Shown: one piece after another, positions 1-64,000 of the stretch
Numbering within the stretch: position 1 is the stretch's first letter
How the letters are laid out: every line of letters starts with the position of its first letter
Assembly: GCF_022869165.1 (NCBI RefSeq)
Contig: NZ_CP094929.1
Coordinates: 744,001 to 808,000 of the forward strand
DNA from: Sphaerochaeta associata
GTDB taxonomy: Bacteria > Spirochaetota > Spirochaetia > Sphaerochaetales > Sphaerochaetaceae
DNA length: 64,000 nucleotides
Direction of reading: 5' to 3'
The notes under the pieces: model-generated
Seen by the model: only the letters and a program-made list of their open reading frames with translations
Told to the model about the DNA's origin: nothing
The model's database searches: none
Made by a program: the position numbers and the translations under genes

Positions 1-1
1 T

Positions 2-82
2 TCCAAGCTTCTGAAAATCGATGTGCCTAAGGATGCTGAAGGAGGAGTTCTGTATGATGTCTTGGACAGGATTGAAAAGTAA
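2..82 (+). CDS. C-terminal end of an upstream gene (partial)
   Basis: An open frame runs from the window edge to a TAA at 80-82 and would encode the last 26 residues of a protein ending in DVLDRIEK. The family cannot be told from so short a piece. It overlaps the start of the next gene by 29 bases, which suggests translational coupling if both are real. The next gene's Shine-Dalgarno sequence would lie inside this reading frame. The frame has no stop before 80, but this could be chance. Confidence 0.4.
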   Translation, partial: SKLLKIDVPKDAEGGVLYDVLDRIEK

Positions 83-974
83 GGTTGAGACGGTCGGGCT
101 TGTCGGCTGCGGTCGTATGGGGATCTGCATGCTTGAGGTGTTGCTCAAGGGTGGATTCAAGGTAGTTGCTTATGATGCATTTGCACAAGCCATGGAACGG
201 GCGGCGACAATGGGTGCTGTTCTTGCAGCAAGCCCGATGGATTTAGCCCAAAAGGTGGATTTGGTGATCATGTCACTACCAGGTCCAGTGCAGATTGAGC
301 AGGTTCTTTTTGCAGAAAATGGGATTGTCCGGGGTCTTGGCAAAGGCAAGGTAGTGGTCGACACCAGTACCGTCGATCCAAAAACCACCAAAGACAATGC
401 TGAACGGCTGGAACAAGCAACCGGTTCTGCATACCTTGACTGCCCGATTCTAGGAAGACCGTCAGCCACCGGGAAATGGATGCTGCCAACCGGTGGGAAC
501 AAGGATGCCTTGGAATATGCAAAGCCGGCACTGCTGACATTTGCTGCGAACGCCATTTCCGTTGGTGAGCATGGGGCCGGTAATGCACTCAAACTGCTGA
601 ACCAGATGATGTTCACCTGCATAAATGCTATCTCGAGTGAAGTGATGGCAATTGCAGAACATGTCGGTGTCGATCCTAAAATATTCTACAACACCGTTGC
701 CAGTTCAAGTGCAGCTACAGTCAGTGGTCTGTTCCGAGAGGTGGGGAAGTGCATTATTCAGGATGAATTCGATCATCCTGCCTTCACCGTAGATTTGCTG
801 ATCAAGGACACGAAGCTAGCACTGCAAATGGCCAAGGATTCTGATGCCCCGAGTGTCATAGCGGGGTTTGCGCACATGTACAATGAACTTGCCCATGCCA
901 ATGGACATGGAAATGAGGATACCAGTGCCGTTTACAAGGTATTCGCAAAACAGTATGAAAAGGAGAGTAAGTAG
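54..974 (+). CDS. 3-hydroxyisobutyrate dehydrogenase family NAD(P)-dependent oxidoreductase
   Basis: The protein (306 aa) belongs to the beta-hydroxyacid dehydrogenase family, which oxidises or reduces 3-hydroxy acids and aldehydes using NAD(P). The Rossmann motif GLVGCGRMG is at residues 15-23. A DTSTVDP segment near residue 105, DCPILGRPSATG near 135 and GNALKLLNQ with the likely catalytic Lys near 180 follow the family order. The ATG at 54 is preferred over 21 because AAGGAGGAG lies at 39-47. The stop is two bases from the start of the LarA-like gene, so the two are coupled. Substrate is unknown; relatives act on 3-hydroxyisobutyrate, tartronate semialdehyde or sulfolactaldehyde. A 3' scrap of a paralogue sits at 8410-8535. 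Confidence 0.85.
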   Translation: MMSWTGLKSKVETVGLVGCGRMGICMLEVLLKGGFKVVAYDAFAQAMERAATMGAVLAASPMDLAQKVDLVIMSLPGPVQIEQVLFAENGIVRGLGKGKVVVDTSTVDPKTTKDNAERLEQATGSAYLDCPILGRPSATGKWMLPTGGNKDALEYAKPALLTFAANAISVGEHGAGNALKLLNQMMFTCINAISSEVMAIAEHVGVDPKIFYNTVASSSAATVSGLFREVGKCIIQDEFDHPAFTVDLLIKDTKLALQMAKDSDAPSVIAGFAHMYNELAHANGHGNEDTSAVYKVFAKQYEKESK

Positions 975-2093
975 GATGAAACTGGATTTTGAGTATGGGG
1001 AAGGTACCATTTCGGCGAATCTGCCTGACAACACTGATGTATTCGTACCTGGCGTAACCGTCAAGGATCCACCTGCTCTTGCCCAGGATTGGGATACTCT
1101 CTATGCCGAGACACTGAAGAGTATTCAAAACCCGATTGGTATGCCACCGCTGACCAAGTTGGCAACAATGGGCAGCAAGGTCGTGTTTATCATCCCGGAT
1201 ATTGTGAAGGGAGGCCTTCAACCGACCAGCCATCGAAAGGTCGCCATCACTGCATGCTTGGAAGAGTTGTATAGCGTAGGCGTTGAAAAAAAGGATATCT
1301 TGATGTTGATATCCAATGGCTTGCATCCGCGTGCAACGGTGGATGAGGTGCACAAGATACTCGGGGATGACCTGTTTTACGATTTTTATCCATATGGACA
1401 GGTTACAAGCCACGATTCGGAGGATTGGGAGCACCTTGTGGATTTAGGCTATACCGCTCATGGTGATCATGTGATCATGAACAAGTATGTTTATGACGCC
1501 GATGTAGCTATTATGATCGGACATTGTCAGGGTAATCCGTATGGTGGCTATTCAGGTGGGTACAAGCATTGCACCTGCGGGATCACCCATTGGAAGAGCA
1601 TTGCTGCCCACCATGTGCCGTCGGTCATGCACCGTGTTGACTTCACGCCTGTTTCGGGAACCAGTGAGATGCGCAACAAGTTCGATGAGCAGGGCATGTT
1701 CATGGAAGAGAAGATGGGTAAGAAATTTTTCTGCTGTGACGGCGTGCTAGATTCTGCTTCCCGTCAAATGGCCATCTTTAGTGGGTATGCCAAGGAGATG
1801 CAGCCGGCAAGCTGGAAGGTTGCAGACAATCGTACGTATGTGCCGTTCGCTGAGAAGAAGTATGATTGTATCGTATTCGGTATGCCCACGAATTTCCATT
1901 ATGGAAACGGCATGGGAACAAACCCGATTCAGATGATGCAGGCCCTTTCAGCACAGGTGATTCGTCATAAGCGGATCATGAGCGATCGCTGTGTGTTCAT
2001 TGTTTCCACCATCTGTGACGGATATTTCCACGATGAACGGTGGCCGTATCTGCGTGAGATTTACACCATGTTCCAAAAGGACTATATGAATGT
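876..2093 (+). repeat. 1218-bp identical duplication, copy 1
   Basis: Bases 876-2093 match 8437-9654 base for base by eye, at a constant offset of 7561. The match covers the last 99 bases of the dehydrogenase gene and the first three quarters of the LarA-like gene. The left edge is sharp (mismatches begin at 875 and go outward). The right edge passes into alignment with scattered, mostly synonymous substitutions from 2094 on. Confidence 0.85.
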
Positions 2094-2469
2094 CCTGCCG
2101 GATATGAACCGCTATGGCGAGTATTTTGCAACGAACGAGGAATACATCCGCAAGTATCGCTATTGCAATGCGTTTCATCCTTTCCATGGCTTCTCGATGA
2201 TGAGTTGCGGTCATATTGCGGAGATGAATACATCTGCCATCTATATTGTCGGTGCACGCGAGCCGGGAATTGCCAGGGGGATGGGTTTGAAGACAAGGTC
2301 AACATTCGAGGAAGCTCTTGCAGATGCCAAGCGCAAATATCTGCCGGAAAATCCAAATATTCTAGCTTTGCCGCTTACCTTCAAAACCGGTGCTGTTCAT
2401 CTTGCGATGAAGGGTGAGTCCTACGATGGGACCAACGGACATCCTGGTGATAGCACGATGATGCAGTGA
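976..2469 (+). CDS. LarA-like (DUF2088 / lactate racemase domain) protein, copy 1
   Basis: The protein (497 aa) resembles LarA, the nickel-pincer-nucleotide lactate racemase, and its homologues acting on other 2-hydroxy acids. SGGYK ends at Lys197, matching the LarA cofactor lysine (K184), and GLHPRAT places His117 at the first catalytic histidine. The second catalytic His (LarA H174, ten residues before the lysine) appears to be Asn187. The usual DxxR motif reads DIVK at 75-78. So a chemistry other than lactate racemisation is likely. Translation starts at 976, with AGGAGAG at 961-967 inside the preceding gene. No larB, larC or larE lies in the window. A near-identical copy is at 8537-10030. 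Confidence 0.8.
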   Translation: MKLDFEYGEGTISANLPDNTDVFVPGVTVKDPPALAQDWDTLYAETLKSIQNPIGMPPLTKLATMGSKVVFIIPDIVKGGLQPTSHRKVAITACLEELYSVGVEKKDILMLISNGLHPRATVDEVHKILGDDLFYDFYPYGQVTSHDSEDWEHLVDLGYTAHGDHVIMNKYVYDADVAIMIGHCQGNPYGGYSGGYKHCTCGITHWKSIAAHHVPSVMHRVDFTPVSGTSEMRNKFDEQGMFMEEKMGKKFFCCDGVLDSASRQMAIFSGYAKEMQPASWKVADNRTYVPFAEKKYDCIVFGMPTNFHYGNGMGTNPIQMMQALSAQVIRHKRIMSDRCVFIVSTICDGYFHDERWPYLREIYTMFQKDYMNVLPDMNRYGEYFATNEEYIRKYRYCNAFHPFHGFSMMSCGHIAEMNTSAIYIVGAREPGIARGMGLKTRSTFEEALADAKRKYLPENPNILALPLTFKTGAVHLAMKGESYDGTNGHPGDSTMMQ

Positions 2470-2498
2470 CCGGCTCAGAAAACTAGTGACTGAAACGA

Positions 2499-2534
2499 GA
2501 GGCTGTTTCAAGGGGATACTTTTGAAACAGCCTC
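2499..2534 (+). terminator. Terminator-like hairpin after LarA-like copy 1
   Basis: A perfect 13-bp stem, GAGGCTGTTTCAA with its complement, encloses a 10-base loop 30 bases after the stop codon. It lacks a strong T-run. A related imperfect hairpin follows the second LarA-like copy. Confidence 0.65.
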
Positions 2535-2631
2535 TTGGCATTTCCGAGGCAAACAGGATTACGAGAATTTTACTTGTTGTTTCATGCCAAACTATCTATT
2601 CTAAGGTATACATCAGAAAAGGTGGGCATCC

Positions 2632-3405
2632 ATGCTATATCCCAATAGTCATAAACCATTATATGAACAATTTAAAGAAATCATAGTGATGAGAATCGCT
2701 AATGGGGAATATAGGTCTAACGATCTGCTCTCGAGTGAGCGAGAATTCGCTGAACAATTCAATATAAGCAGGGTTACTGTAAGGCAAGCAATTTCCGATT
2801 TGGTAAAGGATGGCGTTCTTGTTCGAAAACATGGAAAGGGTACTTTTGTCGCCAGCGGCAGTAAGGGAATTATTGAAAATGCACTAGGGAAATTGGTTGG
2901 CGTGGTTGAGGAATTGGCATATCGCAATGTGAAAATTTCTGTGTGTCTTATCGAAAAATCCTATGAAACCGTCTCCGAAGATGTAGCAAAGAAACTGAAA
3001 ACGAATTTGGAATACAGGATTTTTAAAGTAGTTCGTGTCGTCACGGATGACGTCGGGCCCATTGCGATTGATTATTCGTATGTGCTGGAAAACATTGGCC
3101 ATTTGTTGGATAAATCAGATTTAACGAAAGATATTGTCTATGCAATATTGGAAAATTACGGGTACAAAATCAGCACTGCCGACCAAAACATTTCAGCTGG
3201 ATCTCCTTCTGCTTACGAGGCAAACCTTCTCGAAATTGACGGATTGGCTCCAGTATTGGTTTCTGAACGAATTACATTTGTTGAGGGTCGAATACCAATT
3301 ATGTTCAATCGATCAATTTATCGCGCGGACAGGTATAAATACTCATTAGCCCTTAAGCGGTATCCATTGGGAATCAAGTCAATCCAAGAAAATGTTCGGC
3401 ATTAG
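2632..3405 (+). CDS. GntR/HutC-family transcriptional regulator
   Basis: The protein (257 aa) has an N-terminal winged helix of the GntR type. Residues about 30-72 contain LLSSEREFAEQFNISRVTV and a GKGTFV wing. A UTRA-type effector domain fills residues 95-250, which is the HutC/FadR-like layout for sensing a small metabolite. The ATG at 2632 follows AGGTGGG. It sits between the LarA-like gene and the TRAP importer and most likely controls one or both. A GGTATACAT half-site at about 2604 upstream of its own gene resembles the half-sites near 3438 and 3574, consistent with autoregulation. Ligand unknown. Confidence 0.88.
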   Translation: MLYPNSHKPLYEQFKEIIVMRIANGEYRSNDLLSSEREFAEQFNISRVTVRQAISDLVKDGVLVRKHGKGTFVASGSKGIIENALGKLVGVVEELAYRNVKISVCLIEKSYETVSEDVAKKLKTNLEYRIFKVVRVVTDDVGPIAIDYSYVLENIGHLLDKSDLTKDIVYAILENYGYKISTADQNISAGSPSAYEANLLEIDGLAPVLVSERITFVEGRIPIMFNRSIYRADRYKYSLALKRYPLGIKSIQENVRH

Positions 3406-3437
3406 TGGTTCCTTCTTAGGGGATATATCCTACAACT

Positions 3438-3458
3438 GGTATTATACATATTCATACC
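3438..3458. promoter_or_regulatory. Possible GntR operator, upstream site
   Basis: GGTAT at 3438-3442 and ATACC at 3454-3458 are inverted half-sites 11 bases apart, shortly after the GntR gene. They match the arms of the stronger palindrome at 3574-3591. The region 3406-3820 has no gene. It is AT-rich and holds this site, a promoter and the second palindrome. Confidence 0.4.
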
Positions 3459-3534
3459 TCAATGAACACCTTACAATAGATATAATAATACTCATTAACT
3501 ATTAGCACACCAATAAATATTATACATATTTTTG

Positions 3535-3591
3535 TTGACGCATGTGCTAACCCGTGATACATTTTATGTATGAGGTATTAACAATAATACC
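3535..3591 (+). promoter_or_regulatory. Promoter and palindromic operator for the TRAP operon
   Basis: TTGACG at 3535-3540 and TACATT at 3558-3563 are spaced 17 bases and form a plausible sigma-70 promoter. Immediately downstream a perfect palindrome, GGTATTA-ACAA-TAATACC, spans 3574-3591, where a bound repressor would block initiation or early elongation. The arms suit a HutC-type GntR protein such as the one encoded at 2632-3405. The leader to the TRAP permease would be about 250 bases; no riboswitch was recognised in it. Confidence 0.5.
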
Positions 3592-3820
3592 AGTAGAAAC
3601 CTGATGAGAAATTGCTAGGTTTTGGAGCATGAAAGGTTCTTGTTAGCCCGTATGGTGCAGGTGTTTCCTACGCCTCGTATAGGCCATTTGCTGAAATTTA
3701 TTCCTGCAGTCTGCATATATCGTAAAAGCAGAATGTGACAAGGAATCAAATTTCCAGGGGTTTCCCGCAAGAAATCAAATAATCGTTGTTTGTATAGTAG
3801 TGTGGGGGTGTGAATTGGAT

Positions 3821-5692
3821 ATGTATGTGCGCAAAGTAGCCAAGTATTTGAATGAGAGCGCAGCGCTGTGTTTGACGCTGTTTGTAATATACACGGCAGT
3901 AGTTGGGATTAGAGTGGACATGATTCAACGTGGCATGGTTCTGTTGTTTGTCATGATCATGGTTTTTTCTGCCGAATTGAGTAAGGACAAGATTAATTAC
4001 CTGGTTAAAGGAATTATAGCTCTTTTGATGATTACAGCTGGGTACTCCTTACTGTACCAAGTTACAAACTTCAGGCAGATTGCAGTTAGTATGGGTTCAA
4101 TCAATGCATTTGAATTTTTTCTTGGAGCAGCACTGATAGGTATACTATTGATAGCCACAAAACTGACTATCGGATGGCCGATTGTCATCATTTCGAGTTT
4201 ATTCATCCTATACACTCGATTTGGCAGTGTATTGCCAGGAATGTTCAGGCATCGGGGATATAGGTGGAGCCGAATTATCTCTCATATGGTTACCGGGACC
4301 AGCGGAATATTCGGTACTCCGCTGGGTACTGCCGCAACCATGGTTGTGATGTTCATCATTTTTGGAAGCTTTCTGGAAGCTTCTGGTGGTTCGGCATTTT
4401 TCATGGACTTGGCGATTGCTCTTACCGGGAAAAGCAAGGGTGGACCCGCTAAAGCTGCGGTAATTTCCAGTGCTCTTATGGGGACAATTTCTGGCAATGC
4501 TGCCTCAAACGTGGTAACAACAGGGACGTTTACCATACCCTTGATGAAAAAGACAGGGTACGAATCTCATGTTGCCGGGGCAATTGAAGCCGTTGCCTCA
4601 ACAGGAGGCCAGATTATGCCTCCCGTGATGGGTGCTGCCGCATTCATCATGGCAGAGATGATGGGCCTTCAGTATAGTATCATAGTTCTGGCAGCAATTA
4701 TTCCATCGGTCCTCTATTATATTTCTGTATTTACCATGGTTCATTTTGAAGCAGTAAAGAAAGATATTTCATCAATGAGTGAAAGTGAAATGCCGGATTT
4801 ACGAGAAACGTGGAAGAAAAATTGGCATACGCTATTGTCGATTGTTGTACTCGTTGCCAGTCTTGCCATGCGGTATTCTCCCGTCAAGTCTGCTTTGTTT
4901 GGGATAGTCACTGCACTGGTATGTTCATATTTTCGGAGTCACACCCGAATAACCCCTAGGAAATTGCTTGATGCGCTTTTGTCTGCCGGGCAGAACGTTG
5001 TTGGCGTAGCCATAGCATGTTCCTGTGCTGGAATCATCATTGGTTCAGTATCCTTGACAGGATTAGGCTTGAAGATCAGTAGCATCATCATTGCGGCTTC
5101 CGGAGGGAATCTGCTATTGGCTCTGCTTTTTACCTTTGTTACGCTCATTATCTTAGGTATGGGAATGCCGACGGCAGCTGCATACATAATGGTCGCTACT
5201 TTAGTAGCTCCCGGATTAATTGAAATGGGCCTGCATCCAATCGCGGCTCATATGTTCTGCCTGTATGGAGCTGTAATGTCTTCCATCACACCTCCTGTAG
5301 CACTTGCTGCATATGCTGCATCAGGAATCGCAAAGGCAAACCCAATGAAAATTGGATTCACTGCATGTAAATTCGGGCTCGTGGCCTTTATTGTTCCCTT
5401 TTTCTTCGCATATCAACCTGCTTTGTTGTGGATTGGGAATGCTACGGAAATAGTACAGGCAATTCTCACTTCTGTGGTTGGCGTAGTAGTCCTTGCAGCG
5501 TGCTTGCAAGGACATGCAAGAGTTAAAGTTTCACTTCCTTTGAGAGTAATTGGATTTATCGGAGCTCTTGCGTTGATGTATCCAGAAGTGGTGACTGATT
5601 TTGCTGGCTTGGTTCTCGTAGCAATTGCTATGGTTCCGCAAGTATTCAAGAGAAAAGAAAAGACTATCGATATGCCCAAGTTAGGTGGGTAG
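3821..5692 (+). CDS. TRAP transporter fused permease (4TM + 12TM)
   Basis: The inner-membrane protein (623 aa) is a fused DctQ-DctM-type TRAP permease, the form that partners with TAXI binding proteins. The N-terminal hydrophobic helices form the small-subunit part. The remainder holds the large-subunit signature stretches GTPLGTAATM, GNAASNVVTTGTFTIPLMK and GMPTAAAYIMVA. It drives ion-coupled uptake of an organic acid or amino acid. The ATG at 3821 is chosen over a GTG at 3800 because GGGGGTG at 3804-3810 gives a usable ribosome site. It is followed after 22 bases by its binding-protein gene. Confidence 0.9.
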   Translation: MYVRKVAKYLNESAALCLTLFVIYTAVVGIRVDMIQRGMVLLFVMIMVFSAELSKDKINYLVKGIIALLMITAGYSLLYQVTNFRQIAVSMGSINAFEFFLGAALIGILLIATKLTIGWPIVIISSLFILYTRFGSVLPGMFRHRGYRWSRIISHMVTGTSGIFGTPLGTAATMVVMFIIFGSFLEASGGSAFFMDLAIALTGKSKGGPAKAAVISSALMGTISGNAASNVVTTGTFTIPLMKKTGYESHVAGAIEAVASTGGQIMPPVMGAAAFIMAEMMGLQYSIIVLAAIIPSVLYYISVFTMVHFEAVKKDISSMSESEMPDLRETWKKNWHTLLSIVVLVASLAMRYSPVKSALFGIVTALVCSYFRSHTRITPRKLLDALLSAGQNVVGVAIACSCAGIIIGSVSLTGLGLKISSIIIAASGGNLLLALLFTFVTLIILGMGMPTAAAYIMVATLVAPGLIEMGLHPIAAHMFCLYGAVMSSITPPVALAAYAASGIAKANPMKIGFTACKFGLVAFIVPFFFAYQPALLWIGNATEIVQAILTSVVGVVVLAACLQGHARVKVSLPLRVIGFIGALALMYPEVVTDFAGLVLVAIAMVPQVFKRKEKTIDMPKLGG

Positions 5693-5714
5693 GTAATACA
5701 ATTGGAGGATGATT

Positions 5715-6734
5715 ATGAGAAAGATTTTTAGTATGGTATGCATCACATTGTTTTCACTGTCATGTTTGTTCGCGGCGGGAACAACAGAAGCCAAGCCGGC
5801 AGCAGCTGCATCGAGTTATGGAAAAGTCCCTGCCTATTTGTCGATTGGAACAAGTCCCAGTGGGCAGGCGGCATACACCATGGGAGCCGGCATTGCGAGC
5901 GTTGTGAATAAGGCGAATCTTGGCACTACGATGTCGGTTGAAGAGACTGGAGGATTTCCTGTCAATGTTCAGTTACTCATGAATGAGGAAATCGAGTTTG
6001 GCATCATCAATAACATGATGGCAGAGCAAGTGTATTCTGCAACAGGTCCCTATACGAAATACGAGAAAGGGAAAGTTCTTTCTATGATGAATATGGGCGC
6101 CGCTGAAATGCACATTATCGTTCCCGCGAACAGCGCTATCAAGACTGTATATGACTTTAAAGGTTATAGGGTTGGGGTAGGGCAGCCTGGTGGTATTGTT
6201 CTGGACGTCACAACGATGTTCCTCGACGCATTGGGATATAAGGCGGATGATTTTAAACGATTTGATATCAACCTTGCGAACCAGTGCAGCTACATGCAGG
6301 ACGGCCAGCTTGACGTTGTTATGTGGATTGGTGGTGCTCCGCTTGCTGCAGTAAGTGAGCTTATCGCAAGCAAAGATGTCAGATTCATTGAAATAGATGA
6401 CGAGGCGATTAAGAAAATGCAGCAGAAGAGTTCGGTAATCGAGAAGACAACTATTGCTGCAAATGCATATCCTGGGCAGACGAAAGCGGTTCAGACTTTC
6501 TGCACTCGTCAGGTTCTGGTTGCACGGGATACGGTTTCCAATGAAGCGGTGTATCAAGTCACCAAACAGATGATGGAGAATGTGAAGGATTTGGCTGCTA
6601 TACATATCAGCATGGGATCCATCTCTCCCCAAACAGCTACCCTTGGATTGAATGCCAGTACTCCGCTACATCCTGGTGCTGCAAGATACTATGCAGAGAT
6701 TGGCATGGATGTTGCTGCTATAACTGCTAAATAA
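5715..6734 (+). CDS. TAXI-family TRAP transporter solute-binding protein
   Basis: The exported receptor (339 aa) has a signal peptide over residues 1-22 ending in LFAAG, the form seen on other binding proteins in this window. The mature part contains SIGTSPSGQAAYTMGAGIA and a GYRVGVGQPGG stretch, typical of TAXI receptors, which bind carboxylates such as glutamate or 2-oxoglutarate. The start at 5715 is preferred to 5709 because GGAGG at 5704-5708 directly abuts the earlier ATG. It pairs with the fused permease upstream. Substrate is unknown but is likely the compound processed by the flanking dehydrogenase and LarA-like enzymes. Confidence 0.88.
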   Translation: MRKIFSMVCITLFSLSCLFAAGTTEAKPAAAASSYGKVPAYLSIGTSPSGQAAYTMGAGIASVVNKANLGTTMSVEETGGFPVNVQLLMNEEIEFGIINNMMAEQVYSATGPYTKYEKGKVLSMMNMGAAEMHIIVPANSAIKTVYDFKGYRVGVGQPGGIVLDVTTMFLDALGYKADDFKRFDINLANQCSYMQDGQLDVVMWIGGAPLAAVSELIASKDVRFIEIDDEAIKKMQQKSSVIEKTTIAANAYPGQTKAVQTFCTRQVLVARDTVSNEAVYQVTKQMMENVKDLAAIHISMGSISPQTATLGLNASTPLHPGAARYYAEIGMDVAAITAK

Positions 6735-6737
6735 GAC

Positions 6738-6781
6738 GTTCTGCGAGAACGCGTTAGCGAATCACGGATATTCAGTATCCG
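6738..6781 (+). terminator. Paired small hairpins after the TAXI gene
   Basis: GTTCT-GCG-AGAAC (6738-6750) and CGGATA-TTCAG-TATCCG (6765-6781) are two short perfect stems directly after the TAXI stop codon. Neither is followed by a long T-run, so they may be a processing or partial termination signal rather than a full terminator. Confidence 0.4.
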
Positions 6782-6854
6782 AACTCCCTTTTCCTAAGGG
6801 ATTTCGGATTTGGGCTTTTGTTTTCGGTAGAGAGCCCACAAGAGAGAGGTAAGA

Positions 6855-8321
6855 ATGGACAAACCAAATATCGTATTGATAATGACTGACGAGCAACGAG
6901 GGGATGCGATAGGAGGTCTTCCGGGTTCAGTGGTGGATACTCCCTATTTGACCCAGTTGAGAACACAAGGGGTATACTTTCCGTATGCCTACTCGGCTTG
7001 CCCAGTCTGTGTTCCTGCCCGAAGAACCCTATTGAGTGGTAAAAAACCAGCTACCCATGGGGTTTTGATGAATTATAGAGTTTCTTTGGAAGGTGATACG
7101 CTTCCAGGACTTCTACAAAAAGCTGGATATCAGACACATCTTAGCGGGAAGCTGCATCTCTTCCCTGAACGCAAGCGCTATGGATTTGAATCCTCTGATT
7201 GGGCTGATGGATGTTACAGCTCGAATCCAGACAATGATTACAATCGTTTTCTTCTTGAAAACGGTCAGTTCAATGAAGCCGGCTTGTCGCATGGAATGAG
7301 TTATAACGGGTATGCTGCTCGACCATACCATCTTGATGAAAAATTTCATTACACTACTTGGTGTACTGATATGGCTTTACGCTTCATCGAACGAAGGGAT
7401 AAGACTGCACCATTCTTTCTAAATGTCAGTTATCACCAACCTCACGCTCCCTGCACGCCTCCAGCTTATTACTACAATAAGTATTGGAATGCTGATATTC
7501 CAGAACCTTGTGTAGGTGACTGGGTTGACGATCTGCCCAATACGCAGAATGGAATGCCTGTCAATGCTTGGCGTGTCGATCCTTCCTCCCGCAGTATCCG
7601 GGAGTACCGAGCAGGATACTTGGGTTGTGTTGAGCAGATTGATCACCAAATAGGGAGAATTCTCTACAAGCTGCCTCCCAATACCATTGTAATCTTCCTT
7701 TCTGATCATGGTGAGATGCTGGGCGACCATGGATGGATCCGCAAACGCAGTGCATATGAGGGTTCCGCACGCATTCCTTTTATTATGTGGATGCCTGATG
7801 CATATGCCAAGAAGTTTGGCATCAAGCAAGGAACTGTATCCGACCTTCCAGTCGAATTGATGGATGTGCTTCCAACAGTTCTTTCCATGGCGGATATTCC
7901 CATTCCAGAGGATGTTGATGGGATATCCCTTCTTCCGGCAATGCGTGGAGAGAAGGTGGATAGGGACTATATTCACGGAGAGTGCTGCAGACTCGAAACC
8001 ATCGGTACCGGAATGCAATTCGTGACAGATGGAAAAGAGAAATATATTTGGTATCCGGCCCTTGCAAAGGAGCAGTTTTTCGATTTGGTGATAGATCCGC
8101 AAGAATTGACGGATCTTGCCAAGTCCAAGGAGCATGTAGGAAGAATCAAGGTATGGCGTAATCGCCTTATCAAGGAGCTTGAAGGCCGTCCTGAAGGTTT
8201 TGTTAAGCAAGGATCATTACAAGGCCTCAAGGGGCCAACACCATATTGTCTTTCAGAAGAACTGCTAGCTTCTGGCAGCAACTTGAAAGACACTGATAAT
8301 GGAGAGACGACGAAACAATAA
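6855..8321 (+). CDS. Sulfatase (Cys-type), choline-sulfatase/arylsulfatase-like
   Basis: The enzyme (488 aa) hydrolyses a sulfate ester. The formylglycine motif CVPAR is at residues 52-56, the C-x-P-x-R form that needs a sulfatase-modifying enzyme or an anaerobic radical-SAM maturase. The N-terminal NIVLIMTDEQRGD and LSDHGEMLGDHG near residue 285 supply metal and sulfate ligands. No signal peptide is visible, so it acts in the cytoplasm after uptake. No maturase gene is in the window. AGAGGT lies before the ATG. It stands between the TRAP importer and the second LarA-like gene, pointing to a sulfated substrate. Confidence 0.88.
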   Translation: MDKPNIVLIMTDEQRGDAIGGLPGSVVDTPYLTQLRTQGVYFPYAYSACPVCVPARRTLLSGKKPATHGVLMNYRVSLEGDTLPGLLQKAGYQTHLSGKLHLFPERKRYGFESSDWADGCYSSNPDNDYNRFLLENGQFNEAGLSHGMSYNGYAARPYHLDEKFHYTTWCTDMALRFIERRDKTAPFFLNVSYHQPHAPCTPPAYYYNKYWNADIPEPCVGDWVDDLPNTQNGMPVNAWRVDPSSRSIREYRAGYLGCVEQIDHQIGRILYKLPPNTIVIFLSDHGEMLGDHGWIRKRSAYEGSARIPFIMWMPDAYAKKFGIKQGTVSDLPVELMDVLPTVLSMADIPIPEDVDGISLLPAMRGEKVDRDYIHGECCRLETIGTGMQFVTDGKEKYIWYPALAKEQFFDLVIDPQELTDLAKSKEHVGRIKVWRNRLIKELEGRPEGFVKQGSLQGLKGPTPYCLSEELLASGSNLKDTDNGETTKQ

Positions 8322-8409
8322 GGTGAATGAGCTTCACCAAAGATAATTGGTTGCTACAGTAGTGACTTTAAATGAACGCATTCAGGTATCAATAGGTTTC
8401 CTGGATTTG

Positions 8410-8535
8410 CCGAGCATTATTGCAGGCTTTGCACAGATGTACAATGAACTTGCCCATGCCAATGGACATGGAAATGAGGATACCAGTGCCGTTTACAAGG
8501 TATTCGCAAAACAGTATGAAAAGGAGAGTAAGTAG
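8410..8535 (+). pseudogene. 3' remnant of a 3-hydroxyisobutyrate-dehydrogenase-like gene
   Basis: The last 41 codons match the C-terminus of the dehydrogenase at 54-974 (41 residues, about three differences, all near the left edge). The frame upstream to 8347 does not match and shows no domain. The remnant directly precedes LarA-like copy 2, exactly as the intact gene precedes copy 1. The ancestral duplication therefore covered both genes and the first was later mostly lost, or the end was copied in by gene conversion. Bases from 8437 on are identical to copy 1. Confidence 0.75.
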
Positions 8536-9654
8536 GATGAAACTGGATTTTGAGTATGGGGAAGGTACCATTTCGGCGAATCTGCCTGACAACACTGATG
8601 TATTCGTACCTGGCGTAACCGTCAAGGATCCACCTGCTCTTGCCCAGGATTGGGATACTCTCTATGCCGAGACACTGAAGAGTATTCAAAACCCGATTGG
8701 TATGCCACCGCTGACCAAGTTGGCAACAATGGGCAGCAAGGTCGTGTTTATCATCCCGGATATTGTGAAGGGAGGCCTTCAACCGACCAGCCATCGAAAG
8801 GTCGCCATCACTGCATGCTTGGAAGAGTTGTATAGCGTAGGCGTTGAAAAAAAGGATATCTTGATGTTGATATCCAATGGCTTGCATCCGCGTGCAACGG
8901 TGGATGAGGTGCACAAGATACTCGGGGATGACCTGTTTTACGATTTTTATCCATATGGACAGGTTACAAGCCACGATTCGGAGGATTGGGAGCACCTTGT
9001 GGATTTAGGCTATACCGCTCATGGTGATCATGTGATCATGAACAAGTATGTTTATGACGCCGATGTAGCTATTATGATCGGACATTGTCAGGGTAATCCG
9101 TATGGTGGCTATTCAGGTGGGTACAAGCATTGCACCTGCGGGATCACCCATTGGAAGAGCATTGCTGCCCACCATGTGCCGTCGGTCATGCACCGTGTTG
9201 ACTTCACGCCTGTTTCGGGAACCAGTGAGATGCGCAACAAGTTCGATGAGCAGGGCATGTTCATGGAAGAGAAGATGGGTAAGAAATTTTTCTGCTGTGA
9301 CGGCGTGCTAGATTCTGCTTCCCGTCAAATGGCCATCTTTAGTGGGTATGCCAAGGAGATGCAGCCGGCAAGCTGGAAGGTTGCAGACAATCGTACGTAT
9401 GTGCCGTTCGCTGAGAAGAAGTATGATTGTATCGTATTCGGTATGCCCACGAATTTCCATTATGGAAACGGCATGGGAACAAACCCGATTCAGATGATGC
9501 AGGCCCTTTCAGCACAGGTGATTCGTCATAAGCGGATCATGAGCGATCGCTGTGTGTTCATTGTTTCCACCATCTGTGACGGATATTTCCACGATGAACG
9601 GTGGCCGTATCTGCGTGAGATTTACACCATGTTCCAAAAGGACTATATGAATGT
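8437..9654 (+). repeat. 1218-bp identical duplication, copy 2
   Basis: This is the partner of 876-2093, identical at offset 7561. Beyond 9654 the two LarA-like genes differ at scattered positions (first at 9655, T for C), which gives a mosaic of perfect and diverged sequence within one gene. Confidence 0.85.
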
Positions 9655-10030
9655 TCTGCCGGATATGAACCGCTATGGTGAGTATTTTGCAACGAACGAG
9701 GAATACATCCGCAAGTATCGCTATTGTAATGCGTTTCATCCTTTCCATGGCTTCTCGATGATGAGCTGCGGTCACATTGCGGAGATGAATACATCTGCCA
9801 TCTATATTGTCGGTGCACGCGAGCCGGGAATTGCCAGGGGGATGGGTTTGAAGACAAGGTCAACATTCGAGGAAGCTCTTGCGGATGCCAAGCGAAAATA
9901 TCTGCCGGAGAACCCAAATATTCTAGCTTTGCCGCTTACCTTCAAGACAGGTGCCGTTCATCTTGCCATGAAGGGTGATTCCTACGATGGTACCAATGGC
10001 CACCCTGGTGATTGTACGATGATGCATTGA
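8537..10030 (+). CDS. LarA-like (DUF2088 / lactate racemase domain) protein, copy 2
   Basis: The protein (497 aa) is a nearly identical paralogue of the product of 976-2469. The only amino-acid changes seen are at the extreme C-terminus (GDSYDG for GESYDG, DCTMMH for DSTMMQ). The same Asn at the second catalytic-His position and the same cofactor Lys are present. The start at 8537 and the AGGAGAG site are copied with the gene. It follows the sulfatase and precedes the iron-type alcohol dehydrogenase, so the two copies may be expressed under different promoters. Confidence 0.8.
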   Translation: MKLDFEYGEGTISANLPDNTDVFVPGVTVKDPPALAQDWDTLYAETLKSIQNPIGMPPLTKLATMGSKVVFIIPDIVKGGLQPTSHRKVAITACLEELYSVGVEKKDILMLISNGLHPRATVDEVHKILGDDLFYDFYPYGQVTSHDSEDWEHLVDLGYTAHGDHVIMNKYVYDADVAIMIGHCQGNPYGGYSGGYKHCTCGITHWKSIAAHHVPSVMHRVDFTPVSGTSEMRNKFDEQGMFMEEKMGKKFFCCDGVLDSASRQMAIFSGYAKEMQPASWKVADNRTYVPFAEKKYDCIVFGMPTNFHYGNGMGTNPIQMMQALSAQVIRHKRIMSDRCVFIVSTICDGYFHDERWPYLREIYTMFQKDYMNVLPDMNRYGEYFATNEEYIRKYRYCNAFHPFHGFSMMSCGHIAEMNTSAIYIVGAREPGIARGMGLKTRSTFEEALADAKRKYLPENPNILALPLTFKTGAVHLAMKGDSYDGTNGHPGDCTMMH

Positions 10031-10058
10031 TCGGTTAGTACTGTAGATAATGAATGAA

Positions 10059-10090
10059 AGAGGCTGTTTCCTAGTGAGACAGTCTCTTTT
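10059..10090 (+). terminator. Terminator after LarA-like copy 2
   Basis: AGAGGCTGTTTC pairs, with G-U pairs, with GAGACAGTCTCT and runs into TTTTCTC. It is an imperfect relative of the hairpin after copy 1. Confidence 0.65.
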
Positions 10091-10212
10091 CTCTGGTGAG
10101 ATGACTCACTCAATCGAAACAAAGGGAGCATGCTTCGAAGGTGATCCTGCTGATTGACAGGATTATTAGGCTGGTGAACCGTATTTTTCGTGTTCTTAAG
10201 AGTCTTGTCATG

Positions 10213-10218
10213 TATAAT
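10213..10218 (+). promoter_or_regulatory. Consensus -10 box for the alcohol dehydrogenase
   Basis: A perfect TATAAT at 10213-10218, preceded by TG, lies 48 bases before the ATG at 10266. The -35 region is weak (TGTTCT at 10191-10196). Confidence 0.5.
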
Positions 10219-10265
10219 ACCTTTGAGATGCGTCTATATTGAAAGTAGTACAACGGAGGTCAAGC

Positions 10266-11447
10266 ATGCAGAATTTCTCATACTGGAATCCCTCACGGAT
10301 CATATTCGGCAAGGGTACAATGTCGGAAGTCGGAAAAGAAACAGCAAAATGGGGCAGGAAGGTACTGTTCCACTTTGGGGGCGGTTCCATCAAGAAGAAT
10401 GGAGTGTTCGATGCGGTCACAGCTTCCCTGAAGGATGCCGGACTCCAAATAGTGTATCTCGGCGGGGTGGTGCCCAATCCCCATCTCTCCTTGGTCCGGG
10501 AAGGGATTGCGCTCTGTAAGAAAGAGCATGTCGATTTTGTGCTGGCAGTCGGAGGGGGAAGCGTCATCGACTCCGCCAAGGCGATCGCCTTTGGTGCGAA
10601 GCTTCCTGCCTCGCAGGATGTCTGGAACGACTATTACATGAAGGCCGACTACACTATTGCTGAAGCACTGCCTCTTGGTGTTGTCCTGACAATTCCAGCC
10701 GCAGGTTCCGAGAGTTCCACCGGATCGGTTATCACCGATGCGGAGCATGGCCTGAAACGGGCGGTCAACAGCGAAACCCTCATCTCCAAGTTTGCCGTGA
10801 TGGATCCCCAAACCAACTATTCGCTTCCGGCATATCAAACCGCCTGCGGAGCATCCGATATTCTTGCACACCTGCAGGAACGGTATTTCACCACCGTCGA
10901 GCATAACGACCTCTCCGACCGCTTGTTGGAAGCCTGCATGCGTAATGTCATCACCAATGCACCGTTGGCCCTGCAGTATCCTGATGAATACCGGTATCGT
11001 GCAGAGTTGATGTGGACCGGCACCATCGCCCACAACAATCTTTTGGACAGGGGGCGGGTCGGCGACTGGGCGACCCATGACATCGAGCACGAGCTGAGCG
11101 CCTTGTACGACATCGCTCATGGTGCGGGTCTTGCAATTCTCTTTCCCGCATGGATGCGGTATGTCCACAAGGTCGATATCGATCGATTCGTGCAGTATGC
11201 AACGCGGGTCTGGAATGTCGATCTTCCGTTGAGTGATAAGGAAGGCATCGTAGAAGAGGCAATCCTGCGTTTGCAGGCTTTCTATAAGCGTATCGGCATG
11301 CCGACAACGCTCGCCGATGCAGGAATTCCTGAGGACAAGCTGCGTTTCATGGCTGAAAATGCTTTTGTGGGTGAGCGAACCTACTTGGGGAATTTCCAGA
11401 AATTGTATGTTGGGGATGTAGAAAAGATTTATAGGCTGGCGCTGTAA
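10266..11447 (+). CDS. Iron-containing alcohol dehydrogenase (butanol dehydrogenase/YqhD-like)
   Basis: The enzyme (393 aa) interconverts an alcohol or hydroxy acid with its aldehyde or ketone using NAD(P)H. The dinucleotide motif AVGGGSVIDSAKA lies near residue 95. Metal ligands are visible in CGASDILAHLQE and in the paired histidines of HDIEHELSALYDIAHGAG near residue 280. GGAGG at 10255-10259 fixes the ATG at 10266 rather than 10239. A consensus -10 and a downstream terminator make it a single-gene unit. The YqhD-type family is broad, so the substrate may be the aldehyde from the neighbouring pathway or a general fermentation aldehyde. Confidence 0.9.
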   Translation: MQNFSYWNPSRIIFGKGTMSEVGKETAKWGRKVLFHFGGGSIKKNGVFDAVTASLKDAGLQIVYLGGVVPNPHLSLVREGIALCKKEHVDFVLAVGGGSVIDSAKAIAFGAKLPASQDVWNDYYMKADYTIAEALPLGVVLTIPAAGSESSTGSVITDAEHGLKRAVNSETLISKFAVMDPQTNYSLPAYQTACGASDILAHLQERYFTTVEHNDLSDRLLEACMRNVITNAPLALQYPDEYRYRAELMWTGTIAHNNLLDRGRVGDWATHDIEHELSALYDIAHGAGLAILFPAWMRYVHKVDIDRFVQYATRVWNVDLPLSDKEGIVEEAILRLQAFYKRIGMPTTLADAGIPEDKLRFMAENAFVGERTYLGNFQKLYVGDVEKIYRLAL

Positions 11448-11482
11448 CTACAGGACTGGCTGAGTCAAGAAAAGAGCAAGGA

Positions 11483-11506
11483 AGGCTGACCGGATATGGT
11501 CAGCCT
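11483..11506 (+). terminator. Terminator after the alcohol dehydrogenase
   Basis: A perfect 9-bp stem, AGGCTGACC-GGATAT-GGTCAGCCT, sits 35 bases after the stop. Its stem resembles the head hairpin (AAAGGCTGA...TCAGCCTTT) of the repeat family found from 23.4 to 38 kb. Confidence 0.65.
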
Positions 11507-11552
11507 CGTTGGTATGATTGTGTGAAAGCTTCTGGTATTCCCTGCTTTCCCA

Positions 11553-12494
11553 TTACATGGTACTTGGAATATAGCGGGTAAACTTCCCGCTCACCTGTTG
11601 GGTCAGCCGGCCTTCATCACACAACTGCCTGAGCAACCGGAACGCTTTTGTGGTCTTCAGCCCGAAAACGTCTTCAACTTCCTTCCTTGAGATGGATCCC
11701 TTTTGCCTTGCAAGATGCAGGATGGATTGTTTTTCTGAGTCTATTGACTCTCCGACTGTACTCTCGGTTCTTTCTTGCTTCTGGATATACTGAACAACTT
11801 CATTCCTGTTTGGAAGGATGCAGGAGAAGGCCCCTTGTACAGCCTTGAAAAGCGGTTTTTTCGGGCAATGTTCATAGAGACGCATGATTTTACGAATGCC
11901 GGTTCCGTAGCTTTCCACCAATCGCAGAAGATAGAAGATTGCTGCCAGGTTGGGGTTCCTCGATTGGGATACTCCCAGCTGAACGGCTTCCAAGGAAAGC
12001 CCTCGTACCAATCCTCCAAGGGAGATGAACTCCATATGGTCGTCATATACATTGATAATGATGCTTCCGGTGAAAAAATAGTCACGATGGATAAGACAGT
12101 TCAACAATGCTTCCCTGATGGCGTCCTGCGGGTAATCCAGAGTATCTTCTCTTAGGAGTCCTGTGAAGCTTGCTTTTGTTTTATTGTAATTGTTGAGGTA
12201 CTCATAGACATCGCCCAGCTGTTTCAACAACGACCCGGTGAATTCTCTTCTGTCCCGAAATGTTGTAGTATCACGGCCTTGGAATACAGCAACCTTGCAG
12301 GAGTGGGTGCATTGGTCTGAGAGCAACATGGCGAGGTTGGTGAAAAGCTTGTCAGACCCTAACAATTTCAGAGTTTCCATCTGTGCACGACCAAAGGCAA
12401 GCTGGCGCACATCCATTTCTTTTTGCAGAGTATTGAACGTCAGTTCTTGTTCAAAACTTCTACTCTCTTCAAACGAGGTGCCCATACATTCCAT
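11553..12494 (-). pseudogene. Schlafen/AlbA-type ATP-binding protein, N-terminally truncated
   Basis: The frame (313 aa) carries the middle and C-terminal parts of the RecG-related ATP-binding family. These are a GHKL-like ATPase segment (YPQDAIREALLNCLIHRDY near residue 120), RNPNLAAIFYLLRLVESYGTGI and a C-terminal winged helix. The AlbA_2/Schlafen domain that normally opens these proteins is missing, and no trace is visible upstream to 12766. The intact relative at 45555-47015 has all parts. It may be a decayed gene or, because an AAGGAAAG site precedes the first ATG, a still-translated short form. It converges on the alcohol dehydrogenase unit. Confidence 0.6.
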
Positions 12495-12669
12495 CTTCTT
12501 TCTTTCCTTCTCACTGCAGTATTAACGAGAAAGAGAGATCCCCCAAACATAAAATGAATTCCATCGAAACGGGTGCATTGTTCATAATCTCATCCTGACT
12601 AGATCCCCTTTACTCTACGAATTCTGAGGGGCACTCTTCACAGCGCTTCTCAATTGCTTCATTTTTTGC

Positions 12670-12733
12670 TTGCAATATCCAACTTTGGGGCTTAGTATGA
12701 AGTATCGGAAACGTTACCAGTAACGTTACCGGA
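12670..12733 (+). promoter_or_regulatory. Promoter and tandem LacI operators of the lacI-type gene
   Basis: TTGCAA at 12670-12675 and TAGTAT at 12693-12698 are spaced 17 bases. Just downstream are two overlapping copies of the core AACGTTACC (12710-12718 and 12722-12730), the second as GTAACGTTAC, which is the CG-centred palindrome typical of LacI-family operators. The same core forms the larger palindrome at 13789-13810. Autorepression is expected. Confidence 0.6.
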
Positions 12734-12766
12734 AGGTTTCTCTTGTAAGTAGAGGGGTAGCGGTGC

Positions 12767-13768
12767 ATGACGGCAACAATCATTGACATTGCCAAAAAAG
12801 CTGGAGTTTCGGTTTCCACCGTCTCACGGGTCTTGAACAACAAGCCCGATGTGAGCAAGGAAACCCAGGAACGCATCCGTGCAACCATCAAGGACCTCGA
12901 CTACAGCCCCAACAAGGTGGCACGGAACTTGGTGCTCAAGCGCTCGAATGTCATCGGCTTCATCGCAAGCGACATCACCAATGCAAGCTTCCCGGAACTC
13001 GCCAGAGGCGTAGTTGTCAAAGCCAAGGAGTATGGATATTCGGTCATGTTCTTCGATGCCCACAAGGACAGCAGGGTGGAGAAGGAGGCGATCGGGCTGC
13101 TGCGAAGCAAGCAGGTCGACGGCATCATACTCTCATTCAATGAAGCCAATCGTGATGAGCTGCTCAAGCTGCGCGATGAGAACTTCCCGGTTGTCCAGAT
13201 CTACCGCAAGAGCTCGGAGTCGATGATCTCGACCATCGCCATCGATAATGTTGCCAATGGATACTTGGGAACCAAGTACCTTCTCGACGCCGGGCATACC
13301 CGAATCGGTCACATCACGACCGGGGATCTGACCCAGTCGGGATATGAACGCAAACTAGGATATCTCAAAGCCCTTACCGAGGCGAATATCGACATTGATG
13401 AGAACCTGATAGTTGAAGGCGTAAGCTCGGTGGAAGCAGGCAGGGAGTGCATGGAACGTCTTCTTGAATTGAAGAGCAGACCCACAGCACTCTTCGCCTC
13501 TCACGATGTACTGGCCATCGGTGCCTATGATGCAATCCTCGACCGGGGCTTGTCGATTCCCGGCGATATCTCGGTGGTGGGGCATGACAATATTGAAATA
13601 GCCAAGATGATCAGGCCCCGGCTGACTACCATCGATACCTTCAAGTACATCTTGGGCCAGGCGAGTGTCGATCTCTTGATAGAAGAGATGGCTGTAGAGT
13701 CGCACCAGTGCAAGGAATTGGTATATCCAGGTGAGCTGGTTGTTCGTGATTCCGTACGGATTCTTTAG
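12767..13768 (+). CDS. LacI-family transcriptional regulator
   Basis: The repressor (333 aa) has the LacI helix-turn-helix at residues 3-25 (TIIDIAKKAGVSVSTVSRVL) and a hinge ending SNVIGFI. A periplasmic-binding-type effector domain follows to residue 333. The ATG at 12767 follows AGAGGGG. Palindromes with the same AACGTT core lie both before this gene and before the next one. It is therefore very likely the local regulator of the ADP-ribosylglycohydrolase/ABC/citDEF operon and of itself. The inducer should be the imported sugar or glycoside. Confidence 0.92.
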   Translation: MTATIIDIAKKAGVSVSTVSRVLNNKPDVSKETQERIRATIKDLDYSPNKVARNLVLKRSNVIGFIASDITNASFPELARGVVVKAKEYGYSVMFFDAHKDSRVEKEAIGLLRSKQVDGIILSFNEANRDELLKLRDENFPVVQIYRKSSESMISTIAIDNVANGYLGTKYLLDAGHTRIGHITTGDLTQSGYERKLGYLKALTEANIDIDENLIVEGVSSVEAGRECMERLLELKSRPTALFASHDVLAIGAYDAILDRGLSIPGDISVVGHDNIEIAKMIRPRLTTIDTFKYILGQASVDLLIEEMAVESHQCKELVYPGELVVRDSVRIL

Positions 13769-13788
13769 GTTTAATAATTTTTTTGCAT

Positions 13789-13810
13789 GTACCGGTAACG
13801 TTACCGGTAC
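13789..13810. promoter_or_regulatory. Perfect 22-bp LacI-type operator
   Basis: GTACCGGTAAC followed directly by its exact inverted complement gives a 22-base perfect palindrome centred on CG. A possible -35 (TTGCAT, 13783-13788) abuts its left side and a weak -10 (TACTAA, 13808-13813) overlaps its right end. The operator would then fill the spacer of the operon promoter. Confidence 0.7.
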
Positions 13811-13824
13811 TAAAAGAGGATAGG

Positions 13825-14826
13825 ATGAAAGTAGGTGAAAAGAGCGGTTTGACAGAATGGGAAGAGACCTTCATCGATAGGGCCAAGGCGGCAATGGTTG
13901 CCTTGGGGGTGGGGGACGCCGCAGGCGATTTGGGCCGTGATGCCTCCGTCAGACAACAGTATGGGATTCTCAACCGCCTGCTTCCACAAGGCAAGAGTAC
14001 CGATGACACCGAGTTCGGTGTGCTCTCTGCAAAAGCATTGCTGAACTGCCCCGGCGAGTACAATGCCCGGTATGTCGCCGATACTTGGCGCGCCCTCGTG
14101 CTGGACAACGGCGGAGCACTCGACCGCGGTGGAACGCCGTTGTATGGAGCGCTCTGGAACCTCTCGGTGGGAATGAACCCTCCGCTATCGGGCATAGACA
14201 ACACCCTGAACAATGACGATGGGGCGGCCATGCGGGCGGTACCGTTCGGTATCGCCGCTGTAGGTGATCCCAAGGAAGCAGCCCGCCTGGCAGGCATTGA
14301 TGCAAGTGTAAGCCACGACCGTGATGGAATCTGGGCAGCCCAGGCGATTGCCGCCTCGATCTCCGTTGCACTTGAAGGCGCCTCCGTCGAAGAGGTTGTT
14401 GCAGTCGGCAGAGCGTGCATTCCTGATGACAGCTGGCTTGGAAGGCGGATGGATTTGGCCGATGCAATCCTTGGCGAGTTGTCCGATCCTTTCGACCAGT
14501 ATGAGGCTCTGCACACCCGGCTTTGGACTCCGCGTCATGCAATCGCCGCCGAGGCTGTGCCCCAGGTTTATGCGCTGTATCGGATGGCGCAAGGCAATTT
14601 CAGAAAGGCGTTTTTATTATCAGCGAATTTTGGTCGTGATGCGGATACAATCTGTGCCTTGACGCTCGCCCTCTGTGCAGCCGGGCAGGGCATGCAGGTG
14701 ATTCCTGAGTCATGGGTGGAGCAGGTGCGTCATCCCTCCGGTGTATGCCTGTCCTTTGCAAAAACGGAGGATCTGGTGGATCTGGGAATCGAATTGGCGC
14801 ACTTTGCATTGAAGAGAAGAACGTAA
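13825..14826 (+). CDS. ADP-ribosylglycohydrolase-family protein 1
   Basis: The protein (333 aa) has the ADP-ribosylglycohydrolase fold. STDDTEFG at residues 58-65 and GRDADT near residue 272 hold the di-magnesium ligands of this family, and GVGDAAGD opens the domain. Family members cleave N- or O-glycosidic ribosyl bonds, but many bacterial members in sugar operons have unknown substrates. GAGGA before the ATG at 13825 supports this start over 13783, which lies in the operator. It is the first gene of the LacI-controlled operon. A second, larger member is at 18789-20867. There is no signal peptide, so it acts in the cytoplasm, presumably on the imported compound. Confidence 0.82.
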   Translation: MKVGEKSGLTEWEETFIDRAKAAMVALGVGDAAGDLGRDASVRQQYGILNRLLPQGKSTDDTEFGVLSAKALLNCPGEYNARYVADTWRALVLDNGGALDRGGTPLYGALWNLSVGMNPPLSGIDNTLNNDDGAAMRAVPFGIAAVGDPKEAARLAGIDASVSHDRDGIWAAQAIAASISVALEGASVEEVVAVGRACIPDDSWLGRRMDLADAILGELSDPFDQYEALHTRLWTPRHAIAAEAVPQVYALYRMAQGNFRKAFLLSANFGRDADTICALTLALCAAGQGMQVIPESWVEQVRHPSGVCLSFAKTEDLVDLGIELAHFALKRRT

Positions 14827-14844
14827 GGGATTTTGTGTGATTAC

Positions 14845-14861
14845 ATTCGCCTTTGGCGAAT
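14845..14861 (+). promoter_or_regulatory. Intergenic stem-loop before the binding-protein gene
   Basis: A perfect 7-bp stem, ATTCGCC-TTT-GGCGAAT, lies just ahead of the GGAGG of the binding-protein gene. It may act as a 5' stability or processing element. Confidence 0.4.
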
Positions 14862-14883
14862 TGAATGAATAAGGAGGAACGTT

Positions 14884-16197
14884 ATGAAAAAGGACTCTAT
14901 GAAAGCAGTGCTCGTGCTGATGCTCATGGTTTGTCTGGTCGGCTCGCTGTTTGCAGCCGGTGCCAAGGAGAGTGCTCCAGCCAAGGAAGTTGTCACCCTT
15001 GAGTGGTGGACCTGGGATTCGGAGGAGTACAATGAGGCTTCCCAGCGTGCAATGGTAAAGGAATTCGAAGCAAGTCATCCGAATATCAAGATCAATATGA
15101 CCTTGCTGCCGACCAAAGGCTTTGAGACCAAGATGACTACCGCTTTGGGTGCCGGTGTCGGTGGACCCGACGTAGCATTCTTCTCGGTGGCCAACTGGTA
15201 TCCGAAGGCCCTGGTGCTCGACGAGTACATCAAGCGGGACAACTTCGACACCGGTATGTACTACAAGGGCTTCTGGGACACCAAGACACAGTTCAACGGC
15301 AAGACCATCGGACTTCCCCTCGGCGTAGGCGCCTCGATCGTCATGTACAATAAGGACCTCTTTGACGCAGCCGGTGTGGCCTATCCGACCAATGATTGGA
15401 CTACCGACGAGTATCTGGAGATTGCAAAGAAAGTAGCCAATCCTGCCAAGAAGGTGTGGGGTGCCGAGATTCTTACCCGTCCCTTCCGTGCAATCTGGTT
15501 CAACCATGGTGAGAATGCCAGGCTTTACAGCCCCGACAGCACCAAGGTCGACGGTTACTTGAACAGCCCCGAATCCCTTGCCGCCTACGAATGGTTCTAC
15601 GACCTGATGCGCTCGGGTGTAACACCCACCGTATCCGATATGGCTACCTTGAGCACCGAGAACACAGGACCGATCGACCTGTTCATGGCAAACCGCCTGG
15701 CAATGGCAACCCTCAACCAAGGGCATATGCTCAACGCTGTGAAGGCCGGCAAGAACTTTGGCGTGGTACGCGAACCTGGTGTCGGAAACAACCCCCGTCA
15801 CGTGAACGCATGGTCGCTTTTGGTTGGCATCTGGGAAGGCTCACAGCATCCCGAGGAAGCCTGGACGTTCCTGAAGTGGTATGTCGGACCTGAAGGACAG
15901 AAGTTCTTGATGGACAATGCAAACCTCTTCCCCTCGATCGACTCCGTGGCAAAGCAGTACAAGGATGCCGACAAGGATTACGTGAAGGGATTTTTGGAAG
16001 TCCTCAATGACACCCAGGTTGCAATCTGGCGCGGTGCACACCCCTCCGGAACAAAGGTGGAAGCCTCCATCACCGACCTTTGGGACAAGATCAAGCTTGG
16101 CCTGATCACCAAGGATCAGATCAAGGGAGAACTCAATGCACTCGTACCGAAGGCTCAGGCTGTTCTGGACGAAGCAAAGAAGACCCTGCTCTACTAA
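14884..16197 (+). CDS. Sugar ABC transporter substrate-binding protein
   Basis: The exported binding protein (437 aa) is of the extracellular family 1 (maltose/glycerol-3-phosphate type). The signal peptide spans residues 1-24 and ends LFAAGAKES. The mature start VTLEWWTWDSEEYN and the later PSIDSVAKQYKDA stretch fit the family. AAGGAGG precedes the ATG. It is followed by a hairpin and then by its two permease genes. No ATPase gene is in the operon, so a shared MsmK/UgpC-type ATPase elsewhere in the genome is expected. The substrate is probably a glycoside or modified sugar, given the flanking glycohydrolases. Confidence 0.92.
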   Translation: MKKDSMKAVLVLMLMVCLVGSLFAAGAKESAPAKEVVTLEWWTWDSEEYNEASQRAMVKEFEASHPNIKINMTLLPTKGFETKMTTALGAGVGGPDVAFFSVANWYPKALVLDEYIKRDNFDTGMYYKGFWDTKTQFNGKTIGLPLGVGASIVMYNKDLFDAAGVAYPTNDWTTDEYLEIAKKVANPAKKVWGAEILTRPFRAIWFNHGENARLYSPDSTKVDGYLNSPESLAAYEWFYDLMRSGVTPTVSDMATLSTENTGPIDLFMANRLAMATLNQGHMLNAVKAGKNFGVVREPGVGNNPRHVNAWSLLVGIWEGSQHPEEAWTFLKWYVGPEGQKFLMDNANLFPSIDSVAKQYKDADKDYVKGFLEVLNDTQVAIWRGAHPSGTKVEASITDLWDKIKLGLITKDQIKGELNALVPKAQAVLDEAKKTLLY

Positions 16198-16211
16198 ACA
16201 CTACCCAAGAC

Positions 16212-16246
16212 CATCCGGGAATCGACACCAAGTCCCTTCCCGGATG
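16212..16246 (+). promoter_or_regulatory. Stem-loop after the sugar-binding-protein gene
   Basis: A perfect 10-bp stem, CATCCGGGAA with TTCCCGGATG, and a 15-base loop lie between the binding-protein and permease genes with no T-run. This suits partial termination or 3'-end protection that raises binding-protein mRNA above permease mRNA. Confidence 0.6.
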
Positions 16247-16272
16247 CCTTGCAGGCAAAAGGCTACTGACAG

Positions 16273-17190
16273 ATGGTAACAAAACAGGTAAAACGATCGA
16301 AGGCTGCCGTGAAGGAAGCCCTGTGTGGATATCTCAGTATCTCCCCGTGGGTGCTGGGCTTCATTGTCCTCACATTCATCCCTATACTCTCAACAATCTA
16401 CTACAGTTTCACCCGCTGGACGATGATGGACAAACCGGTCTGGATCGGCTTGGAGAACTATATTCACATGTTCACCAAGGAGCCTCTTTTCTATCAATCG
16501 GTCAAGGCGACAGCACTCTATGTGCTCATGTCGCTGCCCGTGATACTCATCTTCGGCGTGCTCCTCTCGCTTCTGCTGAATATGAAGATCAAGGGGATGA
16601 ACTTCTACCGAACACTCTTCTACATCCCCGCCGTCATTTCCGGAGTCTCCATAGCAATGCTGTGGACGTGGTTGCTCCAACCCGATGTAGGCATCGTCAA
16701 CTCTGTGTTGAGCTTTTTCGGCATCCAGGGACCCAAATGGTTCTGGGATCCGAAATGGGCCCTGCCTTCAGTGGCAAGCATGAGCCTATGGAAGGTGGGA
16801 GGAAGCGCAGTCATCTATCTGGCAGGCCTGCAGAACATCCCGCCGCAACTGTACGAGGCGGCACGAATCGATGGAGCCGGCAAGCTGCGGATTTTCTTCA
16901 AGATCACCATCCCCTTGCTCACTCCAACGCTCTTCTTCCAGCTCATCATCCAGATGATCGAGGCCTTCAAGGTTTTCACCGAAGCCTACGTCATCACCAA
17001 AGGCGGTCCCTTGAAAGCCACCTACTTCTACCTGCTCTACTTCTATGAGGAAGGCTTCCAGCACTTCAACACCGGCTATGCCTCCGCCCTGATCCTGGTT
17101 CTGGTCGTCATCATCATGGCGATGACCATGTTTGTAAACTATACATCCAAGCGTTGGGTGTACTATGAAGGGGAGGACAAAGCCCGATGA
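16273..17190 (+). CDS. Sugar ABC transporter permease (MalF-like)
   Basis: The inner-membrane protein (305 aa) has six predicted transmembrane segments, starting with LSISPWVLGFIVLTFIPIL. The coupling loop EAARIDGAGKLRIFFKITIPLLTP near residue 200 is the EAA motif that docks the ATPase. It works with the next permease and the upstream binding protein. The ribosome site is weak. It overlaps the next gene by four bases (ATGA). Confidence 0.92.
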   Translation: MVTKQVKRSKAAVKEALCGYLSISPWVLGFIVLTFIPILSTIYYSFTRWTMMDKPVWIGLENYIHMFTKEPLFYQSVKATALYVLMSLPVILIFGVLLSLLLNMKIKGMNFYRTLFYIPAVISGVSIAMLWTWLLQPDVGIVNSVLSFFGIQGPKWFWDPKWALPSVASMSLWKVGGSAVIYLAGLQNIPPQLYEAARIDGAGKLRIFFKITIPLLTPTLFFQLIIQMIEAFKVFTEAYVITKGGPLKATYFYLLYFYEEGFQHFNTGYASALILVLVVIIMAMTMFVNYTSKRWVYYEGEDKAR

Positions 17191-18056
17191 AAACCGAAAC
17201 AACCTTCGAAGCAATGAAGCGAGCTCATCGGCGGAGGCAAATCACCACATCGGTGGTCACCCACTCCTTCATGATCCTGCTCTCCGTCATTTTCCTGCTT
17301 CCGATTTTCTGGATGTTCTCTACTGCCATTAAAAGCCGGTGGGATATTTTCCTTTGGCCGCCGGTGTTGTTCCCTGAAGTCCCCCAGTGGGTGAACTTCC
17401 GCGACGTATTCACCCGCGTTCCCATGTTTCGCTTCATCGGCAACACCTTCTACCTGATAGTCCTCAAGACCATCGGCGAGTTGCTTGCCGTCCCCTTGAT
17501 CGCCTACGGCTTCGCCCGTTTGAAGTTTCCCGGTAAAGGAATTTTCTTCATGCTGGTGATCAGCACGATGATGATCCCCCTGCAGACCAAGTTGATCCCC
17601 CTGTACTCCATGTACGTCAAGGCAGGTATGATCGACACCTACTGGCCCTTGATCCTCCCTGCCTTCAGCGGCACCCCATTCTTCATATTCCTCTTGATCC
17701 AGTATATGAAGACGATGCCGCGAGACCTGGATGATGCGGCGAAAATCGACGGGGTGGGCACCTTCGGAATCCTCTACCGGATTTTACTGCCGCTGTGCAT
17801 TCCGGCCTTGACCATCATCGTGACCTATACCTTCCTCTGGACGTGGAATGAGTTCCTCCAGCCGTTGATCTACCTGAACTCCTATGAGAAGTTCACCATC
17901 CAGATGGGCCTTGAGATGTTCAAGGGAATCTGGAGTGTTGAGTGGAACCTTCTGATGGCTGCCACGCTTTCGACCATGACACCGGTCCTGGTCATGTATT
18001 TCTTCGCTCAGAAGCATCTCATCGGTGGTATCGCATCGGTGGGTATGAAAGGTTGA
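17187..18056 (+). CDS. Sugar ABC transporter permease (MalG-like)
   Basis: The protein (289 aa) is the second inner-membrane half of the importer. It has six hydrophobic segments and the EAA loop DDAAKIDGVGTFGILYRILLP near residue 185. The ATG overlaps the previous stop, indicating tight translational coupling. The end RLIGG-type sequence HLIGGIASVGMKG is typical of MalG-like permeases. Confidence 0.92.
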   Translation: MKTETTFEAMKRAHRRRQITTSVVTHSFMILLSVIFLLPIFWMFSTAIKSRWDIFLWPPVLFPEVPQWVNFRDVFTRVPMFRFIGNTFYLIVLKTIGELLAVPLIAYGFARLKFPGKGIFFMLVISTMMIPLQTKLIPLYSMYVKAGMIDTYWPLILPAFSGTPFFIFLLIQYMKTMPRDLDDAAKIDGVGTFGILYRILLPLCIPALTIIVTYTFLWTWNEFLQPLIYLNSYEKFTIQMGLEMFKGIWSVEWNLLMAATLSTMTPVLVMYFFAQKHLIGGIASVGMKG

Positions 18057-18069
18057 CAAGGGGGATCCT

Positions 18070-18792
18070 GTGCCGATCAAGGTGGTAACATTTGATTTTT
18101 GGGGTACTTTGTACCGTAACACTGTTTCATTGAAGCATGAGCGCAAGGACCGAATCCGGGCCGCCTTCGACCGGTGCGGCATCACTCATATCAGTGACGA
18201 GCAGATCTACAAGGCCATGGAGAACTCCTGGCTCTTGTGGGACGACATCTGGCGCAAGGAGCAGCGCACCCTGCCGGTCGCAGAGTTCCTGGGCCTGGTC
18301 TTCGGCGAGCTTAAGATCCAGCTGCCCGAGTGGGTGATCGACGAGCTTTGCCATACGCTCCAGGAGGCGGTATTCACCGGAAATACCGTGCCCACCGACC
18401 ACATTGTCGAGGTTGTCGCCGAGCTCTCCAGATCCTACAAACTCGGCATCATCTCCGATACCGGAGTCTCCTCGGGCAAGTACCTTGGCCGGCTCATCGA
18501 ACGCGACCATCCCGGTAAATTCTCCTTCGGTCTCTACTCCGATGAACTTGGCATGAGCAAACCGGCACCCGGAGTGTTCCAGAAGGTGCTGGACATCAAT
18601 GGGTGCAAAGCGGACGAGGTGGTGCACGTAGGAGACCTGAAGCATACCGATGTCCTGGGAGCCAAGCAGGCGGGGATGTACAGCGTACGCTATAGTGGGG
18701 TCCGTGACGACATAGGCGAAGGCTTTCCCGAAGCCGATTGGGTCATCACCGACTATCGCGACTTGACTGAAATCATAAGGGGTATCAGATGA
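18070..18792 (+). CDS. HAD-superfamily hydrolase (phosphatase)
   Basis: The cytoplasmic enzyme (240 aa) has HAD motif I as FDFWGTLYRNT (nucleophile Asp8; Trp instead of the second Asp, as in several HAD-IA subfamilies). The motif III lysine lies in MSKPAPGVF and motif IV in HVGDLKHTDVLGA. It most likely dephosphorylates a sugar phosphate or related phosphate ester released in the pathway. The start is GTG at 18070 with AAGGGGG upstream. It overlaps the next gene by four bases. A role in haloacid dehalogenation is possible but unlikely here. Confidence 0.8.
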   Translation: MPIKVVTFDFWGTLYRNTVSLKHERKDRIRAAFDRCGITHISDEQIYKAMENSWLLWDDIWRKEQRTLPVAEFLGLVFGELKIQLPEWVIDELCHTLQEAVFTGNTVPTDHIVEVVAELSRSYKLGIISDTGVSSGKYLGRLIERDHPGKFSFGLYSDELGMSKPAPGVFQKVLDINGCKADEVVHVGDLKHTDVLGAKQAGMYSVRYSGVRDDIGEGFPEADWVITDYRDLTEIIRGIR

Positions 18793-20867
18793 ACATACTG
18801 CCGGAACGCTATCGACAGCGAGTCTATGCCGGATGGATTGGCAAATGCATCGGCGTGCGCTTCGGCGCTCCCATCGAGAACTGGACGTACAAGGAGATCA
18901 GGGAGAACCTGGGAATCCTTGACGGCTACCTTCCCCTGCAGCCGGGCAAGTTGTTCAAGCCCGACGATGACACCGCCTTCCCCATGGTCCTGATCAGGGC
19001 CCTTCGTGATTGGAAGGGTGAAATCTCAGCCGAAACCTTTGCCGAGGGAATGCTCAACTACCTTGCCGACCAGCGCGGCACCCTGTGGTGGGGGGGCTAC
19101 GGCATCTCCACCGAACACACCGCCTACTTGAACCTCGCAAATGGAATTTCCCCAAGCATCTCCGGCTCGGCAGCCTTGAACGGCAGTGCTCTAGCCGAGC
19201 AGATCGGAGGCCAGATCTTCAGCGATATCTGGGGCCTTGTCTATCCGAACAATCCTCTTGAGGCTGCCCGCATCTCTGAGATGGCTTCAAGCATCTCCCA
19301 TGACGGCGAGGTTTTGCAGGGTGCCCGCTATATTGCCGCTCTTGCCAGCCTTGCCTTCAGCTTCACCTCCTCAGAGAAGCTGGTCAGAGATGCCCTGATC
19401 GCCCTCGATACCGACTCCATCTACGCACAGATGGTGCATGCGATGCTCGCCTTTCATGCAGAGCACCCCCACGATTGGGAAGCGGCCTATCACTATGTTT
19501 TTGAGAACTTCGGCTACGACCGATATGCCGGAGTGGTGCCGGTAATCCCCAACGCTGCCGTCATTGTACTTGCTTTGCTCTACGGCGAAGGGGATTACTC
19601 GCGCACCATCTGCATCGGCAACATGTGCGGTTGGGACACCGACTGCAACGTGGGAAACCTTGGAGCCATCATGGCCGTTGCAGTAGGCTTGGAGGGAATC
19701 GATGAGAAGTGGCGCTCTCCGATGCAGGACGAACTGGTACTTGCCAGTATAATCGGGGCGGACAATTACCTCGATATCGCCGAGTGTGCCGACCGCATTG
19801 CCGATTGCGCAGAACGCCTGGCCGACATACGTTCAACGCGAAAACCACAACGCTACCACTTCTCCTATCCCGGCTCTACACAGGGTTGGAAGATCAGTGG
19901 AGAGGAACCCAAGATCGTTCAGCTCTGGAATACCAATACCGACCCTGCCCAACAGACCCCCGGCCTGTGTGCCGTAATCAAGAAGCTGGGTAAGAAGAGC
20001 AGTGCCTCCTGGTATGTGAAGACTTCCGTGCACACCAAGGAACTGACGGCAAACTACTACGGGGCCTCATTCTCTCCCAAGCTCTATCCGGGACAGAGGG
20101 TGCATGCAACCCTGCATCTGCCTGAAGACCAATGCCCGAATCTGCTTGCCAGCATCTACATCCGGGATCGAAACACTGGATTGACCCACCAAAGCCAGGG
20201 TGTTCGTCTCAGTGGTACAACCAAGCTCGAGTACGCCATTGAACGTATTGAGAATGCCCACATCTCGGAAGTCGGCATCGTGGTGCACCACACCGGTGAA
20301 GGTTTGGTGAACGCCAAGGTAATCCTCCAGAACCTTTGGTGGTCGGGCGAGGCCGACTACTGCCTGGACTTCTCCAAGGAGCGGGCCGAGGCGGGAGCCA
20401 TCACCCAATGGACGTTCCATCGCGGGTTCTGGCGGCTTGAGGATGCTTCCTATGTCGGCAGCGGTCCGCAGGATGCAGAGACCTACACCGGCTCCCCCGA
20501 CTGGGCCGACTACTCCTACTCCGCCCGCATACGAAGCGATATAGGATCCGGTCATGGTATTCTTGCCCGGGTGCAGGGGTATCGCCGCAGGTATGCATTG
20601 GTTCTTTCTGCAAGCAACCGTATTGTTTTGCTCAAGAAAAACAAGGGACAGAGTATTGAACTGGGTAGTGCAACGCTTCTGAATGCCGATGACGAACACC
20701 TCCTCACCTTGCAGGTGAAGGCAAATCATCTGACGGCTCTTGTCGATGGGAAGGTGGTGCTCGAGTATACCGACGAGCAGGACCCGTACCTGAGCGGGCA
20801 GGTCGGCTTGTTGCAGGGCGGCGGCGGACGCATGACCTGCCTCTCTGTCGATGTCCGTCCAAACTGA
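18789..20867 (+). CDS. ADP-ribosylglycohydrolase-family protein 2 with C-terminal lectin-like domain
   Basis: The N-terminal half (about residues 1-350) is an ADP-ribosylglycohydrolase domain, with KPDDDTAF at 57-64 and GWDTDCN near 280 as metal-binding motifs. The C-terminal part (about 530-690) resembles a concanavalin/laminin-G-like beta-sandwich as found in 3-keto-disaccharide hydrolases. It includes a TGSPDWADYSYSARI strand pair and VDGKVVLEY. The middle segment is unassigned. No signal peptide is present. The fusion suggests action on a glycan-like or glycosylated substrate rather than on ADP-ribosyl-protein. It is coupled by overlap to the HAD gene and followed closely by citD. Confidence 0.8.
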   Translation: MNILPERYRQRVYAGWIGKCIGVRFGAPIENWTYKEIRENLGILDGYLPLQPGKLFKPDDDTAFPMVLIRALRDWKGEISAETFAEGMLNYLADQRGTLWWGGYGISTEHTAYLNLANGISPSISGSAALNGSALAEQIGGQIFSDIWGLVYPNNPLEAARISEMASSISHDGEVLQGARYIAALASLAFSFTSSEKLVRDALIALDTDSIYAQMVHAMLAFHAEHPHDWEAAYHYVFENFGYDRYAGVVPVIPNAAVIVLALLYGEGDYSRTICIGNMCGWDTDCNVGNLGAIMAVAVGLEGIDEKWRSPMQDELVLASIIGADNYLDIAECADRIADCAERLADIRSTRKPQRYHFSYPGSTQGWKISGEEPKIVQLWNTNTDPAQQTPGLCAVIKKLGKKSSASWYVKTSVHTKELTANYYGASFSPKLYPGQRVHATLHLPEDQCPNLLASIYIRDRNTGLTHQSQGVRLSGTTKLEYAIERIENAHISEVGIVVHHTGEGLVNAKVILQNLWWSGEADYCLDFSKERAEAGAITQWTFHRGFWRLEDASYVGSGPQDAETYTGSPDWADYSYSARIRSDIGSGHGILARVQGYRRRYALVLSASNRIVLLKKNKGQSIELGSATLLNADDEHLLTLQVKANHLTALVDGKVVLEYTDEQDPYLSGQVGLLQGGGGRMTCLSVDVRPN

Positions 20868-20876
20868 GGCTTGTCC

Positions 20877-21137
20877 ATGAGCGGCGTCAGTGCAGGAAAA
20901 GCCCAGAAGGGAGATGTGCTTGTGACCATCAGCGAGCCTGAGAGTGATCTCAGGCTCACGGTGACCTCAACGGTGCAGGGTCTCTATGGCAGGAGAATCG
21001 AGGCGGTCTGCAAAGAATTGCTTGATGACCTACATATTGTCAAAGGACACTTTGAGGTTGTAGACCAGCAGGCTTTCGACTGTGTCATCCGGGCCCGGCT
21101 GCGCTGTGCCATCGCCCGCATGGGAGGCTTGCTATGA
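20877..21137 (+). CDS. citD: Citrate lyase acyl-carrier (gamma) subunit-like protein, attachment Ser apparently replaced
   Basis: The small protein (86 aa) matches CitD in length and pattern. KGDVLVTI is near the start, YGRRIEAVCKELL lies mid-protein and AFDCVIRARLRCAIAR is at the end. In known CitD the prosthetic phosphoribosyl-dephospho-CoA is bound to Ser14 in a TLES(G/S)D motif. The aligned stretch here reads KAQKGD, with Lys11 at that place. The start is ATG 20877 with GAGG at 20866-20869; a TTG at 20871 is less likely. Its stop overlaps citE by four bases. If the loss is real, the complex cannot carry the usual cofactor. Confidence 0.72.
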   Translation: MSGVSAGKAQKGDVLVTISEPESDLRLTVTSTVQGLYGRRIEAVCKELLDDLHIVKGHFEVVDQQAFDCVIRARLRCAIARMGGLL

Positions 21138-21994
21138 GAAGTTGGCTCTATACACCGGCGAATACCCCCTCGCGGATGATCAATGCAGGAATATACGGCA
21201 GTGACGGGGTGGTGTTCGACCTCGAGGATTCCATTGCTCCTGACCAAAAGGACGAGGCACGCTTCCTGCTTGAGGAGATGCTGGGCGTCATCAAGGCGGA
21301 TCTACAGAGGCAGGGCATCCTTTGCAGGCTGGCAGTGCGAATCAACGGCTTGGACACAGCATGGTGGCAGGCCGATTTGAGTGCATGTCTCCATGCAGGT
21401 GTACAGCTGGTCAGGGTACCCAAGGTTGAATCTCAAGCTGATGTACACCGAATCAGTGCATATCTGGACCAATTGGAAGCAGAGTTGATGCTTCCACCAG
21501 GAACCACCAAAATCCAAGCATTGCTGGAGACGCCGCTTGCAGTGGAGCATGCGTTCCTCATTGCGAGTGCTTCTGCAAGAATTGTCGCCTTCTCCTTTGG
21601 TGCCGAGGACTACTGTGCCGCCCTGGGACTGCGAAGGAAGGAAGCCTCGCTTGCCCTCGACTACCCGCGCTCGCGCATTGCCAGTGCCGCTGCAGCCTTC
21701 GGCTTGGAAGCCTACGACTCGGTCTGGGGTTTCTTGGACGACCAGGCAGGATTGATCGAGGATGCAAAACGCTCCCGTTCATTGGGCTTCTGCGGCAAGT
21801 CGGTCATTCATCCCAACCAGATCAATGTGATCAATGAAGTCTTTTCGTTCTCCGCCCAAGAGGTCGAGGAAGCGAAGAGGATAGTCGAGGCTGCAGAGGG
21901 CACGACCTCTGGTGTGCTCTCTGCAAAGGGAAGAATGGTGGACAAGCCGGTGGTGCTTTGGGCCAGGCGGGTGCTTGAAGGGAGAACGCAATGA
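21134..21994 (+). CDS. citE: Citrate lyase beta subunit-like (CitE) HpcH/HpaI aldolase-family protein
   Basis: The protein (286 aa) shows the CitE series RSWLYTPANTPSRM, GVVFDLEDSI, VRINGLDT, VRVPKVE, ALLETPLA, FSFGAEDYCAALGL and GFCGKSVIHP, covering CoA-thioester and Mg2+ binding. In citrate lyase it cleaves citryl-thioester to oxaloacetate and acetyl-thioester; homologues act on malyl-CoA or citramalyl-CoA. Genes citD, citE and citF overlap by four bases each, so they form a complex. The lack of citC, citX and citG nearby and the altered CitD argue against ordinary citrate fermentation. Confidence 0.88.
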   Translation: MRSWLYTPANTPSRMINAGIYGSDGVVFDLEDSIAPDQKDEARFLLEEMLGVIKADLQRQGILCRLAVRINGLDTAWWQADLSACLHAGVQLVRVPKVESQADVHRISAYLDQLEAELMLPPGTTKIQALLETPLAVEHAFLIASASARIVAFSFGAEDYCAALGLRRKEASLALDYPRSRIASAAAAFGLEAYDSVWGFLDDQAGLIEDAKRSRSLGFCGKSVIHPNQINVINEVFSFSAQEVEEAKRIVEAAEGTTSGVLSAKGRMVDKPVVLWARRVLEGRTQ

Positions 21995-23406
21995 AGGAAG
22001 TCCTGACTCTGAAAGAGGCGATCGCACGAAGTGGCCTAACGAGTGGGATGCGCATCAGCTTCCATCACCACCTTCGCCTGGGAGACAGGGTGGTCGGCCT
22101 TGTGTTGGATCTCCTTCAAGAGATGCACTTCGCCGATTTGACGTTGTGCGTTTCCTCCATTATGGGAGAGGCTTGCGAGGCTGTGCTTCGAGCAGTCAGA
22201 GCCGGGGTGGTAACGCGTATTGAGACCACCGGTATGAAGTCACCGCTCAGTGAAGCGGTGCTGAACAATGAGGTTCCCCATCCGGTTGTATTTCGCACCC
22301 ATGGGGGGCGTGCCCGCGCGATTGAAGAGGGGCAGACTCCGGTCGATGTCGCCTTCATTGCAGCCTCGGCTGCCGATAGGCAAGGCAATCTGAACGGGAC
22401 TTCGGGTCCCAATCCCTTCGGCTCGATGGGGTATGCACATGCCGATGCCGAATATGCAGGGTATGTAATCGCCATCACCGACTTTCTCAGTGAAGAACCT
22501 CTTGCCTATCAATCGATCAAGGCAAAGCTTGTCGATGTTCTGGTCAAGGTTGACTCCATCGGTGAGAGCGAGCAGGTCGGCGGTGGTTCTCTGAGAGTCT
22601 CTCAGAACCCCACTGAGCACCTCATTGCCGAGCGTACCTTGGCGGTTATGCAGGCAGCTGGGACCCTGAAACCGGGCTTCAACTATCAGGCGGGCAGCGG
22701 CGGCATTTCGCTGTTGGTTACCAATCTGCTTGAACAGTATATGAAGCAGCATGCGCTGCAAGGCGGCTTCGCTTCGGGTGGTATTACCGGGACCTTGGTC
22801 CGTATGGCCAAGGAGGGACTGTTTCATACGCTGTGGGATGTCCAGAGCTTTGACGGCGAGGCCGCCCTTTCTGTTGCTGAGAACTCATTTCATAAGGAGA
22901 TGAGCGCCTCCTTGTATGCCAATCCCAACAACCCCGCCTGCATCGCCCATCAGCTGGATGTAATGATTCTCTCGGCTACCGAGGTAGACCTCGATTTCAA
23001 TGTGAACTCCGTATCCGGCACCGACGGCCGCATTCTCGGGGCCTTGGGCGGCGGCCCCGATACCGCCTATGGGGCGAAGCTCACCATTGTGGTGCTGCCT
23101 TCCTTCCGTGGCCGTATTCCTATGATCAACAAAGAGGTTAATCTCATCTGCACTCCCGGCAGCGATGTGGATGTCGTGGTGACCGAACGGGGGATTGCGG
23201 TCAATCCAAACAGGGAAGACCTTCTCAAGGCTCTCAAGCAAGCCAATCTCAAGCCCATTACGATAGAAGAGCTGATGATGCGCATCCACGCTCTTACCGG
23301 AGAGCCGATGCTGCCAAAGAAAGAGGGCAGCGTGGTTGCCGTGGTGGAAGACAGGTATGGGAAGAAACTTTCACCGTTGTACTCGTCTCTGGATACCCAG
23401 GACTGA
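21991..23406 (+). CDS. citF: Citrate lyase alpha subunit-like (CitF) CoA-transferase
   Basis: The protein (471 aa) is a two-domain CoA-transferase-type subunit. It contains ISFHHHLRLGD near the N-terminus, HGGRARAIEEG, DVAFIAASAADRQGN, a QAGSGGISLLV loop near residue 233 and ERGIAVNP near 400. CitF normally exchanges acetyl for citrate on the ACP subunit. It is somewhat shorter than the roughly 510-residue enterobacterial form. The stop codon at 23404-23406 coincides with the start of a degenerate repeat copy (TGACCATTTCTGATC), so the 3' end may have been trimmed by that element. It is the last gene of the LacI operon. Confidence 0.85.
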   Translation: MKEVLTLKEAIARSGLTSGMRISFHHHLRLGDRVVGLVLDLLQEMHFADLTLCVSSIMGEACEAVLRAVRAGVVTRIETTGMKSPLSEAVLNNEVPHPVVFRTHGGRARAIEEGQTPVDVAFIAASAADRQGNLNGTSGPNPFGSMGYAHADAEYAGYVIAITDFLSEEPLAYQSIKAKLVDVLVKVDSIGESEQVGGGSLRVSQNPTEHLIAERTLAVMQAAGTLKPGFNYQAGSGGISLLVTNLLEQYMKQHALQGGFASGGITGTLVRMAKEGLFHTLWDVQSFDGEAALSVAENSFHKEMSASLYANPNNPACIAHQLDVMILSATEVDLDFNVNSVSGTDGRILGALGGGPDTAYGAKLTIVVLPSFRGRIPMINKEVNLICTPGSDVDVVVTERGIAVNPNREDLLKALKQANLKPITIEELMMRIHALTGEPMLPKKEGSVVAVVEDRYGKKLSPLYSSLDTQD

Positions 23407-23579
23407 CCATTTCTGATCGGAGCAGTGGTTTTTGGATATTCACCTCGAATCATTGTGGGGCATCCAAGCCATGGGTTGGCTTTGGAACTGAAACGTAGCC
23501 ATTGGGCTAAAACACTATTCAAACCGCTGTCTTGCGATTCCGGTGGAACTTATGGAGGTTGTACCTGGTATCGATAGTT
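23404..23579 (+). repeat. Degenerate head-A-B intergenic repeat
   Basis: The stretch from TGACCATTTCTGATC through TTGGATATTCACCTCG, ATTGGGCTAAAAC, AAACCGCTGTCTTGCGATTC and TACCTGGTATCGATAGTT is a diverged copy of the repeat family expanded at 33-38 kb. Head, A tail and B tail occur once each. It ends just before the promoter region of the DUF4143 gene. Confidence 0.65.
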
Positions 23580-23655
23580 TCTTCTATAAAAGAAACTTTT
23601 GTTATTATATAGAATTTGTGCTATCATAAGAGAAACTCCACAGGAGGTGCTTCTT

Positions 23656-24873
23656 ATGATCGTTCGTAAAAGCTATATGAAACAGATTCTTGATTTCCTG
23701 GATAAACCAGTAATTAAGGTAATCACCGGCATGCGGCGGTCAGGCAAAAGCGTCCTCTTGGAGCTCATCAAGGAGGAAGTCCTTAGACGCGGGGTTAAAG
23801 AAAGTCAGATTTTCTCAGCCAACTTCGAATCATTGCAATTTGAAGACTTGAAAAACTATAAGGCATTGTACGGGGCAATAATCGCAGCGGCAAAGGCTGC
23901 AAACGGCAAATTGTACTTGTTCATCGACGAAATCCAGGAAGTCGAATCATGGGAGAAGGTAATCAACTCAGTACGCATTGATTGTGATTGCGATATGTAT
24001 ATTACCGGTTCCAATGCAAGGCTGCTTTCGGGAGAGTTGGCGACGTTGCTTTCGGGACGCTACATTGAAATCCCTGTCTACCCACTGTCATTCAGTGAGT
24101 ATCTTGAGTTTGCAGGAAACAACGAGGATGAAAAAGGGCTTAGCCACGAACAACATTTCTCCAATTTCCTCCGGTATGGAGGGCTTCCGGGAATCCACGA
24201 GATGAAATGGGAAGATGCGGCCTTGCTCAGATACTTAACTGACATATTCAACTCTGTGCTGCTTAAGGATGTAATCAAGAGAAACAAGATACGCGATATA
24301 CATCTGCTCGAAAGGATTGTGCAGTACCTGCTGGACAATATTGGGAACACGTTTTCAGCAAAGACTATTTCCGATTTTCTGAAAAACCAGGGAAGGAAAC
24401 TCAGCTCGGAGACAGTATACAACTACATTAATGCACTGCAGAGTGCATTCTTGATTCACAAGGTTCCTCGCTTTGACATCAAGGGAAAACGGCTTCTCGA
24501 AACCCAAGAGAAATACTTTGTCTCTGACCTTGGTCTGCGCCATGCAACGATCGGGTACCGTGACAATGATATCGGCGCTCTATTGGAAAATGTCGTGTTC
24601 CTCGAGCTGCTTCGCAGGGGATACAGCGTACATATTGGGAAGCAAGGCCTCTCTGAGGTTGACTTCGTTGCTGGCAAAGCCGATGAGAGACTGTATGTCC
24701 AAGTGTGCTACATCCTTACAGAAGACAATACGGATCGCGAATTTGCTCCTCTTGAGGCCATTGATGATAATTATGAGAAGATAGTACTTTCCACCGACTC
24801 CTTGATCAGCTTCAATCGTAATGGTATCAAGCAAAGAAATATCATTGACTTCCTGTTGGAAGGCAACGGTTGA
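23656..24873 (+). CDS. DUF4143-type AAA ATPase 1
   Basis: The protein (405 aa) has an N-terminal AAA_14 ATPase with Walker A GMRRSGKS (residues 25-32), Walker B LYLFIDEIQ and a sensor stretch MYITGSNA. The DUF4143 C-terminal domain follows, with a nuclease-like EVDFVA motif near 335. Such proteins are common, often mobile, and of unknown function. The ATG at 23656 follows GGAGGTG at 23643-23649; the frame upstream is non-coding. Repeat-family copies lie on both sides (23404-23579 and 24870-24943), so the gene looks like an inserted cassette. A paralogue is at 54956-56164. Confidence 0.85.
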   Translation: MIVRKSYMKQILDFLDKPVIKVITGMRRSGKSVLLELIKEEVLRRGVKESQIFSANFESLQFEDLKNYKALYGAIIAAAKAANGKLYLFIDEIQEVESWEKVINSVRIDCDCDMYITGSNARLLSGELATLLSGRYIEIPVYPLSFSEYLEFAGNNEDEKGLSHEQHFSNFLRYGGLPGIHEMKWEDAALLRYLTDIFNSVLLKDVIKRNKIRDIHLLERIVQYLLDNIGNTFSAKTISDFLKNQGRKLSSETVYNYINALQSAFLIHKVPRFDIKGKRLLETQEKYFVSDLGLRHATIGYRDNDIGALLENVVFLELLRRGYSVHIGKQGLSEVDFVAGKADERLYVQVCYILTEDNTDREFAPLEAIDDNYEKIVLSTDSLISFNRNGIKQRNIIDFLLEGNG

Positions 24874-24943
24874 CCGGTTTCTGACCGGATTATTGTTGAG
24901 ACTAAGGTTAAACCGCTATCTTGCGATTCCTGTGGACTTTAAG
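24870..24943 (+). repeat. Degenerate repeat-family copy
   Basis: TTGACCGGTTTCTGACCGG recalls the head hairpin. TTAAACCGCTATCTTGCGATTCC followed by TGTGGACTTT is the B tail, cut short against the 3' end of the amino-acid permease gene. The stop codon of the DUF4143 gene lies in the head. Confidence 0.55.
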
Positions 24944-24944
24944 C

Positions 24945-25610
24945 TCAGAACCGTATTCTCTTGGCAATGGTGAGTACTGCTATATTGGCCACATAATAGA
25001 TGAGGGCGGTCAAGGCATAGAGTACTATGACCTGATAGGAGAACTTGAACTTGCCCATTATGATGGTGGTGTTCATCATCAGCTCCGATATCCCCACCAC
25101 CTGCAGAAAGGAGGTGTCCTTCAGGCAGGTCACGAACTGACCGAGCATGGGAACCAGGATTTTGCGCAGTGCCTGGGGGAAGATGATGTAGCGAAGGGTC
25201 TTATAGCGTGAGAATCCCTGGCTCGCTGCAGCTTCCCACTGTCCTTGGGGGATGCCGTTCAATCCTCCCCGAAGGATTTCGGCCACCATTGCACTGGTGA
25301 AGACGGTCATCGCAACAATGCCCGAAAACACGGCCTTGTCAGGGATGCGGATTCCCAGGATGACGGAGGGAAGCAGCAGCCGGAAGCTGAGGATGAACAG
25401 CAGCAGGGGGATGTTGCGCACCGAATCGATGTAGATGGCCGCAAGCCTTGCTCCCATGCCTTTCCCAAGGTATCGGGCTATTCCGAGGACAGAGCCGAAG
25501 AGAAAGCTCAAGATGATGGATATGGTTGCGATGAACAACGTCATTCCCAAGCCCTTGAGCAGGAACACCAATACTTCTGAAACACTGTAGGGGGCGAATA
25601 ATTCCAACAT
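24945..25610 (-). CDS. Polar amino-acid ABC transporter permease (second)
   Basis: The inner-membrane protein (221 aa) is of the HisM/GlnP type. The AARYLG and YIDSVRNIPLLLFILSF region leads into the EAA loop EAAASQGFSRYKTLRYIIFPQA near residue 140. It pairs with the permease four bases upstream and completes a four-gene operon of ATPase, binding protein and two permeases. AGGTGAG precedes the ATG. The substrate is an amino acid, type unknown. Confidence 0.9.
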   Translation of the reverse strand: MLELFAPYSVSEVLVFLLKGLGMTLFIATISIILSFLFGSVLGIARYLGKGMGARLAAIYIDSVRNIPLLLFILSFRLLLPSVILGIRIPDKAVFSGIVAMTVFTSAMVAEILRGGLNGIPQGQWEAAASQGFSRYKTLRYIIFPQALRKILVPMLGQFVTCLKDTSFLQVVGISELMMNTTIIMGKFKFSYQVIVLYALTALIYYVANIAVLTIAKRIRF

Positions 25611-25614
25611 GCTC

Positions 25615-26268
25615 TCACCTCACTTTTGACTCAAGGGTCTTTACCAGCCTGCTCAAGGGGAGGCAGATACTCAAATACAGCAATCCTGTCACCAGGAAAG
25701 TGGGGCCGTACACTGCGGTTTCGCTCGCCCAGGAGTCGGTTCGGTACATCAAATCACCTCCTGCGATCATGGCGAGGACCGAGGAGTTCTTGATCAGGTT
25801 CACTGCCTGGTTGGTCAATGAGGGGAGGGCGATTTTCATTGCCTGGGGGATGATCACATGGAACATGGTTTGCAGATAGGAAAAGCCTTGGCTCATCGCC
25901 GCTTCCGATTGCTGCTTGGGTATGGCCAGTATGGAGGCTTCCACAACGGCGATGCCGAAGGCTCCGGTGTACAAGGCCAGGCCCAGACAGCCGACACTAA
26001 AGGGGGAGAGGACTACTCCCATCCGGGGCAGGACGTAGTAGAAGAAGAAAATCTGTACAACCAAGGGAGTGTTTTGAAAGAGGCTCATGTACAGCCAGAG
26101 GATGCTCTTGCCGGTTCTTGCATGCGAGCAGCGAACCAAGCCTCCTGCAAGGCTTATGAGTAGGGTGAGGACCAGGGCAAGCAGGGAGACGACCAACGTC
26201 ATCCCGAAGCCGGCAAGGAATATTGAAAAATCAGTGAACAGGCGTTCCCACATCCATAATTTGAACAC
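25615..26268 (-). CDS. Polar amino-acid ABC transporter permease (first)
   Basis: The protein (217 aa) is of the HisQ/GlnP type, with FQNTPLVVQIFFFYY and the EAA loop QSEAAMSQGFSYLQTMFHVIIPQA. It starts with GTG at 26266-26268, supported by GGGAG six bases upstream. It is separated from the binding-protein gene by a hairpin-containing spacer. Confidence 0.9.
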   Translation of the reverse strand: MFKLWMWERLFTDFSIFLAGFGMTLVVSLLALVLTLLISLAGGLVRCSHARTGKSILWLYMSLFQNTPLVVQIFFFYYVLPRMGVVLSPFSVGCLGLALYTGAFGIAVVEASILAIPKQQSEAAMSQGFSYLQTMFHVIIPQAMKIALPSLTNQAVNLIKNSSVLAMIAGGDLMYRTDSWASETAVYGPTFLVTGLLYLSICLPLSRLVKTLESKVR

Positions 26269-26297
26269 AAAGTACTCCCTTTTGGCTTGAAATAGAT

Positions 26298-26323
26298 CCT
26301 ACCCCCTTGTTACAGGGGGTAGG
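26298..26323 (-). promoter_or_regulatory. Stem-loop between binding-protein and permease genes
   Basis: A perfect 9-bp stem, CCTACCCCC with GGGGGTAGG, and an 8-base loop follow the binding-protein stop. It lacks a long T-run and probably gives differential expression by processing or partial termination. Confidence 0.6.
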
Positions 26324-26340
26324 AAGAACAGAACAGATGG

Positions 26341-27138
26341 TTATCGCAAACCCCATGCGGTAAGCATCGAACTCATTGCACCGGTGGCCTCCAAGTCGGC
26401 TATGGTGGCATTTACTGCGTCAAGCAGGGCGGTATTGCCCTTCTTGACGGCGATACCGTAATCCTGCTTGGCGAAGCGTTCGGCAAGCAGCATGGTTGAA
26501 TCTTCCATGTAGCCGTTGAGGATGGCGAAGTCCACGCTGAAGGCGTCGACTCTTCCACTGTCCAGGGCTACCTTGATCTCCGGGTAGGTGGCAAATTCAC
26601 TGAACTTGAGCGTAATTCCCGCTTCTGCGGCCCCGGCTTCCAGGCTCTTCTTGGTGGTAGCACTCTGCGCCACCCCGATGGTTTTTCCTGCAAGGTCGGA
26701 GAAGACGGCATAGGGTGATGATTTCTTAACCATCACGGCCACTGCATCGACATAGTAGATGGTGGAAAAGTCCCAGCTCTTGCGGCGCTCTTCGGTTACG
26801 GTGAAGGTTGCGGCAACCATGTCCAGCTCACCGGTGTCCAAGAGGGGACCTCGTGTTTTTGCGGTTACCGGTGTGAGTCTGATTGCATTCTCATCGCCGA
26901 AAATCCTCTTTGCAACGGCTTTTGCCAGGTCGATCTCAAACCCTTCGATTTCCCCGGTGTTGATGTTCTTGTAGCCGAAGGAGGGAACGTCGACTTTGCA
27001 GCCGACACTCAAATAGCCTTTCGCTTTCACAGCGGACAAGGGGTCGGAAGCGGCAGCCTCTTTCGTCCCTGCGGCGGACAGGGGGGAGAGCAGTACGATG
27101 AGCAACAGAACAGCAACAGAGCATGTGACGTTCTTCAT
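26341..27138 (-). CDS. Amino-acid ABC transporter substrate-binding protein
   Basis: The exported protein (265 aa) is of the family 3 type. A signal peptide covers about residues 1-24 (ending LSPLSAAG). GYLSVGCKVDVPSFG, EGFEIDLAKAVAKRIFGD and the DMVAATFTVTEERRKSWDFS signature follow. The ATG at 27138 is preferred to a TTG at 27156 because GAGGA lies just before it. It partners with the two downstream permeases and the upstream ATPase. The exact amino acid cannot be read from the sequence. Confidence 0.92.
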   Translation of the reverse strand: MKNVTCSVAVLLLIVLLSPLSAAGTKEAAASDPLSAVKAKGYLSVGCKVDVPSFGYKNINTGEIEGFEIDLAKAVAKRIFGDENAIRLTPVTAKTRGPLLDTGELDMVAATFTVTEERRKSWDFSTIYYVDAVAVMVKKSSPYAVFSDLAGKTIGVAQSATTKKSLEAGAAEAGITLKFSEFATYPEIKVALDSGRVDAFSVDFAILNGYMEDSTMLLAERFAKQDYGIAVKKGNTALLDAVNATIADLEATGAMSSMLTAWGLR

Positions 27139-27184
27139 GAGATTCCTCACTTGCAAGAGATTATTTTGTCCAGCAACACCGGAC

Positions 27185-27934
27185 TCAGGCGCTTTTCAGG
27201 ATTTTTGAGAGGAACTGCTTTGTTCGTTCCTGCGTGGGGGTGTTGAACACTTCATCCGGGCTTCCGTCTTCGACAATGCGTCCTCCGTCAAGGAAGAGCA
27301 CCCTGTCGGCGATGGACCTGGCAAATCCCATTTCATGGGTTACCACCACCATGGTTATGTTCTTCTCGTGGGCGATTGTTTGCATGATCTCCAGCACCTC
27401 GCTGATCATCTCGGGGTCGAGGGCGCTGGTGGGCTCGTCGAACAAGAGCACCGGTGGTTTCATGCACAGTGCCCGTGCTATGGCAACGCGCTGCTGTTGG
27501 CCGCCTGAGAGCTGGGCAGGGTAGGCATGCGCCTTGTCCTGCAATCCTACTTGTACAAGGTGTTCCATCGCTGATTGCACGGCGGCAGAGCGAGTCTCTT
27601 TTCTCAGCTTCTGGGGAGCCAGGCACAGGTTGTCCAGCACCGTCATATGGGGATAGAGATTGAACTGCTGGAAGACCATCCCGATTCCTTCGCGGATCTT
27701 GCACAGTTCACGACCCTTCTTGGCCGTCAACTCCTTGCCCTCCACCACGACGGTTCCTTCCTGGGGGCGTTCGAAGAGGTTGATGCATCGCAGCAACGTG
27801 CTCTTGCCGCCCCCCGAGGGGCCGATGATGACGGTTTTCGATCCATAGGGGATGTCGAGGTTGATTGCATCGAGTACTTGCAATGATCCAAATCGCATGG
27901 TCACATCCCTCAGGCTGATAATCGGTGTACTCAT
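27185..27934 (-). CDS. Amino-acid ABC transporter ATP-binding protein (GlnQ-like)
   Basis: The ATPase (249 aa) shows Walker [10 protein letters not shown] near residue 38, a Q-loop at [14 protein letters not shown], the signature [15 protein letters not shown], Walker [14 protein letters not shown] and the switch histidine in [10 protein letters not shown]. It powers the importer encoded downstream. GGAGGGAG precedes the ATG. A strong intrinsic terminator lies only about 20 bases upstream of its start on the same strand, so expression is probably set by readthrough. Confidence 0.93.
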
Positions 27935-27954
27935 AAGGTTCTCCCTCCAAGGAT

Positions 27955-27995
27955 AAAAAAAAGAAGCCCAGCACGCGCTTTGCGTGTTGGACTTC
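27955..27995 (-). terminator. Attenuator-like terminator upstream of the glnQ-like gene
   Basis: On the minus strand GAAGTCCAACACGC pairs with GCGTGCTGGGCTTC (13 of 14 positions, one as a G-T pair), followed at once by eight T (27955-27962). It lies between the putative promoter (28012-28039) and the start codon at 27934, so it must be read through for operon expression. Confidence 0.7.
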
Positions 27996-28011
27996 TTTGT
28001 CTTGGCGCCAT

Positions 28012-28039
28012 TCTATACAGAATTTGGATGTTTATGCAA
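28012..28039 (-). promoter_or_regulatory. Promoter of the amino-acid ABC operon
   Basis: On the minus strand TTGCAT (28034-28039) and TATAGA (28012-28017) are spaced 16 bases. The start site would fall about 10 bases before the attenuator stem. An ATG just after the -10 opens a 26-codon Arg-rich frame that ends on the start codon of the ATPase gene, but it would be nearly leaderless. Confidence 0.5.
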
Positions 28040-28294
28040 CCGGTATGTAATAAGAACGGAAATTATGTTGACAGCGTAGAAAAACCATGCTTGGAGAACC
28101 TGTTTTGGTGCCTTATATTCGGAATTAGGGTTTTTTAAGTAGAAATCCTTCCCTTCTAGGTAAATTTGCCTTGGTTCCTCCTCTTGTTTGCTAGAATTCA
28201 GTTTCTTGAATATCAGGTGAAGCAACAAGAGTAGCTATACCCAAAAAGATGGTTTCTGTGTATGACGGGTTTGGCTTACTCAGGGGAGAGGCAT

Positions 28295-28366
28295 ATGCGA
28301 TGGAGGATTTGGAGATATTTCTGCATGCTTTTCATGTTTGCCTTTGCCACGGTGCAAAGCATGTAG
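28295..28366 (+). CDS. Possible small hydrophobic peptide
   Basis: A 23-codon frame starts six bases after GGGGAG. It encodes basic residues (MRWRIWRY) followed by a hydrophobic stretch (FCMLFMFAFATV) and stops at TAG 28364-28366. The size and charge pattern are those of small membrane peptides, including type I toxins. No antisense RNA or promoter was recognised. It lies in a 420-base gap between the amino-acid ABC leader and the next gene, which otherwise shows nothing clear. It may be chance. Confidence 0.25.
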   Translation: MRWRIWRYFCMLFMFAFATVQSM

Positions 28367-28389
28367 GCAGGATCAGGGAACTTCTTTAA

Positions 28390-29346
28390 TTACTGCTCGG
28401 TCATAGGACCCCAGGATGCCTTGCCGGGGTCAAACTTGAGTATCTGCAGCGATGAAATCAGGTAACTCTCAAATTTCAGATCATCCACTCCTGCAATCGG
28501 GGCGTATTCGCCGATGAACAATACGGGATCTGTATCTGAATTTGTCATCAGTTTTTGATAATCAAGTGCGTAGGGGTAGTATGATTCTTGTGATTCTCCA
28601 TATCCGACGAGAACCTTCGCATCAGCTTTGGTGAGCAGTAAATGAGAGAATTCCTGGTAGCCTCCAGCTTGGCCGTCCAGCTTGTTTTCATGTTCGAAGG
28701 CCACCCTGATCCGCTTCAGCCAAATTGTATCGGCTTTATTCCATGTGCAGCAATTTTTAGGTACAAGATCTTCTCTGCTGTAAAAAGCATAATCGAGAGA
28801 GTAGTACTCCGGCTGCACAAGCAAGGACAATCTATCGGCCAATTCGAAAACAGTGCTGCGAATGTAGGATGTCATGGTCTTATTGGACCGAAAGGCAGCG
28901 CAATACTCAGTATACGAATCCTTGATGATTTCAAGCCAAAGGCGATGAATTTCCTGCAACCTCTCAACAGCCTGTGTCTCCATGCACAATACCCCCAAAT
29001 ACGTATCTGCTTTGAGGGTATCACTTTTCTCTCGTGAAAGAAAGGAAATCCCTCCTGTGGTTGATGTGGGCCTTTTTGGATATCCAATTTGCATGAGATG
29101 GATGAATGAAATGCTCTGTAGACCTGCTGCCCGAAGTTGCCCTGCAACTTGAATAATCTTGGTTTCCAAGCATTCCTGCATATCTCGAGTGAAGCATATC
29201 CGAATAAAAGCAACCTTATTGCGTATGTTGGATCGGGTGAGGTCCTGAGGGTAAAGAAAGTGGTTCCGAATTATGAAGGCACTGAAATGATTGGCTTCCC
29301 TTGTTGACCAAGGCCTATCGGCCTCCGACCAACTTTGCCGGTACAT
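28390..29346 (-). CDS. Hypothetical protein, possible PD-(D/E)xK nuclease-like fold
   Basis: The protein (318 aa) was not recognised as a known family. In the C-terminal third, LDYAFYS followed by RIRVAFEHENKLD, and then HLLLTKADAKVLVGYG, follow the D...ExE layout of restriction-endonuclease-like domains (Asp near residue 190, Glu-x-Glu near 225). The N-terminal part is basic and aromatic without visible motifs. The ATG at 29346 is preferred to 29352, where GGAG would abut the start. It lies beside toxin-antitoxin modules, so a defence or mobile-element role is possible. The nuclease idea is an inference from pattern only. Confidence 0.55.
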   Translation of the reverse strand: MYRQSWSEADRPWSTREANHFSAFIIRNHFLYPQDLTRSNIRNKVAFIRICFTRDMQECLETKIIQVAGQLRAAGLQSISFIHLMQIGYPKRPTSTTGGISFLSREKSDTLKADTYLGVLCMETQAVERLQEIHRLWLEIIKDSYTEYCAAFRSNKTMTSYIRSTVFELADRLSLLVQPEYYSLDYAFYSREDLVPKNCCTWNKADTIWLKRIRVAFEHENKLDGQAGGYQEFSHLLLTKADAKVLVGYGESQESYYPYALDYQKLMTNSDTDPVLFIGEYAPIAGVDDLKFESYLISSLQILKFDPGKASWGPMTEQ

Positions 29347-29386
29347 CGGCATCTCCAGTCCTCTATCAGTTTCTGTGGTTGGAGTC

Positions 29387-29416
29387 TTGACAAACCCTAT
29401 TTGATAGGGTTAATAT
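29387..29416 (+). promoter_or_regulatory. Promoter and operator of the HigBA-like module
   Basis: TTGACA at 29387-29392 and TAATAT at 29411-29416 are spaced 18 bases. The spacer is a palindrome, AACCCTA-TTTGA-TAGGGTT (29393-29411), a natural site for autorepression by the antitoxin or the complex. Confidence 0.7.
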
Positions 29417-29426
29417 TAGGTGGTTT

Positions 29427-29786
29427 ATGGTTTTATTTCTTGAATTTGTCATGATGCCGGAGTTCGATCGACAATGGAAACGCCTCGGACTTGGCGATGA
29501 GGATCTTCGAAGACTTCAGAAGCAGTTATTGGAGAATCCTAAGGCAGGCAGTGTGATAAGAGGCACCGGAGGGTTACGTAAGGTGCGGATTGCTTTCCCT
29601 GGGCGTGGTAAGAGCGGGAGTGGTCGGGTAGCGTATGTGGATTTCACACCGTATAGGACAATTTATTTGATTACGGCATATGCAAAAGCAGACAAGGATA
29701 CTCTGTCGGCTGTGCAAAGAAATGAAATCGCAAATATGATTGCCATGCTTGAACGAAGTATGAAGAAACAGGAGCTGCACAAATGA
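29427..29786 (+). CDS. higB: RelE/HigB-type toxin
   Basis: The protein (119 aa) is a RelE/ParE-superfamily mRNA interferase of the HigB/RelE2 branch. FDRQWKRLGLGDEDLRRLQ, NPKAGSVIRGTGGLRKVRIA and GKSGSGRVAYVDF are its typical blocks. Such toxins cleave mRNA on the ribosome and are neutralised by the cognate antitoxin. AGGTGG is close to the ATG at 29427. The gene precedes and overlaps the antitoxin gene by four bases, the reversed order typical of higBA. The promoter holds a palindromic operator. Confidence 0.85.
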   Translation: MVLFLEFVMMPEFDRQWKRLGLGDEDLRRLQKQLLENPKAGSVIRGTGGLRKVRIAFPGRGKSGSGRVAYVDFTPYRTIYLITAYAKADKDTLSAVQRNEIANMIAMLERSMKKQELHK

Positions 29787-30091
29787 GTGTATATTCGAGT
29801 ATAAAGCAGGGGCTTGATGAAGCCGTCAAATATCAGGATGGAAAGGTCAATGCAAGGAAGATCCGAATTGTTGTAAAGCCGGTGGAGACATTCAGTGGTG
29901 AGGATATCAAGAGAATCCGTCAGAATGTTGGTTTGAGCCAGGTTGTTTTCGCATCCTCCCTTGGGGTGTCAAAGAAGACGGTAGAAGCATGGGAGTGCGG
30001 CAGAAATACTCCCGAAGGGCCTTCACGCAGGCTTCTTCAGTTGATCAGGGACTATCCTGAGATGATTGATCAATACCTGGTCAAAGCATAG
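29783..30091 (+). CDS. higA: HigA/NadS-type XRE-family antitoxin
   Basis: The DNA-binding protein (102 aa) has an N-terminal region probably wrapping the toxin. A helix-turn-helix at residues 45-80 (IKRIRQNVGLSQVVFASSLG, VSKKTVEAWECGRNTP) follows, and the tail SRRLLQLIRDYPEMI is typical of this family. It neutralises the upstream toxin and probably represses the shared promoter. A degenerate repeat copy follows the gene. Confidence 0.88.
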   Translation: MSVYSSIKQGLDEAVKYQDGKVNARKIRIVVKPVETFSGEDIKRIRQNVGLSQVVFASSLGVSKKTVEAWECGRNTPEGPSRRLLQLIRDYPEMIDQYLVKA

Positions 30092-30109
30092 CTGATGGTA
30101 CTTTGGACG

Positions 30110-30256
30110 CTTAGACCTGCCTACTAAAGTCACGGCTCATTCCGGGGCGTTTAATTCCGAACAACGACCCAAACAGCAGCTTGGCTCTCAGGCACAAAAA
30201 CACTCATCTTACGATTCCTGTGGACTTTTTGGAATCCGTACCTGGCACCGATGGTT
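30110..30256 (+). repeat. Degenerate A-B repeat copy
   Basis: ATTCCGGGGCGTTTAATTCC and AACGACCCAAACAGCAGCTTG match the A tail. CTTACGATTCCTGTGGAC and CCGTACCTGGCACCGATGGTT match the B tail. It separates the HigBA-like and DinJ-YafQ-like modules. Confidence 0.7.
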
Positions 30257-30280
30257 ATAGTCAATGTACATACAAAGCAT

Positions 30281-30297
30281 TTACATTAGACATGTAA
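30281..30297. promoter_or_regulatory. Palindromic operator of the DinJ-YafQ-like module
   Basis: TTACAT-TAGAC-ATGTAA is a perfect 6-bp inverted repeat, 45 bases before the antitoxin start. The surrounding sequence is AT-rich with several ACAT/ATGT words. It is consistent with ribbon-helix-helix antitoxin binding. Confidence 0.5.
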
Positions 30298-30342
30298 TTT
30301 ACTATACTTGAAGTGAGGATTAGGATGAGAGGAGAATATAAT

Positions 30343-30618
30343 ATGGCAGGAAAAGCTGACACCAGTATGACGATACGGATGAACCGGGATGTAAAACAGC
30401 AAGCACAGCAGATTTTTTCCGACCTTGGGATGGACATGTCTACAGCAATCAATATTTTTTTAAGGCAGGCAATCAGTTTCAAGGGCCTTCCTTTTGAAGT
30501 AGCTCTTCATACTCCCAACGAAGTTACGTTGGCTGCAATGGATGCGGCTGAACATGACAAAGACATGCATGGCCCTTTTGAAAGTGTTGCCAGTTTGATG
30601 GACGCCTTGGATGCTTAA
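30343..30618 (+). CDS. dinJ: RelB/DinJ-family antitoxin
   Basis: The protein (91 aa) has the N-terminal ribbon-helix-helix pattern TSMTIRMNRDVKQQAQQIFS followed by GMDMSTAINIFLRQAI, which is diagnostic of RelB/DinJ. The C-terminal part would wrap the toxin. The start at 30343 follows AGAGGAGA; the GTG at 30313 has no site. It overlaps the toxin gene by eight bases. Confidence 0.88.
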   Translation: MAGKADTSMTIRMNRDVKQQAQQIFSDLGMDMSTAINIFLRQAISFKGLPFEVALHTPNEVTLAAMDAAEHDKDMHGPFESVASLMDALDA

Positions 30619-30889
30619 GCTGGAATTTACAGGTCAGTTTAAGAAAGACTATAAATTGGCGATTAAGCGAGGTTGTAATCCAAGTAAGTTGGAGCAGGTC
30701 ATCACGCTTTTATGCAATGAGCAGCCGTTGCCGGAGGTCTACAGAGATCATGCGCTTGTCAATTCCAGAAACTACACAGGTATGCGAGAATGCCATATTC
30801 AGCCGGATTGGTTACTTGTTTACAAAGTTGTTCAGCAAGCACTTATCCTGAAATTGATTAGAACTGGAACGCATAGCGATTTGTTTTGA
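30611..30889 (+). CDS. yafQ: YafQ-family mRNA interferase toxin
   Basis: The toxin (92 aa) matches YafQ in length and catalytic layout. His47 is in YRDHAL, His62 in ECHI, Asp66 in QPDWLLVYK and His88 in GTHSDLF, which agree with the YafQ active-site set (H50, H63, D67, H87). It cleaves mRNA within translating ribosomes when free of DinJ. All key residues are present, so it should be active. Confidence 0.9.
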   Translation: MLKLEFTGQFKKDYKLAIKRGCNPSKLEQVITLLCNEQPLPEVYRDHALVNSRNYTGMRECHIQPDWLLVYKVVQQALILKLIRTGTHSDLF

Positions 30890-30961
30890 GACTTCTTCAA
30901 TAACAACGAGAATCATCAGATTGCAACAACCCTGCTTTTGCGATTATCTTGCATGACAAAA

Positions 30962-31105
30962 AAAGCCAAAGGTTGACCATTACTGATCAGCCTTGTGGGT
31001 TTATTGGAACTTGTACCCGGAACCCTGTTTCTCAAAACCCTTGACTTAAACCGCTATCTTGCGATTCCTTTGGTTTTTTGGAATCCATACCTGGTTTCGA
31101 TGCTT
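30962..31105 (+). repeat. Head-B repeat copy (diverged)
   Basis: The head GCCAAAGGTTGACCATTACTG-type hairpin is followed by the B tail (ACCCGGAACCCTGTTTCTC, AACCGCTATCTTGCGATTCC, ACCTGGTTTCGATGCTT). It separates the DinJ-YafQ-like module from the AbiE-like module. Confidence 0.75.
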
Positions 31106-31162
31106 GTTTATTATAGTAAAATTATACATACATATGGTATGAAAAAATAAAAAAAGATAAAC

Positions 31163-31191
31163 TTGACTTCAGTTTATATATTGAACATAAT
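31163..31191 (+). promoter_or_regulatory. Promoter of the AbiE-like module
   Basis: TTGACT at 31163-31168 and CATAAT at 31186-31191 are spaced 17 bases in a very AT-rich stretch, 48 bases before the AbiEi start. Confidence 0.65.
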
Positions 31192-31238
31192 ACAGAGTAT
31201 ATGTATGGATATTTTATATATAACGAACTGGAGGATGT

Positions 31239-32003
31239 ATGGCTGCATTGGATTCAAGTATGCAGGAAGGATTGCTCGTTGATAGAGCATGGTTTGGCCG
31301 GCAGGGGATAGAATCTACTGCCGTGGATTATTACCTCCGTTCCGGCAAAATTGAATCTTTGGTGCATGGTCTCTACAGAAAACCAGGGCCGCCGTTGAAA
31401 TGGCAACAGGTCGTGTACTCGCTGATTGTACTCGGTCATGATGTTCATGTCGGACACTTGACTGCCTTGAGTTATCACGGGTATGAGCATACCTTGAAGC
31501 TTGGTGTTGCACAGCGTATTAGATTGTACAGTACCCGGAGTCTTCCGTCATGGGTTGGGAAGGTGGATATCGGTCCTGGCTTCATCAAGATGAAACGCAA
31601 TCTGTTTCCCGATGGTTCAATCGGGCTAATTAACGTTTCATTCGGGACATGGGATTGGCCGATACCGTATTCATCTGCTGAACGTGCGTTTATCGAATTG
31701 GCAAGCACCCTTGAGACACGAGAAGACATCCTGCAGGCAAAATTAATGTTGGAAGGAGCTGCCAACCTGCGGCCTATGCTTTTGCAGTCACTCTTGGAAG
31801 CTTGTGGCAATATACAAACGAAGCGATTGTTTCTTTGGCTTGCCAGGACCATAGGTCACCCTTGGTATAAGCATATCGACATATCCCGGATCAACCTGGG
31901 GACTGGAAAACGTCAGGTAGTAAGCGGGGGTACTCTTGATGCTCAGTTTTTAATCACCGTACCCAAGGAGGTCCAGGATGGACAACAAGAACCCCTATTT
32001 TAG
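31239..32003 (+). CDS. AbiEi-type antitoxin (type IV toxin-antitoxin)
   Basis: The protein (254 aa) begins with a winged-helix domain. WFGRQGIESTAVDYYLRSGKIESLVHGLYRKPG is the typical AbiEi N-terminal pattern, and a C-terminal antitoxin domain covers residues 90-250. It usually represses its own promoter and counteracts the nucleotidyltransferase toxin. GGAGG lies before the ATG. It overlaps the toxin gene by 26 bases, indicating coupling. Confidence 0.85.
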   Translation: MAALDSSMQEGLLVDRAWFGRQGIESTAVDYYLRSGKIESLVHGLYRKPGPPLKWQQVVYSLIVLGHDVHVGHLTALSYHGYEHTLKLGVAQRIRLYSTRSLPSWVGKVDIGPGFIKMKRNLFPDGSIGLINVSFGTWDWPIPYSSAERAFIELASTLETREDILQAKLMLEGAANLRPMLLQSLLEACGNIQTKRLFLWLARTIGHPWYKHIDISRINLGTGKRQVVSGGTLDAQFLITVPKEVQDGQQEPLF

Positions 32004-32895
32004 GCAAGTTGAACTATTGGTTCGTATTCTGCCTTTGGTGGGAGAGCATCCATGTTTCGCTCTGAAAGGGGGGACTGCAATCAATTTGTTCTACCGGAAT
32101 ATGCCACGTCTTTCTGTTGATATCGATTTGGTGTACGTGCCGATAGGGGAGCGGGCACCATCGCTCGATACGATGACCCGGAATCTCAAGGGAATAGGTG
32201 ATACTGTAATTGCACGGATTCCCAGTGCCAAAATCACATACTCTTCATTGAACCACACTGATTATATTAACCGATTGTTCATCGAAGCGGGGCGGGCAGT
32301 TGTAAAAGTAGAATTGTCACCAGTATTGCGGGGGACAGTATTTGAGCCTACTGTGATGAGAATAACTAAGGCTGCTGAGGAGATATTTGGATTTGCTGAA
32401 ATACCGGTGGTATCGTTTGAGGATTTGTTTGCAGGAAAAATTATGGCTGCGCTGGATAGGCAGCATCCAAGGGACCTCTATGATATCAAGGGGTTACTCG
32501 AGGGAGAGGGAATCTCTGCCAGAATGAAGGAAGCTTTCATCGTGTATCTACTCTCGCATAATCGGAGGATTGTTGAAATTCTCAATCCAAACTTACTTGA
32601 TATCAAGCAAACCTATGAGACCGACTTTGTTGGTATGACGACCGATCCGATTGCTCTGACGGATCTGATGGAGACAAGAGCCGAATTGATTCGGATTGTG
32701 CATTCCCTACTTGATGCACGGGACAAACAGTTCCTCATCGATTTTAAGAAAGGCCATCCAGATTGGTCCTACTTCAGCGTTCCTCACATCCAAGACCTTC
32801 CTGCCATCAAATGGAAGATGCACAATCTCGGTCAGACTGATGCTTTTCAAAGGCGACTCATGGTCGATAAGCTTAGAAGTAATTTAGATTGGTAA
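31978..32895 (+). CDS. AbiEii/AbiGii-family nucleotidyltransferase toxin
   Basis: The protein (305 aa) is a DNA-polymerase-beta-like nucleotidyltransferase. ALKGGTAINLF at residues 29-39 and LSVDIDLVY, with catalytic Asp48 and Asp50, form the active site. FEDLFAGKIMAALDRQHPRDLYDI near 145 is the family's second block. AbiEii proteins transfer nucleotides to tRNA acceptor ends and abort phage infection. The overlap with AbiEi and intact motifs suggest a working type IV module. It is followed directly by repeat module C. Confidence 0.87.
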   Translation: MDNKNPYFRQVELLVRILPLVGEHPCFALKGGTAINLFYRNMPRLSVDIDLVYVPIGERAPSLDTMTRNLKGIGDTVIARIPSAKITYSSLNHTDYINRLFIEAGRAVVKVELSPVLRGTVFEPTVMRITKAAEEIFGFAEIPVVSFEDLFAGKIMAALDRQHPRDLYDIKGLLEGEGISARMKEAFIVYLLSHNRRIVEILNPNLLDIKQTYETDFVGMTTDPIALTDLMETRAELIRIVHSLLDARDKQFLIDFKKGHPDWSYFSVPHIQDLPAIKWKMHNLGQTDAFQRRLMVDKLRSNLDW

Positions 32896-32909
32896 AGGAA
32901 AACTCTATG

Positions 32910-33011
32910 TCTGGATGGAGCTGTAAACCAATAAGGTCGTAGTCAGTGAAAAAAGTGTCTCCAAATCGAGCTCCTGTCCATCGAAAAGTGTCTACCAAAA
33001 CGTACGCATAG
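32910..33011 (+). repeat. Module C repeat, copy 1
   Basis: About 100 bases starting TCTGGATGGAGCTGTAAACC, with two direct copies of AAGTGTCT (AGTGTCTCC and AGTGTCTACC), and ending ACGTACGCATAG. Copies recur at 33786, 34833 and 36213. The two spaced AGTGTCT words resemble the multiple terminal repeats of IS21-type elements, but no IS21 gene is present. It is always followed by a head hairpin except at 36213. Confidence 0.8.
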
Positions 33012-33155
33012 CAAACCAAAGGCTGACCATTTCTGATCAGCCTTTGGTTTTATTGGATAGTGTACCTGGAACCCTGTTTCTCAAAACCCTTGATTCAAAC
33101 CGCTATCTTGCGATTCCTGTGGAACTTTTGGAATCCGTACCTGGTACCGATGGTT
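33012..33155 (+). repeat. Head-B repeat with perfect 14-bp hairpin
   Basis: AAACCAAAGGCTGA pairs perfectly with TCAGCCTTTGGTTT and runs into TATTGG, the best-preserved head in the window and close to an intrinsic terminator. The B tail follows and ends GTACCTGGTACCGATGGTT at 33155. The following sequence belongs to the truncated partner of the HEPN gene. Bases 32896-33184 hold only module C and this element. Confidence 0.85.
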
Positions 33156-33184
33156 GTCGCATCCGCAAGCCGAGTTTCTCAGCA

Positions 33185-33619
33185 TCAGGTTTTGATATCA
33201 TGAGCCAGTCCTTCGCAAGTTTTCTTAAGCTTTTTAAATGCGTGGATATACGTATTGATGACACGCCCTACAATTGCATTAGCCACTGCAATATTGTAGG
33301 TATGGCTGCTCAGGTTGCGATCACGTATCATCTCCATCCAAGTTTCCCCGTCTTCAATCAGACCAACGGCAAAAGCTTCTCGAACAGTGTCTTTTGAACC
33401 ATAAAGTTGTTGAGTTCCCTGATCTTTAAGATAATCGCGGAGAACATTCCAACCCAATTCATGGGTGTTTTCAAAACAGTGAACAACTCCGTATTGTTCC
33501 AATGTACTCAGAAGTCTTTGGTTTGCCAGTGAGACGGCAGCATCCAATTGGTCGAGAGCCCGATTGTAATTTGATAGACGCTGAATCCAACGGATATCTT
33601 GTTGTTCTTCTATATGCAT
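33185..33619 (-). CDS. HEPN-domain protein (HI0074-like, HepT-type), copy 1
   Basis: The protein (144 aa) belongs to the family once called nucleotidyltransferase substrate-binding proteins. RNLSSH at residues 101-106 is the R-x4-H ribonuclease motif, and NYNRALDQLDAAV and ELGWNVLRDYL are family blocks. Such HEPN proteins are usually toxins silenced by an adjacent MNT-type nucleotidyltransferase. Here the sequence after the stop looks like the first few codons of that partner (AEKLGLRM) but is cut off at 33155 by the repeat. The ATG at 33619 follows AGGAG. A truncated copy is at 35693-36046. Confidence 0.8.
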   Translation of the reverse strand: MHIEEQQDIRWIQRLSNYNRALDQLDAAVSLANQRLLSTLEQYGVVHCFENTHELGWNVLRDYLKDQGTQQLYGSKDTVREAFAVGLIEDGETWMEMIRDRNLSSHTYNIAVANAIVGRVINTYIHAFKKLKKTCEGLAHDIKT

Positions 33620-33785
33620 GCTTCTCCTGTATGCAAGTATGGCATGAAAATGGTTTTCTCTCAATTCTCATCATCTCTCTTCCAAAGAGAGATGCAGAAG
33701 CTGCCTTTCCCAATGAGAATGGGAAGTTGGCTGGAACATCATAAAGGAGCTTATCGGCAGGAAGGGAAGTGAGGTGGCTAATACG
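33266..33785 (-). repeat. HEPN-region duplication, copy 1
   Basis: About 520 bases covering most of the HEPN gene and its upstream region match 35693-36212 at a constant offset of 2427, with a few substitutions. Both copies run into module C on the promoter side. Confidence 0.8.
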
Positions 33786-33884
33786 TCTGGATGGAGTGTT
33801 AACCAAAATGGTCGCAGTCAGTGAAAAAGTGTCTCCAAATCGACTCCTGTCCATCAAAAAGTGTCTACCAAAACGTACGCATAG
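33786..33884 (+). repeat. Module C repeat, copy 2
   Basis: A module C copy with small deletions (GAGTGTTAACC for GAGCTGTAAACC; AATCGACTCC for AATCGAGCTCC). It leads straight into the first 123-bp array. Confidence 0.75.
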
Positions 33885-34521
33885 CAAACCAAAGGCTGAC
33901 CATTTCTGATCAGCCTTGTGGGTTTATTGGATGTTCGCCTCGGATTATTCCGGGGCGTTTCTTACTGAATAGCGACCCAAGCAGCAGCTTGACCTTTAGG
34001 CTCAAAACAAGCCAAAGGCTGACCATTTCTGATCAGCCTTGTGGGTTTATTGGATGTTCGCCTCGGATTATTCCGGGGCGTTCCCATCTGAACAGCGACC
34101 CAAACCGCAGATAGACCCTTGGGCTCAAAACAAACCAAAGGCCAATCATTTCTGATCAGCCTTGTGGGTTTATTGGATGTTCGCCTCGGATTATTCCGGG
34201 GCGTTCCCATCTGAACAGCGACCCAAACCGCAGATAGACCCTTGGGCTCAAAACAAACCAAAGGCCAATCATTTCTGATCAGCCTTGTGGGTTTATTGGA
34301 TATTCGCCTCGGATCGTTCCGGGGCATTCCCATCTGAACAGCGACCCAAACCGCAGATAGACCCTTGGGCTCAAAACAAACCAAAGGCTGACCATTTCTG
34401 ATCAGCCTTGTGGTTTTATTGGATAGTGTACCTGGAACCCTGTTTCTCAAAACCCTTGATTCAAACCGCTATCTTGCGATTCTTGTGGACCTTTTGGACT
34501 TTGTACCTGGTACCGATGGTT
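33885..34521 (+). repeat. Tandem array 1: four 123-bp units plus a head-B unit
   Basis: Units start at 33885, 34008, 34131, 34254 and 34377, an exact 123-base period. Each opens with the hairpin CAAACCAAAGGCTGACC...GATCAGCC and continues with the A tail. The A tail includes a second hairpin, CGCCTCGGA-TTAT-TCCGGGGCG, and ends GGCTCAAAA. Two A subtypes occur: unit 1 reads GCGTTTCTTACTG, units 2-4 read GC(G/A)TTCCCATCTG. The fifth unit switches after the head to the B tail and ends at 34521. No spacers or cas genes exist, so it is not a CRISPR. The minus-strand frame across the units is open because 123 is divisible by 3, but it looks non-coding. Confidence 0.9.
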
Positions 34522-34525
34522 CTCC

Positions 34526-34642
34526 CTCAAGGACGCCCAAGGGGCAAAGGCTGCAGCATCCTCGCTGGGGATGTCACTGGCGACCTTCTACCGACACTGC
34601 AAAGAGAACCTTGGCAAAGGAGGGGACGAACCCTTCGTGTGA
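34526..34642 (+). pseudogene. C-terminal scrap of a resolvase-like or other helix-turn-helix protein
   Basis: Directly after the array a 38-codon frame reads LKDAQGAKAAASSLGMSLAT, FYRHCKENLG and ends at TGA. SSLGMSLATFYRHCK looks like the C-terminal helix-turn-helix of a serine recombinase. The rest of the gene is missing at the repeat boundary. The stretch 34643-34832 shows no gene. Confidence 0.4.
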
Positions 34643-34832
34643 GAAGGCTACTCTCATAATTAATTACGAGAAGGAGCCGAGCAAACCGGTCTTGGGGTTG
34701 TCGCCTCAAGGCAGCTGAATGAATTGTGCATCATCTCTTGACCGGACCGGGAGAAAAGAAAGGAGGAGTAATGATTGAATGAACTGAGGAGAGACCGATA
34801 TTGACAGGAAGGGATATGAGGTGGACTATAAG

Positions 34833-34933
34833 TCTGGATGGAGCTGTAAACCAATATGGTCGCAGTCACTGAGAAAGTGTCTCCAAATCGAGCTCCTGTC
34901 CATCAGAAAGTGTCTACTAAAACGTACGCATAG
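34833..34933 (+). repeat. Module C repeat, copy 3
   Basis: A full-length module C, preceded by GGAAGGGATATGAGGTGG, which is similar to the sequence before copies 2 and 4. It is followed immediately by a head-B element. Confidence 0.8.
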
Positions 34934-35078
34934 CAAACCAAAGGCCGACCATTTCTGATCAGCCTTGTGGTTTTATTGGATACTGTACCTGGAACCCTGT
35001 TTCTCAAAACCCTTGATTCAAACCGCTATCTTGCGATTCCTGTGGAACTTGTGGACTTTGTACCTGGTACCGCTGGTT
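34934..35078 (+). repeat. Head-B repeat
   Basis: A head hairpin (AAACCAAAGGCCGACC) and B tail, ending TACCTGGTACCGCTGGTT at 35078. Downstream is unrelated sequence leading to the nucleotidyltransferase fragment. Confidence 0.85.
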
Positions 35079-35161
35079 TGTGAAGTGATTCCTTATTCCT
35101 GCATGATACTACAGCCTAAAGGCCGATGGTACAAAAAAGTGGCATAATCCATTACAAACAA

Positions 35162-35197
35162 CAACGCCCGGTCTTGTGTCACCAAAACCGGGCGTTG
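35162..35197 (-). terminator. Terminator of the nucleotidyltransferase fragment
   Basis: CAACGCCCGGT pairs perfectly over 11 bp with ACCGGGCGTTG. On the minus strand it is followed by TTGTTTGT. It lies 14 bases after the stop of the fragment, so the end of that gene is original. Confidence 0.7.
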
Positions 35198-35211
35198 CAG
35201 GGTAATGAACG

Positions 35212-35692
35212 TTATTGCTTGAGAAGACGGGAGCCGTCGAACTCCTGTTTGACCTGCTCGTAGCTTTGCAGGTTTCCTATGTCCCAGCGCTTTCCGGGCA
35301 TGGGATAGGCGTAGACGGAAGTATGGCTGCACAGCCATGCTATGAAGGAGCCGGGAGCGTCGGTGTTGCACCCTGATTCTATGGCCTTGCGTATGAGAGG
35401 AAGGTCCTCCCTCTTGTAGACATAGAAGGGAGGGACGGCCCAGTTGCTCTTGGGCTCCCTGGGTTTCTCCTCCATCAACAACACCTTGTCCGAAGAATCA
35501 ATGGTTGCCACGCCTGTTCTCTGCAGTGCCGTCAAGGAAGGTTCATAGTGGCGCATGATGCAGGTGGACTGCTTTCCTGTAAAGAAGGAGACAAAACCGG
35601 AGAGGGAGAAATCCAGGAGGTTGTCCCCTGCCAGGACGAGCAGGTCCTCGTCGATTTCCTGCTCTTCTATGTGAATGTCAAGGAGTTTTTCC
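35212..35692 (-). pseudogene. Nucleotidyltransferase (NDP-sugar pyrophosphorylase type), 5'-truncated
   Basis: An open frame of about 160 codons without its start encodes LLVLAGDNLLDFSLSGFVSF, IDSSDKVLLMEEKP, NWAVPPFYVYKREDL and PGKRWDIGNLQSYEQV, the central and C-terminal parts of a glucose-1-phosphate nucleotidyltransferase. These enzymes activate sugars for surface polysaccharide. The N-terminal GG-x-GTR nucleotide loop is absent because the frame is cut at 35692, where the second HEPN copy begins. It is probably a remnant left by recombination in the mosaic. Confidence 0.75.
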
Positions 35693-36046
35693 CCCTACAA
35701 TTGCATTAACCACTGCAATATTGTAGGTATGGCTGCTCAGGTTGCGATCACGTATCATCTCCATCCAAGTTTCCCCGTCTTCAATCAGACCAACGGCAAA
35801 AGCTTCTCGAACCGTGTCTTTTGAGCCATAAAGTTGTTGAGTTCCCTGATCTTTAAGATAATCACGGAGAACATTCCAACCCAATTCATGGGTGTTTTCA
35901 AAACAGTGAACAACTCCGTATTGTTCCAATGTACTCAGAAGTCTTTGGTTTGCCAGTGAGACGGCAGCATCCAATTGGTCGAGAGCCCGATTGTAATTTG
36001 GTAGACGCTGATTCCAACGGATACCTTGCTGTTCTTCCATATGCAT
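35693..36046 (-). pseudogene. HEPN-domain gene, copy 2, 3'-truncated
   Basis: It matches copy 1 from the ATG (36046, with AGGAG upstream) through RNLSSHTYN and then breaks after AIVG, where it runs into the nucleotidyltransferase fragment. The last 26 or so residues are lost. The R-x4-H motif is kept, so a shortened product with a changed tail (GGKTP) could still be made, but it lacks a helix of the fold. There is no MNT partner. Confidence 0.75.
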
Positions 36047-36212
36047 GCTTCTCCTGTATGCAAATATGGCATGAAAATGGTTTTCTCTCAATTCTCATCA
36101 TCTCTCTTCCAAAGAGAGATGCAGAAGCTGTCTTTCCCAATGAGAATGGGAAGTTGGCTGGAACATCATAAAGGAGCTTATCGGCAGGAAGGGAAGTGAG
36201 GTGGCTAATACG
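35693..36212 (-). repeat. HEPN-region duplication, copy 2
   Basis: The partner of 33266-33785 at offset 2427. The left end is the junction with the nucleotidyltransferase fragment. The right end runs into module C copy 4. Confidence 0.8.
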
Positions 36213-36300
36213 TCTGGATGGAGCTGTAAACCAATAAGGTCGCAGTCAGTGAAAAAAGTGTCTCCAAATCGAGCTCCTGTCCATCGAAAAGTGTCTACTA
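36213..36300 (+). repeat. Module C repeat, copy 4 (cut at the transposase end)
   Basis: It matches the other copies up to AAGTGTCTACTA and then passes into the 3' flank of the transposase gene. The ACGTACGCATAG end is missing, so this copy was interrupted or captured by the insertion sequence. Confidence 0.75.
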
Positions 36301-36324
36301 AGCTTGAATTCGTAACCGGTTTTC

Positions 36325-37493
36325 TTACCATATGCTCGGGCACTTGTCGAAGTGCTTCTTTTGCGGCTTGACCTTGATCAGATCATAGCACAGGTTCTGC
36401 TTCTTCTTCGATTCATATGGGACCATGTCGCCATTGTCATACAGCTTGCACTTGTGGTTTCTCAATGCTCCAAGAGCCTCGGAGGTCGTCATCCGCTCAT
36501 TAAGGAACAGCCTCTGAAGAAGGTGGCAGATGATCACGGCGAGGAATGAGACGAACACATGGCCGTCGAACGTCTCCTCGCTGTGAAGGCCGAGCTGTAA
36601 AAGCTCGGCACTGCCCTTTGCAATGTCAAAAACCTGTTCGATCTGGCCTCTGGTATAATAGAGGGGAAGGATCTCGGATGGGTCAAGCTCTTCTGAAGAG
36701 ACCATCATGAACGTCCCGCACATGCTCCTAATCCTTTCAAGCTCCTCCCGATTCACCTTGTCCTCTATCGGGCCCGACAGGGCCTGTGCAGACTCTAGGC
36801 CCTGCATCTTCGTGTCAAGGACTATGTATGAATAGGCTTCGATGCTTTCAGCCAGAACACAGGGGACCTTCTTTATGTAGAGAACACGCCCATTGAAGGA
36901 GACGAGGTTTGCGGCATCCTCCAGCCCCGGCCTGTTGCGATTGAAAATCTCTTTGTACAGCTTCCGGTTCTTCTTGATCCTGGTCACGAATGCTATCTTC
37001 TTCTCATGCAACAATCTGATGTTGGCATCAGTATAGTAGCCGGCATCAAGGATTGCGAAATCCGTGCATACTCCCACCCTCTCGAGGTCGTCGATGGTGT
37101 TTGCTATCGTGGATGCGTCTATTATGTTGCCGCTGATGGTCCTTGCAGCAAGGGGAAGCCCTGTATTCCTTTCGCAGACGTAGATGAGCCTTGCCCCTTC
37201 ATCGCATGACCCGTCATGATTCCAGACCTCCCTCTTGTCCATGGAGATTGCATTCGGCATGCCGGTGCTGTCTATGAGTATCCCGTGTATGCCGCTTCCG
37301 GACAGGACGGCCTCCATATACTTCCTTGTGAAACGGAGCTGGAGGTCGGGATCTGAAAGCTTTCTATACAGCTTGCTTATCTTGCTGCCAGACGGAACCG
37401 CATCGGGATACATCAAGCAAACGTAGCTTCCGTCCCACCAATCCCTCATATGCTCCCTTGCTTCGCCCTTGAGGATGTAGAAATAGACAAGCG
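36325..37493 (-). pseudogene. IS4/IS1634-type DDE transposase, 5'-truncated
   Basis: The frame holds the catalytic Asp in GILIDSTGMPNAI, a second in FAILDAGYYTDANI, and the YREK signature Y-Y-T-R-G-Q-I-E...K with the catalytic Glu. It ends DKCPSIW. The N-terminus is missing: upstream of VYFYILKGEAREHM the frame runs into repeat array 2 at 37494. The product is therefore probably inactive. Terminal inverted repeats were not found. It lies in the densest part of the mosaic. Confidence 0.8.
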
Positions 37494-38007
37494 ACAACCA
37501 AAGGCTGACCATTTCTGATCAGCCTTGTGGGTTTATTGGATATTCGCCTCGGATTATTCCGGGGCGTTCCCATCTGAACAGCGACCCAAACCGTAGATAT
37601 ACCCTTGGGCTCATAGCAAGCCAAAGGCCGACCATTTCTGATCAGCCTTGTGGGTTTATTGGATGTTCGCCTCGGATTATTCCGGGGCGTTTCTTACTGA
37701 ATAGCGACCCAAGCAGCAGCTTGACCTTTAGGCTCAAAACAAACCAAAGGCTGACCATTTCTGATCAGCCTTGTGGGTTTATTGGATGTTCGCCTCGGAT
37801 TATTCCGGGGCGTTTCTTACTGAATAGCGACCCAAGCAGCAGCTTGACCTTTAGGCTCAAAACAAGCCAAAGGCTGACCATTTCTGATCAGCCTTGTGGT
37901 TTTATTGGATACTGTACCTGGAACCCTGTTTCTCAAAACCCTTGATTCAAACCGCTATCTTGCGATTCCAGTGGAACTTTTGGAGTTTGTACCTGGTACC
38001 GCTGGTT
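37494..38007 (+). repeat. Tandem array 2: three 123-bp units plus a head-B unit
   Basis: Units start at 37494, 37617, 37740 and 37863, again with an exact 123-base period. Unit 1 is of the TTCCCATCTG subtype, units 2 and 3 of the TTTCTTACTG subtype. Unit 4 switches from head to B tail and ends TACCTGGTACCGCTGGTT at 38007. The layout of several A units followed by one terminal B unit is the same as array 1. It abuts a broken transposase on each side. Confidence 0.9.
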
Positions 38008-38330
38008 TTGAAAGCGGCAGCAAAGTGGTCTCGAGCTACAAGGACTACGACAGGGTCAATCATCTCAACAACGTCAACAGCTTTCATTCCCTGATTGAGC
38101 GATGGTACAACAAGATGGGTGGGGTTGCCTCCAAGTACATCAACAGGTATGCAGCTCTCTTCAATATCAGGTTCCAGGTTGGCAGGATGGATCCAAGCGA
38201 GGCTCTTCTGCTGGTCAAATCAAGGTTGAGAGGAATCAAGGGCAACAGCTTTGTGACAATCGAAAGGCTCAAGCAAGAAAAGCTGTTCAGCCCGCCTGAA
38301 TTGAGATGGGAAGCAGGGCAAACGGCATGA
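38008..38330 (+). pseudogene. IS1595/ISXO2-like transposase, C-terminal fragment
   Basis: The frame encodes SYKDYDRVNHLNNVNSFHSL, IERWYNKMGGVASKYINRY and AALFNIRF, which is the C-terminal part of the ISXO2-like transposase domain. It ends naturally at TGA 38328-38330. The catalytic N-terminal two thirds are absent. The break coincides with the end of the B tail at 38007. Confidence 0.75.
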
Positions 38331-38361
38331 AGTCACTATTTGTTAAAAACAGCCTTGATTT

Positions 38362-38928
38362 TTATGTATTATTTGTTAAAGTTACAGTCCATGTAGTCTC
38401 GTAGTCTGCACCAGCGCTTGCTGCCATCCACTCATCAGAATCCATAGTAATTATAAACTCTTTACTTGCCACTCTCATCCCAGTCACTGCAGCAGATCCT
38501 TCTGAAAAAAATGTAATTAGCTTGCCAGTCTCACTTTTAGAAACTTCCGTATCAGTTCCGTCGATAGTTACTTTATAACCAATACTATCGCTACCAGTTG
38601 AAGATACCATTGGTGTCATTGATGTTGAGATAGTGACATATCCTTTCTGGTTATTTAAATAGTTCATGTACAATGTCTCAGTCAGATCTGATTCAGAGAA
38701 GAGAACAGTTTTTATAGGTTTTAATCCAATAAAAGCTGCAATTTTTTGACCGAGAGATCCACCAAAAATACCCTCATTTGCAATTTTGAGTCCATATCTT
38801 GCATCAATAGTAGTGGTGAGAGTCAAGATTTCTTCAGTGTCATTGTCGAGGTCATCATATATCGAAGCCGCCCACACACCAACCATTCCGATTACCAGGA
38901 CCAACAAGATAGCGATTGTCTTTTTCAT
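38362..38928 (-). CDS. Exported hypothetical protein
   Basis: The protein (188 aa) has a signal peptide at residues 1-22 (MKKTIAILLVLVIGMVGVWA) and a mature part rich in Thr, Ser and Gly with beta-strand character, ending TWTVTLTNNT. No family was recognised. AAGGAAGG precedes the ATG at 38928; the GTG at 39003 lacks a site. A near-consensus promoter lies upstream. It may be a periplasmic or surface protein of the fimbrial or WxL-like kind, but this is a guess. Confidence 0.7.
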   Translation of the reverse strand: MKKTIAILLVLVIGMVGVWAASIYDDLDNDTEEILTLTTTIDARYGLKIANEGIFGGSLGQKIAAFIGLKPIKTVLFSESDLTETLYMNYLNNQKGYVTISTSMTPMVSSTGSDSIGYKVTIDGTDTEVSKSETGKLITFFSEGSAAVTGMRVASKEFIITMDSDEWMAASAGADYETTWTVTLTNNT

Positions 38929-39007
38929 TTTTTCCTTCCTTTTAGGAGCTCCTTTGCTGCTCCTGTGCAAGTTTCGTTTTAGCTGCTCTTTCCCTGAGCA
39001 CACTTGT

Positions 39008-39036
39008 ATAATAGGAACAAAAGAGACTTATGTCAA
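39008..39036 (-). promoter_or_regulatory. Promoter of the exported hypothetical gene
   Basis: On the minus strand TTGACA (39031-39036) and TATTAT (39008-39013) are spaced 17 bases. The 430 bases from 39037 to 39467 are AT-rich, with long A/T runs, and hold no gene that I can support. Confidence 0.8.
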
Positions 39037-39467
39037 TACTAAAAATAAAAAAGTAGAAAAATTTTGAAATATTTTTTAAGTATTTTATAAATGCATATAA
39101 TAAATAGAAATAAAAAAATAATCTTATGCACCTACTTGTGACAACAGGCTGTACATAGTAGCAAACTAGCAAAACAGACGATGCAAGAACAATTCCTATT
39201 AGAGGTATTTCATGTTAGTAAACAGACGACATACGTTAGAAGTAGAGCAGAAGATGTAACAATAGCATTTGCACTATTGGTGTATGTTTATTCACTCTGA
39301 CTCATGAAAAAGCCTGTTTTGACCGCAAAATTATTCAATTGGCGTAAAAAATGAAGAAACTTCTTGGAAAGTTACAGAAATTTTTACGTATAAATACACT
39401 TTTTACTTGTACAGATACGACAGAGAACGCAATAATAATTCATCTATGTATATGGAGGGCTCTTGTT

Positions 39468-40631
39468 ATGAAGAAACTAACTGTGTGCTTGTTGGTTCTG
39501 TTGCTAGCCTCTTCCGTGCTCTTTGCCGCTGGTGGGGCGGAACAGAAGAGTGGGGCAAAAGAAATTGTGATCGGAGTATTCGAACCCCTCACAGGTGAAA
39601 ACGGCGGCGGCGGCTACCAGGAAGTCCTGGGCATGCGCTACGCCAACAAAGTGTACCCCACTGTGAAAATCAACGGTGAGACCTACAGCGTAAGACTCGT
39701 CGAAGCTGACAACAAGTCTGACAAGACTGAAGCCGTCACCGCGGCCCAAAGCCTTATCTCAAGCGGCGCATCAGTCATTCTCGGCTCCTATGGTTCTGGC
39801 GTCTCGATCGCAGCCGGCGACATCTTCCTTGACAACAAGGTACCCGCCATCGGCGCATCGTGCACGAACCCCCAGGTAACCCTTGGTAATGACTATTACT
39901 ATCGCGTATGCTTCCTCGACCCCTTCCAGGGCACCGTCATGGCCAACTTCGCTTGGCAGGAAGGTGCGAAGAAGGCAGCAGTCATCACCCAGCTCGGTGA
40001 CGACTACTCCTCCGGTCTCGGAAACTTCTTCCTCCGTGCGTTCAAGGAACTGGGCGGCAGCGTCGTCAGCGAACAGCAGTTCCAGACCAACACCACCGAC
40101 TTCAAGTCGATCCTGACCAACATCAAGGCAGCAAACCCTGACGTAATCTTCGCCCCGTCCTCCATCGCCACCGCCCCGCTCATCATCAAGCAGGCACGCG
40201 AGCTGGGTATCACGGCCAAGATCATGGCCGGCGACACCTGGGAGAACTCTTCTATTATAGAGAACGCAGGCGCGAGCGCTGAAGGCGTCGTCCTGTCCAC
40301 GTTCTTCGACGATGCAGACCCTGCAACCGCCGAAGCAGCGAAGTTCATCGAAGGCTTCAAGAAGTACCTGGTCGAGAACAAGCAGCCGGACATCATCCCT
40401 GCAGTCTCCGCCCTCGGCTACGATGCCTACATCACAGCCCTGAAGGCCATCGAGATGGCAAATTCCTCCAAGGGCCCCGCCATTCGCGATGCATTGGCCA
40501 AGGTTGATGTGGAAGGCGTAACCGGACGTATCACATTCGACCAGAACGGCGATGCCGACAAGGACATGGCATTCATCAAGGTCGTTGAGAACGGCCAGTT
40601 CAAGTTCCTCAAGACCGTCAGCGTCATCTAA
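39468..40631 (+). CDS. livJ: Branched-chain amino-acid ABC transporter substrate-binding protein
   Basis: The exported protein (387 aa) has a signal peptide at residues 1-21 ending LFAAGGAEQ. The mature type I periplasmic-binding fold includes EIVIGVFEPLTGENGGGG, VRLVEADNKSDKTEAVTAAQ and DVIFAPSSIATAPLIIKQAREL. It binds leucine, isoleucine, valine or related compounds. The ATG at 39468 follows GGAGGG; the longer frame from 39351 has no site. A strong terminator separates it from livH, so it is made in excess over the other components. Confidence 0.92.
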   Translation: MKKLTVCLLVLLLASSVLFAAGGAEQKSGAKEIVIGVFEPLTGENGGGGYQEVLGMRYANKVYPTVKINGETYSVRLVEADNKSDKTEAVTAAQSLISSGASVILGSYGSGVSIAAGDIFLDNKVPAIGASCTNPQVTLGNDYYYRVCFLDPFQGTVMANFAWQEGAKKAAVITQLGDDYSSGLGNFFLRAFKELGGSVVSEQQFQTNTTDFKSILTNIKAANPDVIFAPSSIATAPLIIKQARELGITAKIMAGDTWENSSIIENAGASAEGVVLSTFFDDADPATAEAAKFIEGFKKYLVENKQPDIIPAVSALGYDAYITALKAIEMANSSKGPAIRDALAKVDVEGVTGRITFDQNGDADKDMAFIKVVENGQFKFLKTVSVI

Positions 40632-40642
40632 GCTCTGTTTCT

Positions 40643-40680
40643 TTGGCTGGGACAGATGTCCCAGCCAAGTCTCTTTTTTT
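40643..40680 (+). terminator. Intrinsic terminator between livJ and livH
   Basis: A perfect 12-bp stem, TTGGCTGGGACA-GA-TGTCCCAGCCAA, is followed by GTCTC and eight or more T. It is the strongest intrinsic terminator in the window. livH-F need readthrough or their own promoter between 40680 and 40771. Confidence 0.85.
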
Positions 40681-40770
40681 TGTAGTCTGCTTTCTCTCTC
40701 TTATTAAGTATTGGCATTTGGTTTTGTATTTGCCCTATGTTTAGCTTGACTCAGGTATGGAGAACTACTG

Positions 40771-41652
40771 ATGAGTATGACAACAATCCTGCAGCACTGC
40801 CTGACAGGAATTTCCCTGGGAGGAGCGTATGCCTTGATAGCCATCGGCTATACGCTGGTCTACGGCATCCTCCGGCTGATCAACTTCGCCCATGGCGATA
40901 TCTTCATGATGGCAGGTTACTTCATGATCTTCTCGCTTGCCAGCTTCCCCTGGCCGGTGGCCATTATCATCACGCTCGTGGTTACGACCGCGATGGGAAT
41001 CGCCATTGAACGGATGGCGTACAAGCCGCTTCGCAGCAGCCCGCGCATGTCGATCATGATCAGCGCCATCGGTGTCTCCTATCTGTTGCAGAACCTCTCG
41101 ACGTATTTGTTCACCGCCATTCCCCGCGGGTACCCGGAGATTCCCATTCTCAAGAGAATCTTCCAGATGGGAGAACTCTCCGCCTCCTTTGTCACCATCC
41201 TCACCCCGGTGCTGACCATAATTTTGGTAGTCATCCTGATGGTACTGGTCAACAGGACCAAGACCGGTATGGCCATGAGGGCGGTGAGCAAGGACTTTGA
41301 AACCGCAAAACTCATGGGGATCAACATCAACAGGGTCATCTCGGTGACCTTCGCCATCGGCTCCTTCCTCGCCGGTGTCGGTTCCATTCTGTACTTTACA
41401 GACCGCATGTCGGTCACGCCGTTCTCCGGAACGCTTCCGGGCCTCAAGTGCTTCGTAGCCGCCGTATTCGGAGGAATCGGGAACATCCCCGGTGCCGTCG
41501 TAGGAGGCTTCTTCATCGGCATCGTCGAGACCCTGCTCGTAGCCCTCGGCTACTCAACCTTCTCCGACGCCTTCACCTTCTTCCTCTTGATCGTGATGCT
41601 GCTCGTACGACCGACCGGACTGTTCGGCGAAAAAACGGTGGAGAAAGTATGA
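40771..41652 (+). CDS. livH: Branched-chain amino-acid ABC transporter permease
   Basis: The inner-membrane protein (293 aa) starts with GISLGGAYALIAIGYTLVYG and ends in AAVFGGIGNIPGAVVGGFFIGI, both diagnostic for LivH. It has about eight transmembrane segments. It pairs with LivM, which overlaps it by four bases. GGAGAA precedes the ATG. Confidence 0.93.
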   Translation: MSMTTILQHCLTGISLGGAYALIAIGYTLVYGILRLINFAHGDIFMMAGYFMIFSLASFPWPVAIIITLVVTTAMGIAIERMAYKPLRSSPRMSIMISAIGVSYLLQNLSTYLFTAIPRGYPEIPILKRIFQMGELSASFVTILTPVLTIILVVILMVLVNRTKTGMAMRAVSKDFETAKLMGININRVISVTFAIGSFLAGVGSILYFTDRMSVTPFSGTLPGLKCFVAAVFGGIGNIPGAVVGGFFIGIVETLLVALGYSTFSDAFTFFLLIVMLLVRPTGLFGEKTVEKV

Positions 41653-42776
41653 TCAAGATCAAACGAAACAACATCTATACCCTGGTCACGCTGGCGCTGC
41701 TGCTGGTCTTCCTCTACTGGCTCAACGCCAACAGACTGCAGAACGGCATGCTTGTCTCGGTTCTGCAGAAGGGAGTTATTCTGGCACTGGTCGCCGTCTC
41801 GATGAACCTGCTCAACGGTTTTACCGGGCTGTTCAGCCTCGGACAAGCCGGTTTCATGTCCATCGGCGCTTATACCACCGCAATCCTGCTCATCCCGGTG
41901 CAGAACCTCGATGGTGTCTACTACATGAACGGCGTACACCCTGCAATACGCGCACTCAAGGAGTTGGTTGCATCCTCTCCCGAGTTAGTCAGGATAGTGT
42001 TTCCCTTCATCGCCTTGCTTTTGGGCGGACTGTTGGCAGCCTTCGCAGCAGCCATCGTCGGCGTCGCAGTACTTCGACTGAAGAGTGACTATCTGGCCAT
42101 CGCAACGCTGGGCTTGTCGGAGATTGTCCGTGCAATCTTCTCTTCGCCGCAGTTCGACCAGATCACCAACGGCTCCTACGGCCTGAACAAGATTCCCAAC
42201 TTCCCGCCGATGCTCTGGGGAGCCATACCTTCTCTTATTACACCGTTCATAGTCGTAACCTTCTGCATCATCTTCATCATGCTGTTGATCAAGAGCTCCT
42301 ACGGAAGAGCCTTCAAGGCGATCCGCGAGGATGAGATTGCAGCCGAGGCCATGGGAATAAACCTGTTCAAGCATAAGTCGATGAGCTTTATCATCAGCTC
42401 CTTCTTCTCGGCTGTCGCAGGCGGACTGCTTGCCATGTACATGCGCTCGATCGAGGCGAAGACCTTCTCCATCACGCTGACCTATGACATTCTTCTGATC
42501 GTCGTCATCGGAGGAATCGGAAGCGTCACCGGTTCTGTGCTCAGCGCCTTCCTGGTGACTGCAGCAAAAGAGTGGTGGCTGCGTTTCTTCGACCAGCCGC
42601 TGACCATAGGAACCTTTGAAGTCCCGCTCTTCCGCACCGGCTTCAGAATGGTCATATTCTCCATCCTGCTGATGATCGTCGTCCTGATCTACCGCCGTGG
42701 TCTGATGGGAACCAATGAGTTCAACTGGGATCGAATCATCAATCGATTCAAGAAGAGAAAAGGAGGCCAGGCATGA
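41649..42776 (+). CDS. livM: Branched-chain amino-acid ABC transporter permease
   Basis: The permease (375 aa) shows the LivM blocks MNLLNGFTGLFSLGQAGFMS, KSDYLAIATLGLSEIVRA and EIAAEAMGINLFKHK. The ATG at 41649 overlaps the livH stop (ATGA). The frame continues upstream inside livH, but that part is a shadow. It is coupled by overlap to livG as well. Confidence 0.92.
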   Translation: MIKIKRNNIYTLVTLALLLVFLYWLNANRLQNGMLVSVLQKGVILALVAVSMNLLNGFTGLFSLGQAGFMSIGAYTTAILLIPVQNLDGVYYMNGVHPAIRALKELVASSPELVRIVFPFIALLLGGLLAAFAAAIVGVAVLRLKSDYLAIATLGLSEIVRAIFSSPQFDQITNGSYGLNKIPNFPPMLWGAIPSLITPFIVVTFCIIFIMLLIKSSYGRAFKAIREDEIAAEAMGINLFKHKSMSFIISSFFSAVAGGLLAMYMRSIEAKTFSITLTYDILLIVVIGGIGSVTGSVLSAFLVTAAKEWWLRFFDQPLTIGTFEVPLFRTGFRMVIFSILLMIVVLIYRRGLMGTNEFNWDRIINRFKKRKGGQA

Positions 42777-43612
42777 GTGACATCCTCCTGAAGACCGAAC
42801 ACATAACCATGCAGTTCGGCGGCGTGGTCGCCGTCGATGACTTGAACATCGAAATTCCCAAGGACAAGATTACCGCCCTCATCGGTCCGAACGGTGCCGG
42901 CAAGACAACCGCCTTCAACGTCATCACCGGCGGCTACCAACCTTCCAACGGTAGGGTTACCTTCGACGGAATGGTCATCGGTGAGAACTATCCCCGTTCG
43001 AAGATGAAGAAGATCTACAACGGTACCTACAAAACACCGTTTGAGAAGCAGGTGGTCAACACCCCGGACAAGATCACGCGCCTTGGCATGGCCCGTACCT
43101 TCCAGAACATCCGTCTCTTCAAGGACCTCACCGTCTTTGAGAACGTCCTGATCGCAAAGCACTGCCATATAAAGGCAGGGCTCTTCTCCTCCACCTTCCG
43201 CCTTAATAGAGAGGAAGAGCTGAGGATGCATCAGGATACCGAGGCGCTCTTGGAGCGGGTGGGGCTGCTTGGCAGCCGCGATGAGAAGTCCTCATCGCTT
43301 CCCTACGGCAAGCAGCGCAGGCTGGAGATCGCCCGCGCTTTGGCAACCGGGCCCAAGCTGTTGTTGCTCGACGAGCCTGCGGCAGGTATGAACCCGAAGG
43401 AAACCGAGGAACTTTCACTGTTTATCAAGGAGATCAAGGACTCGTTCAAGCTGACCGTCTTCTTGATCGAACACCATATGAACCTGGTCATGGATATCTC
43501 GGACACCATCTATGTCCTTGACTATGGCAAGACCATAGCCCAGGGAACACCGGCAGAGGTGCAGAACAATCCTGCCGTCATCAGGGCATACTTGGGGGTG
43601 GATGAAGCATGA
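42773..43612 (+). CDS. livG: Branched-chain amino-acid ABC transporter ATP-binding protein
   Basis: The ATPase (279 aa) contains Walker A GPNGAGKTT near residue 40, TRLGMARTFQNIRLF, the signature LPYGKQRRLEIARAL and Walker B LLLLDEPAAGMNP. An extra 25-residue segment between FDGMVIGENYP and the Q-loop (residues about 75-100) makes it longer than the usual 255 residues. It is coupled to livF by overlap. Confidence 0.93.
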   Translation: MSDILLKTEHITMQFGGVVAVDDLNIEIPKDKITALIGPNGAGKTTAFNVITGGYQPSNGRVTFDGMVIGENYPRSKMKKIYNGTYKTPFEKQVVNTPDKITRLGMARTFQNIRLFKDLTVFENVLIAKHCHIKAGLFSSTFRLNREEELRMHQDTEALLERVGLLGSRDEKSSSLPYGKQRRLEIARALATGPKLLLLDEPAAGMNPKETEELSLFIKEIKDSFKLTVFLIEHHMNLVMDISDTIYVLDYGKTIAQGTPAEVQNNPAVIRAYLGVDEA

Positions 43613-44322
43613 GTGTATTGGAAATCCAGGACTTGAAAGTCTGTTACGGTGGTATCGTGGCCCTCAACGGCATCTCCTTCTCTGTCGATGAAGGGAAGAT
43701 CGTCACCCTCATCGGAGCAAATGGTGCCGGTAAGTCCACGACCCTTCGTTCGATCATGGGCTTGGTTCCCATTACCAGCGGGACCATCACGTACAACGGT
43801 GTGAAGCTCAACGGCATGGACACCCGTAAGATTGTGGAAATGGGCTTGGTGCTGGTTCCCGAAGGCCGCAGGGTCTTCCCGAACCTCACGACGCTTGAGA
43901 ACCTGAAGATCGGGGGGTATCTGCAGGACAAGGTTCATGAGCAGCAGAACCTCGAGCGCGTCTATGAACTCTTCCCGCGCCTGCAGGAACGCCATTGGCA
44001 GCTTGCCGGAACGCTCTCCGGCGGTGAGCAGCAGATGCTGGCCGTCGGAAGGGCCCTGATGGCCAATCCGAAGATGATCATGATGGATGAGCCGTCCCTC
44101 GGCCTTGCCCCTCTGGTGGTCAAGGACATCTTCTCCATCATCAAGAAAATCAACGAGGCTGGTGTGACCGTCCTGCTCATCGAGCAGAACGCCAACGTCG
44201 CCCTGAGAACCGCCCACACCGGTTATGTCATGGAGACAGGGAACATCACCCTCGCAGGGCCGGGCAAGGAACTGCTGGAGAACGAGGCCATCAAGGTCGC
44301 CTACCTGGGCAAGTCCAAGTAG
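43609..44322 (+). CDS. livF: Branched-chain amino-acid ABC transporter ATP-binding protein
   Basis: The second ATPase (237 aa) has Walker A GANGAGKST, LVPEGRRVFPNLTTLENL, signature LSGGEQQMLAVGRAL and Walker B MIMMDEPSLGLAP. It ends the liv operon and is followed by a terminator that occurs twice in the window. Confidence 0.93.
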   Translation: MSVLEIQDLKVCYGGIVALNGISFSVDEGKIVTLIGANGAGKSTTLRSIMGLVPITSGTITYNGVKLNGMDTRKIVEMGLVLVPEGRRVFPNLTTLENLKIGGYLQDKVHEQQNLERVYELFPRLQERHWQLAGTLSGGEQQMLAVGRALMANPKMIMMDEPSLGLAPLVVKDIFSIIKKINEAGVTVLLIEQNANVALRTAHTGYVMETGNITLAGPGKELLENEAIKVAYLGKSK

Positions 44323-44345
44323 CGAAGAGCTTCAATCAATGAGTG

Positions 44346-44383
44346 CATAAGACAAGGAGGGGGAGACCCCTCCTTGGTGTGTG
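44346..44383 (+). terminator. liv-operon terminator, first of two identical copies
   Basis: The 38 bases from CATAAGACAAGG to GGTGTGTG contain CAAGGAGGGG-GAGA-CCCCTCCTTG, a perfect 10-bp stem with a GNRA-type loop (44353-44376). The same 38 bases recur at 45308-45345. Confidence 0.75.
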
Positions 44384-44405
44384 GTTTACCTATTGCTACC
44401 AGTTT

Positions 44406-44816
44406 TTAGCTTTCCTGTTGTAACAGCAAGACATACTCCTTGAAGTCTTCTTGATTCAGCTCAAGATACACATCCTTCTGCGGCAATATTTCAATTGGGA
44501 ATTGCTCACATTCATAAAATTCGCTTGAATCGGATTGTTCCGGCCACTTGCAGTACATTTTTCTTGTACCCTTCGTCGTGAGCAAGGTGGAAAGGGTGGT
44601 TGAATCGTTGATAAGACTGATCAAATCGGCAGTAGTTGCTTCTACCACAAGCCACTCATAGTCTGGATGCCAACTGACGCACGCACAAAGATAATGATTG
44701 CCCATTGTATCGCGCAAGCTGAACACCAAGGGCAATGTATTATATGAGAGAAACGTTCGGTCTAGTGAGAGATTGCCCCATGGGCTGTTTTGGAAATACT
44801 CTCCAGAATGTTCCAT
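44406..44816 (-). CDS. Hypothetical protein
   Basis: The protein (136 aa) has no signal peptide or membrane segment. DTMGNHYLCACVSWHPDYEW and EWLVVEATTADLISLIND resemble small bacterial proteins of unknown function found next to mobile genes. No known family was recognised with confidence. Its ATG overlaps the stop of the preceding minus-strand frame by one base (TAATG), so it is the second gene of a two-gene unit. The pair sits between two identical terminator copies. Confidence 0.55.
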   Translation of the reverse strand: MEHSGEYFQNSPWGNLSLDRTFLSYNTLPLVFSLRDTMGNHYLCACVSWHPDYEWLVVEATTADLISLINDSTTLSTLLTTKGTRKMYCKWPEQSDSSEFYECEQFPIEILPQKDVYLELNQEDFKEYVLLLQQES

Positions 44817-45182
44817 TATACTACCTCAAAATCTGTGAAAGGGGCCATTCCTGCAAATATCCACCAATCAACATGTGAATTCCCTTTCTTGACAGACCAA
44901 TCATTCGTACGTGCCCAAAGACCTGTTCCCCTACGGATAATTCTAGCTGCCAAGGAGGCTGGAGGCTGGTGTTTTTTTAGCAAGCACAACGTTTTATGTG
45001 CATCCTCTCTTATAGTATAACAAGAAACAGACCTGATCGATAGTCCCGGTGATTTCGATGCGGTACACTGCGTCACTTCTTTCGAAGTGCAACGCTGCGG
45101 GCTGTTTTGCATAGATTGCAAGTAATGATTCGAATGGAAAGGCATTTAGGAATAGCTCTCTATATGTAATAAATTCTTGCAT
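44816..45182 (-). pseudogene. Hypothetical gene with an internal frameshift
   Basis: The frame from ATG 45182 (MQEFITYRELFLNAFP...) stops after 62 codons at GCT-stop. The frame one base over continues as EDAHKTLCLLKKHQPPASLA and ends exactly at the start of the next gene. Joined near 45005, they give a coherent protein of about 120 residues. The likely cause is a one-base change in AAGAGAGGATG. It may be a decayed gene, a sequencing error or, less likely, programmed frameshifting. No family was recognised. Confidence 0.5.
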
Positions 45183-45238
45183 ACAAACAATAATGCTGCA
45201 TTATCATGAGAAGTCTATTCCCTTTACGGGGGAGTCTG

Positions 45239-45346
45239 ATGTCGAAAGAATACTCACTGAAAGACGTTCATTGTGTGCATCCTGAATTGATCGTCAAGCC
45301 GAATGTACATAAGACAAGGAGGGGGAGACCCCTCCTTGGTGTGTGA
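45239..45346 (+). other. Short frame reading into the second terminator copy
   Basis: GGGGGAG is followed by ATG at 45239 and a 35-codon frame (MSKEYSLKDVHCVHPELIV...) whose last third is the terminator sequence. It may be the 5' end of a gene cut off by the insertion. The rest of 45183-45554 is AT-rich. It includes two copies of TTTGATTAAAA (near 45400 and 45445) that may belong to the promoter of the next gene. Confidence 0.25.
45308..45345 (+). repeat. Second copy of the liv terminator sequence
   Basis: Identical over 38 bases to 44346-44383, including the 10-bp stem and GAGA loop (45315-45338). The two copies bracket 924 bases holding the two hypothetical minus-strand genes, as expected if a segment inserted or recombined at the terminator. 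Confidence 0.8.
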
Positions 45347-45554
45347 AGAGGGAACTTCTTAAAATTCTAACTGAAATTACTGCATCTGGTTTTGTGTAAA
45401 ATTTGATTAAAATCCCTAATATTAGAAAAAATTGATGAAATTTGATTAAAAACTAAGCAAAAAATTTTAAAAAATAGAAACTAAGAAAATTTTAATGAAA
45501 TCTTGAGAAATCCTTGCTATCCTTTGAATGTATACGTGTGCAAGGAGAAACAGC

Positions 45555-47015
45555 ATGACAACAGCAGACCTGAAAGCCTTGATTGAGCGTGTAGCAACTT
45601 TCCGAACTGAATCACAGACACTGGAAGTGAAGGCGGCACATGAAGGGAATCTCTACAACTCCTTGTCAAGTTTTTCCAATCAGGATGAAGGAGGAGTCAT
45701 CCTTTTTGGTCTTGACGAGTCAAAGGGACTTGCAAAGGTCGGAGTCTACGACCCCTTTGATCTACAGAATAAGATTGTCGAGCAATGCAACGAGATGATT
45801 CCCAAAGTGAGGCCGCTCATTACCCTGTACGAAGAGGATGGAATGTATTTTCTGAGTGCAGAAATCCCTGCAATCGATAGTGTCGACCGACCATGTTATT
45901 ACGCTGGAAAAGGAAGGCTGAAAGGTTCCTATATACGAGTAGGACAATCGGATGAACCAATGACTGAGTATGAGATTTTCAGTTATGAAGCGTTCAGAAA
46001 GAAATACCGAGAAGACATTCGCCCCGTTCAGAGAGCGAATGATGCTTCACTTGATAAGGATGCCTTGCAACGGTATCTTCTGAAACTACGCCAGAACAAA
46101 CCCAATCTCTCAAAGCTGGATGACCAGCAAATATTGAACCTGATGAGCATGATTGTCGATGGAAGGCCGTCAATAAGTGCGATATTGCTTTTTTGCCCTT
46201 ATCCACAGGCATACTTTCCTCAATTGGCCATTACTGCCATTTCAGTTCCAGGGACTATGATGGGCGATACCTCCATGTATCATGAACGATTCATCGACAA
46301 CAAGCGCTTGGAAGGAAGCTTGGAGGAGATGCTTACAGGCGCACTCACATTCATCATGAACAATATGAAAGTAAGCACGATTGTTGACCCGGCCACAGGA
46401 AAGCGTACCGATAATACCGAGTATCCGATGGTTGCTGTCAGGGAAGCACTGCTGAACGCCTTGGTTCACAGGGACTACAGCATGCATACCGAAGGAATGC
46501 CCATCCAGGTAATTATGTATACTGATCGGATGGAGGTGAAAAACCCCGGCGGATTGTATGGCCGTTTGACTGTCGACCAGCTTGGAAAGGTTCAGCCGGA
46601 TACGCGCAATCCTGTTCTGGCAACCACCATGGAGATTCTTTCGCTGACAGAGAACCGCTATTCAGGCATTCCAACCATCTACAGCTCGATGAGGGAAGCA
46701 GGAAATCCGGATCCCGTATTCGATTCATCACGCGGCTTTTTCACCGTTACCTTGTATAAACGGGCTTTCTTGGAGGACCACCACAGATCCATACCAAGTG
46801 AAGACATCTCTGCTATTGAGCACTCGATTCTGGAATTCTGCAAGGTTCCAAGGACCAGGGCCGAACTGGCTGCTCACTTCAGCTTTAAGTCAGTTTCGTA
46901 CTTCTATTCGAAACATGTGCTTCCTTTGGTGGAGAGAAACCTGTTGGTCATGGGTAACCCCGATCGTCCGAAGAGTACGAATCAAACCTATACAGCAGCT
47001 TCATCCTTTCATTGA
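45555..47015 (+). CDS. Schlafen/AlbA_2-domain ATP-binding protein
   Basis: The protein (486 aa) is an intact member of the RecG-related family. The AlbA_2 domain is at about residues 10-140 (ESQTLEVKAAHE, LSSFSNQDEGGVILFGL, SYIRVGQSDEPM). A GHKL-type segment with REALLNALVHRDYS lies near 300, and a C-terminal winged helix covers about 415-475. The cellular role of this family is unsettled; many act as regulators or in defence. AAGGAG precedes the ATG at 45555. A truncated relative lies at 11553-12494. Confidence 0.82.
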   Translation: MTTADLKALIERVATFRTESQTLEVKAAHEGNLYNSLSSFSNQDEGGVILFGLDESKGLAKVGVYDPFDLQNKIVEQCNEMIPKVRPLITLYEEDGMYFLSAEIPAIDSVDRPCYYAGKGRLKGSYIRVGQSDEPMTEYEIFSYEAFRKKYREDIRPVQRANDASLDKDALQRYLLKLRQNKPNLSKLDDQQILNLMSMIVDGRPSISAILLFCPYPQAYFPQLAITAISVPGTMMGDTSMYHERFIDNKRLEGSLEEMLTGALTFIMNNMKVSTIVDPATGKRTDNTEYPMVAVREALLNALVHRDYSMHTEGMPIQVIMYTDRMEVKNPGGLYGRLTVDQLGKVQPDTRNPVLATTMEILSLTENRYSGIPTIYSSMREAGNPDPVFDSSRGFFTVTLYKRAFLEDHHRSIPSEDISAIEHSILEFCKVPRTRAELAAHFSFKSVSYFYSKHVLPLVERNLLVMGNPDRPKSTNQTYTAASSFH

Positions 47016-47026
47016 AAGGCCTCTTC

Positions 47027-48235
47027 TCACACCTCGTTCACAAACGCCCCATTACGGATAAGGGTGCTGATGCACAGCATCGCCGAGCCTATGACGCCGA
47101 TGCTGTCACCGAACTTGGTGACATTCACATCGAAGTCGCTCTTGATCCAAGGCGTTGCCTCGGTGATGATGGCGCGCCTGATCGAGTCGACGTACTGCAG
47201 ACCGAATTCACACAGGTTACCCCCGAGCACCACCGCCTTCGGGTCGTAGAACACAACAAGGCTTCCCACCATCGAGCCGATGGTGTGGGCGCTCTCGTCC
47301 ACCATCTGGATGACCTGGCTGTCACGGCGCTTGATGGCCTCCTTGAGATCGGAAAACTGCAGATACCCCTTCTGTTCAACCACCTTCTGCAGAAACGTAT
47401 TCTGCTTGGTGTGTGCCAAGAGCTCGGCTCGTTTGAGCAAGGCTCCGCCCCCGGCTATAGCCTCAAGGCAGCCTACTTTTCCGCACTTGCACTGCTGCGT
47501 GTTTCCATCGACGCGCATGTGCCCGATATTGCCGCTCATACCGCTGTTGCCCCGATAAATGCAACCCTGCATGATAAGGCCTGCACCGATGCCGGCTCCG
47601 AGCTTGACAAACAGAATATCCTTGCCCCGATACTGGTCCGACAGGAAGGCCTCTCCGAAGGCCATGGTATTCACTTCATTGTCCACAAAGACCGGGCAGG
47701 AGTAGAGCTTTGACAGCTTGGGTCCCACCGGATAGTGGTGCCACCCGGGCATGAACGCAGGGTGTACCGCATACCCACCGGCAAAATCAACCGGGGAGGG
47801 GAGTCCCACCCCGATGCCGAGGATATCGGTCACTCTTTCGGCCAGTGACTGTTGCAGAGCCTCTATCGCATGGGAGATCTGCTTGAGAATGGCATCGGGG
47901 CCATCGATGTAGTCGATGGTGATGCACTGTTCTTTCAGCAGGGTGCCCATAATATCGCAGGCCCCGACAGCACAGCAGTCGGCATCCATCTCGATGCCGA
48001 TGAACAGGCCGCGGTTCTGATTGATGACCAGGCTCTTGCGCTTGTCCTGGCCCTCGACGGGTTTCTCCAAGAGAATCCCGTCTTCAAGCAGCTTGTCCAC
48101 ATTGGCGGTGATGGTACTGCGTGAGAATCCGCTGAGCCTGCTGAGCTCGGCCCGGGTAATGGTTTTTTCGTTCCATACAAGCTGGATAATGGTATGGATG
48201 GCAAGATTTGTAGAGCTGTCGGTGATTCTTTTCAT
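47027..48235 (-). CDS. ROK-family transcriptional repressor
   Basis: The protein (402 aa) has an N-terminal winged helix (ITRAELSRLSGFSRSTITANV, residues 22-42). The ROK domain follows, with VFVDNEVNTMAFGE, LFVKLGAGIGAGLI and the zinc motif CKCGKVGCLEA. Such NagC/XylR-type proteins sense a sugar or sugar phosphate. The ATG at 48235 is chosen because the frame upstream contains no domain. It is divergent from the sugar ABC operon starting at 48396, with a palindrome in between, so it is the likely repressor. Confidence 0.88.
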   Translation of the reverse strand: MKRITDSSTNLAIHTIIQLVWNEKTITRAELSRLSGFSRSTITANVDKLLEDGILLEKPVEGQDKRKSLVINQNRGLFIGIEMDADCCAVGACDIMGTLLKEQCITIDYIDGPDAILKQISHAIEALQQSLAERVTDILGIGVGLPSPVDFAGGYAVHPAFMPGWHHYPVGPKLSKLYSCPVFVDNEVNTMAFGEAFLSDQYRGKDILFVKLGAGIGAGLIMQGCIYRGNSGMSGNIGHMRVDGNTQQCKCGKVGCLEAIAGGGALLKRAELLAHTKQNTFLQKVVEQKGYLQFSDLKEAIKRRDSQVIQMVDESAHTIGSMVGSLVVFYDPKAVVLGGNLCEFGLQYVDSIRRAIITEATPWIKSDFDVNVTKFGDSIGVIGSAMLCISTLIRNGAFVNEV

Positions 48236-48298
48236 ACGCCCAGCATACTGCAAAATGTCTGGTATTGGTAGATGTAACAACATAGGTCGTGCAAAAAA

Positions 48299-48351
48299 TG
48301 TTCGATGGTCGAACAAAAAAGTTTGACAAATGTAAAAACCTACCCTATGCT
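48299..48351 (+). promoter_or_regulatory. ROK operator and promoter of the second sugar ABC operon
   Basis: A perfect palindrome, TGTTCGA-TGG-TCGAACA, spans 48299-48315. TTGACA (48323-48328) and TATGCT (48346-48351) follow, spaced 17 bases. The operator sits just upstream of the -35, a usual place for a divergent ROK repressor. Confidence 0.7.
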
Positions 48352-48395
48352 GAAGCTGTACCCGACAAGAAGCGACCCTTTTAAAGGAGCCGAAC

Positions 48396-49286
48396 ATGCA
48401 ATTGCGACGAAAACATAAGGATTGGATATGGGCCTATCTCTTCATCGCCCCCACGGTATTGGGCCTGTATATCTTCTTCCTCTATCCAATGGTGAGTTCA
48501 GTCTTCATCTCCTTTACCAAATGGAATCATCTCAGTGCACCCCGGTACATCGGACTCTCAAACTACAAGCAGCTCTTTCAGGACCCAACCATCTGGCTTG
48601 AGTTCAAGAACACCATGTTCTTCGTACTCGTCTCCGTTCCCCTGACGGTGGGTATCTCGCTCTTTTTAGCCAGCGCCCTCAATAAGAAATACCTCTTGGG
48701 GAAGGGGCTGTTCAGGACGGTATTCTTTCTTCCCTATGTGATTCTTCCCGTCATAACCGCCCAAATATTCATGATCGTCTTCAACTCCCGCTACGGCTTG
48801 ATCAACGGCCTGCTCAGGATCATGAACCTGCCTCAGCCGGCATGGTTCAGCAATGCACTCTTGACCCGGTTCGTCATTGTTTTGGTGACGCTCTGGGCGA
48901 GCATCGGCTATTTCACCGTCATCCTGTTGGCCGGACTACAGAACATCTCTCCCCAGTACTATGAGGCATGCGACATCGACGGAGGCTCGTGGTGGGTGAA
49001 ATTCCAGCACATCACCTTCCCGCTGGTCACCCCGCAGCTTTTCTTCTGCCTGGTGCTGGCGATCATCAACAGCTTCAAGATGTTCGACTACATCTTTGTA
49101 TTCGGCAAGAGTAATGTCATCGTCCGGGAGAACATCCGCACCATGGCCTTCGGCATCTATGAACGAGGATTCACCTATCTGGAGATGGGGTACGCATCCG
49201 CAGAAGCGATCATTTTCTCGCTGATTGTACTTACCGTAACCATTTTGCAGAATGTCGGACAGAAGCACTGGGTGCACTACAGCTGA
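48396..49286 (+). CDS. Sugar ABC transporter permease (MalF-like)
   Basis: The inner-membrane protein (296 aa) has six segments beginning WAYLFIAPTVLGLYIFFLYP and the EAA loop YEACDIDGGSWWVKFQHITFPLVTP near residue 190. AAAGGAG precedes the ATG. Unlike the LacI operon, the permeases here come before the binding protein. It acts with the following permease and binding protein. The ATPase is not encoded nearby. Confidence 0.92.
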   Translation: MQLRRKHKDWIWAYLFIAPTVLGLYIFFLYPMVSSVFISFTKWNHLSAPRYIGLSNYKQLFQDPTIWLEFKNTMFFVLVSVPLTVGISLFLASALNKKYLLGKGLFRTVFFLPYVILPVITAQIFMIVFNSRYGLINGLLRIMNLPQPAWFSNALLTRFVIVLVTLWASIGYFTVILLAGLQNISPQYYEACDIDGGSWWVKFQHITFPLVTPQLFFCLVLAIINSFKMFDYIFVFGKSNVIVRENIRTMAFGIYERGFTYLEMGYASAEAIIFSLIVLTVTILQNVGQKHWVHYS

Positions 49287-49297
49287 GGAGGCAGGCG

Positions 49298-50131
49298 ATG
49301 AAAAGACTGAATAAGAAATGGGGGATCAGCATCGGCTTCTTCGTACTTGCCGTATTCGCCCTCATCACCTTGGTACCCTTCTTCTGGATAGTCGTCTCTT
49401 CCTTCAAGACCTATCGTGAGACAGTGCAGATTCCCGTGGTGTTCTTCCCCGCCAGCTTCTCGAACTTTGAAAACTACCAGGAGCTGTTCGGCAGGCTCAA
49501 CTTTCTCTCCTACTACAAGAACAACATCATCAACACCATCGGCATCACCTTCCCCCAGTTGTTTCTCTCCTCGCTTGCAGCCTATGCTTTCGCCCGCATC
49601 GATTTCCCCTTCAAGAATGTGATCTTCATCTCCCTGCTGCTGGCACTGATGATCCCCATCCAGATGATTCTCATGCCCCGTTACAAGCTCATTCTCGACT
49701 TGGGGCTCTTTGATTCTTATCTGGGCATCATCATTCCCAGCATCCCCAGCGTGACCACCACATTCTACATGCGCCAACAGATCATGAGCCTGCCGCGTTC
49801 ACTGGATGAGTCGGCCTACCTCGATGGGGCGGGACACTTCAGGATCTTCTGGTCCATCCTGCTGCCGCTGTGCCACAGCGCCCTGCTTGCAACCGGCATC
49901 ATGTGCCTGGTCTTCAGCTGGAACGACTTCCTCTGGCCGTTGGTCGTGATCAATTCTACACAGAAGTACACCTTGTCGATCGCCGTTGCAAACCTGCAAG
50001 GCCAGCACCTGACCAAGGACAACCTGCTGCTCACCGCAGCGGTGGTGGTCTCGCTCCCTATGGTGGTGGTCTTCATCATCAGCCAACGCTACTTCATCGA
50101 AGGCATCGCCTTGTCCGGAATTAAGGAATAA
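49298..50131 (+). CDS. Sugar ABC transporter permease (MalG-like)
   Basis: The permease (277 aa) has six hydrophobic segments and the EAA loop DESAYLDGAGHFRIFWSILLP near residue 170, ending FIEGIALSGIKE. GAGGAGG lies before the ATG, and the gene follows its partner by 11 bases. Confidence 0.92.
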   Translation: MKRLNKKWGISIGFFVLAVFALITLVPFFWIVVSSFKTYRETVQIPVVFFPASFSNFENYQELFGRLNFLSYYKNNIINTIGITFPQLFLSSLAAYAFARIDFPFKNVIFISLLLALMIPIQMILMPRYKLILDLGLFDSYLGIIIPSIPSVTTTFYMRQQIMSLPRSLDESAYLDGAGHFRIFWSILLPLCHSALLATGIMCLVFSWNDFLWPLVVINSTQKYTLSIAVANLQGQHLTKDNLLLTAAVVVSLPMVVVFIISQRYFIEGIALSGIKE

Positions 50132-50181
50132 GTGAATTCACATCCGGAGTGTTCCGGATTGAAATACAAATGGAGGAAATT

Positions 50182-51438
50182 ATGAAAAAGAGTCTGAGAA
50201 TCGGTTTGGTGGCGTTGTTGCTCATCGCCATGTCCCTTAGCAGCGTGTTTGCGGCCGGAGGAGCCGAAGCAAAGCCGCAGGAAACGAAAACGATCAACTT
50301 CTGGTATTGGGACCAGAACGGTGAGGAAGTCTACAAGCAGATGATCGCCGAGTTCGAGGCCCAGAATGCAGGCGTCAAGGTAAACATGTCGATCATCCCC
50401 TGGGCCGACTACTGGACCAAGCTGCAGATGGCTCTGCCCACCGGTACCGGTCCCGATGTATTCTGGCTCAACCATCCCAATGCCGTGTCCTACCTGCCCA
50501 CCGGCTTGGTCATGAACCTCGAGCCCTACAAGGACCAGATGAAGTTCGAGAATTTCAACTCCATCTATTACGAGCCGTTCATGCATGATGGAAACCGCTA
50601 CGGCGTTCCCATTTTCTTCGACTCGGTCATCCTGTACTACAACAAGGCCATGTTCGATAAAGCCGGGCTTGCCTATCCCGACGACACTTGGACCTGGGAC
50701 GACTATTTCAATGCAAGCGCCAAGCTGACGATCAAGGAGAAGGGCACCACCATCCAATACGGCACCATCGCCGACCCCGACATGCAAAGCGGTGCTTCCA
50801 ACTTCATCCTGCAAAACGGGGGAACACTGTTCAGTGAAGACCGCATGCAGCTTGCGATCAACACACCCGAAGGAAGGGAAGCCGCCCAGTTCCTGCTCGA
50901 CCTGATCTACAAGTACGGCTACTCTCCGAAGGTAAGCGAGATGCGTGAGATTACCAAAGCCACGATGTTCCAGTCCGGCATGGTCGCCATGATCACCAAC
51001 CATACCGGAATCCTCAAGCAGTTCGCTGAAATCCTTGGACCGGACCTCGGCATTGCACCGATGCCCAAGCAGAAGCAGCGCGCCAGCATCTACCACAACC
51101 TGGGCTATGTCGCCTCTGCAAAGACCAAGCACCCTGAGGAAGTGATGAAGTTCATGGCCTACCTCGCCAGTGAAAGACATGCAACCATTCTTTCCAGCGT
51201 CTGGGCTCCCTGCTACAAGGGTGGAGCCGAGCTCTTCTTCAAGGAGTACAGCTGGCTCGACACCAAGGCGATCGTGGACACCGTCAATTACGGCTATCCG
51301 CTGCCGATTTCCGGCAAGAATGCAGGACCCATTTACACCTTGTTGAACAACGAGATGGACAAGGTATTCATGCAGCCGCAGCTTGGCAACGGCCTTGCAG
51401 AGATCGAGAAAGTGATCAACGCAGAAATCAACAAATAA
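50182..51438 (+). CDS. Sugar ABC transporter substrate-binding protein
   Basis: The exported family 1 binding protein (418 aa) has a signal peptide at residues 1-23 ending VFAAGGAE. TINFWYWDQNGEEVYKQM and VFWLNHPNAVSYLPTG mark the N-lobe, and YYNKAMFDKAGLAYPDDTWT is typical of the family. GGAGG fixes the ATG at 50182 over the GTG at 50149. The three oxidoreductases downstream suggest a polyol, inositol or oxidisable sugar as substrate. Confidence 0.92.
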   Translation: MKKSLRIGLVALLLIAMSLSSVFAAGGAEAKPQETKTINFWYWDQNGEEVYKQMIAEFEAQNAGVKVNMSIIPWADYWTKLQMALPTGTGPDVFWLNHPNAVSYLPTGLVMNLEPYKDQMKFENFNSIYYEPFMHDGNRYGVPIFFDSVILYYNKAMFDKAGLAYPDDTWTWDDYFNASAKLTIKEKGTTIQYGTIADPDMQSGASNFILQNGGTLFSEDRMQLAINTPEGREAAQFLLDLIYKYGYSPKVSEMREITKATMFQSGMVAMITNHTGILKQFAEILGPDLGIAPMPKQKQRASIYHNLGYVASAKTKHPEEVMKFMAYLASERHATILSSVWAPCYKGGAELFFKEYSWLDTKAIVDTVNYGYPLPISGKNAGPIYTLLNNEMDKVFMQPQLGNGLAEIEKVINAEINK

Positions 51439-51452
51439 CTATGGTATCATCA

Positions 51453-51478
51453 GGTTGCGCCCCATCCGGGGTGCAACC
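51453..51478 (+). promoter_or_regulatory. Stem-loop after the second sugar-binding-protein gene
   Basis: GGTTGCGCCCC-ATCC-GGGGTGCAACC forms an 11-bp stem with one G-T pair, 14 bases after the stop and without a T-run. It is analogous to the hairpins after the other binding-protein genes. Confidence 0.6.
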
Positions 51479-51500
51479 CAATAATCCAGGGAGGGAAACA

Positions 51501-52754
51501 ATGGAGCCTATTCGTGTAGCACTGCTTGGGGCAGGAAGTAGGGGAAGGCATGTGTATGCGGACTATGCACAAGCACATCCCCAGGAAATGAAGATTGTTG
51601 CGGTTGCAGAACCCAACGATGTCAAACGACAGTGCATCGTTGATGAGCATGGCATAGAAAAATCCTATGCAGTCAAGGATTGGCGTGACTTGTTTATCTC
51701 CAAGCAGAACTTCGATGCAGTGGTCATCGCCACCCAGGATTCGATGCATCGGGATGCAATTCTTGCAGCCATCGGCAAGCAGTACCACATTCTTTGCGAG
51801 AAGCCCATCGTCACCACCTTGGAGGACAGCAGGACGATAGCAGAGGCCGCCAAGGATTTCTCAAAGGTATTCGTCATCTCCCATGTACTTCGCTACTCCC
51901 CCTTCTTCACCCGCGTCAAGAAGTTGATCAGGGATGGGGAACTGGGAAGACTCATCGGCATCGAGCTGGATGAGTGCGTCGGACACATTCACATGTCCCA
52001 CAGCTTTGTCAGAGGCCACTGGAACAACAGCAACACCTCGGCTCCCATGATTCTTGCCAAGAGCTGCCATGACATGGATATCCTGCTCTACCTGGCCGGC
52101 GCCGACTGCACGTCGCTCAGCTCCTACGGCGATCTCTACCATTTCAAGGAAGAGAATGCTCCGGTCGGCGCTCCGCTTCGGTGCACCGACAACTGCTCTC
52201 ACTACGAGGCATGCCCGTATGCGGCACAAAAAATTTACCTTGGAAAAAATACCGCATGGCCGGTGAATGTCATAACCACCGATTTGTCCGTTGAAGGCAG
52301 GCTGAAAGCCTTGCAACAAGGCCCGTGGGGTCGCTGTGTCTACCACTGCGACAACAATGTGGTGGACCATCAGACGGTGAACGCACAGTTTGCAAACGGC
52401 GTTATCGCCACCTTCACCATGAGCGGGTTTACCATGACAACCCATCGTGGCCTCAGGCTGATGGGTACCCAGGCCGAGTTGATCGGAGATATGGAGAAGG
52501 GAATCATTACGATCAACTACTTCTCTTCACGGGATAAGAAAACCATTGAGATAGAAACCACCCGCGAGGGGCACAGCGGCAGTGACGAGCTGTTCGTCGC
52601 CGACTTTGTCCGCTTGGTACGCTCGAACAATACCAGCGGTGAAACACGTGTTGGATCGTCGCTTCAGAGTCACTACATGGCCTTCGCCGCCGAGGCATCC
52701 CGTCTCGCCGACGGAAAGCGCATGCAGGTCGCCGACTTTGGTAAACTGCAATAA
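51501..52754 (+). CDS. Gfo/Idh/MocA-family oxidoreductase with cysteine cluster
   Basis: The NAD(P)-dependent sugar or polyol oxidoreductase (417 aa) has the dinucleotide motif LLGAGSRGR near residue 10 and CEKPIVTTLED with the catalytic-region Lys near 100. A mid-protein insertion, CTDNCSHYEACPYAAQKIY (near residue 230), places three cysteines close together, a feature of a large-type subgroup. The ATG at 51501 follows GGGAGG. It is the first of three oxidoreductases in the ROK operon, which together may oxidise, epimerise and reduce the imported sugar. Confidence 0.88.
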   Translation: MEPIRVALLGAGSRGRHVYADYAQAHPQEMKIVAVAEPNDVKRQCIVDEHGIEKSYAVKDWRDLFISKQNFDAVVIATQDSMHRDAILAAIGKQYHILCEKPIVTTLEDSRTIAEAAKDFSKVFVISHVLRYSPFFTRVKKLIRDGELGRLIGIELDECVGHIHMSHSFVRGHWNNSNTSAPMILAKSCHDMDILLYLAGADCTSLSSYGDLYHFKEENAPVGAPLRCTDNCSHYEACPYAAQKIYLGKNTAWPVNVITTDLSVEGRLKALQQGPWGRCVYHCDNNVVDHQTVNAQFANGVIATFTMSGFTMTTHRGLRLMGTQAELIGDMEKGIITINYFSSRDKKTIEIETTREGHSGSDELFVADFVRLVRSNNTSGETRVGSSLQSHYMAFAAEASRLADGKRMQVADFGKLQ

Positions 52755-52766
52755 GGAGCATACAGC

Positions 52767-53756
52767 ATGTTGCGAATCGCATTACTAGGCTGCGGCACGA
52801 TGGGAAGCACCCATGCCCACGCCTACACCTCCTTAAGGGAGGCAAAGGTGGTTGCCGTCTGTGACATCCGCCTTGAGAAGGCAGAGGCCCTTGCATCACT
52901 CTTGGGCTGTGTTGCCTATACCTCCTATGAAGCGATGAAAGAGAAGGCCGATTACGAAGTGCTGGATGTGTGTCTGCCCACCTATCTGCATTGCCGATAT
53001 GCCACAGACGCCATGCAGGATGGAAAGCATGTGTTCTGCGAGAAACCCATCGCCCTCAATCTTGAGGATGCCGATCTCATGGTTGAGACGGCAAAAGAAT
53101 ACGGCGTCACGTTCTCTGTCGGCCATGTGTTGCGCTTCTTCCCCCAGTACCAGGCTGCAGTTGCTCAGATCAAGGCCGGGCGCATCGGAACGCCTGCACT
53201 TTTAAGGACTACACGAAACCAGGCCTTTCCCGGCTGGAGCTGGGAGAACTGGTATCAGGATAGTACAAAGAGTGGAGGGCCGGAAGTCGATTTGGCCATC
53301 CACGACTATGACTGGTTGCTGTACAACTTTGGTTCGGTGAAGCGTGTCTATGCAAAGAACCTTGGCACCGGTCATCCAAAGCAGATGCATACGCTGGCCA
53401 TCCTGCGGTTTGCAAGCGGGGCGATGGCACATGTGGAAGCGAGCTGGGCGCTGCCCAAGGGAATCGAGTTCCGCACCACTTTTGAGTTGGTGGGAACCGA
53501 CGGCCAGCTCTGCTATGACTCCAGCCGCGATTGTCCGCTCAAGACACAGTTGGGCAGTGACGAGGAGGCTTCGCTGTTCTATGACAACCCTCTCAGCGAT
53601 GAGATGAATCCCTACCGTGCAGAGCTGAAGGCTTTCCTGCATGCCGTAGAACACAAGACGGAGCCGGTTGTTACTGCACCCGAAGCTATTGCCGCGCTTC
53701 AGGTTGCCTTGGCGGCCAAAGAATCGGCCCACAGTGGAAAGGTGGTGCATCTATGA
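52767..53756 (+). CDS. Gfo/Idh/MocA-family oxidoreductase
   Basis: The enzyme (329 aa) has ALLGCGTMGSTHAHAY at the N-terminus, the FCEKPIALNLEDAD block with Lys near residue 92, and VDLAIHDYDWL near 175 with the His-x2-Asp catalytic pattern. myo-Inositol-2-dehydrogenase-like activity is possible but not certain. AAGGAG precedes the ATG. The stop overlaps the next start (ATGA). Confidence 0.9.
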   Translation: MLRIALLGCGTMGSTHAHAYTSLREAKVVAVCDIRLEKAEALASLLGCVAYTSYEAMKEKADYEVLDVCLPTYLHCRYATDAMQDGKHVFCEKPIALNLEDADLMVETAKEYGVTFSVGHVLRFFPQYQAAVAQIKAGRIGTPALLRTTRNQAFPGWSWENWYQDSTKSGGPEVDLAIHDYDWLLYNFGSVKRVYAKNLGTGHPKQMHTLAILRFASGAMAHVEASWALPKGIEFRTTFELVGTDGQLCYDSSRDCPLKTQLGSDEEASLFYDNPLSDEMNPYRAELKAFLHAVEHKTEPVVTAPEAIAALQVALAAKESAHSGKVVHL

Positions 53757-54739
53757 AAGAACTGCGAATTGGAGTTGTGAGCTTTGAGCACATGCATGCC
53801 CAAAGCTACACCCAGGAACTGGTGAAGTACGCCGAGGTAACCTTGGTAGGGATAGCTGATGAAAATGAGAAGCGCGGCAGGGAAATGGCTGCAACATTTA
53901 AAACCAACTATTACCAGGGGTATGAAAGCTTGTTGGAGCAACAGCTTGACGGGGTGGTCATCTGCACCAACAACCGCGACCATGCAAAGGTCAGCATAGC
54001 CGCTGCGAAGAAAGGCATCCATATCCTGGTTGAGAAGCCGTTTGCAACGACGATTGCCGATGCACATGCCATGCTTGAAGCGGCAAGGGAAGCGAATGTT
54101 CAAATAATGAACGCATTCCCGATGCGCTTCAATCCCAACGTGATAGCCGCCAAGAAGAAGATTGATGCCGGCTTGATCGGGCAGGTGCTTACCATCACCT
54201 CGATCAACCACGGCAAGATTCCCGGTGGTTGGTTCATCGACCCGGCTCTCTCCGGCGGTGGGGCTGTCATGGACCATACCGTGCACCTGGGGGACTTAAT
54301 CCGCTGGTTCACCGGCTCTGAGATCAAGAGCGTGTTCTGCGAGAGCGGCGAGCTCTTGCACCATAAGGGCATTGATGACACCGGCTTGGTGATGATCGAG
54401 CTTGACAACGGGGTGTCCGCCACCATCGATTGTTCTTGGGCGCACCACACCAACTATCCCATCTGGGCCCAGGTCGATATGCAGATCATCGGCACGAAAG
54501 GTGTGATCGAGCTCAAAGCGTTCGCCCAGGTGCTGCACCTGGATGACCAGACCAACCAACGATTTGAGGATATCGGCTGGAATGAGACGGGGGATGAGGG
54601 CCTGATCAAGGAGTTTGTCCAGGTATGTGCAACAGGAAGGACTCCGTTGGTTACCGGCCTCGACGGGCTCAGGGCCCTTGAGATAGCCCTTGCCTCCTAT
54701 GAGTCGAGCAGGACCAATGAGGTGGTCAGCCTAGCCTGA
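53753..54739 (+). CDS. Gfo/Idh/MocA-family oxidoreductase
   Basis: The enzyme (328 aa) shows IHILVEKPFATTIADAH with the conserved Lys near residue 95 and GGAVMDHTVHLGDLIRW with catalytic-region His residues near 170. The N-terminal glycine motif is atypical (RIGVVSFEHMHAQSY). It is the last gene of the ROK operon and is followed by a strong terminator. Confidence 0.88.
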   Translation: MKELRIGVVSFEHMHAQSYTQELVKYAEVTLVGIADENEKRGREMAATFKTNYYQGYESLLEQQLDGVVICTNNRDHAKVSIAAAKKGIHILVEKPFATTIADAHAMLEAAREANVQIMNAFPMRFNPNVIAAKKKIDAGLIGQVLTITSINHGKIPGGWFIDPALSGGGAVMDHTVHLGDLIRWFTGSEIKSVFCESGELLHHKGIDDTGLVMIELDNGVSATIDCSWAHHTNYPIWAQVDMQIIGTKGVIELKAFAQVLHLDDQTNQRFEDIGWNETGDEGLIKEFVQVCATGRTPLVTGLDGLRALEIALASYESSRTNEVVSLA

Positions 54740-54762
54740 TATCAACTATATGAGTTGTTTGA

Positions 54763-54790
54763 GGGGTGGTTTTCCACCCCGATTTTTTTA
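54763..54790 (+). terminator. Terminator of the ROK-controlled operon
   Basis: GGGGTGG-TTTT-CCACCCC is a perfect 7-bp stem followed by GA and seven T. Confidence 0.85.
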
Positions 54791-54920
54791 GCCATGCCTC
54801 GTCCCATTTTCTTTGAAAACCAGCGAAAACTTCAAACCCGTCGAGGTTGCTCCCAGCAATGAACCAAACATTCCCCAAGGTTTCTTCTCTCATGGCAACT
54901 ATTTATTTTATAAAGAAATA

Positions 54921-54949
54921 GAGACAATTTTGCTGAAGTAGACTATACT
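54921..54949 (+). promoter_or_regulatory. Promoter of DUF4143 ATPase 2, probably giving leaderless mRNA
   Basis: GAGACA (54921-54926) and TATACT (54944-54949) are spaced 17 bases. The ATG at 54956 lies where the transcript should start, and there is no Shine-Dalgarno sequence. Confidence 0.5.
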
Positions 54950-54955
54950 ATACAT

Positions 54956-56164
54956 ATGGAACTACAACTCAAGAAACGCGATCTCTACTTGCACCAACTC
55001 ATCGCCTATCGAGACACTCCGCTCATCAAGGTTATAACAGGCATTCGCAGGTGCGGAAAGTCCATGTTGCTGGAACTCTGGAAGCAGGAATTGCTGTCCA
55101 GCGGCGTCTCGATGAAAAACATCATTCATATCAATTTTGAATCCATGCAGTTTGACAACATCAGGGATTACCGTGCTTTGTACTTCTTGGTTGAGAAGCA
55201 GTTGCAAACAACGCGTACCTATCTCATGCTCGATGAGATACAGCAGGTGGTGGATTGGCAGAAAGCGGTCAACGCACTGATGGTCGACAAGGACATCGAT
55301 ATCTATATCACTGGTTCGAACGATAATTTGCTTTCCTCTGAGCTGTCCACGCTCATTACAGGCCGGTATGTGGAGATCAAGATGTTCCCGCTCTCCTTCA
55401 AGGAGTTTCTGGATTTCCAGGAGTTGGAAAAGGGCCTGTCCCAACAAGAGAATTTCGATTCCTACATCAAGTACGGCTCGATGCCGGCTGTTTCCTCGCT
55501 TCCCCTGGATGGCCAGGTGATCGCAAACTTTTTACAGGGAATCTACAATACGGTAATCCTGAAGGATGTCATCCAGCGCAATGTCGTGAAGGACATCATG
55601 CTGCTGGAATCGGTGTTGCACTTCCTCATGCAGAATATCGGAACGCTGTTCTCGTCAAAGAAAATCAGCGAAGCCTGCTCCATCGGAAGCCGGAAGACCA
55701 ATCTTGAAGCAGTGGAAGAGTACTTGTATATGTTTGAACAGGCGTTCGTTATCTACAAGGCGGCGCAGTTTGACATTAAGAAGAACCAGATCAACCCCAA
55801 TCTGGAAAAGTATTACATTGTTGATACAGGTATTTGGCATGCAATCCTCGGATACCATACCCTTACCACCAGTATCCTGATAGAGAATATTGTCTATCTG
55901 GAACTGTTGAGAAGAAACTTTGAGGTGTTTGTGGGAAAATTGGAATCAAAAGAGATTACGTTCATCGCCAATCGGCATGACCTTCAGATGTATGTACAGA
56001 TTATTGCGACGTGCAAAGACGAACCTCTGCTTGTAGAAAAGCTTGCATCACTGAGGGATGTCAATGGCACCTCCAAAAAGTTGATACTCACCCTCGATTG
56101 CGAAGAGCTCCCTGCCATTGAGGGAGTAGAAGTGAAGAACGTTCTCGATTTTATCTTGGAGTAG
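54956..56164 (+). CDS. DUF4143-type AAA ATPase 2
   Basis: The protein (402 aa) has Walker A GIRRCGKS (residues 29-36), LMLDEIQQVVDWQKAVN, IYITGSND and a C-terminal DUF4143 part (KYYIVDTGIWHAIL, EITFIANRHD). It is a paralogue of the 23656-24873 gene with the same layout but clearly diverged. The nuclease-like motif EVDFVA of the first is EITFIA here, so the acidic pair is lost. No ribosome site precedes the ATG, and the promoter suggests a leaderless mRNA. Function unknown. Confidence 0.83.
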   Translation: MELQLKKRDLYLHQLIAYRDTPLIKVITGIRRCGKSMLLELWKQELLSSGVSMKNIIHINFESMQFDNIRDYRALYFLVEKQLQTTRTYLMLDEIQQVVDWQKAVNALMVDKDIDIYITGSNDNLLSSELSTLITGRYVEIKMFPLSFKEFLDFQELEKGLSQQENFDSYIKYGSMPAVSSLPLDGQVIANFLQGIYNTVILKDVIQRNVVKDIMLLESVLHFLMQNIGTLFSSKKISEACSIGSRKTNLEAVEEYLYMFEQAFVIYKAAQFDIKKNQINPNLEKYYIVDTGIWHAILGYHTLTTSILIENIVYLELLRRNFEVFVGKLESKEITFIANRHDLQMYVQIIATCKDEPLLVEKLASLRDVNGTSKKLILTLDCEELPAIEGVEVKNVLDFILE

Positions 56165-56195
56165 CGCTCGCTGTACAGATACCTGTATACTGAAA

Positions 56196-56891
56196 CTATG
56201 TTGCAGTTTTTTGTGGCAGAAGGCGGTCGAATTCCTCTTTCACCACTTGGTAGCACTCGCAAACACGGGCTTCAAGCCCAGGTCGATCCAAAACAGTAAT
56301 ACACCCCCTGCTATACTGAATGAGCCCGGCACTTTGCAGCTTTCCAGCCGCTTCTGTCACGCCTTCCCGCCTGACTCCCAACATATTGGCGATCAGTTCC
56401 TGGGTCATTCTCAGAGTATTGGAGGGTAAACGGTCAAGGCTGAGAAGCAGCCACCGACACAGCTGTTGATCGACCGTATGATGGCGATTACAGACAGCAG
56501 TCTGCGCCATCTGCGTAAGCAATGCCATGGTGTAGCGTAAAAGTAAAAGCTGAAAAGCACCTGAACGTTTGAACTCTTGTTTTAAAATGGCTGAGGGAAG
56601 GCGATAGGCGGTTCCCTCGCTCTGAACTACTGCACGGTTGGGAACACTATCCCCGCCCATGAACAAGGCAATACCGACAATACCTTCGTTGCCAACTACC
56701 GAAATTTCTGCTGATGCACCGTTTTCCATTACATAGAGAAGCGATACGATGGAGTCGATAGGGAAGTATACATATGCCAAATGGCCGCCGGACTCATAGA
56801 GGGCAGAGCCAAGGGTGAGCGTTACCAGTTCCAAGTGGCTGGAAATGCGGTTGTAATCCACTTGTGGTAGGACTGAAAGCAGCTGGTTCAT
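56196..56891 (-). CDS. Crp/Fnr-family transcriptional regulator
   Basis: The regulator (231 aa) has an N-terminal cyclic-nucleotide-binding-type barrel (LTLGSALYESGGHLAYVYFP, NEGIVGIALFMGG) and a C-terminal helix-turn-helix (MTQELIANMLGVRREGVTEAAGKL, near residues 165-190). The N-terminal cysteines of FNR are absent, and the cAMP-binding Arg-Ser pair of CRP is not evident. The sequence reads like a proteobacterial subgroup. It lies alone, convergent with the DUF4143 gene, under a near-consensus promoter. Targets unknown. Confidence 0.85.
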   Translation of the reverse strand: MNQLLSVLPQVDYNRISSHLELVTLTLGSALYESGGHLAYVYFPIDSIVSLLYVMENGASAEISVVGNEGIVGIALFMGGDSVPNRAVVQSEGTAYRLPSAILKQEFKRSGAFQLLLLRYTMALLTQMAQTAVCNRHHTVDQQLCRWLLLSLDRLPSNTLRMTQELIANMLGVRREGVTEAAGKLQSAGLIQYSRGCITVLDRPGLEARVCECYQVVKEEFDRLLPQKTAT

Positions 56892-56957
56892 TTTTGGGTT
56901 GAGTCCTTCTAAAATGTAGTCCTCCCTGAATGCTCCATATTGAAATATTACAAGTAA

Positions 56958-56986
56958 ATAATACGCTTTAGTACGTGTATTGTCAA
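56958..56986 (-). promoter_or_regulatory. Promoter of the Crp/Fnr gene
   Basis: On the minus strand TTGACA (56981-56986) and TATTAT (56958-56963) are spaced 17 bases. The 56892-57221 gap otherwise holds only a terminator at its far end. Confidence 0.75.
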
Positions 56987-57150
56987 TGAAACAATGCAGT
57001 ACATGATTGATAGTAATAATGAGTGATGATATTTGAATTCATTTGATGGAATTTACCTTATAAGCTCTTTAAGCGACAGATAATGAATTCACGATATCCA
57101 AACTGCACACCTGTTTTGGCTAAAGATATTCACTCCCTCCTGCTTGAAAC

Positions 57151-57188
57151 AAAAAAACCGACGTTGAGTATGGAGTTCTCAACGTCGG
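57151..57188 (-). terminator. Terminator of the first DUF3494 lipoprotein gene
   Basis: CCGACGTTGAG pairs perfectly over 11 bp with CTCAACGTCGG (57158-57188). On the minus strand it is followed by TTTTTTT (57151-57157). Confidence 0.85.
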
Positions 57189-57221
57189 AAGAGATGGGTT
57201 CACTCTCACGGATGAAAGAGT

Positions 57222-58316
57222 TTACAAGGAAGGATTGGTCACCGTCGATTGGTCAATTGCAATTTGGGTTTGTGCAAGCAACTTGCCATTGATGGACGAG
57301 CCGGTGTTCATGGTGATATTGGTCTCACACAGGACAATGCCTTCGAAATGAGAACCCGTACCCATGATCACCTCTCCTGAAACCTGCCAGAAGATGTTTT
57401 TCGCTTGGGCTCCGCCACTGAGAATTACATCGAAATCACTGCTCAAGGTGAGGTCTCCGGATACCTGGAAAATCCAGACATCGTTTGAACCGCCGTTGAT
57501 TGTGACATCCGACCCAATGGTGACTGAACTGGTCCATTTGTAAAGGCCTGGGGCGAGACTGAGAGAACCAATCTCTCCAGCCCCTTGGTTAAGGAAATCG
57601 GGAGTTGACCGACCCGCTGCATCGGTATACGCAGACATCATGTCTTCCACCGCTGTAGTGAGATTTGAGGACGTGGGAGGTGCCATGTCGGCTGCGTAGA
57701 GAAAGCCAGCTACTTGGAAGGAAGTGGCATATCCGGTGGCATCTGTTTGTGAGAATCCAGTCATATAGGATTCTGCTGCGGGGCTTAGTCCCACATCGCC
57801 GGTGATGACTGAGTCGGGAACGGTTGAAATTGCTGATTTCGCAAGCATTACATAGTTTGCGGCGGTTCCCAAATTCACTGGTGCAGGACCGCTGCCGGCA
57901 GCTGCGGTAGTGAACGTCCAGACTTTGGGTTCTGAAAGGCCGGTACCCTCGATGTTCTTTACCCCGGCTGTCAACGTTGCCGTGTAGGCCGTGGTATTGA
58001 GAAGGTTTGCCGAGGGGGCGAAAATCGCTTTTTTGTTGGGGGCATCGTAGGTCACTATGCCTGCAACGCTCAGCGACCCATTGTGTACCAGGAAGGTCTC
58101 ACTGTTGATGGTGGTGGGATCTACTGGTTCATTGAAGCTTGCACTGATCGTACCGTTGATGGCGGAACCAGTCGATGCATGATCTGGAAAGGTCGAACTT
58201 ACAACCGGCGCATCGAGGGTAAGAATATCAGTCTTGCATCCGACGAATGCTGTTGCAATCGTGAAGAAAGCCAGCAGCACAATTAAAAGACGTTGCGTGA
58301 TTTTTACTTTTTTCAT
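57222..58316 (-). CDS. Surface lipoprotein with Big_5 and DUF3494 (ice-binding-like) domains
   Basis: The protein (364 aa) has a lipoprotein signal ending FVGC at Cys27. An Ig-like Big_5 domain covers about residues 35-135 (PVVSSTFPDHASTGSAINGT, SASFNEPV, PKVWTFTTA). DUF3494 covers about 145-364 (NYVMLAKSAISTVPDSVITG, GDVGLSP, NDVWIFQVSGDL, IFWQVSGEV, FEGIVLCETNI, NGKLLAQTQIAI). DUF3494 beta-solenoids bind ice in cold-adapted microbes but also occur in non-psychrophiles, probably as adhesins. GGAGG precedes the ATG. It is the shortest of three paralogues in a row. Confidence 0.88.
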   Translation of the reverse strand: MKKVKITQRLLIVLLAFFTIATAFVGCKTDILTLDAPVVSSTFPDHASTGSAINGTISASFNEPVDPTTINSETFLVHNGSLSVAGIVTYDAPNKKAIFAPSANLLNTTAYTATLTAGVKNIEGTGLSEPKVWTFTTAAAGSGPAPVNLGTAANYVMLAKSAISTVPDSVITGDVGLSPAAESYMTGFSQTDATGYATSFQVAGFLYAADMAPPTSSNLTTAVEDMMSAYTDAAGRSTPDFLNQGAGEIGSLSLAPGLYKWTSSVTIGSDVTINGGSNDVWIFQVSGDLTLSSDFDVILSGGAQAKNIFWQVSGEVIMGTGSHFEGIVLCETNITMNTGSSINGKLLAQTQIAIDQSTVTNPSL

Positions 58317-58447
58317 TGAAATCCTCCAGATTTCTTGTAAATCAGGAACACGTTGTAGATGGTTTCCAAGCTATGGATGGCTGAAAACATGTCCGCCTTA
58401 CCTCTGCTGGAACAATACGGGCGAAAACTGGTGGAAAGGAGAGGACC

Positions 58448-58480
58448 CTGACGCTGAGCGGTTTTTCCCCTCAGCGTCAG
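58448..58480 (-). terminator. Hairpin after the second DUF3494 gene
   Basis: CTGACGCTGAG pairs perfectly over 11 bp with CTCAGCGTCAG across an 11-base loop, between the second and first lipoprotein genes. It has no T-run. Confidence 0.6.
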
Positions 58481-58525
58481 AATCCAGTGGCAAATCTGCC
58501 AGTTCACTGGAAAAAATCCAGGAGG

Positions 58526-61039
58526 TTAGAGAATCGTGGGTTCTACCACAGTCGCAGCATCAAGAGTGACCTGCGTCTGAGCCAACAACCTACCGTTGAT
58601 CGATGAGCCGGTCTCGAGGATGATTTGAGTCATACTCAGGATGATTCCTTCCATGTGGGCACCGGTTCCCAGCGTTGCAATGCCTGCAACCTGCCAGAAA
58701 ATGTTCTCAGGTTTTGCACCTCCGGTCAGCAGGACTTCAAAGTCACTGGCCATATTGAGGTCTCCAGATATCTGGAATATCCAAATATCATTTGCATCGC
58801 CATTGAGGGTGAGGTCGGCTCCGATTTCAACTGTTCCACCCCACTTGTAGAGGCCTGGAGCCAGTATCAAACCACCGATTGCTCCGTCATTTAAATACAA
58901 CTCATCAGGAGTCGGGCGAGCAGCTGCATCATTGTATGCAGTTATCATGTTTGCCACTGCCGTGGTGAGGTTCGCAGGTGTAGGATCCGCCATATCAGCT
59001 GCATGGACTAAGCCGGTGACCAGTGAAGAGGTAGCATACCCGGTTGCGTCCACCAAAGCGAAGCCTGTGATGAATGTAGTAGCATACGGGCTTATTCCCA
59101 TATCACCAGTTACATGGGTCACCCCTGTTGTGGAGATCAAGGTCTCAGCCAGGATGACGTAATTTTCGGCACTCCCGAGTTCTACACGAGCCAAGGGAGC
59201 TGTTGAAGTTTCGTCGAACACTGCTGTTACAACACCACTGTCAACAGGGTTGGTCACCGTAGTAGCCCCAAAGACTGTGAAAGAGTTGGCTGCTACACCG
59301 GTTAAGGTATACCCGCTTTTCGCTGTCAAAGTGATGGTGGCTGTATACACGGTAGAAGCCGCATACGGGTTGTCAGAAGGTGACCATGCAACGCTTCCTG
59401 TAAATTGTTCGGTTTCTGTAACAAGAAGGTCAGGAATTCCTGCTCTCATCGGTACGTCAACTCCAGGAATGGCTACAATGCTTACAGGCATCGGGGCAGT
59501 TGCAGGGAACGCTGCCGTCACCACACCGCTGTTGATGGCATTGTGGGTCGTAGCACCCGCCACAGTGAAGGAGTCTGCTGCAACACCGGTTAAGGTATAG
59601 CCGCTTTTTGCCGTCAAGGTGATGGTGGCAGTGTACACAGTATTTGCTGCATACGGACTGTCAGCAGGCAGCCAAGTCACAGTTCCTGTGTACTGGTCAG
59701 TCTCGTCGATAGCAAAATCGGGAGTTACATTGCGTACTGGCGCTGTCACTCCAGGAATCGCTGCGATACTGATTGCTACGTCAGGGGCTGCTGCAGTTGC
59801 AGGGAATACTGCCGATACAATGCCGCTGTCTTCAAGATGGGTTGCTGTTGCACCAGCTACGGTGAAGGAGTTGGCCGCTACACCATTGAGGGTGAAGCCG
59901 GATTTTGCCGTCAAGGTGATGGTGGCAGTGTACACTTCTGAGCCGGCAAACGGACTGTCAGCAGGATCCCAAGTCACAGTTCCTGTGTATTGGGCGGTCT
60001 CGGTTATCACATCAACAGGAGTCACATTGCGCACGGGTGCTGCTACTCCAGGAATTGCTGCGATGCTGATTGCCGCGTCAGGTGCTGCTCCCGTTACGGG
60101 GAACGTTGCCATTACTATGCCGCTGTTGGTCAGGTTGCTCGTGGTTGCACCAGGGACTGTAAAGAAGTTTGCTGCAACACCGGTTAAGGTATAGCCGCTC
60201 TTTGCCGTCAAGGTGATGGTGGCAGAATACACGGTAGTTGCTGCATAAGGACTTGCAACAGGTGCCCATGCAATGGTTGCTGTATACTGATCATTTTCAG
60301 CAATTGTTGTGTCAGGAGTTGCTCCGGTTGAAGGTGCGGTCACTCCATCAATCGTATCGAGGGTTACCACTACATCCGGAGCTGCTTCCGTCGCAGGGAA
60401 TACTGCTGTCACCACGCCGCTGTTTGCGGGATTGGTTGCAGTTGCTCCAGAGACGTTGAAGAAGTTCGCTGTGATACCCGTTGTGGTATACCCTGCTTTC
60501 GGTGCCAAGGTAATAGTCGCAGTGTACGCGGTTGAACTGGCGTACGGGCTATCCGAAGGCGCCCATGCGATGGTTGCGGTATACTGTGCGGTTTCGGCAA
60601 CGGTCAAATCGGGAGTAACACTTCTTTCAGGAACTGTTACACCAGTGATGGCTGCGATGTTGATTGCTACGTTTGGAGCAGTCACGGTGATCGTGAGGAC
60701 TCCTTCGTAAGCAGAATCATCATTCGCCGTAGCCTTGACGACAACCGTACCGGCTCCAGTTGCTGTGAGCAACCCCGTTGTGCTTATTGTTGCTGTTCCT
60801 GTTCCTGAAGCAACAGACCAAGTTACACTTGCATCGGTTGCATCGAGGGGAAGAACAGCTGCACTCATTTGTAGTGTTTCGCCATTTGAGACTGTAGTTG
60901 CATCAGCTGCTCCCGTGATGGTGATTCCTGTCACGTTGGTCGGCAGTGCGGTGTCATTCGAACACCCTACTGCGAACGAGAGAATGCCGACTATGGCAAA
61001 AAGAAACACATACTTTGTAAATCTTTTCAATGTATTCAT
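58526..61039 (-). CDS. Large surface lipoprotein: Big_2, five 99-aa repeats, DUF3494
   Basis: The protein (837 aa) has a lipoprotein signal ending AVGC at Cys26 and a Big_2 Ig-like domain (about 33-122). Five tandem repeats of 96-99 residues (about 124-613) follow, and then a DUF3494 domain (about 615-837). Each repeat contains IAAIxGV, a QYTxTVxWxP block, TATITLTAKSGYTLTGVAA and SGVVTAVFPATxAAP. The repeats probably form a stalk that lifts the DUF3494 head from the outer membrane. AGGAGG precedes the ATG. Repeat number may vary between strains through recombination. Confidence 0.88.
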   Translation of the reverse strand: MNTLKRFTKYVFLFAIVGILSFAVGCSNDTALPTNVTGITITGAADATTVSNGETLQMSAAVLPLDATDASVTWSVASGTGTATISTTGLLTATGAGTVVVKATANDDSAYEGVLTITVTAPNVAINIAAITGVTVPERSVTPDLTVAETAQYTATIAWAPSDSPYASSTAYTATITLAPKAGYTTTGITANFFNVSGATATNPANSGVVTAVFPATEAAPDVVVTLDTIDGVTAPSTGATPDTTIAENDQYTATIAWAPVASPYAATTVYSATITLTAKSGYTLTGVAANFFTVPGATTSNLTNSGIVMATFPVTGAAPDAAISIAAIPGVAAPVRNVTPVDVITETAQYTGTVTWDPADSPFAGSEVYTATITLTAKSGFTLNGVAANSFTVAGATATHLEDSGIVSAVFPATAAAPDVAISIAAIPGVTAPVRNVTPDFAIDETDQYTGTVTWLPADSPYAANTVYTATITLTAKSGYTLTGVAADSFTVAGATTHNAINSGVVTAAFPATAPMPVSIVAIPGVDVPMRAGIPDLLVTETEQFTGSVAWSPSDNPYAASTVYTATITLTAKSGYTLTGVAANSFTVFGATTVTNPVDSGVVTAVFDETSTAPLARVELGSAENYVILAETLISTTGVTHVTGDMGISPYATTFITGFALVDATGYATSSLVTGLVHAADMADPTPANLTTAVANMITAYNDAAARPTPDELYLNDGAIGGLILAPGLYKWGGTVEIGADLTLNGDANDIWIFQISGDLNMASDFEVLLTGGAKPENIFWQVAGIATLGTGAHMEGIILSMTQIILETGSSINGRLLAQTQVTLDAATVVEPTIL
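59201..60670 (-). repeat. Five in-frame tandem repeats of about 295 bp
   Basis: The DNA encoding the five 96-99-residue repeats of the large lipoprotein. Repeats 3-5 are most alike (the segment for TATITLTAKSG is nearly constant), and the first is most diverged. Confidence 0.8.
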
Positions 61040-61235
61040 GGAAATCCTCCTGATTTCTTGTGAATTAACGAAGGAGCATAGCAGTACACTCCTATCTGGT
61101 CACCGGCATGAAGCCTCCAGGGGACTTCAAATACCTCCTTTTCCCGTTAATGCGGGAACAACTCCTGTATTACTCTCATATACTCCAGCGCCATGGAAGG
61201 AAAGATCAGAATAGCTTCGCGGCAAAAGAGGCTAG

Positions 61236-61265
61236 AGCATTGGGGATGTTTCGATCCCCAATGCT
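61236..61265 (-). terminator. Hairpin after the third DUF3494 gene
   Basis: AGCATTGGGGAT pairs perfectly over 12 bp with ATCCCCAATGCT across a 6-base loop, 12 bases beyond the stop of the 650-aa lipoprotein gene on the minus strand. The T-run is weak. Confidence 0.65.
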
Positions 61266-61276
61266 TTCGCGCGATT

Positions 61277-63223
61277 CTAGAGCGGGGTGACTGTGGCTGT
61301 GTCTAGGGTGACCTGCGTTTGGGCTAATAACTTTCCGTGAACAGATGAACCCGTCTCAAGAACTATCTGAGTCATACTCATGATGATTCCTTCAAAGTGT
61401 GCACCGGTTCCCAGGGTCACGATTCCCGCTACTTGCCAGAAAATGTTTTTGGCTTGAGCACCGTTTGCCAGCTGGACTATGGCTCCGCTACTGGCAGTAA
61501 GATTGTCTGCAACCTGGAATATCCAGACATCGTTCACACCACCATCCAAAGTGATATCCGTTGCCATGGTGACAACCGTTTCCCACTTGTAGATGCCGGG
61601 AACAAACGTTTGTCCTCCGATGATTCCGCCGGCAGTACCGGAGACAATTGCATAATCCACTCTTCCTGCTGCTTCGACGTATGCTGCTTCCACATCCGAA
61701 ATTGCCGTGGTCAATTTTGAGGGAGTAGGGGCCAACATGTCAGAGGCGTAGATTTTGCCCGTTACATAGATGGAGGTTGCAGAGGTTCCATCCAAAGAAA
61801 GCGTTTCCGAGAAGCCTGTCAGGTCGACAAGCGACTGGGGACTCACGCCGATATCTCCGGTGATCAGCGTCTCACCAGTATTCGTAATTGCTGATTTTGC
61901 AAGAATGGAGAAATTGGATGCAGTTCTCAAGTTGATGAGAGCCGGTCCGGTTCCTGCAAGTACCTCGGAAGCAGTGGTGAACGTCCACACCTTGTCCTCT
62001 TCCATCTCAGCTCCGTCATAATCTGTTACTGCTGCTTTGATCGTAGCAGTATAGAGTGTCTCGTAGAGCAGGTCTGAATCAGGATTGAATGATGCGGTTT
62101 TGGTGGCTACATCATAGGAGAGAACTCCAGAGATTTCGCTTCCGCCAGTACTCACAATGAAATTTGCTGGGATGACCACAGAATCAGCATTCATTATCTC
62201 ATTGAATGAGACTTCAATGTTGGTGGTGATTGCCACTCCGGCGGCTTCATCGATGGGGAAGGTTGAGGCGACGAAAGGATGGGCATTGACCGTAATCATC
62301 TTCGATCCTTCTACCAGCGATCCATCATTTGCCGTTGCTTTGACGATAACAGTCCCTTCCGTCAAGCCGAGCAGTAATCCATCCAAGTCAATGGATGCAG
62401 TTCCTGTGCCTGCTGCTACCGACCACGTTACACTTGTATCATCGGCAGTAAGCGGTGCAACTGTACTGGACATTTGCAATGTTTCATTCTGGATGACAAA
62501 TTCGCTGTTCTCTGCGGAGGTAACCGTGATGGAGGCAACCATCAATTCACCTTGCCTTACTTGCAATTCCACGGTAGGAACGGCCAGGTCATTGGCGTTG
62601 GTTGCACCTACAGGGAGATCTCCCCAGACTGCGTTGAAGGTGTATGTTGCTGCGACAGCAGGGTTGTACGTATCCGTATCCAACCAGGTCAACGGGACAT
62701 TTTTCACTTCCGTATTTTCCAAAGTCACAGAGATCTGAGTCGGCAATACTGCAAGTACTGCAGATGCATCGGTATATTGCACATTATTGTTGGCTATATC
62801 ACCTGTTTGTGTCAGGGTGATTGCCGCGAACGATGCCATCGGGGAAGGCAGTGCGGTATTGGCAGTGACAGTCACCACAAGAGAGCCGGTGATTGCGGAG
62901 CCATCGTTGGCAGTCGCGATAACGCTAACCGTTCCCTCCTCTGTAGCAGTCAGCAACCCGGTTGCACTGATGGTGGCCAAGCCTGTTCCAGCCTGTACCG
63001 ACCATGTGAAAGTCTGATCGAGTGCATCATTTGGCAGGACTACTGCACTCATCTGCAGCGTAGATCCGTCAACTACGGTGATTGCATCACCAGCTCCGCT
63101 TACTGTGATACTGGCCACATTGATCGGCGGTGTGATTTTTTCTGAACATCCCACCAAGAATGAGAAGCTTAGGAGTATCACAAAGGTGGTAACAATTCTT
63201 AGATATTTCATTTTCGTACTCAT
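61277..63223 (-). CDS. Surface lipoprotein with two Big_2, one Big_5 and DUF3494 domains
   Basis: The protein (648 aa) has a lipoprotein signal ending FLVGC (Cys26). Its domains are Big_2 (about 34-120), a linker or Ig-like segment (about 125-220), a second Big_2 (about 228-315), Big_5 (about 318-420, PFVASTFPIDEAAGVAITTN) and DUF3494 (about 430-648, SNFSILAKSAITNTGETLIT). The ATG at 63223 follows GGAGG; the TTG two codons upstream is not needed. With its two neighbours it forms a family sharing the head but with different stalks. Confidence 0.87.
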   Translation of the reverse strand: MSTKMKYLRIVTTFVILLSFSFLVGCSEKITPPINVASITVSGAGDAITVVDGSTLQMSAVVLPNDALDQTFTWSVQAGTGLATISATGLLTATEEGTVSVIATANDGSAITGSLVVTVTANTALPSPMASFAAITLTQTGDIANNNVQYTDASAVLAVLPTQISVTLENTEVKNVPLTWLDTDTYNPAVAATYTFNAVWGDLPVGATNANDLAVPTVELQVRQGELMVASITVTSAENSEFVIQNETLQMSSTVAPLTADDTSVTWSVAAGTGTASIDLDGLLLGLTEGTVIVKATANDGSLVEGSKMITVNAHPFVASTFPIDEAAGVAITTNIEVSFNEIMNADSVVIPANFIVSTGGSEISGVLSYDVATKTASFNPDSDLLYETLYTATIKAAVTDYDGAEMEEDKVWTFTTASEVLAGTGPALINLRTASNFSILAKSAITNTGETLITGDIGVSPQSLVDLTGFSETLSLDGTSATSIYVTGKIYASDMLAPTPSKLTTAISDVEAAYVEAAGRVDYAIVSGTAGGIIGGQTFVPGIYKWETVVTMATDITLDGGVNDVWIFQVADNLTASSGAIVQLANGAQAKNIFWQVAGIVTLGTGAHFEGIIMSMTQIVLETGSSVHGKLLAQTQVTLDTATVTPL

Positions 63224-63367
63224 GAACAACCTCCAGATTATTTATGTTTCGTAATGAACATGACGTAGCACTTTGTCTGTGCTGATTTGGAGTCATCAAG
63301 AGATGTTACGTACCACCTTTCTCCAGAAAGTGTATGCGTTATTGATTCCTTGTAGGCTCGTTGATGG

Positions 63368-63402
63368 ATCAGCCACCCGGGATGTGAACCCGGTCAGCTG
63401 AT
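63368..63402 (-). terminator. Hairpin after the outer-membrane-protein gene
   Basis: ATCAGC pairs with GCTGAT outside and CCGGG with CCCGG inside (7-base loop), about 70 bases beyond the stop at 63473. The inner stem resembles a tRNA T-arm but lacks the rest of a tRNA. The 63224-63472 gap shows nothing else. Confidence 0.45.
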
Positions 63403-63472
63403 ATCACAATCGAACAGTAAAAACAGGCTCTATCAAGGCTTACACACTTGGTAGAGTCACTGGATCCTTATG

Positions 63473-64000
63473 TTAGAATCGCAATTTTGCACCAACTCCG
63501 ATGAGACAAGTGTCTTTCAGATATTGCTTGTCCAGCGTCGAGATATTGTTGAAGAAGTCGTTGACATCCGGGATCAAGAGCGTAATGCCAGGTCCGACAG
63601 AGAGCCAATCAGTTATGTTGATATCGAAGCCTGCACGGAAATTGTAGGCGAAGTTGCTCGTCCCGCTTTCCGAAGCGTCATCGGTAAAGGCCAACAAATA
63701 CCCTGGGCCCGTTGCGAAATAAGGTTCAATGATACCAAGGGGGGCGCGCAGCACCACTTCTGCCACCAACGAGAGATACTCTTGACCTCTGGAGTATCCG
63801 GTTACAGAAAATCCAAGCCAAGGCTTCACGTTCAATTGGAAGCGGAGTGCAGGCACATAGGCGTTGAAGTTCTGCTCCTGAAGATCGGCATACGAATAGT
63901 TCATGATTACCCCGATATCAAATTTACTTGGTGCGTATTCTTCTTCTGCGGCTTCTTCTGCGCTGAGAAAGCCTGCAAAAACAACCATGACTGCGAGAAT
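63473..64000 (-). CDS. Outer-membrane beta-barrel protein (5' end outside the window)
   Basis: The frame is open from the window edge and encodes the end of a signal peptide (AVMVVFAGFLSAEE). About 160 residues of alternating hydrophobic beta-strands follow (FDIGVIMNYSYADL, ALRFQLNVKPWLGFSVTGYS, FNYNFRAG-like strand pairs). It ends VGVGAKLRF-type with a terminal Phe, the outer-membrane assembly signal. It is probably an eight-stranded barrel of the OmpA-like or OmpX-like size. It lies upstream of the DUF3494 lipoproteins on the same strand, separated by a hairpin. Confidence 0.75.
   Translation of the reverse strand: MLAVMVVFAGFLSAEEAAEEEYAPSKFDIGVIMNYSYADLQEQNFNAYVPALRFQLNVKPWLGFSVTGYSRGQEYLSLVAEVVLRAPLGIIEPYFATGPGYLLAFTDDASESGTSNFAYNFRAGFDINITDWLSVGPGITLLIPDVNDFFNNISTLDKQYLKDTCLIGVGAKLRF

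Follow-up and report, generated by a model that had tools for sequence, protein, structure and literature searches.

We have identified, in a 64,000-nucleotide stretch of the Sphaerochaeta associata genome (hereafter the window), a citD gene whose product has lysine in place of the serine to which the prosthetic group of citrate lyase is attached. The evidence supports a conserved, arm-less variant of citrate lyase that is undescribed in the open-access literature searched, where we found no report of a CitD without the attachment serine or of a module joining ADP-ribosylglycohydrolase (ADPRH) genes to citDEF. Textbook accounts treat a covalent phosphoribosyl-dephospho-CoA arm as the defining feature of the bacterial enzyme.

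A CitD homologue with lysine at the attachment site

The ORF at 20877..21137 on the + strand, preceded by an AGG that is a plausible ribosome-binding site, has a translation that starts MSGVSAGKAQKGDVLVTI and ends AFDCVIRARLRCAIARMGGLL. Its product is a CitD homologue (PF06857, 64.2 bits against a gathering cut-off of 25.1). It scores below both the citD equivalog TIGR01608 (47.6 bits, cut-off 63.5) and the MdcC equivalog TIGR03130 (17.3 bits, cut-off 84.1). The first-pass annotation had stated that CitD length is kept, which needs a minor correction, the protein having 86 aa against approximately 98 in classical CitD.

That annotation had also placed Lys11 (codon AAG, 20907..20909, + strand) opposite the modified Ser14 of CitD, and the placement is borne out both by an alignment of actual sequences and by structure. 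In an alignment that took in the CitDs of Klebsiella, E. coli, Melissococcus, Gluconobacter and Peptoclostridium together with MdcC (5vit_C), Lys11 falls without gaps on Ser14 of Klebsiella CitD and on Ser25 of MdcC. The motif AG-x3-[S/K]-x-D runs ungapped across the aligned CitDs, the site being anchored by a small residue and Gly before it and Asp after it, and where TLES(S/G)D would be expected the window protein reads KAQKGD. Ser25 of MdcC is the prosthetic-group site and is situated in a loop (PMC5534430). A direct sequence search of the PDB with the window CitD gave no convincing match. Its AlphaFold2 model (pLDDT 94.9) has the CitD/MdcC fold, with 5vit_C as the best structural match (Z 11.1 over 82 residues; next 8.7). 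Superposition sets residues 1-83 on MdcC 15-97, an offset of 14 that brings Lys11 onto Ser25, and residues 7-12 of the model, Lys11 included, form a loop.

The alternative that Ser2 or Ser5 is the modification site, raised at the outset, fails when checked: Ser5 precedes the AG anchor, and in the CitD of Sphaerochaeta sp. UBA6084 (L032/L068; 57% identical, 50/86 residues), which is the closest relative, there is not a single Ser ahead of the Asp. This relative carries an identical GKAQKGD block. The two proteins agree at all 13 residues of AGKAQKGDVLVTI (hypergeometric P 4e-4; 0.014 after scanning), although six of these codons carry silent differences; this marks the site as conserved, and as neither decaying nor a sequencing slip. 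The replacement of the attachment Ser by Lys in the window CitD is thus confirmed.

Two further ORFs overlap in series after citD. citE (21134..21994, +), the start of which overlaps the citD stop (ATGA), encodes a CitE-like C-C lyase subunit (PF03328, 165 bits) that stays below the TIGR01588 equivalog cut-off (232 against 443 bits). Residues E31, D32, R69, E132, D159 and D270, the catalytic residues of the CitE superfamily as named in PMC3832036, are invariant over 34 sequences. The start of citF (21991..23406, +) in turn overlaps the citE stop; its 471-aa product is a family II acyl/CoA transferase subunit (PF04223; TIGR01584, 509.6 bits, above the 501.45 cut-off) that matches 1xr4_A with an E of 3.7e-117, about 42 N-terminal residues of 1XR4 being missing. 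In CitF 43 positions are invariant. The three genes, with their ATGA overlaps, are translationally coupled and always found together, and CitD and CitE are often fused. Several CitF positions that vary little or not at all among Ser-type enzymes carry another residue here (C181F, V378S, H393G/A, and A470 mostly I/V, in Klebsiella numbering). These changes are common to the window clade and a CitX-less sister group, as are differences at CitE R4 and E62; they may be adaptations to free CoA or mere clade marks. The window CitF resembles in length that of Peptoclostridium (L102 5123-6538), both being without the classical N-terminal segment, but they do not group closely in the tree.

Absence of the arm-making genes

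Profile searches for CitX, CitG, CitC and MdcG gave no match in the complete 3.55 Mb genome from which the window comes. This lends independent support to the earlier suggestion that the enzyme has no covalent arm, and the absence of CitC fits an arm-less enzyme because acetylation of the arm would not be needed. All three of CitX, CitG and CitC are present in a genome of the same genus that has a Ser-type CitD (TMESSD; G387). Among the first 38 genomes, 10 were without CitX and CitG and the TLES motif occurred in none of these; the remaining 28 had both, with CitC in 28/28 (frameshifted in G340). Moreover, in a second family, none of the six genomes with only Lys/Arg-type CitD (G245, G498, G501, G503, G526, G529) had a match to CitX, CitG or CitC.

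Detectable CitX, CitG and CitC accompany a Ser-type CitD in nearly all genomes that have one. CitX went undetected in five draft genomes with Ser-type CitD, four of which had CitG and/or CitC; single absences in drafts are therefore weak evidence, and the window genome is complete. Several genomes hold a Lys-type CitD together with CitX. A second, Ser-type CitD explains each of them, in G513 only by way of a truncated contig: the contig with CitX starts part-way through a second citE, and a second citD was probably lost from the assembly. Since related genomes share the same state, the CitE/CitF tree offers only 1-2 independent contrasts, and the correlation with CitX is strong in pattern and not in formal statistics. 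The absence of a covalent 2'-(5''-phosphoribosyl)-3'-dephospho-CoA arm from the window CitD is well supported.

Distribution of the Lys/Arg type

We ran PF06857 against 393 spirochaete genomes, 139 from the window's order and 244 from another order, and read the matches and their gene neighbours. An ADPRH2-linked CitD, in a module ADP-ribosylglycohydrolase-CitD-CitE-CitF, was found at 19 loci in 19 genomes, counting one (L140) where ADPRH2 is inferred only from a fragment at the contig start. The first-pass annotation had proposed looking for close homologues that share both the KGD-type site and the ADPRH context, and these exist: the site residue is Lys in 18 of the 19, Arg in one (G245) and Ser in none. 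Together with the fully conserved block, this rules out sequencing error or decay as the source of the Lys type. Elsewhere Ser occupies the site in 73 of 76 CitDs, the exceptions being Lys (L041, L046) and Ala (L034); six of these 73 are of a short-N-terminus kind in which alignment of the site is uncertain, and among ordinary full-length CitDs the count is 67/68.

Most ADPRH-linked CitDs are fused to CitE, and the fusion-type proteins mostly retain a Ser beside the Lys (KSD). In the window, L068, L135, L148 and L070 the residue beside the Lys is Gly or Met. In the best CitE+CitF tree the window clade stands apart from the first two fusion loci. This tree rejects a single origin of all non-Ser types (Lys, Arg and Ala; AU p 6e-6) but not a single clade of the five ADPRH-linked rows that it contains (AU p 0.125). 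An apparent triple ADPRH-CitD-CitE fusion at L122 was discarded, the long frame being a shifted reading through GC-rich DNA with ADPRH2 in another frame. The plasmid relatives listed by tblastn with the window and L033 CitDs are ordinary CitD annotations or unannotated records, and those sequences that were read carry Ser.

In one genome (G340; L046, L073) a citrate locus that is ordinary in other respects encodes a CitD with Lys at the site (STEKSD); the citC of this genome is split by frameshift and stops, citG lies in two frames, and citX and a second, Ser-type CitD are present. A separate citDEF lineage was also seen (L030, L034, L036-L041 and L072, in G043, G278, G151, G167, G078, G072, G123 and G099). 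Here the CitD N-terminus is mostly short or diverged, the site is Ser, Lys or Ala, and 2HCT or Tct citrate-type transporters adjoin where the neighbourhood was read. These genomes are without CitX and CitG, and CitC is absent apart from weak matches; the lineage is possibly a second class of arm-less citrate lyase. In this second CitX-less group citDEF stands with 2HCT or Tct transporters in G099, G278 and family f29, and so arm-less lyases may act on citrate itself too.

The gene cluster upstream of citDEF

The cluster, all on the + strand, is headed by a LacI-type regulator (12767..13768), read from the sequence and with a Pfam LacI orthologue in L032. There follow ADPRH1, a second gene of the ADP-ribosylglycohydrolase family (13783..14826; PF03747, 127.4 bits; start codon uncertain), and a carbohydrate-type ABC importer (14884..18056) made up of a binding protein (14884-16197) and two permeases (16273-17190 and 17187-18056), its genes 84-90% identical to their counterparts in L032. 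A HAD-family phosphatase (18070..18792; PF13419) precedes ADPRH2 (18789..20867; PF03747, 164.8 bits), an ADP-ribosylglycohydrolase-family enzyme with a C-terminal extension. ADPRH2 ends 9 bases before the citD ATG, and the same gene adjoins Lys/Arg-type CitD in other loci. Further upstream, at 6855-11447, there are ORFs that resemble a sulfatase, a lactate racemase and an iron alcohol dehydrogenase, as recognised by eye only. The closest named relative at the window locus is Sphaerochaeta sp. UBA6084, where citDEF is followed (L032 12731-20182) by an FGGY kinase, an L-arabinose isomerase and a class II aldolase-family gene in araBAD-like fashion, together with a tripartite tricarboxylate transporter (Tct).

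Plasmids of Agrobacterium, Deinococcus and Nitratireductor (L096, L097, L099) hold a conserved LacI - sugar ABC - ADPRH1 - ADPRH2 arrangement without citDEF, and a ribokinase is present in two of the four plasmid ADPRH loci read. These plasmid clusters appear to be an uncharacterised riboside-type catabolic system. Since the ADPRH pair, regulator and sugar importer exist without citDEF, the ADPRH part would be a separate module, probably for riboside or furanoside catabolism, to which the arm-less lyase was joined. The arm of citrate lyase holds a ribosyl 1''-2' bond like that of poly-ADP-ribose. Cleavage of the arm as the main role of the ADPRH enzymes was considered and rejected, as the same pair sits in sugar clusters without citD.

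A proposed lyase using free CoA thioesters

The reading that we favour, at a probability of roughly two in three, is an arm-less complex of the citrate lyase type that works on free CoA thioesters, with CitD as scaffold and possibly a Lys/Arg clamp. CitF, a family II transferase, would convert acetyl-CoA and a citrate-like 3-hydroxy acid to the acyl-CoA and acetate, and CitE would split this product into an oxo-acid and acetyl-CoA; free CoA thioesters would stand in for the covalently bound arm. Activity of isolated citrate lyase subunits on CoA esters has likewise been reported (Dimroth and Eggerer, 1975). We infer the use of free CoA by the complex; free CoA esters are the substrates of those CitE-like lyases that have been characterised (PMC3832036), and free malonyl-CoA is decarboxylated by MdcD-MdcE, CoA resembling the arm (PMC5534430). 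We likewise infer a scaffold role for CitD, which would be retained as a bridge between CitF and CitE; MdcC is the bridging subunit of its complex (PMC5534430), and a role of this kind would explain why CitD is kept. Lastly, we hypothesise that the Lys/Arg conserved at the former attachment point holds the CoA phosphates non-covalently, the cation meeting the 3'-phosphate that is present in free CoA and absent from the arm. In the MdcA-MdcC model Ser25 lies approximately 10 Å from the CoA ribose 2'-OH (PMC5534430), a gap that Lys and a phosphate could span. The Ala at this site in the CitX-less lineage L034 indicates that a basic residue is not always needed.

Among the alternatives, the one to be taken most seriously, although unlikely, is that the complex has lost its lyase function, with CitD a relic or purely structural and CitE and CitF doing another job, for example that of a CoA transferase with a different substrate. 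The low score of CitE against its equivalog model (232 vs 443), the CitF replacements C181F, V378S and H393G/A, and a cluster that offers sugar-type transport and ADP-ribosylglycohydrolases with no citrate transporter would all suit it. It sits poorly, however, with the invariance of all the CitE catalytic residues and of 43 CitF positions, and with the coupling, constant company and frequent CitD-CitE fusion of the three genes; moreover, the 2HCT or Tct tricarboxylate transporters that adjoin the CitX-less sister group make arm-less lyases of citrate-like acids plausible. Less probable still is a carrier that remains a carrier, Lys11 or another CitD residue being modified by a different enzyme with a swinging arm, for example lipoyl or biotin. 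Apart from one Arg, the ADPRH-linked clades keep the Lys strictly, and it lies in the model loop (residues 7-12) as Ser25 of MdcC does (PMC5534430), yet the same site is Arg in G245 and Ala in L034, the fold is that of MdcC/CitD and not of a lipoyl or biotinyl domain, and a dedicated modifying gene was not found in the shared cluster.

We consider it very improbable that the searches overlooked a divergent CitX/CitG which puts the usual arm on another part of CitD. HMM searches can miss very divergent proteins, and the fusion-type proteins mostly keep a Ser beside the Lys (KSD), but Gly or Met takes the place of that Ser in the window, L068, L135, L148 and L070, L032/L068 have no Ser before the Asp, and four separate families (CitX, CitG, CitC and MdcG) would have had to escape detection in a complete genome.

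Returning to the arm-less lyase, its LacI/sugar-ABC/ADP-ribosylglycohydrolase neighbourhood suggests an imported glycoside as the compound from which the substrate hydroxy acid is released. The most far-reaching version, for which we hold the odds to be somewhat unfavourable, is that of a widespread arm-less class in which Lys/Arg grips the CoA phosphates and whose Lys/Arg clades serve an ADPRH-started catabolism of an imported glycoside. If the arm-less reading is correct, there is a natural form of the enzyme without the arm, its attachment Ser and three maturation enzymes, and the arm is dispensable. Such a simpler, maturation-free lyase could be studied or engineered and would offer a direct test of the arm's purpose, and the label 'citrate lyase acyl carrier protein' would be misleading for such genes.

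Comparison with known systems

The window genes share with classical CitD, CitE and CitF (TIGR01608, PF06857) the fold, the family, the order citD-citE-citF, the CitE catalytic residues and a CitF above its cut-off. They differ in the exchange of Ser for Lys, a CitD score below the TIGR01608 cut-off, a genome without CitC, CitX and CitG, and clustering with ADP-ribosylglycohydrolases and a sugar ABC importer. MdcC (5vit_C) is the best structural match, with SGD where the window has KGD; however, its Ser25 carries the arm, the window genome is without MdcG, and the sequence score is 17 against a cut-off of 84. The citramalate lyase-type citDEF of Peptoclostridium acidaminophilum (L102), which lies by methylaspartate mutase, likewise has a CitF of 471 aa, whereas its CitD keeps the Ser, its locus has citX and citC, and it groups with Ser-type enzymes in the tree. 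The CitE-like malyl-CoA lyase, RipC and CLYBL have the same catalytic residues, and those characterised act on free CoA esters, but they have no CitD or CitF partner. Finally, the LacI/sugar ABC/ADPRH1-ADPRH2 clusters of rhizobial and Deinococcus plasmids have the same two ADPRH genes, regulator and importer, ADPRH2 being 30-37% identical over nearly its full length; in place of citDEF they carry a ribokinase and/or a UgpC-type ATPase.
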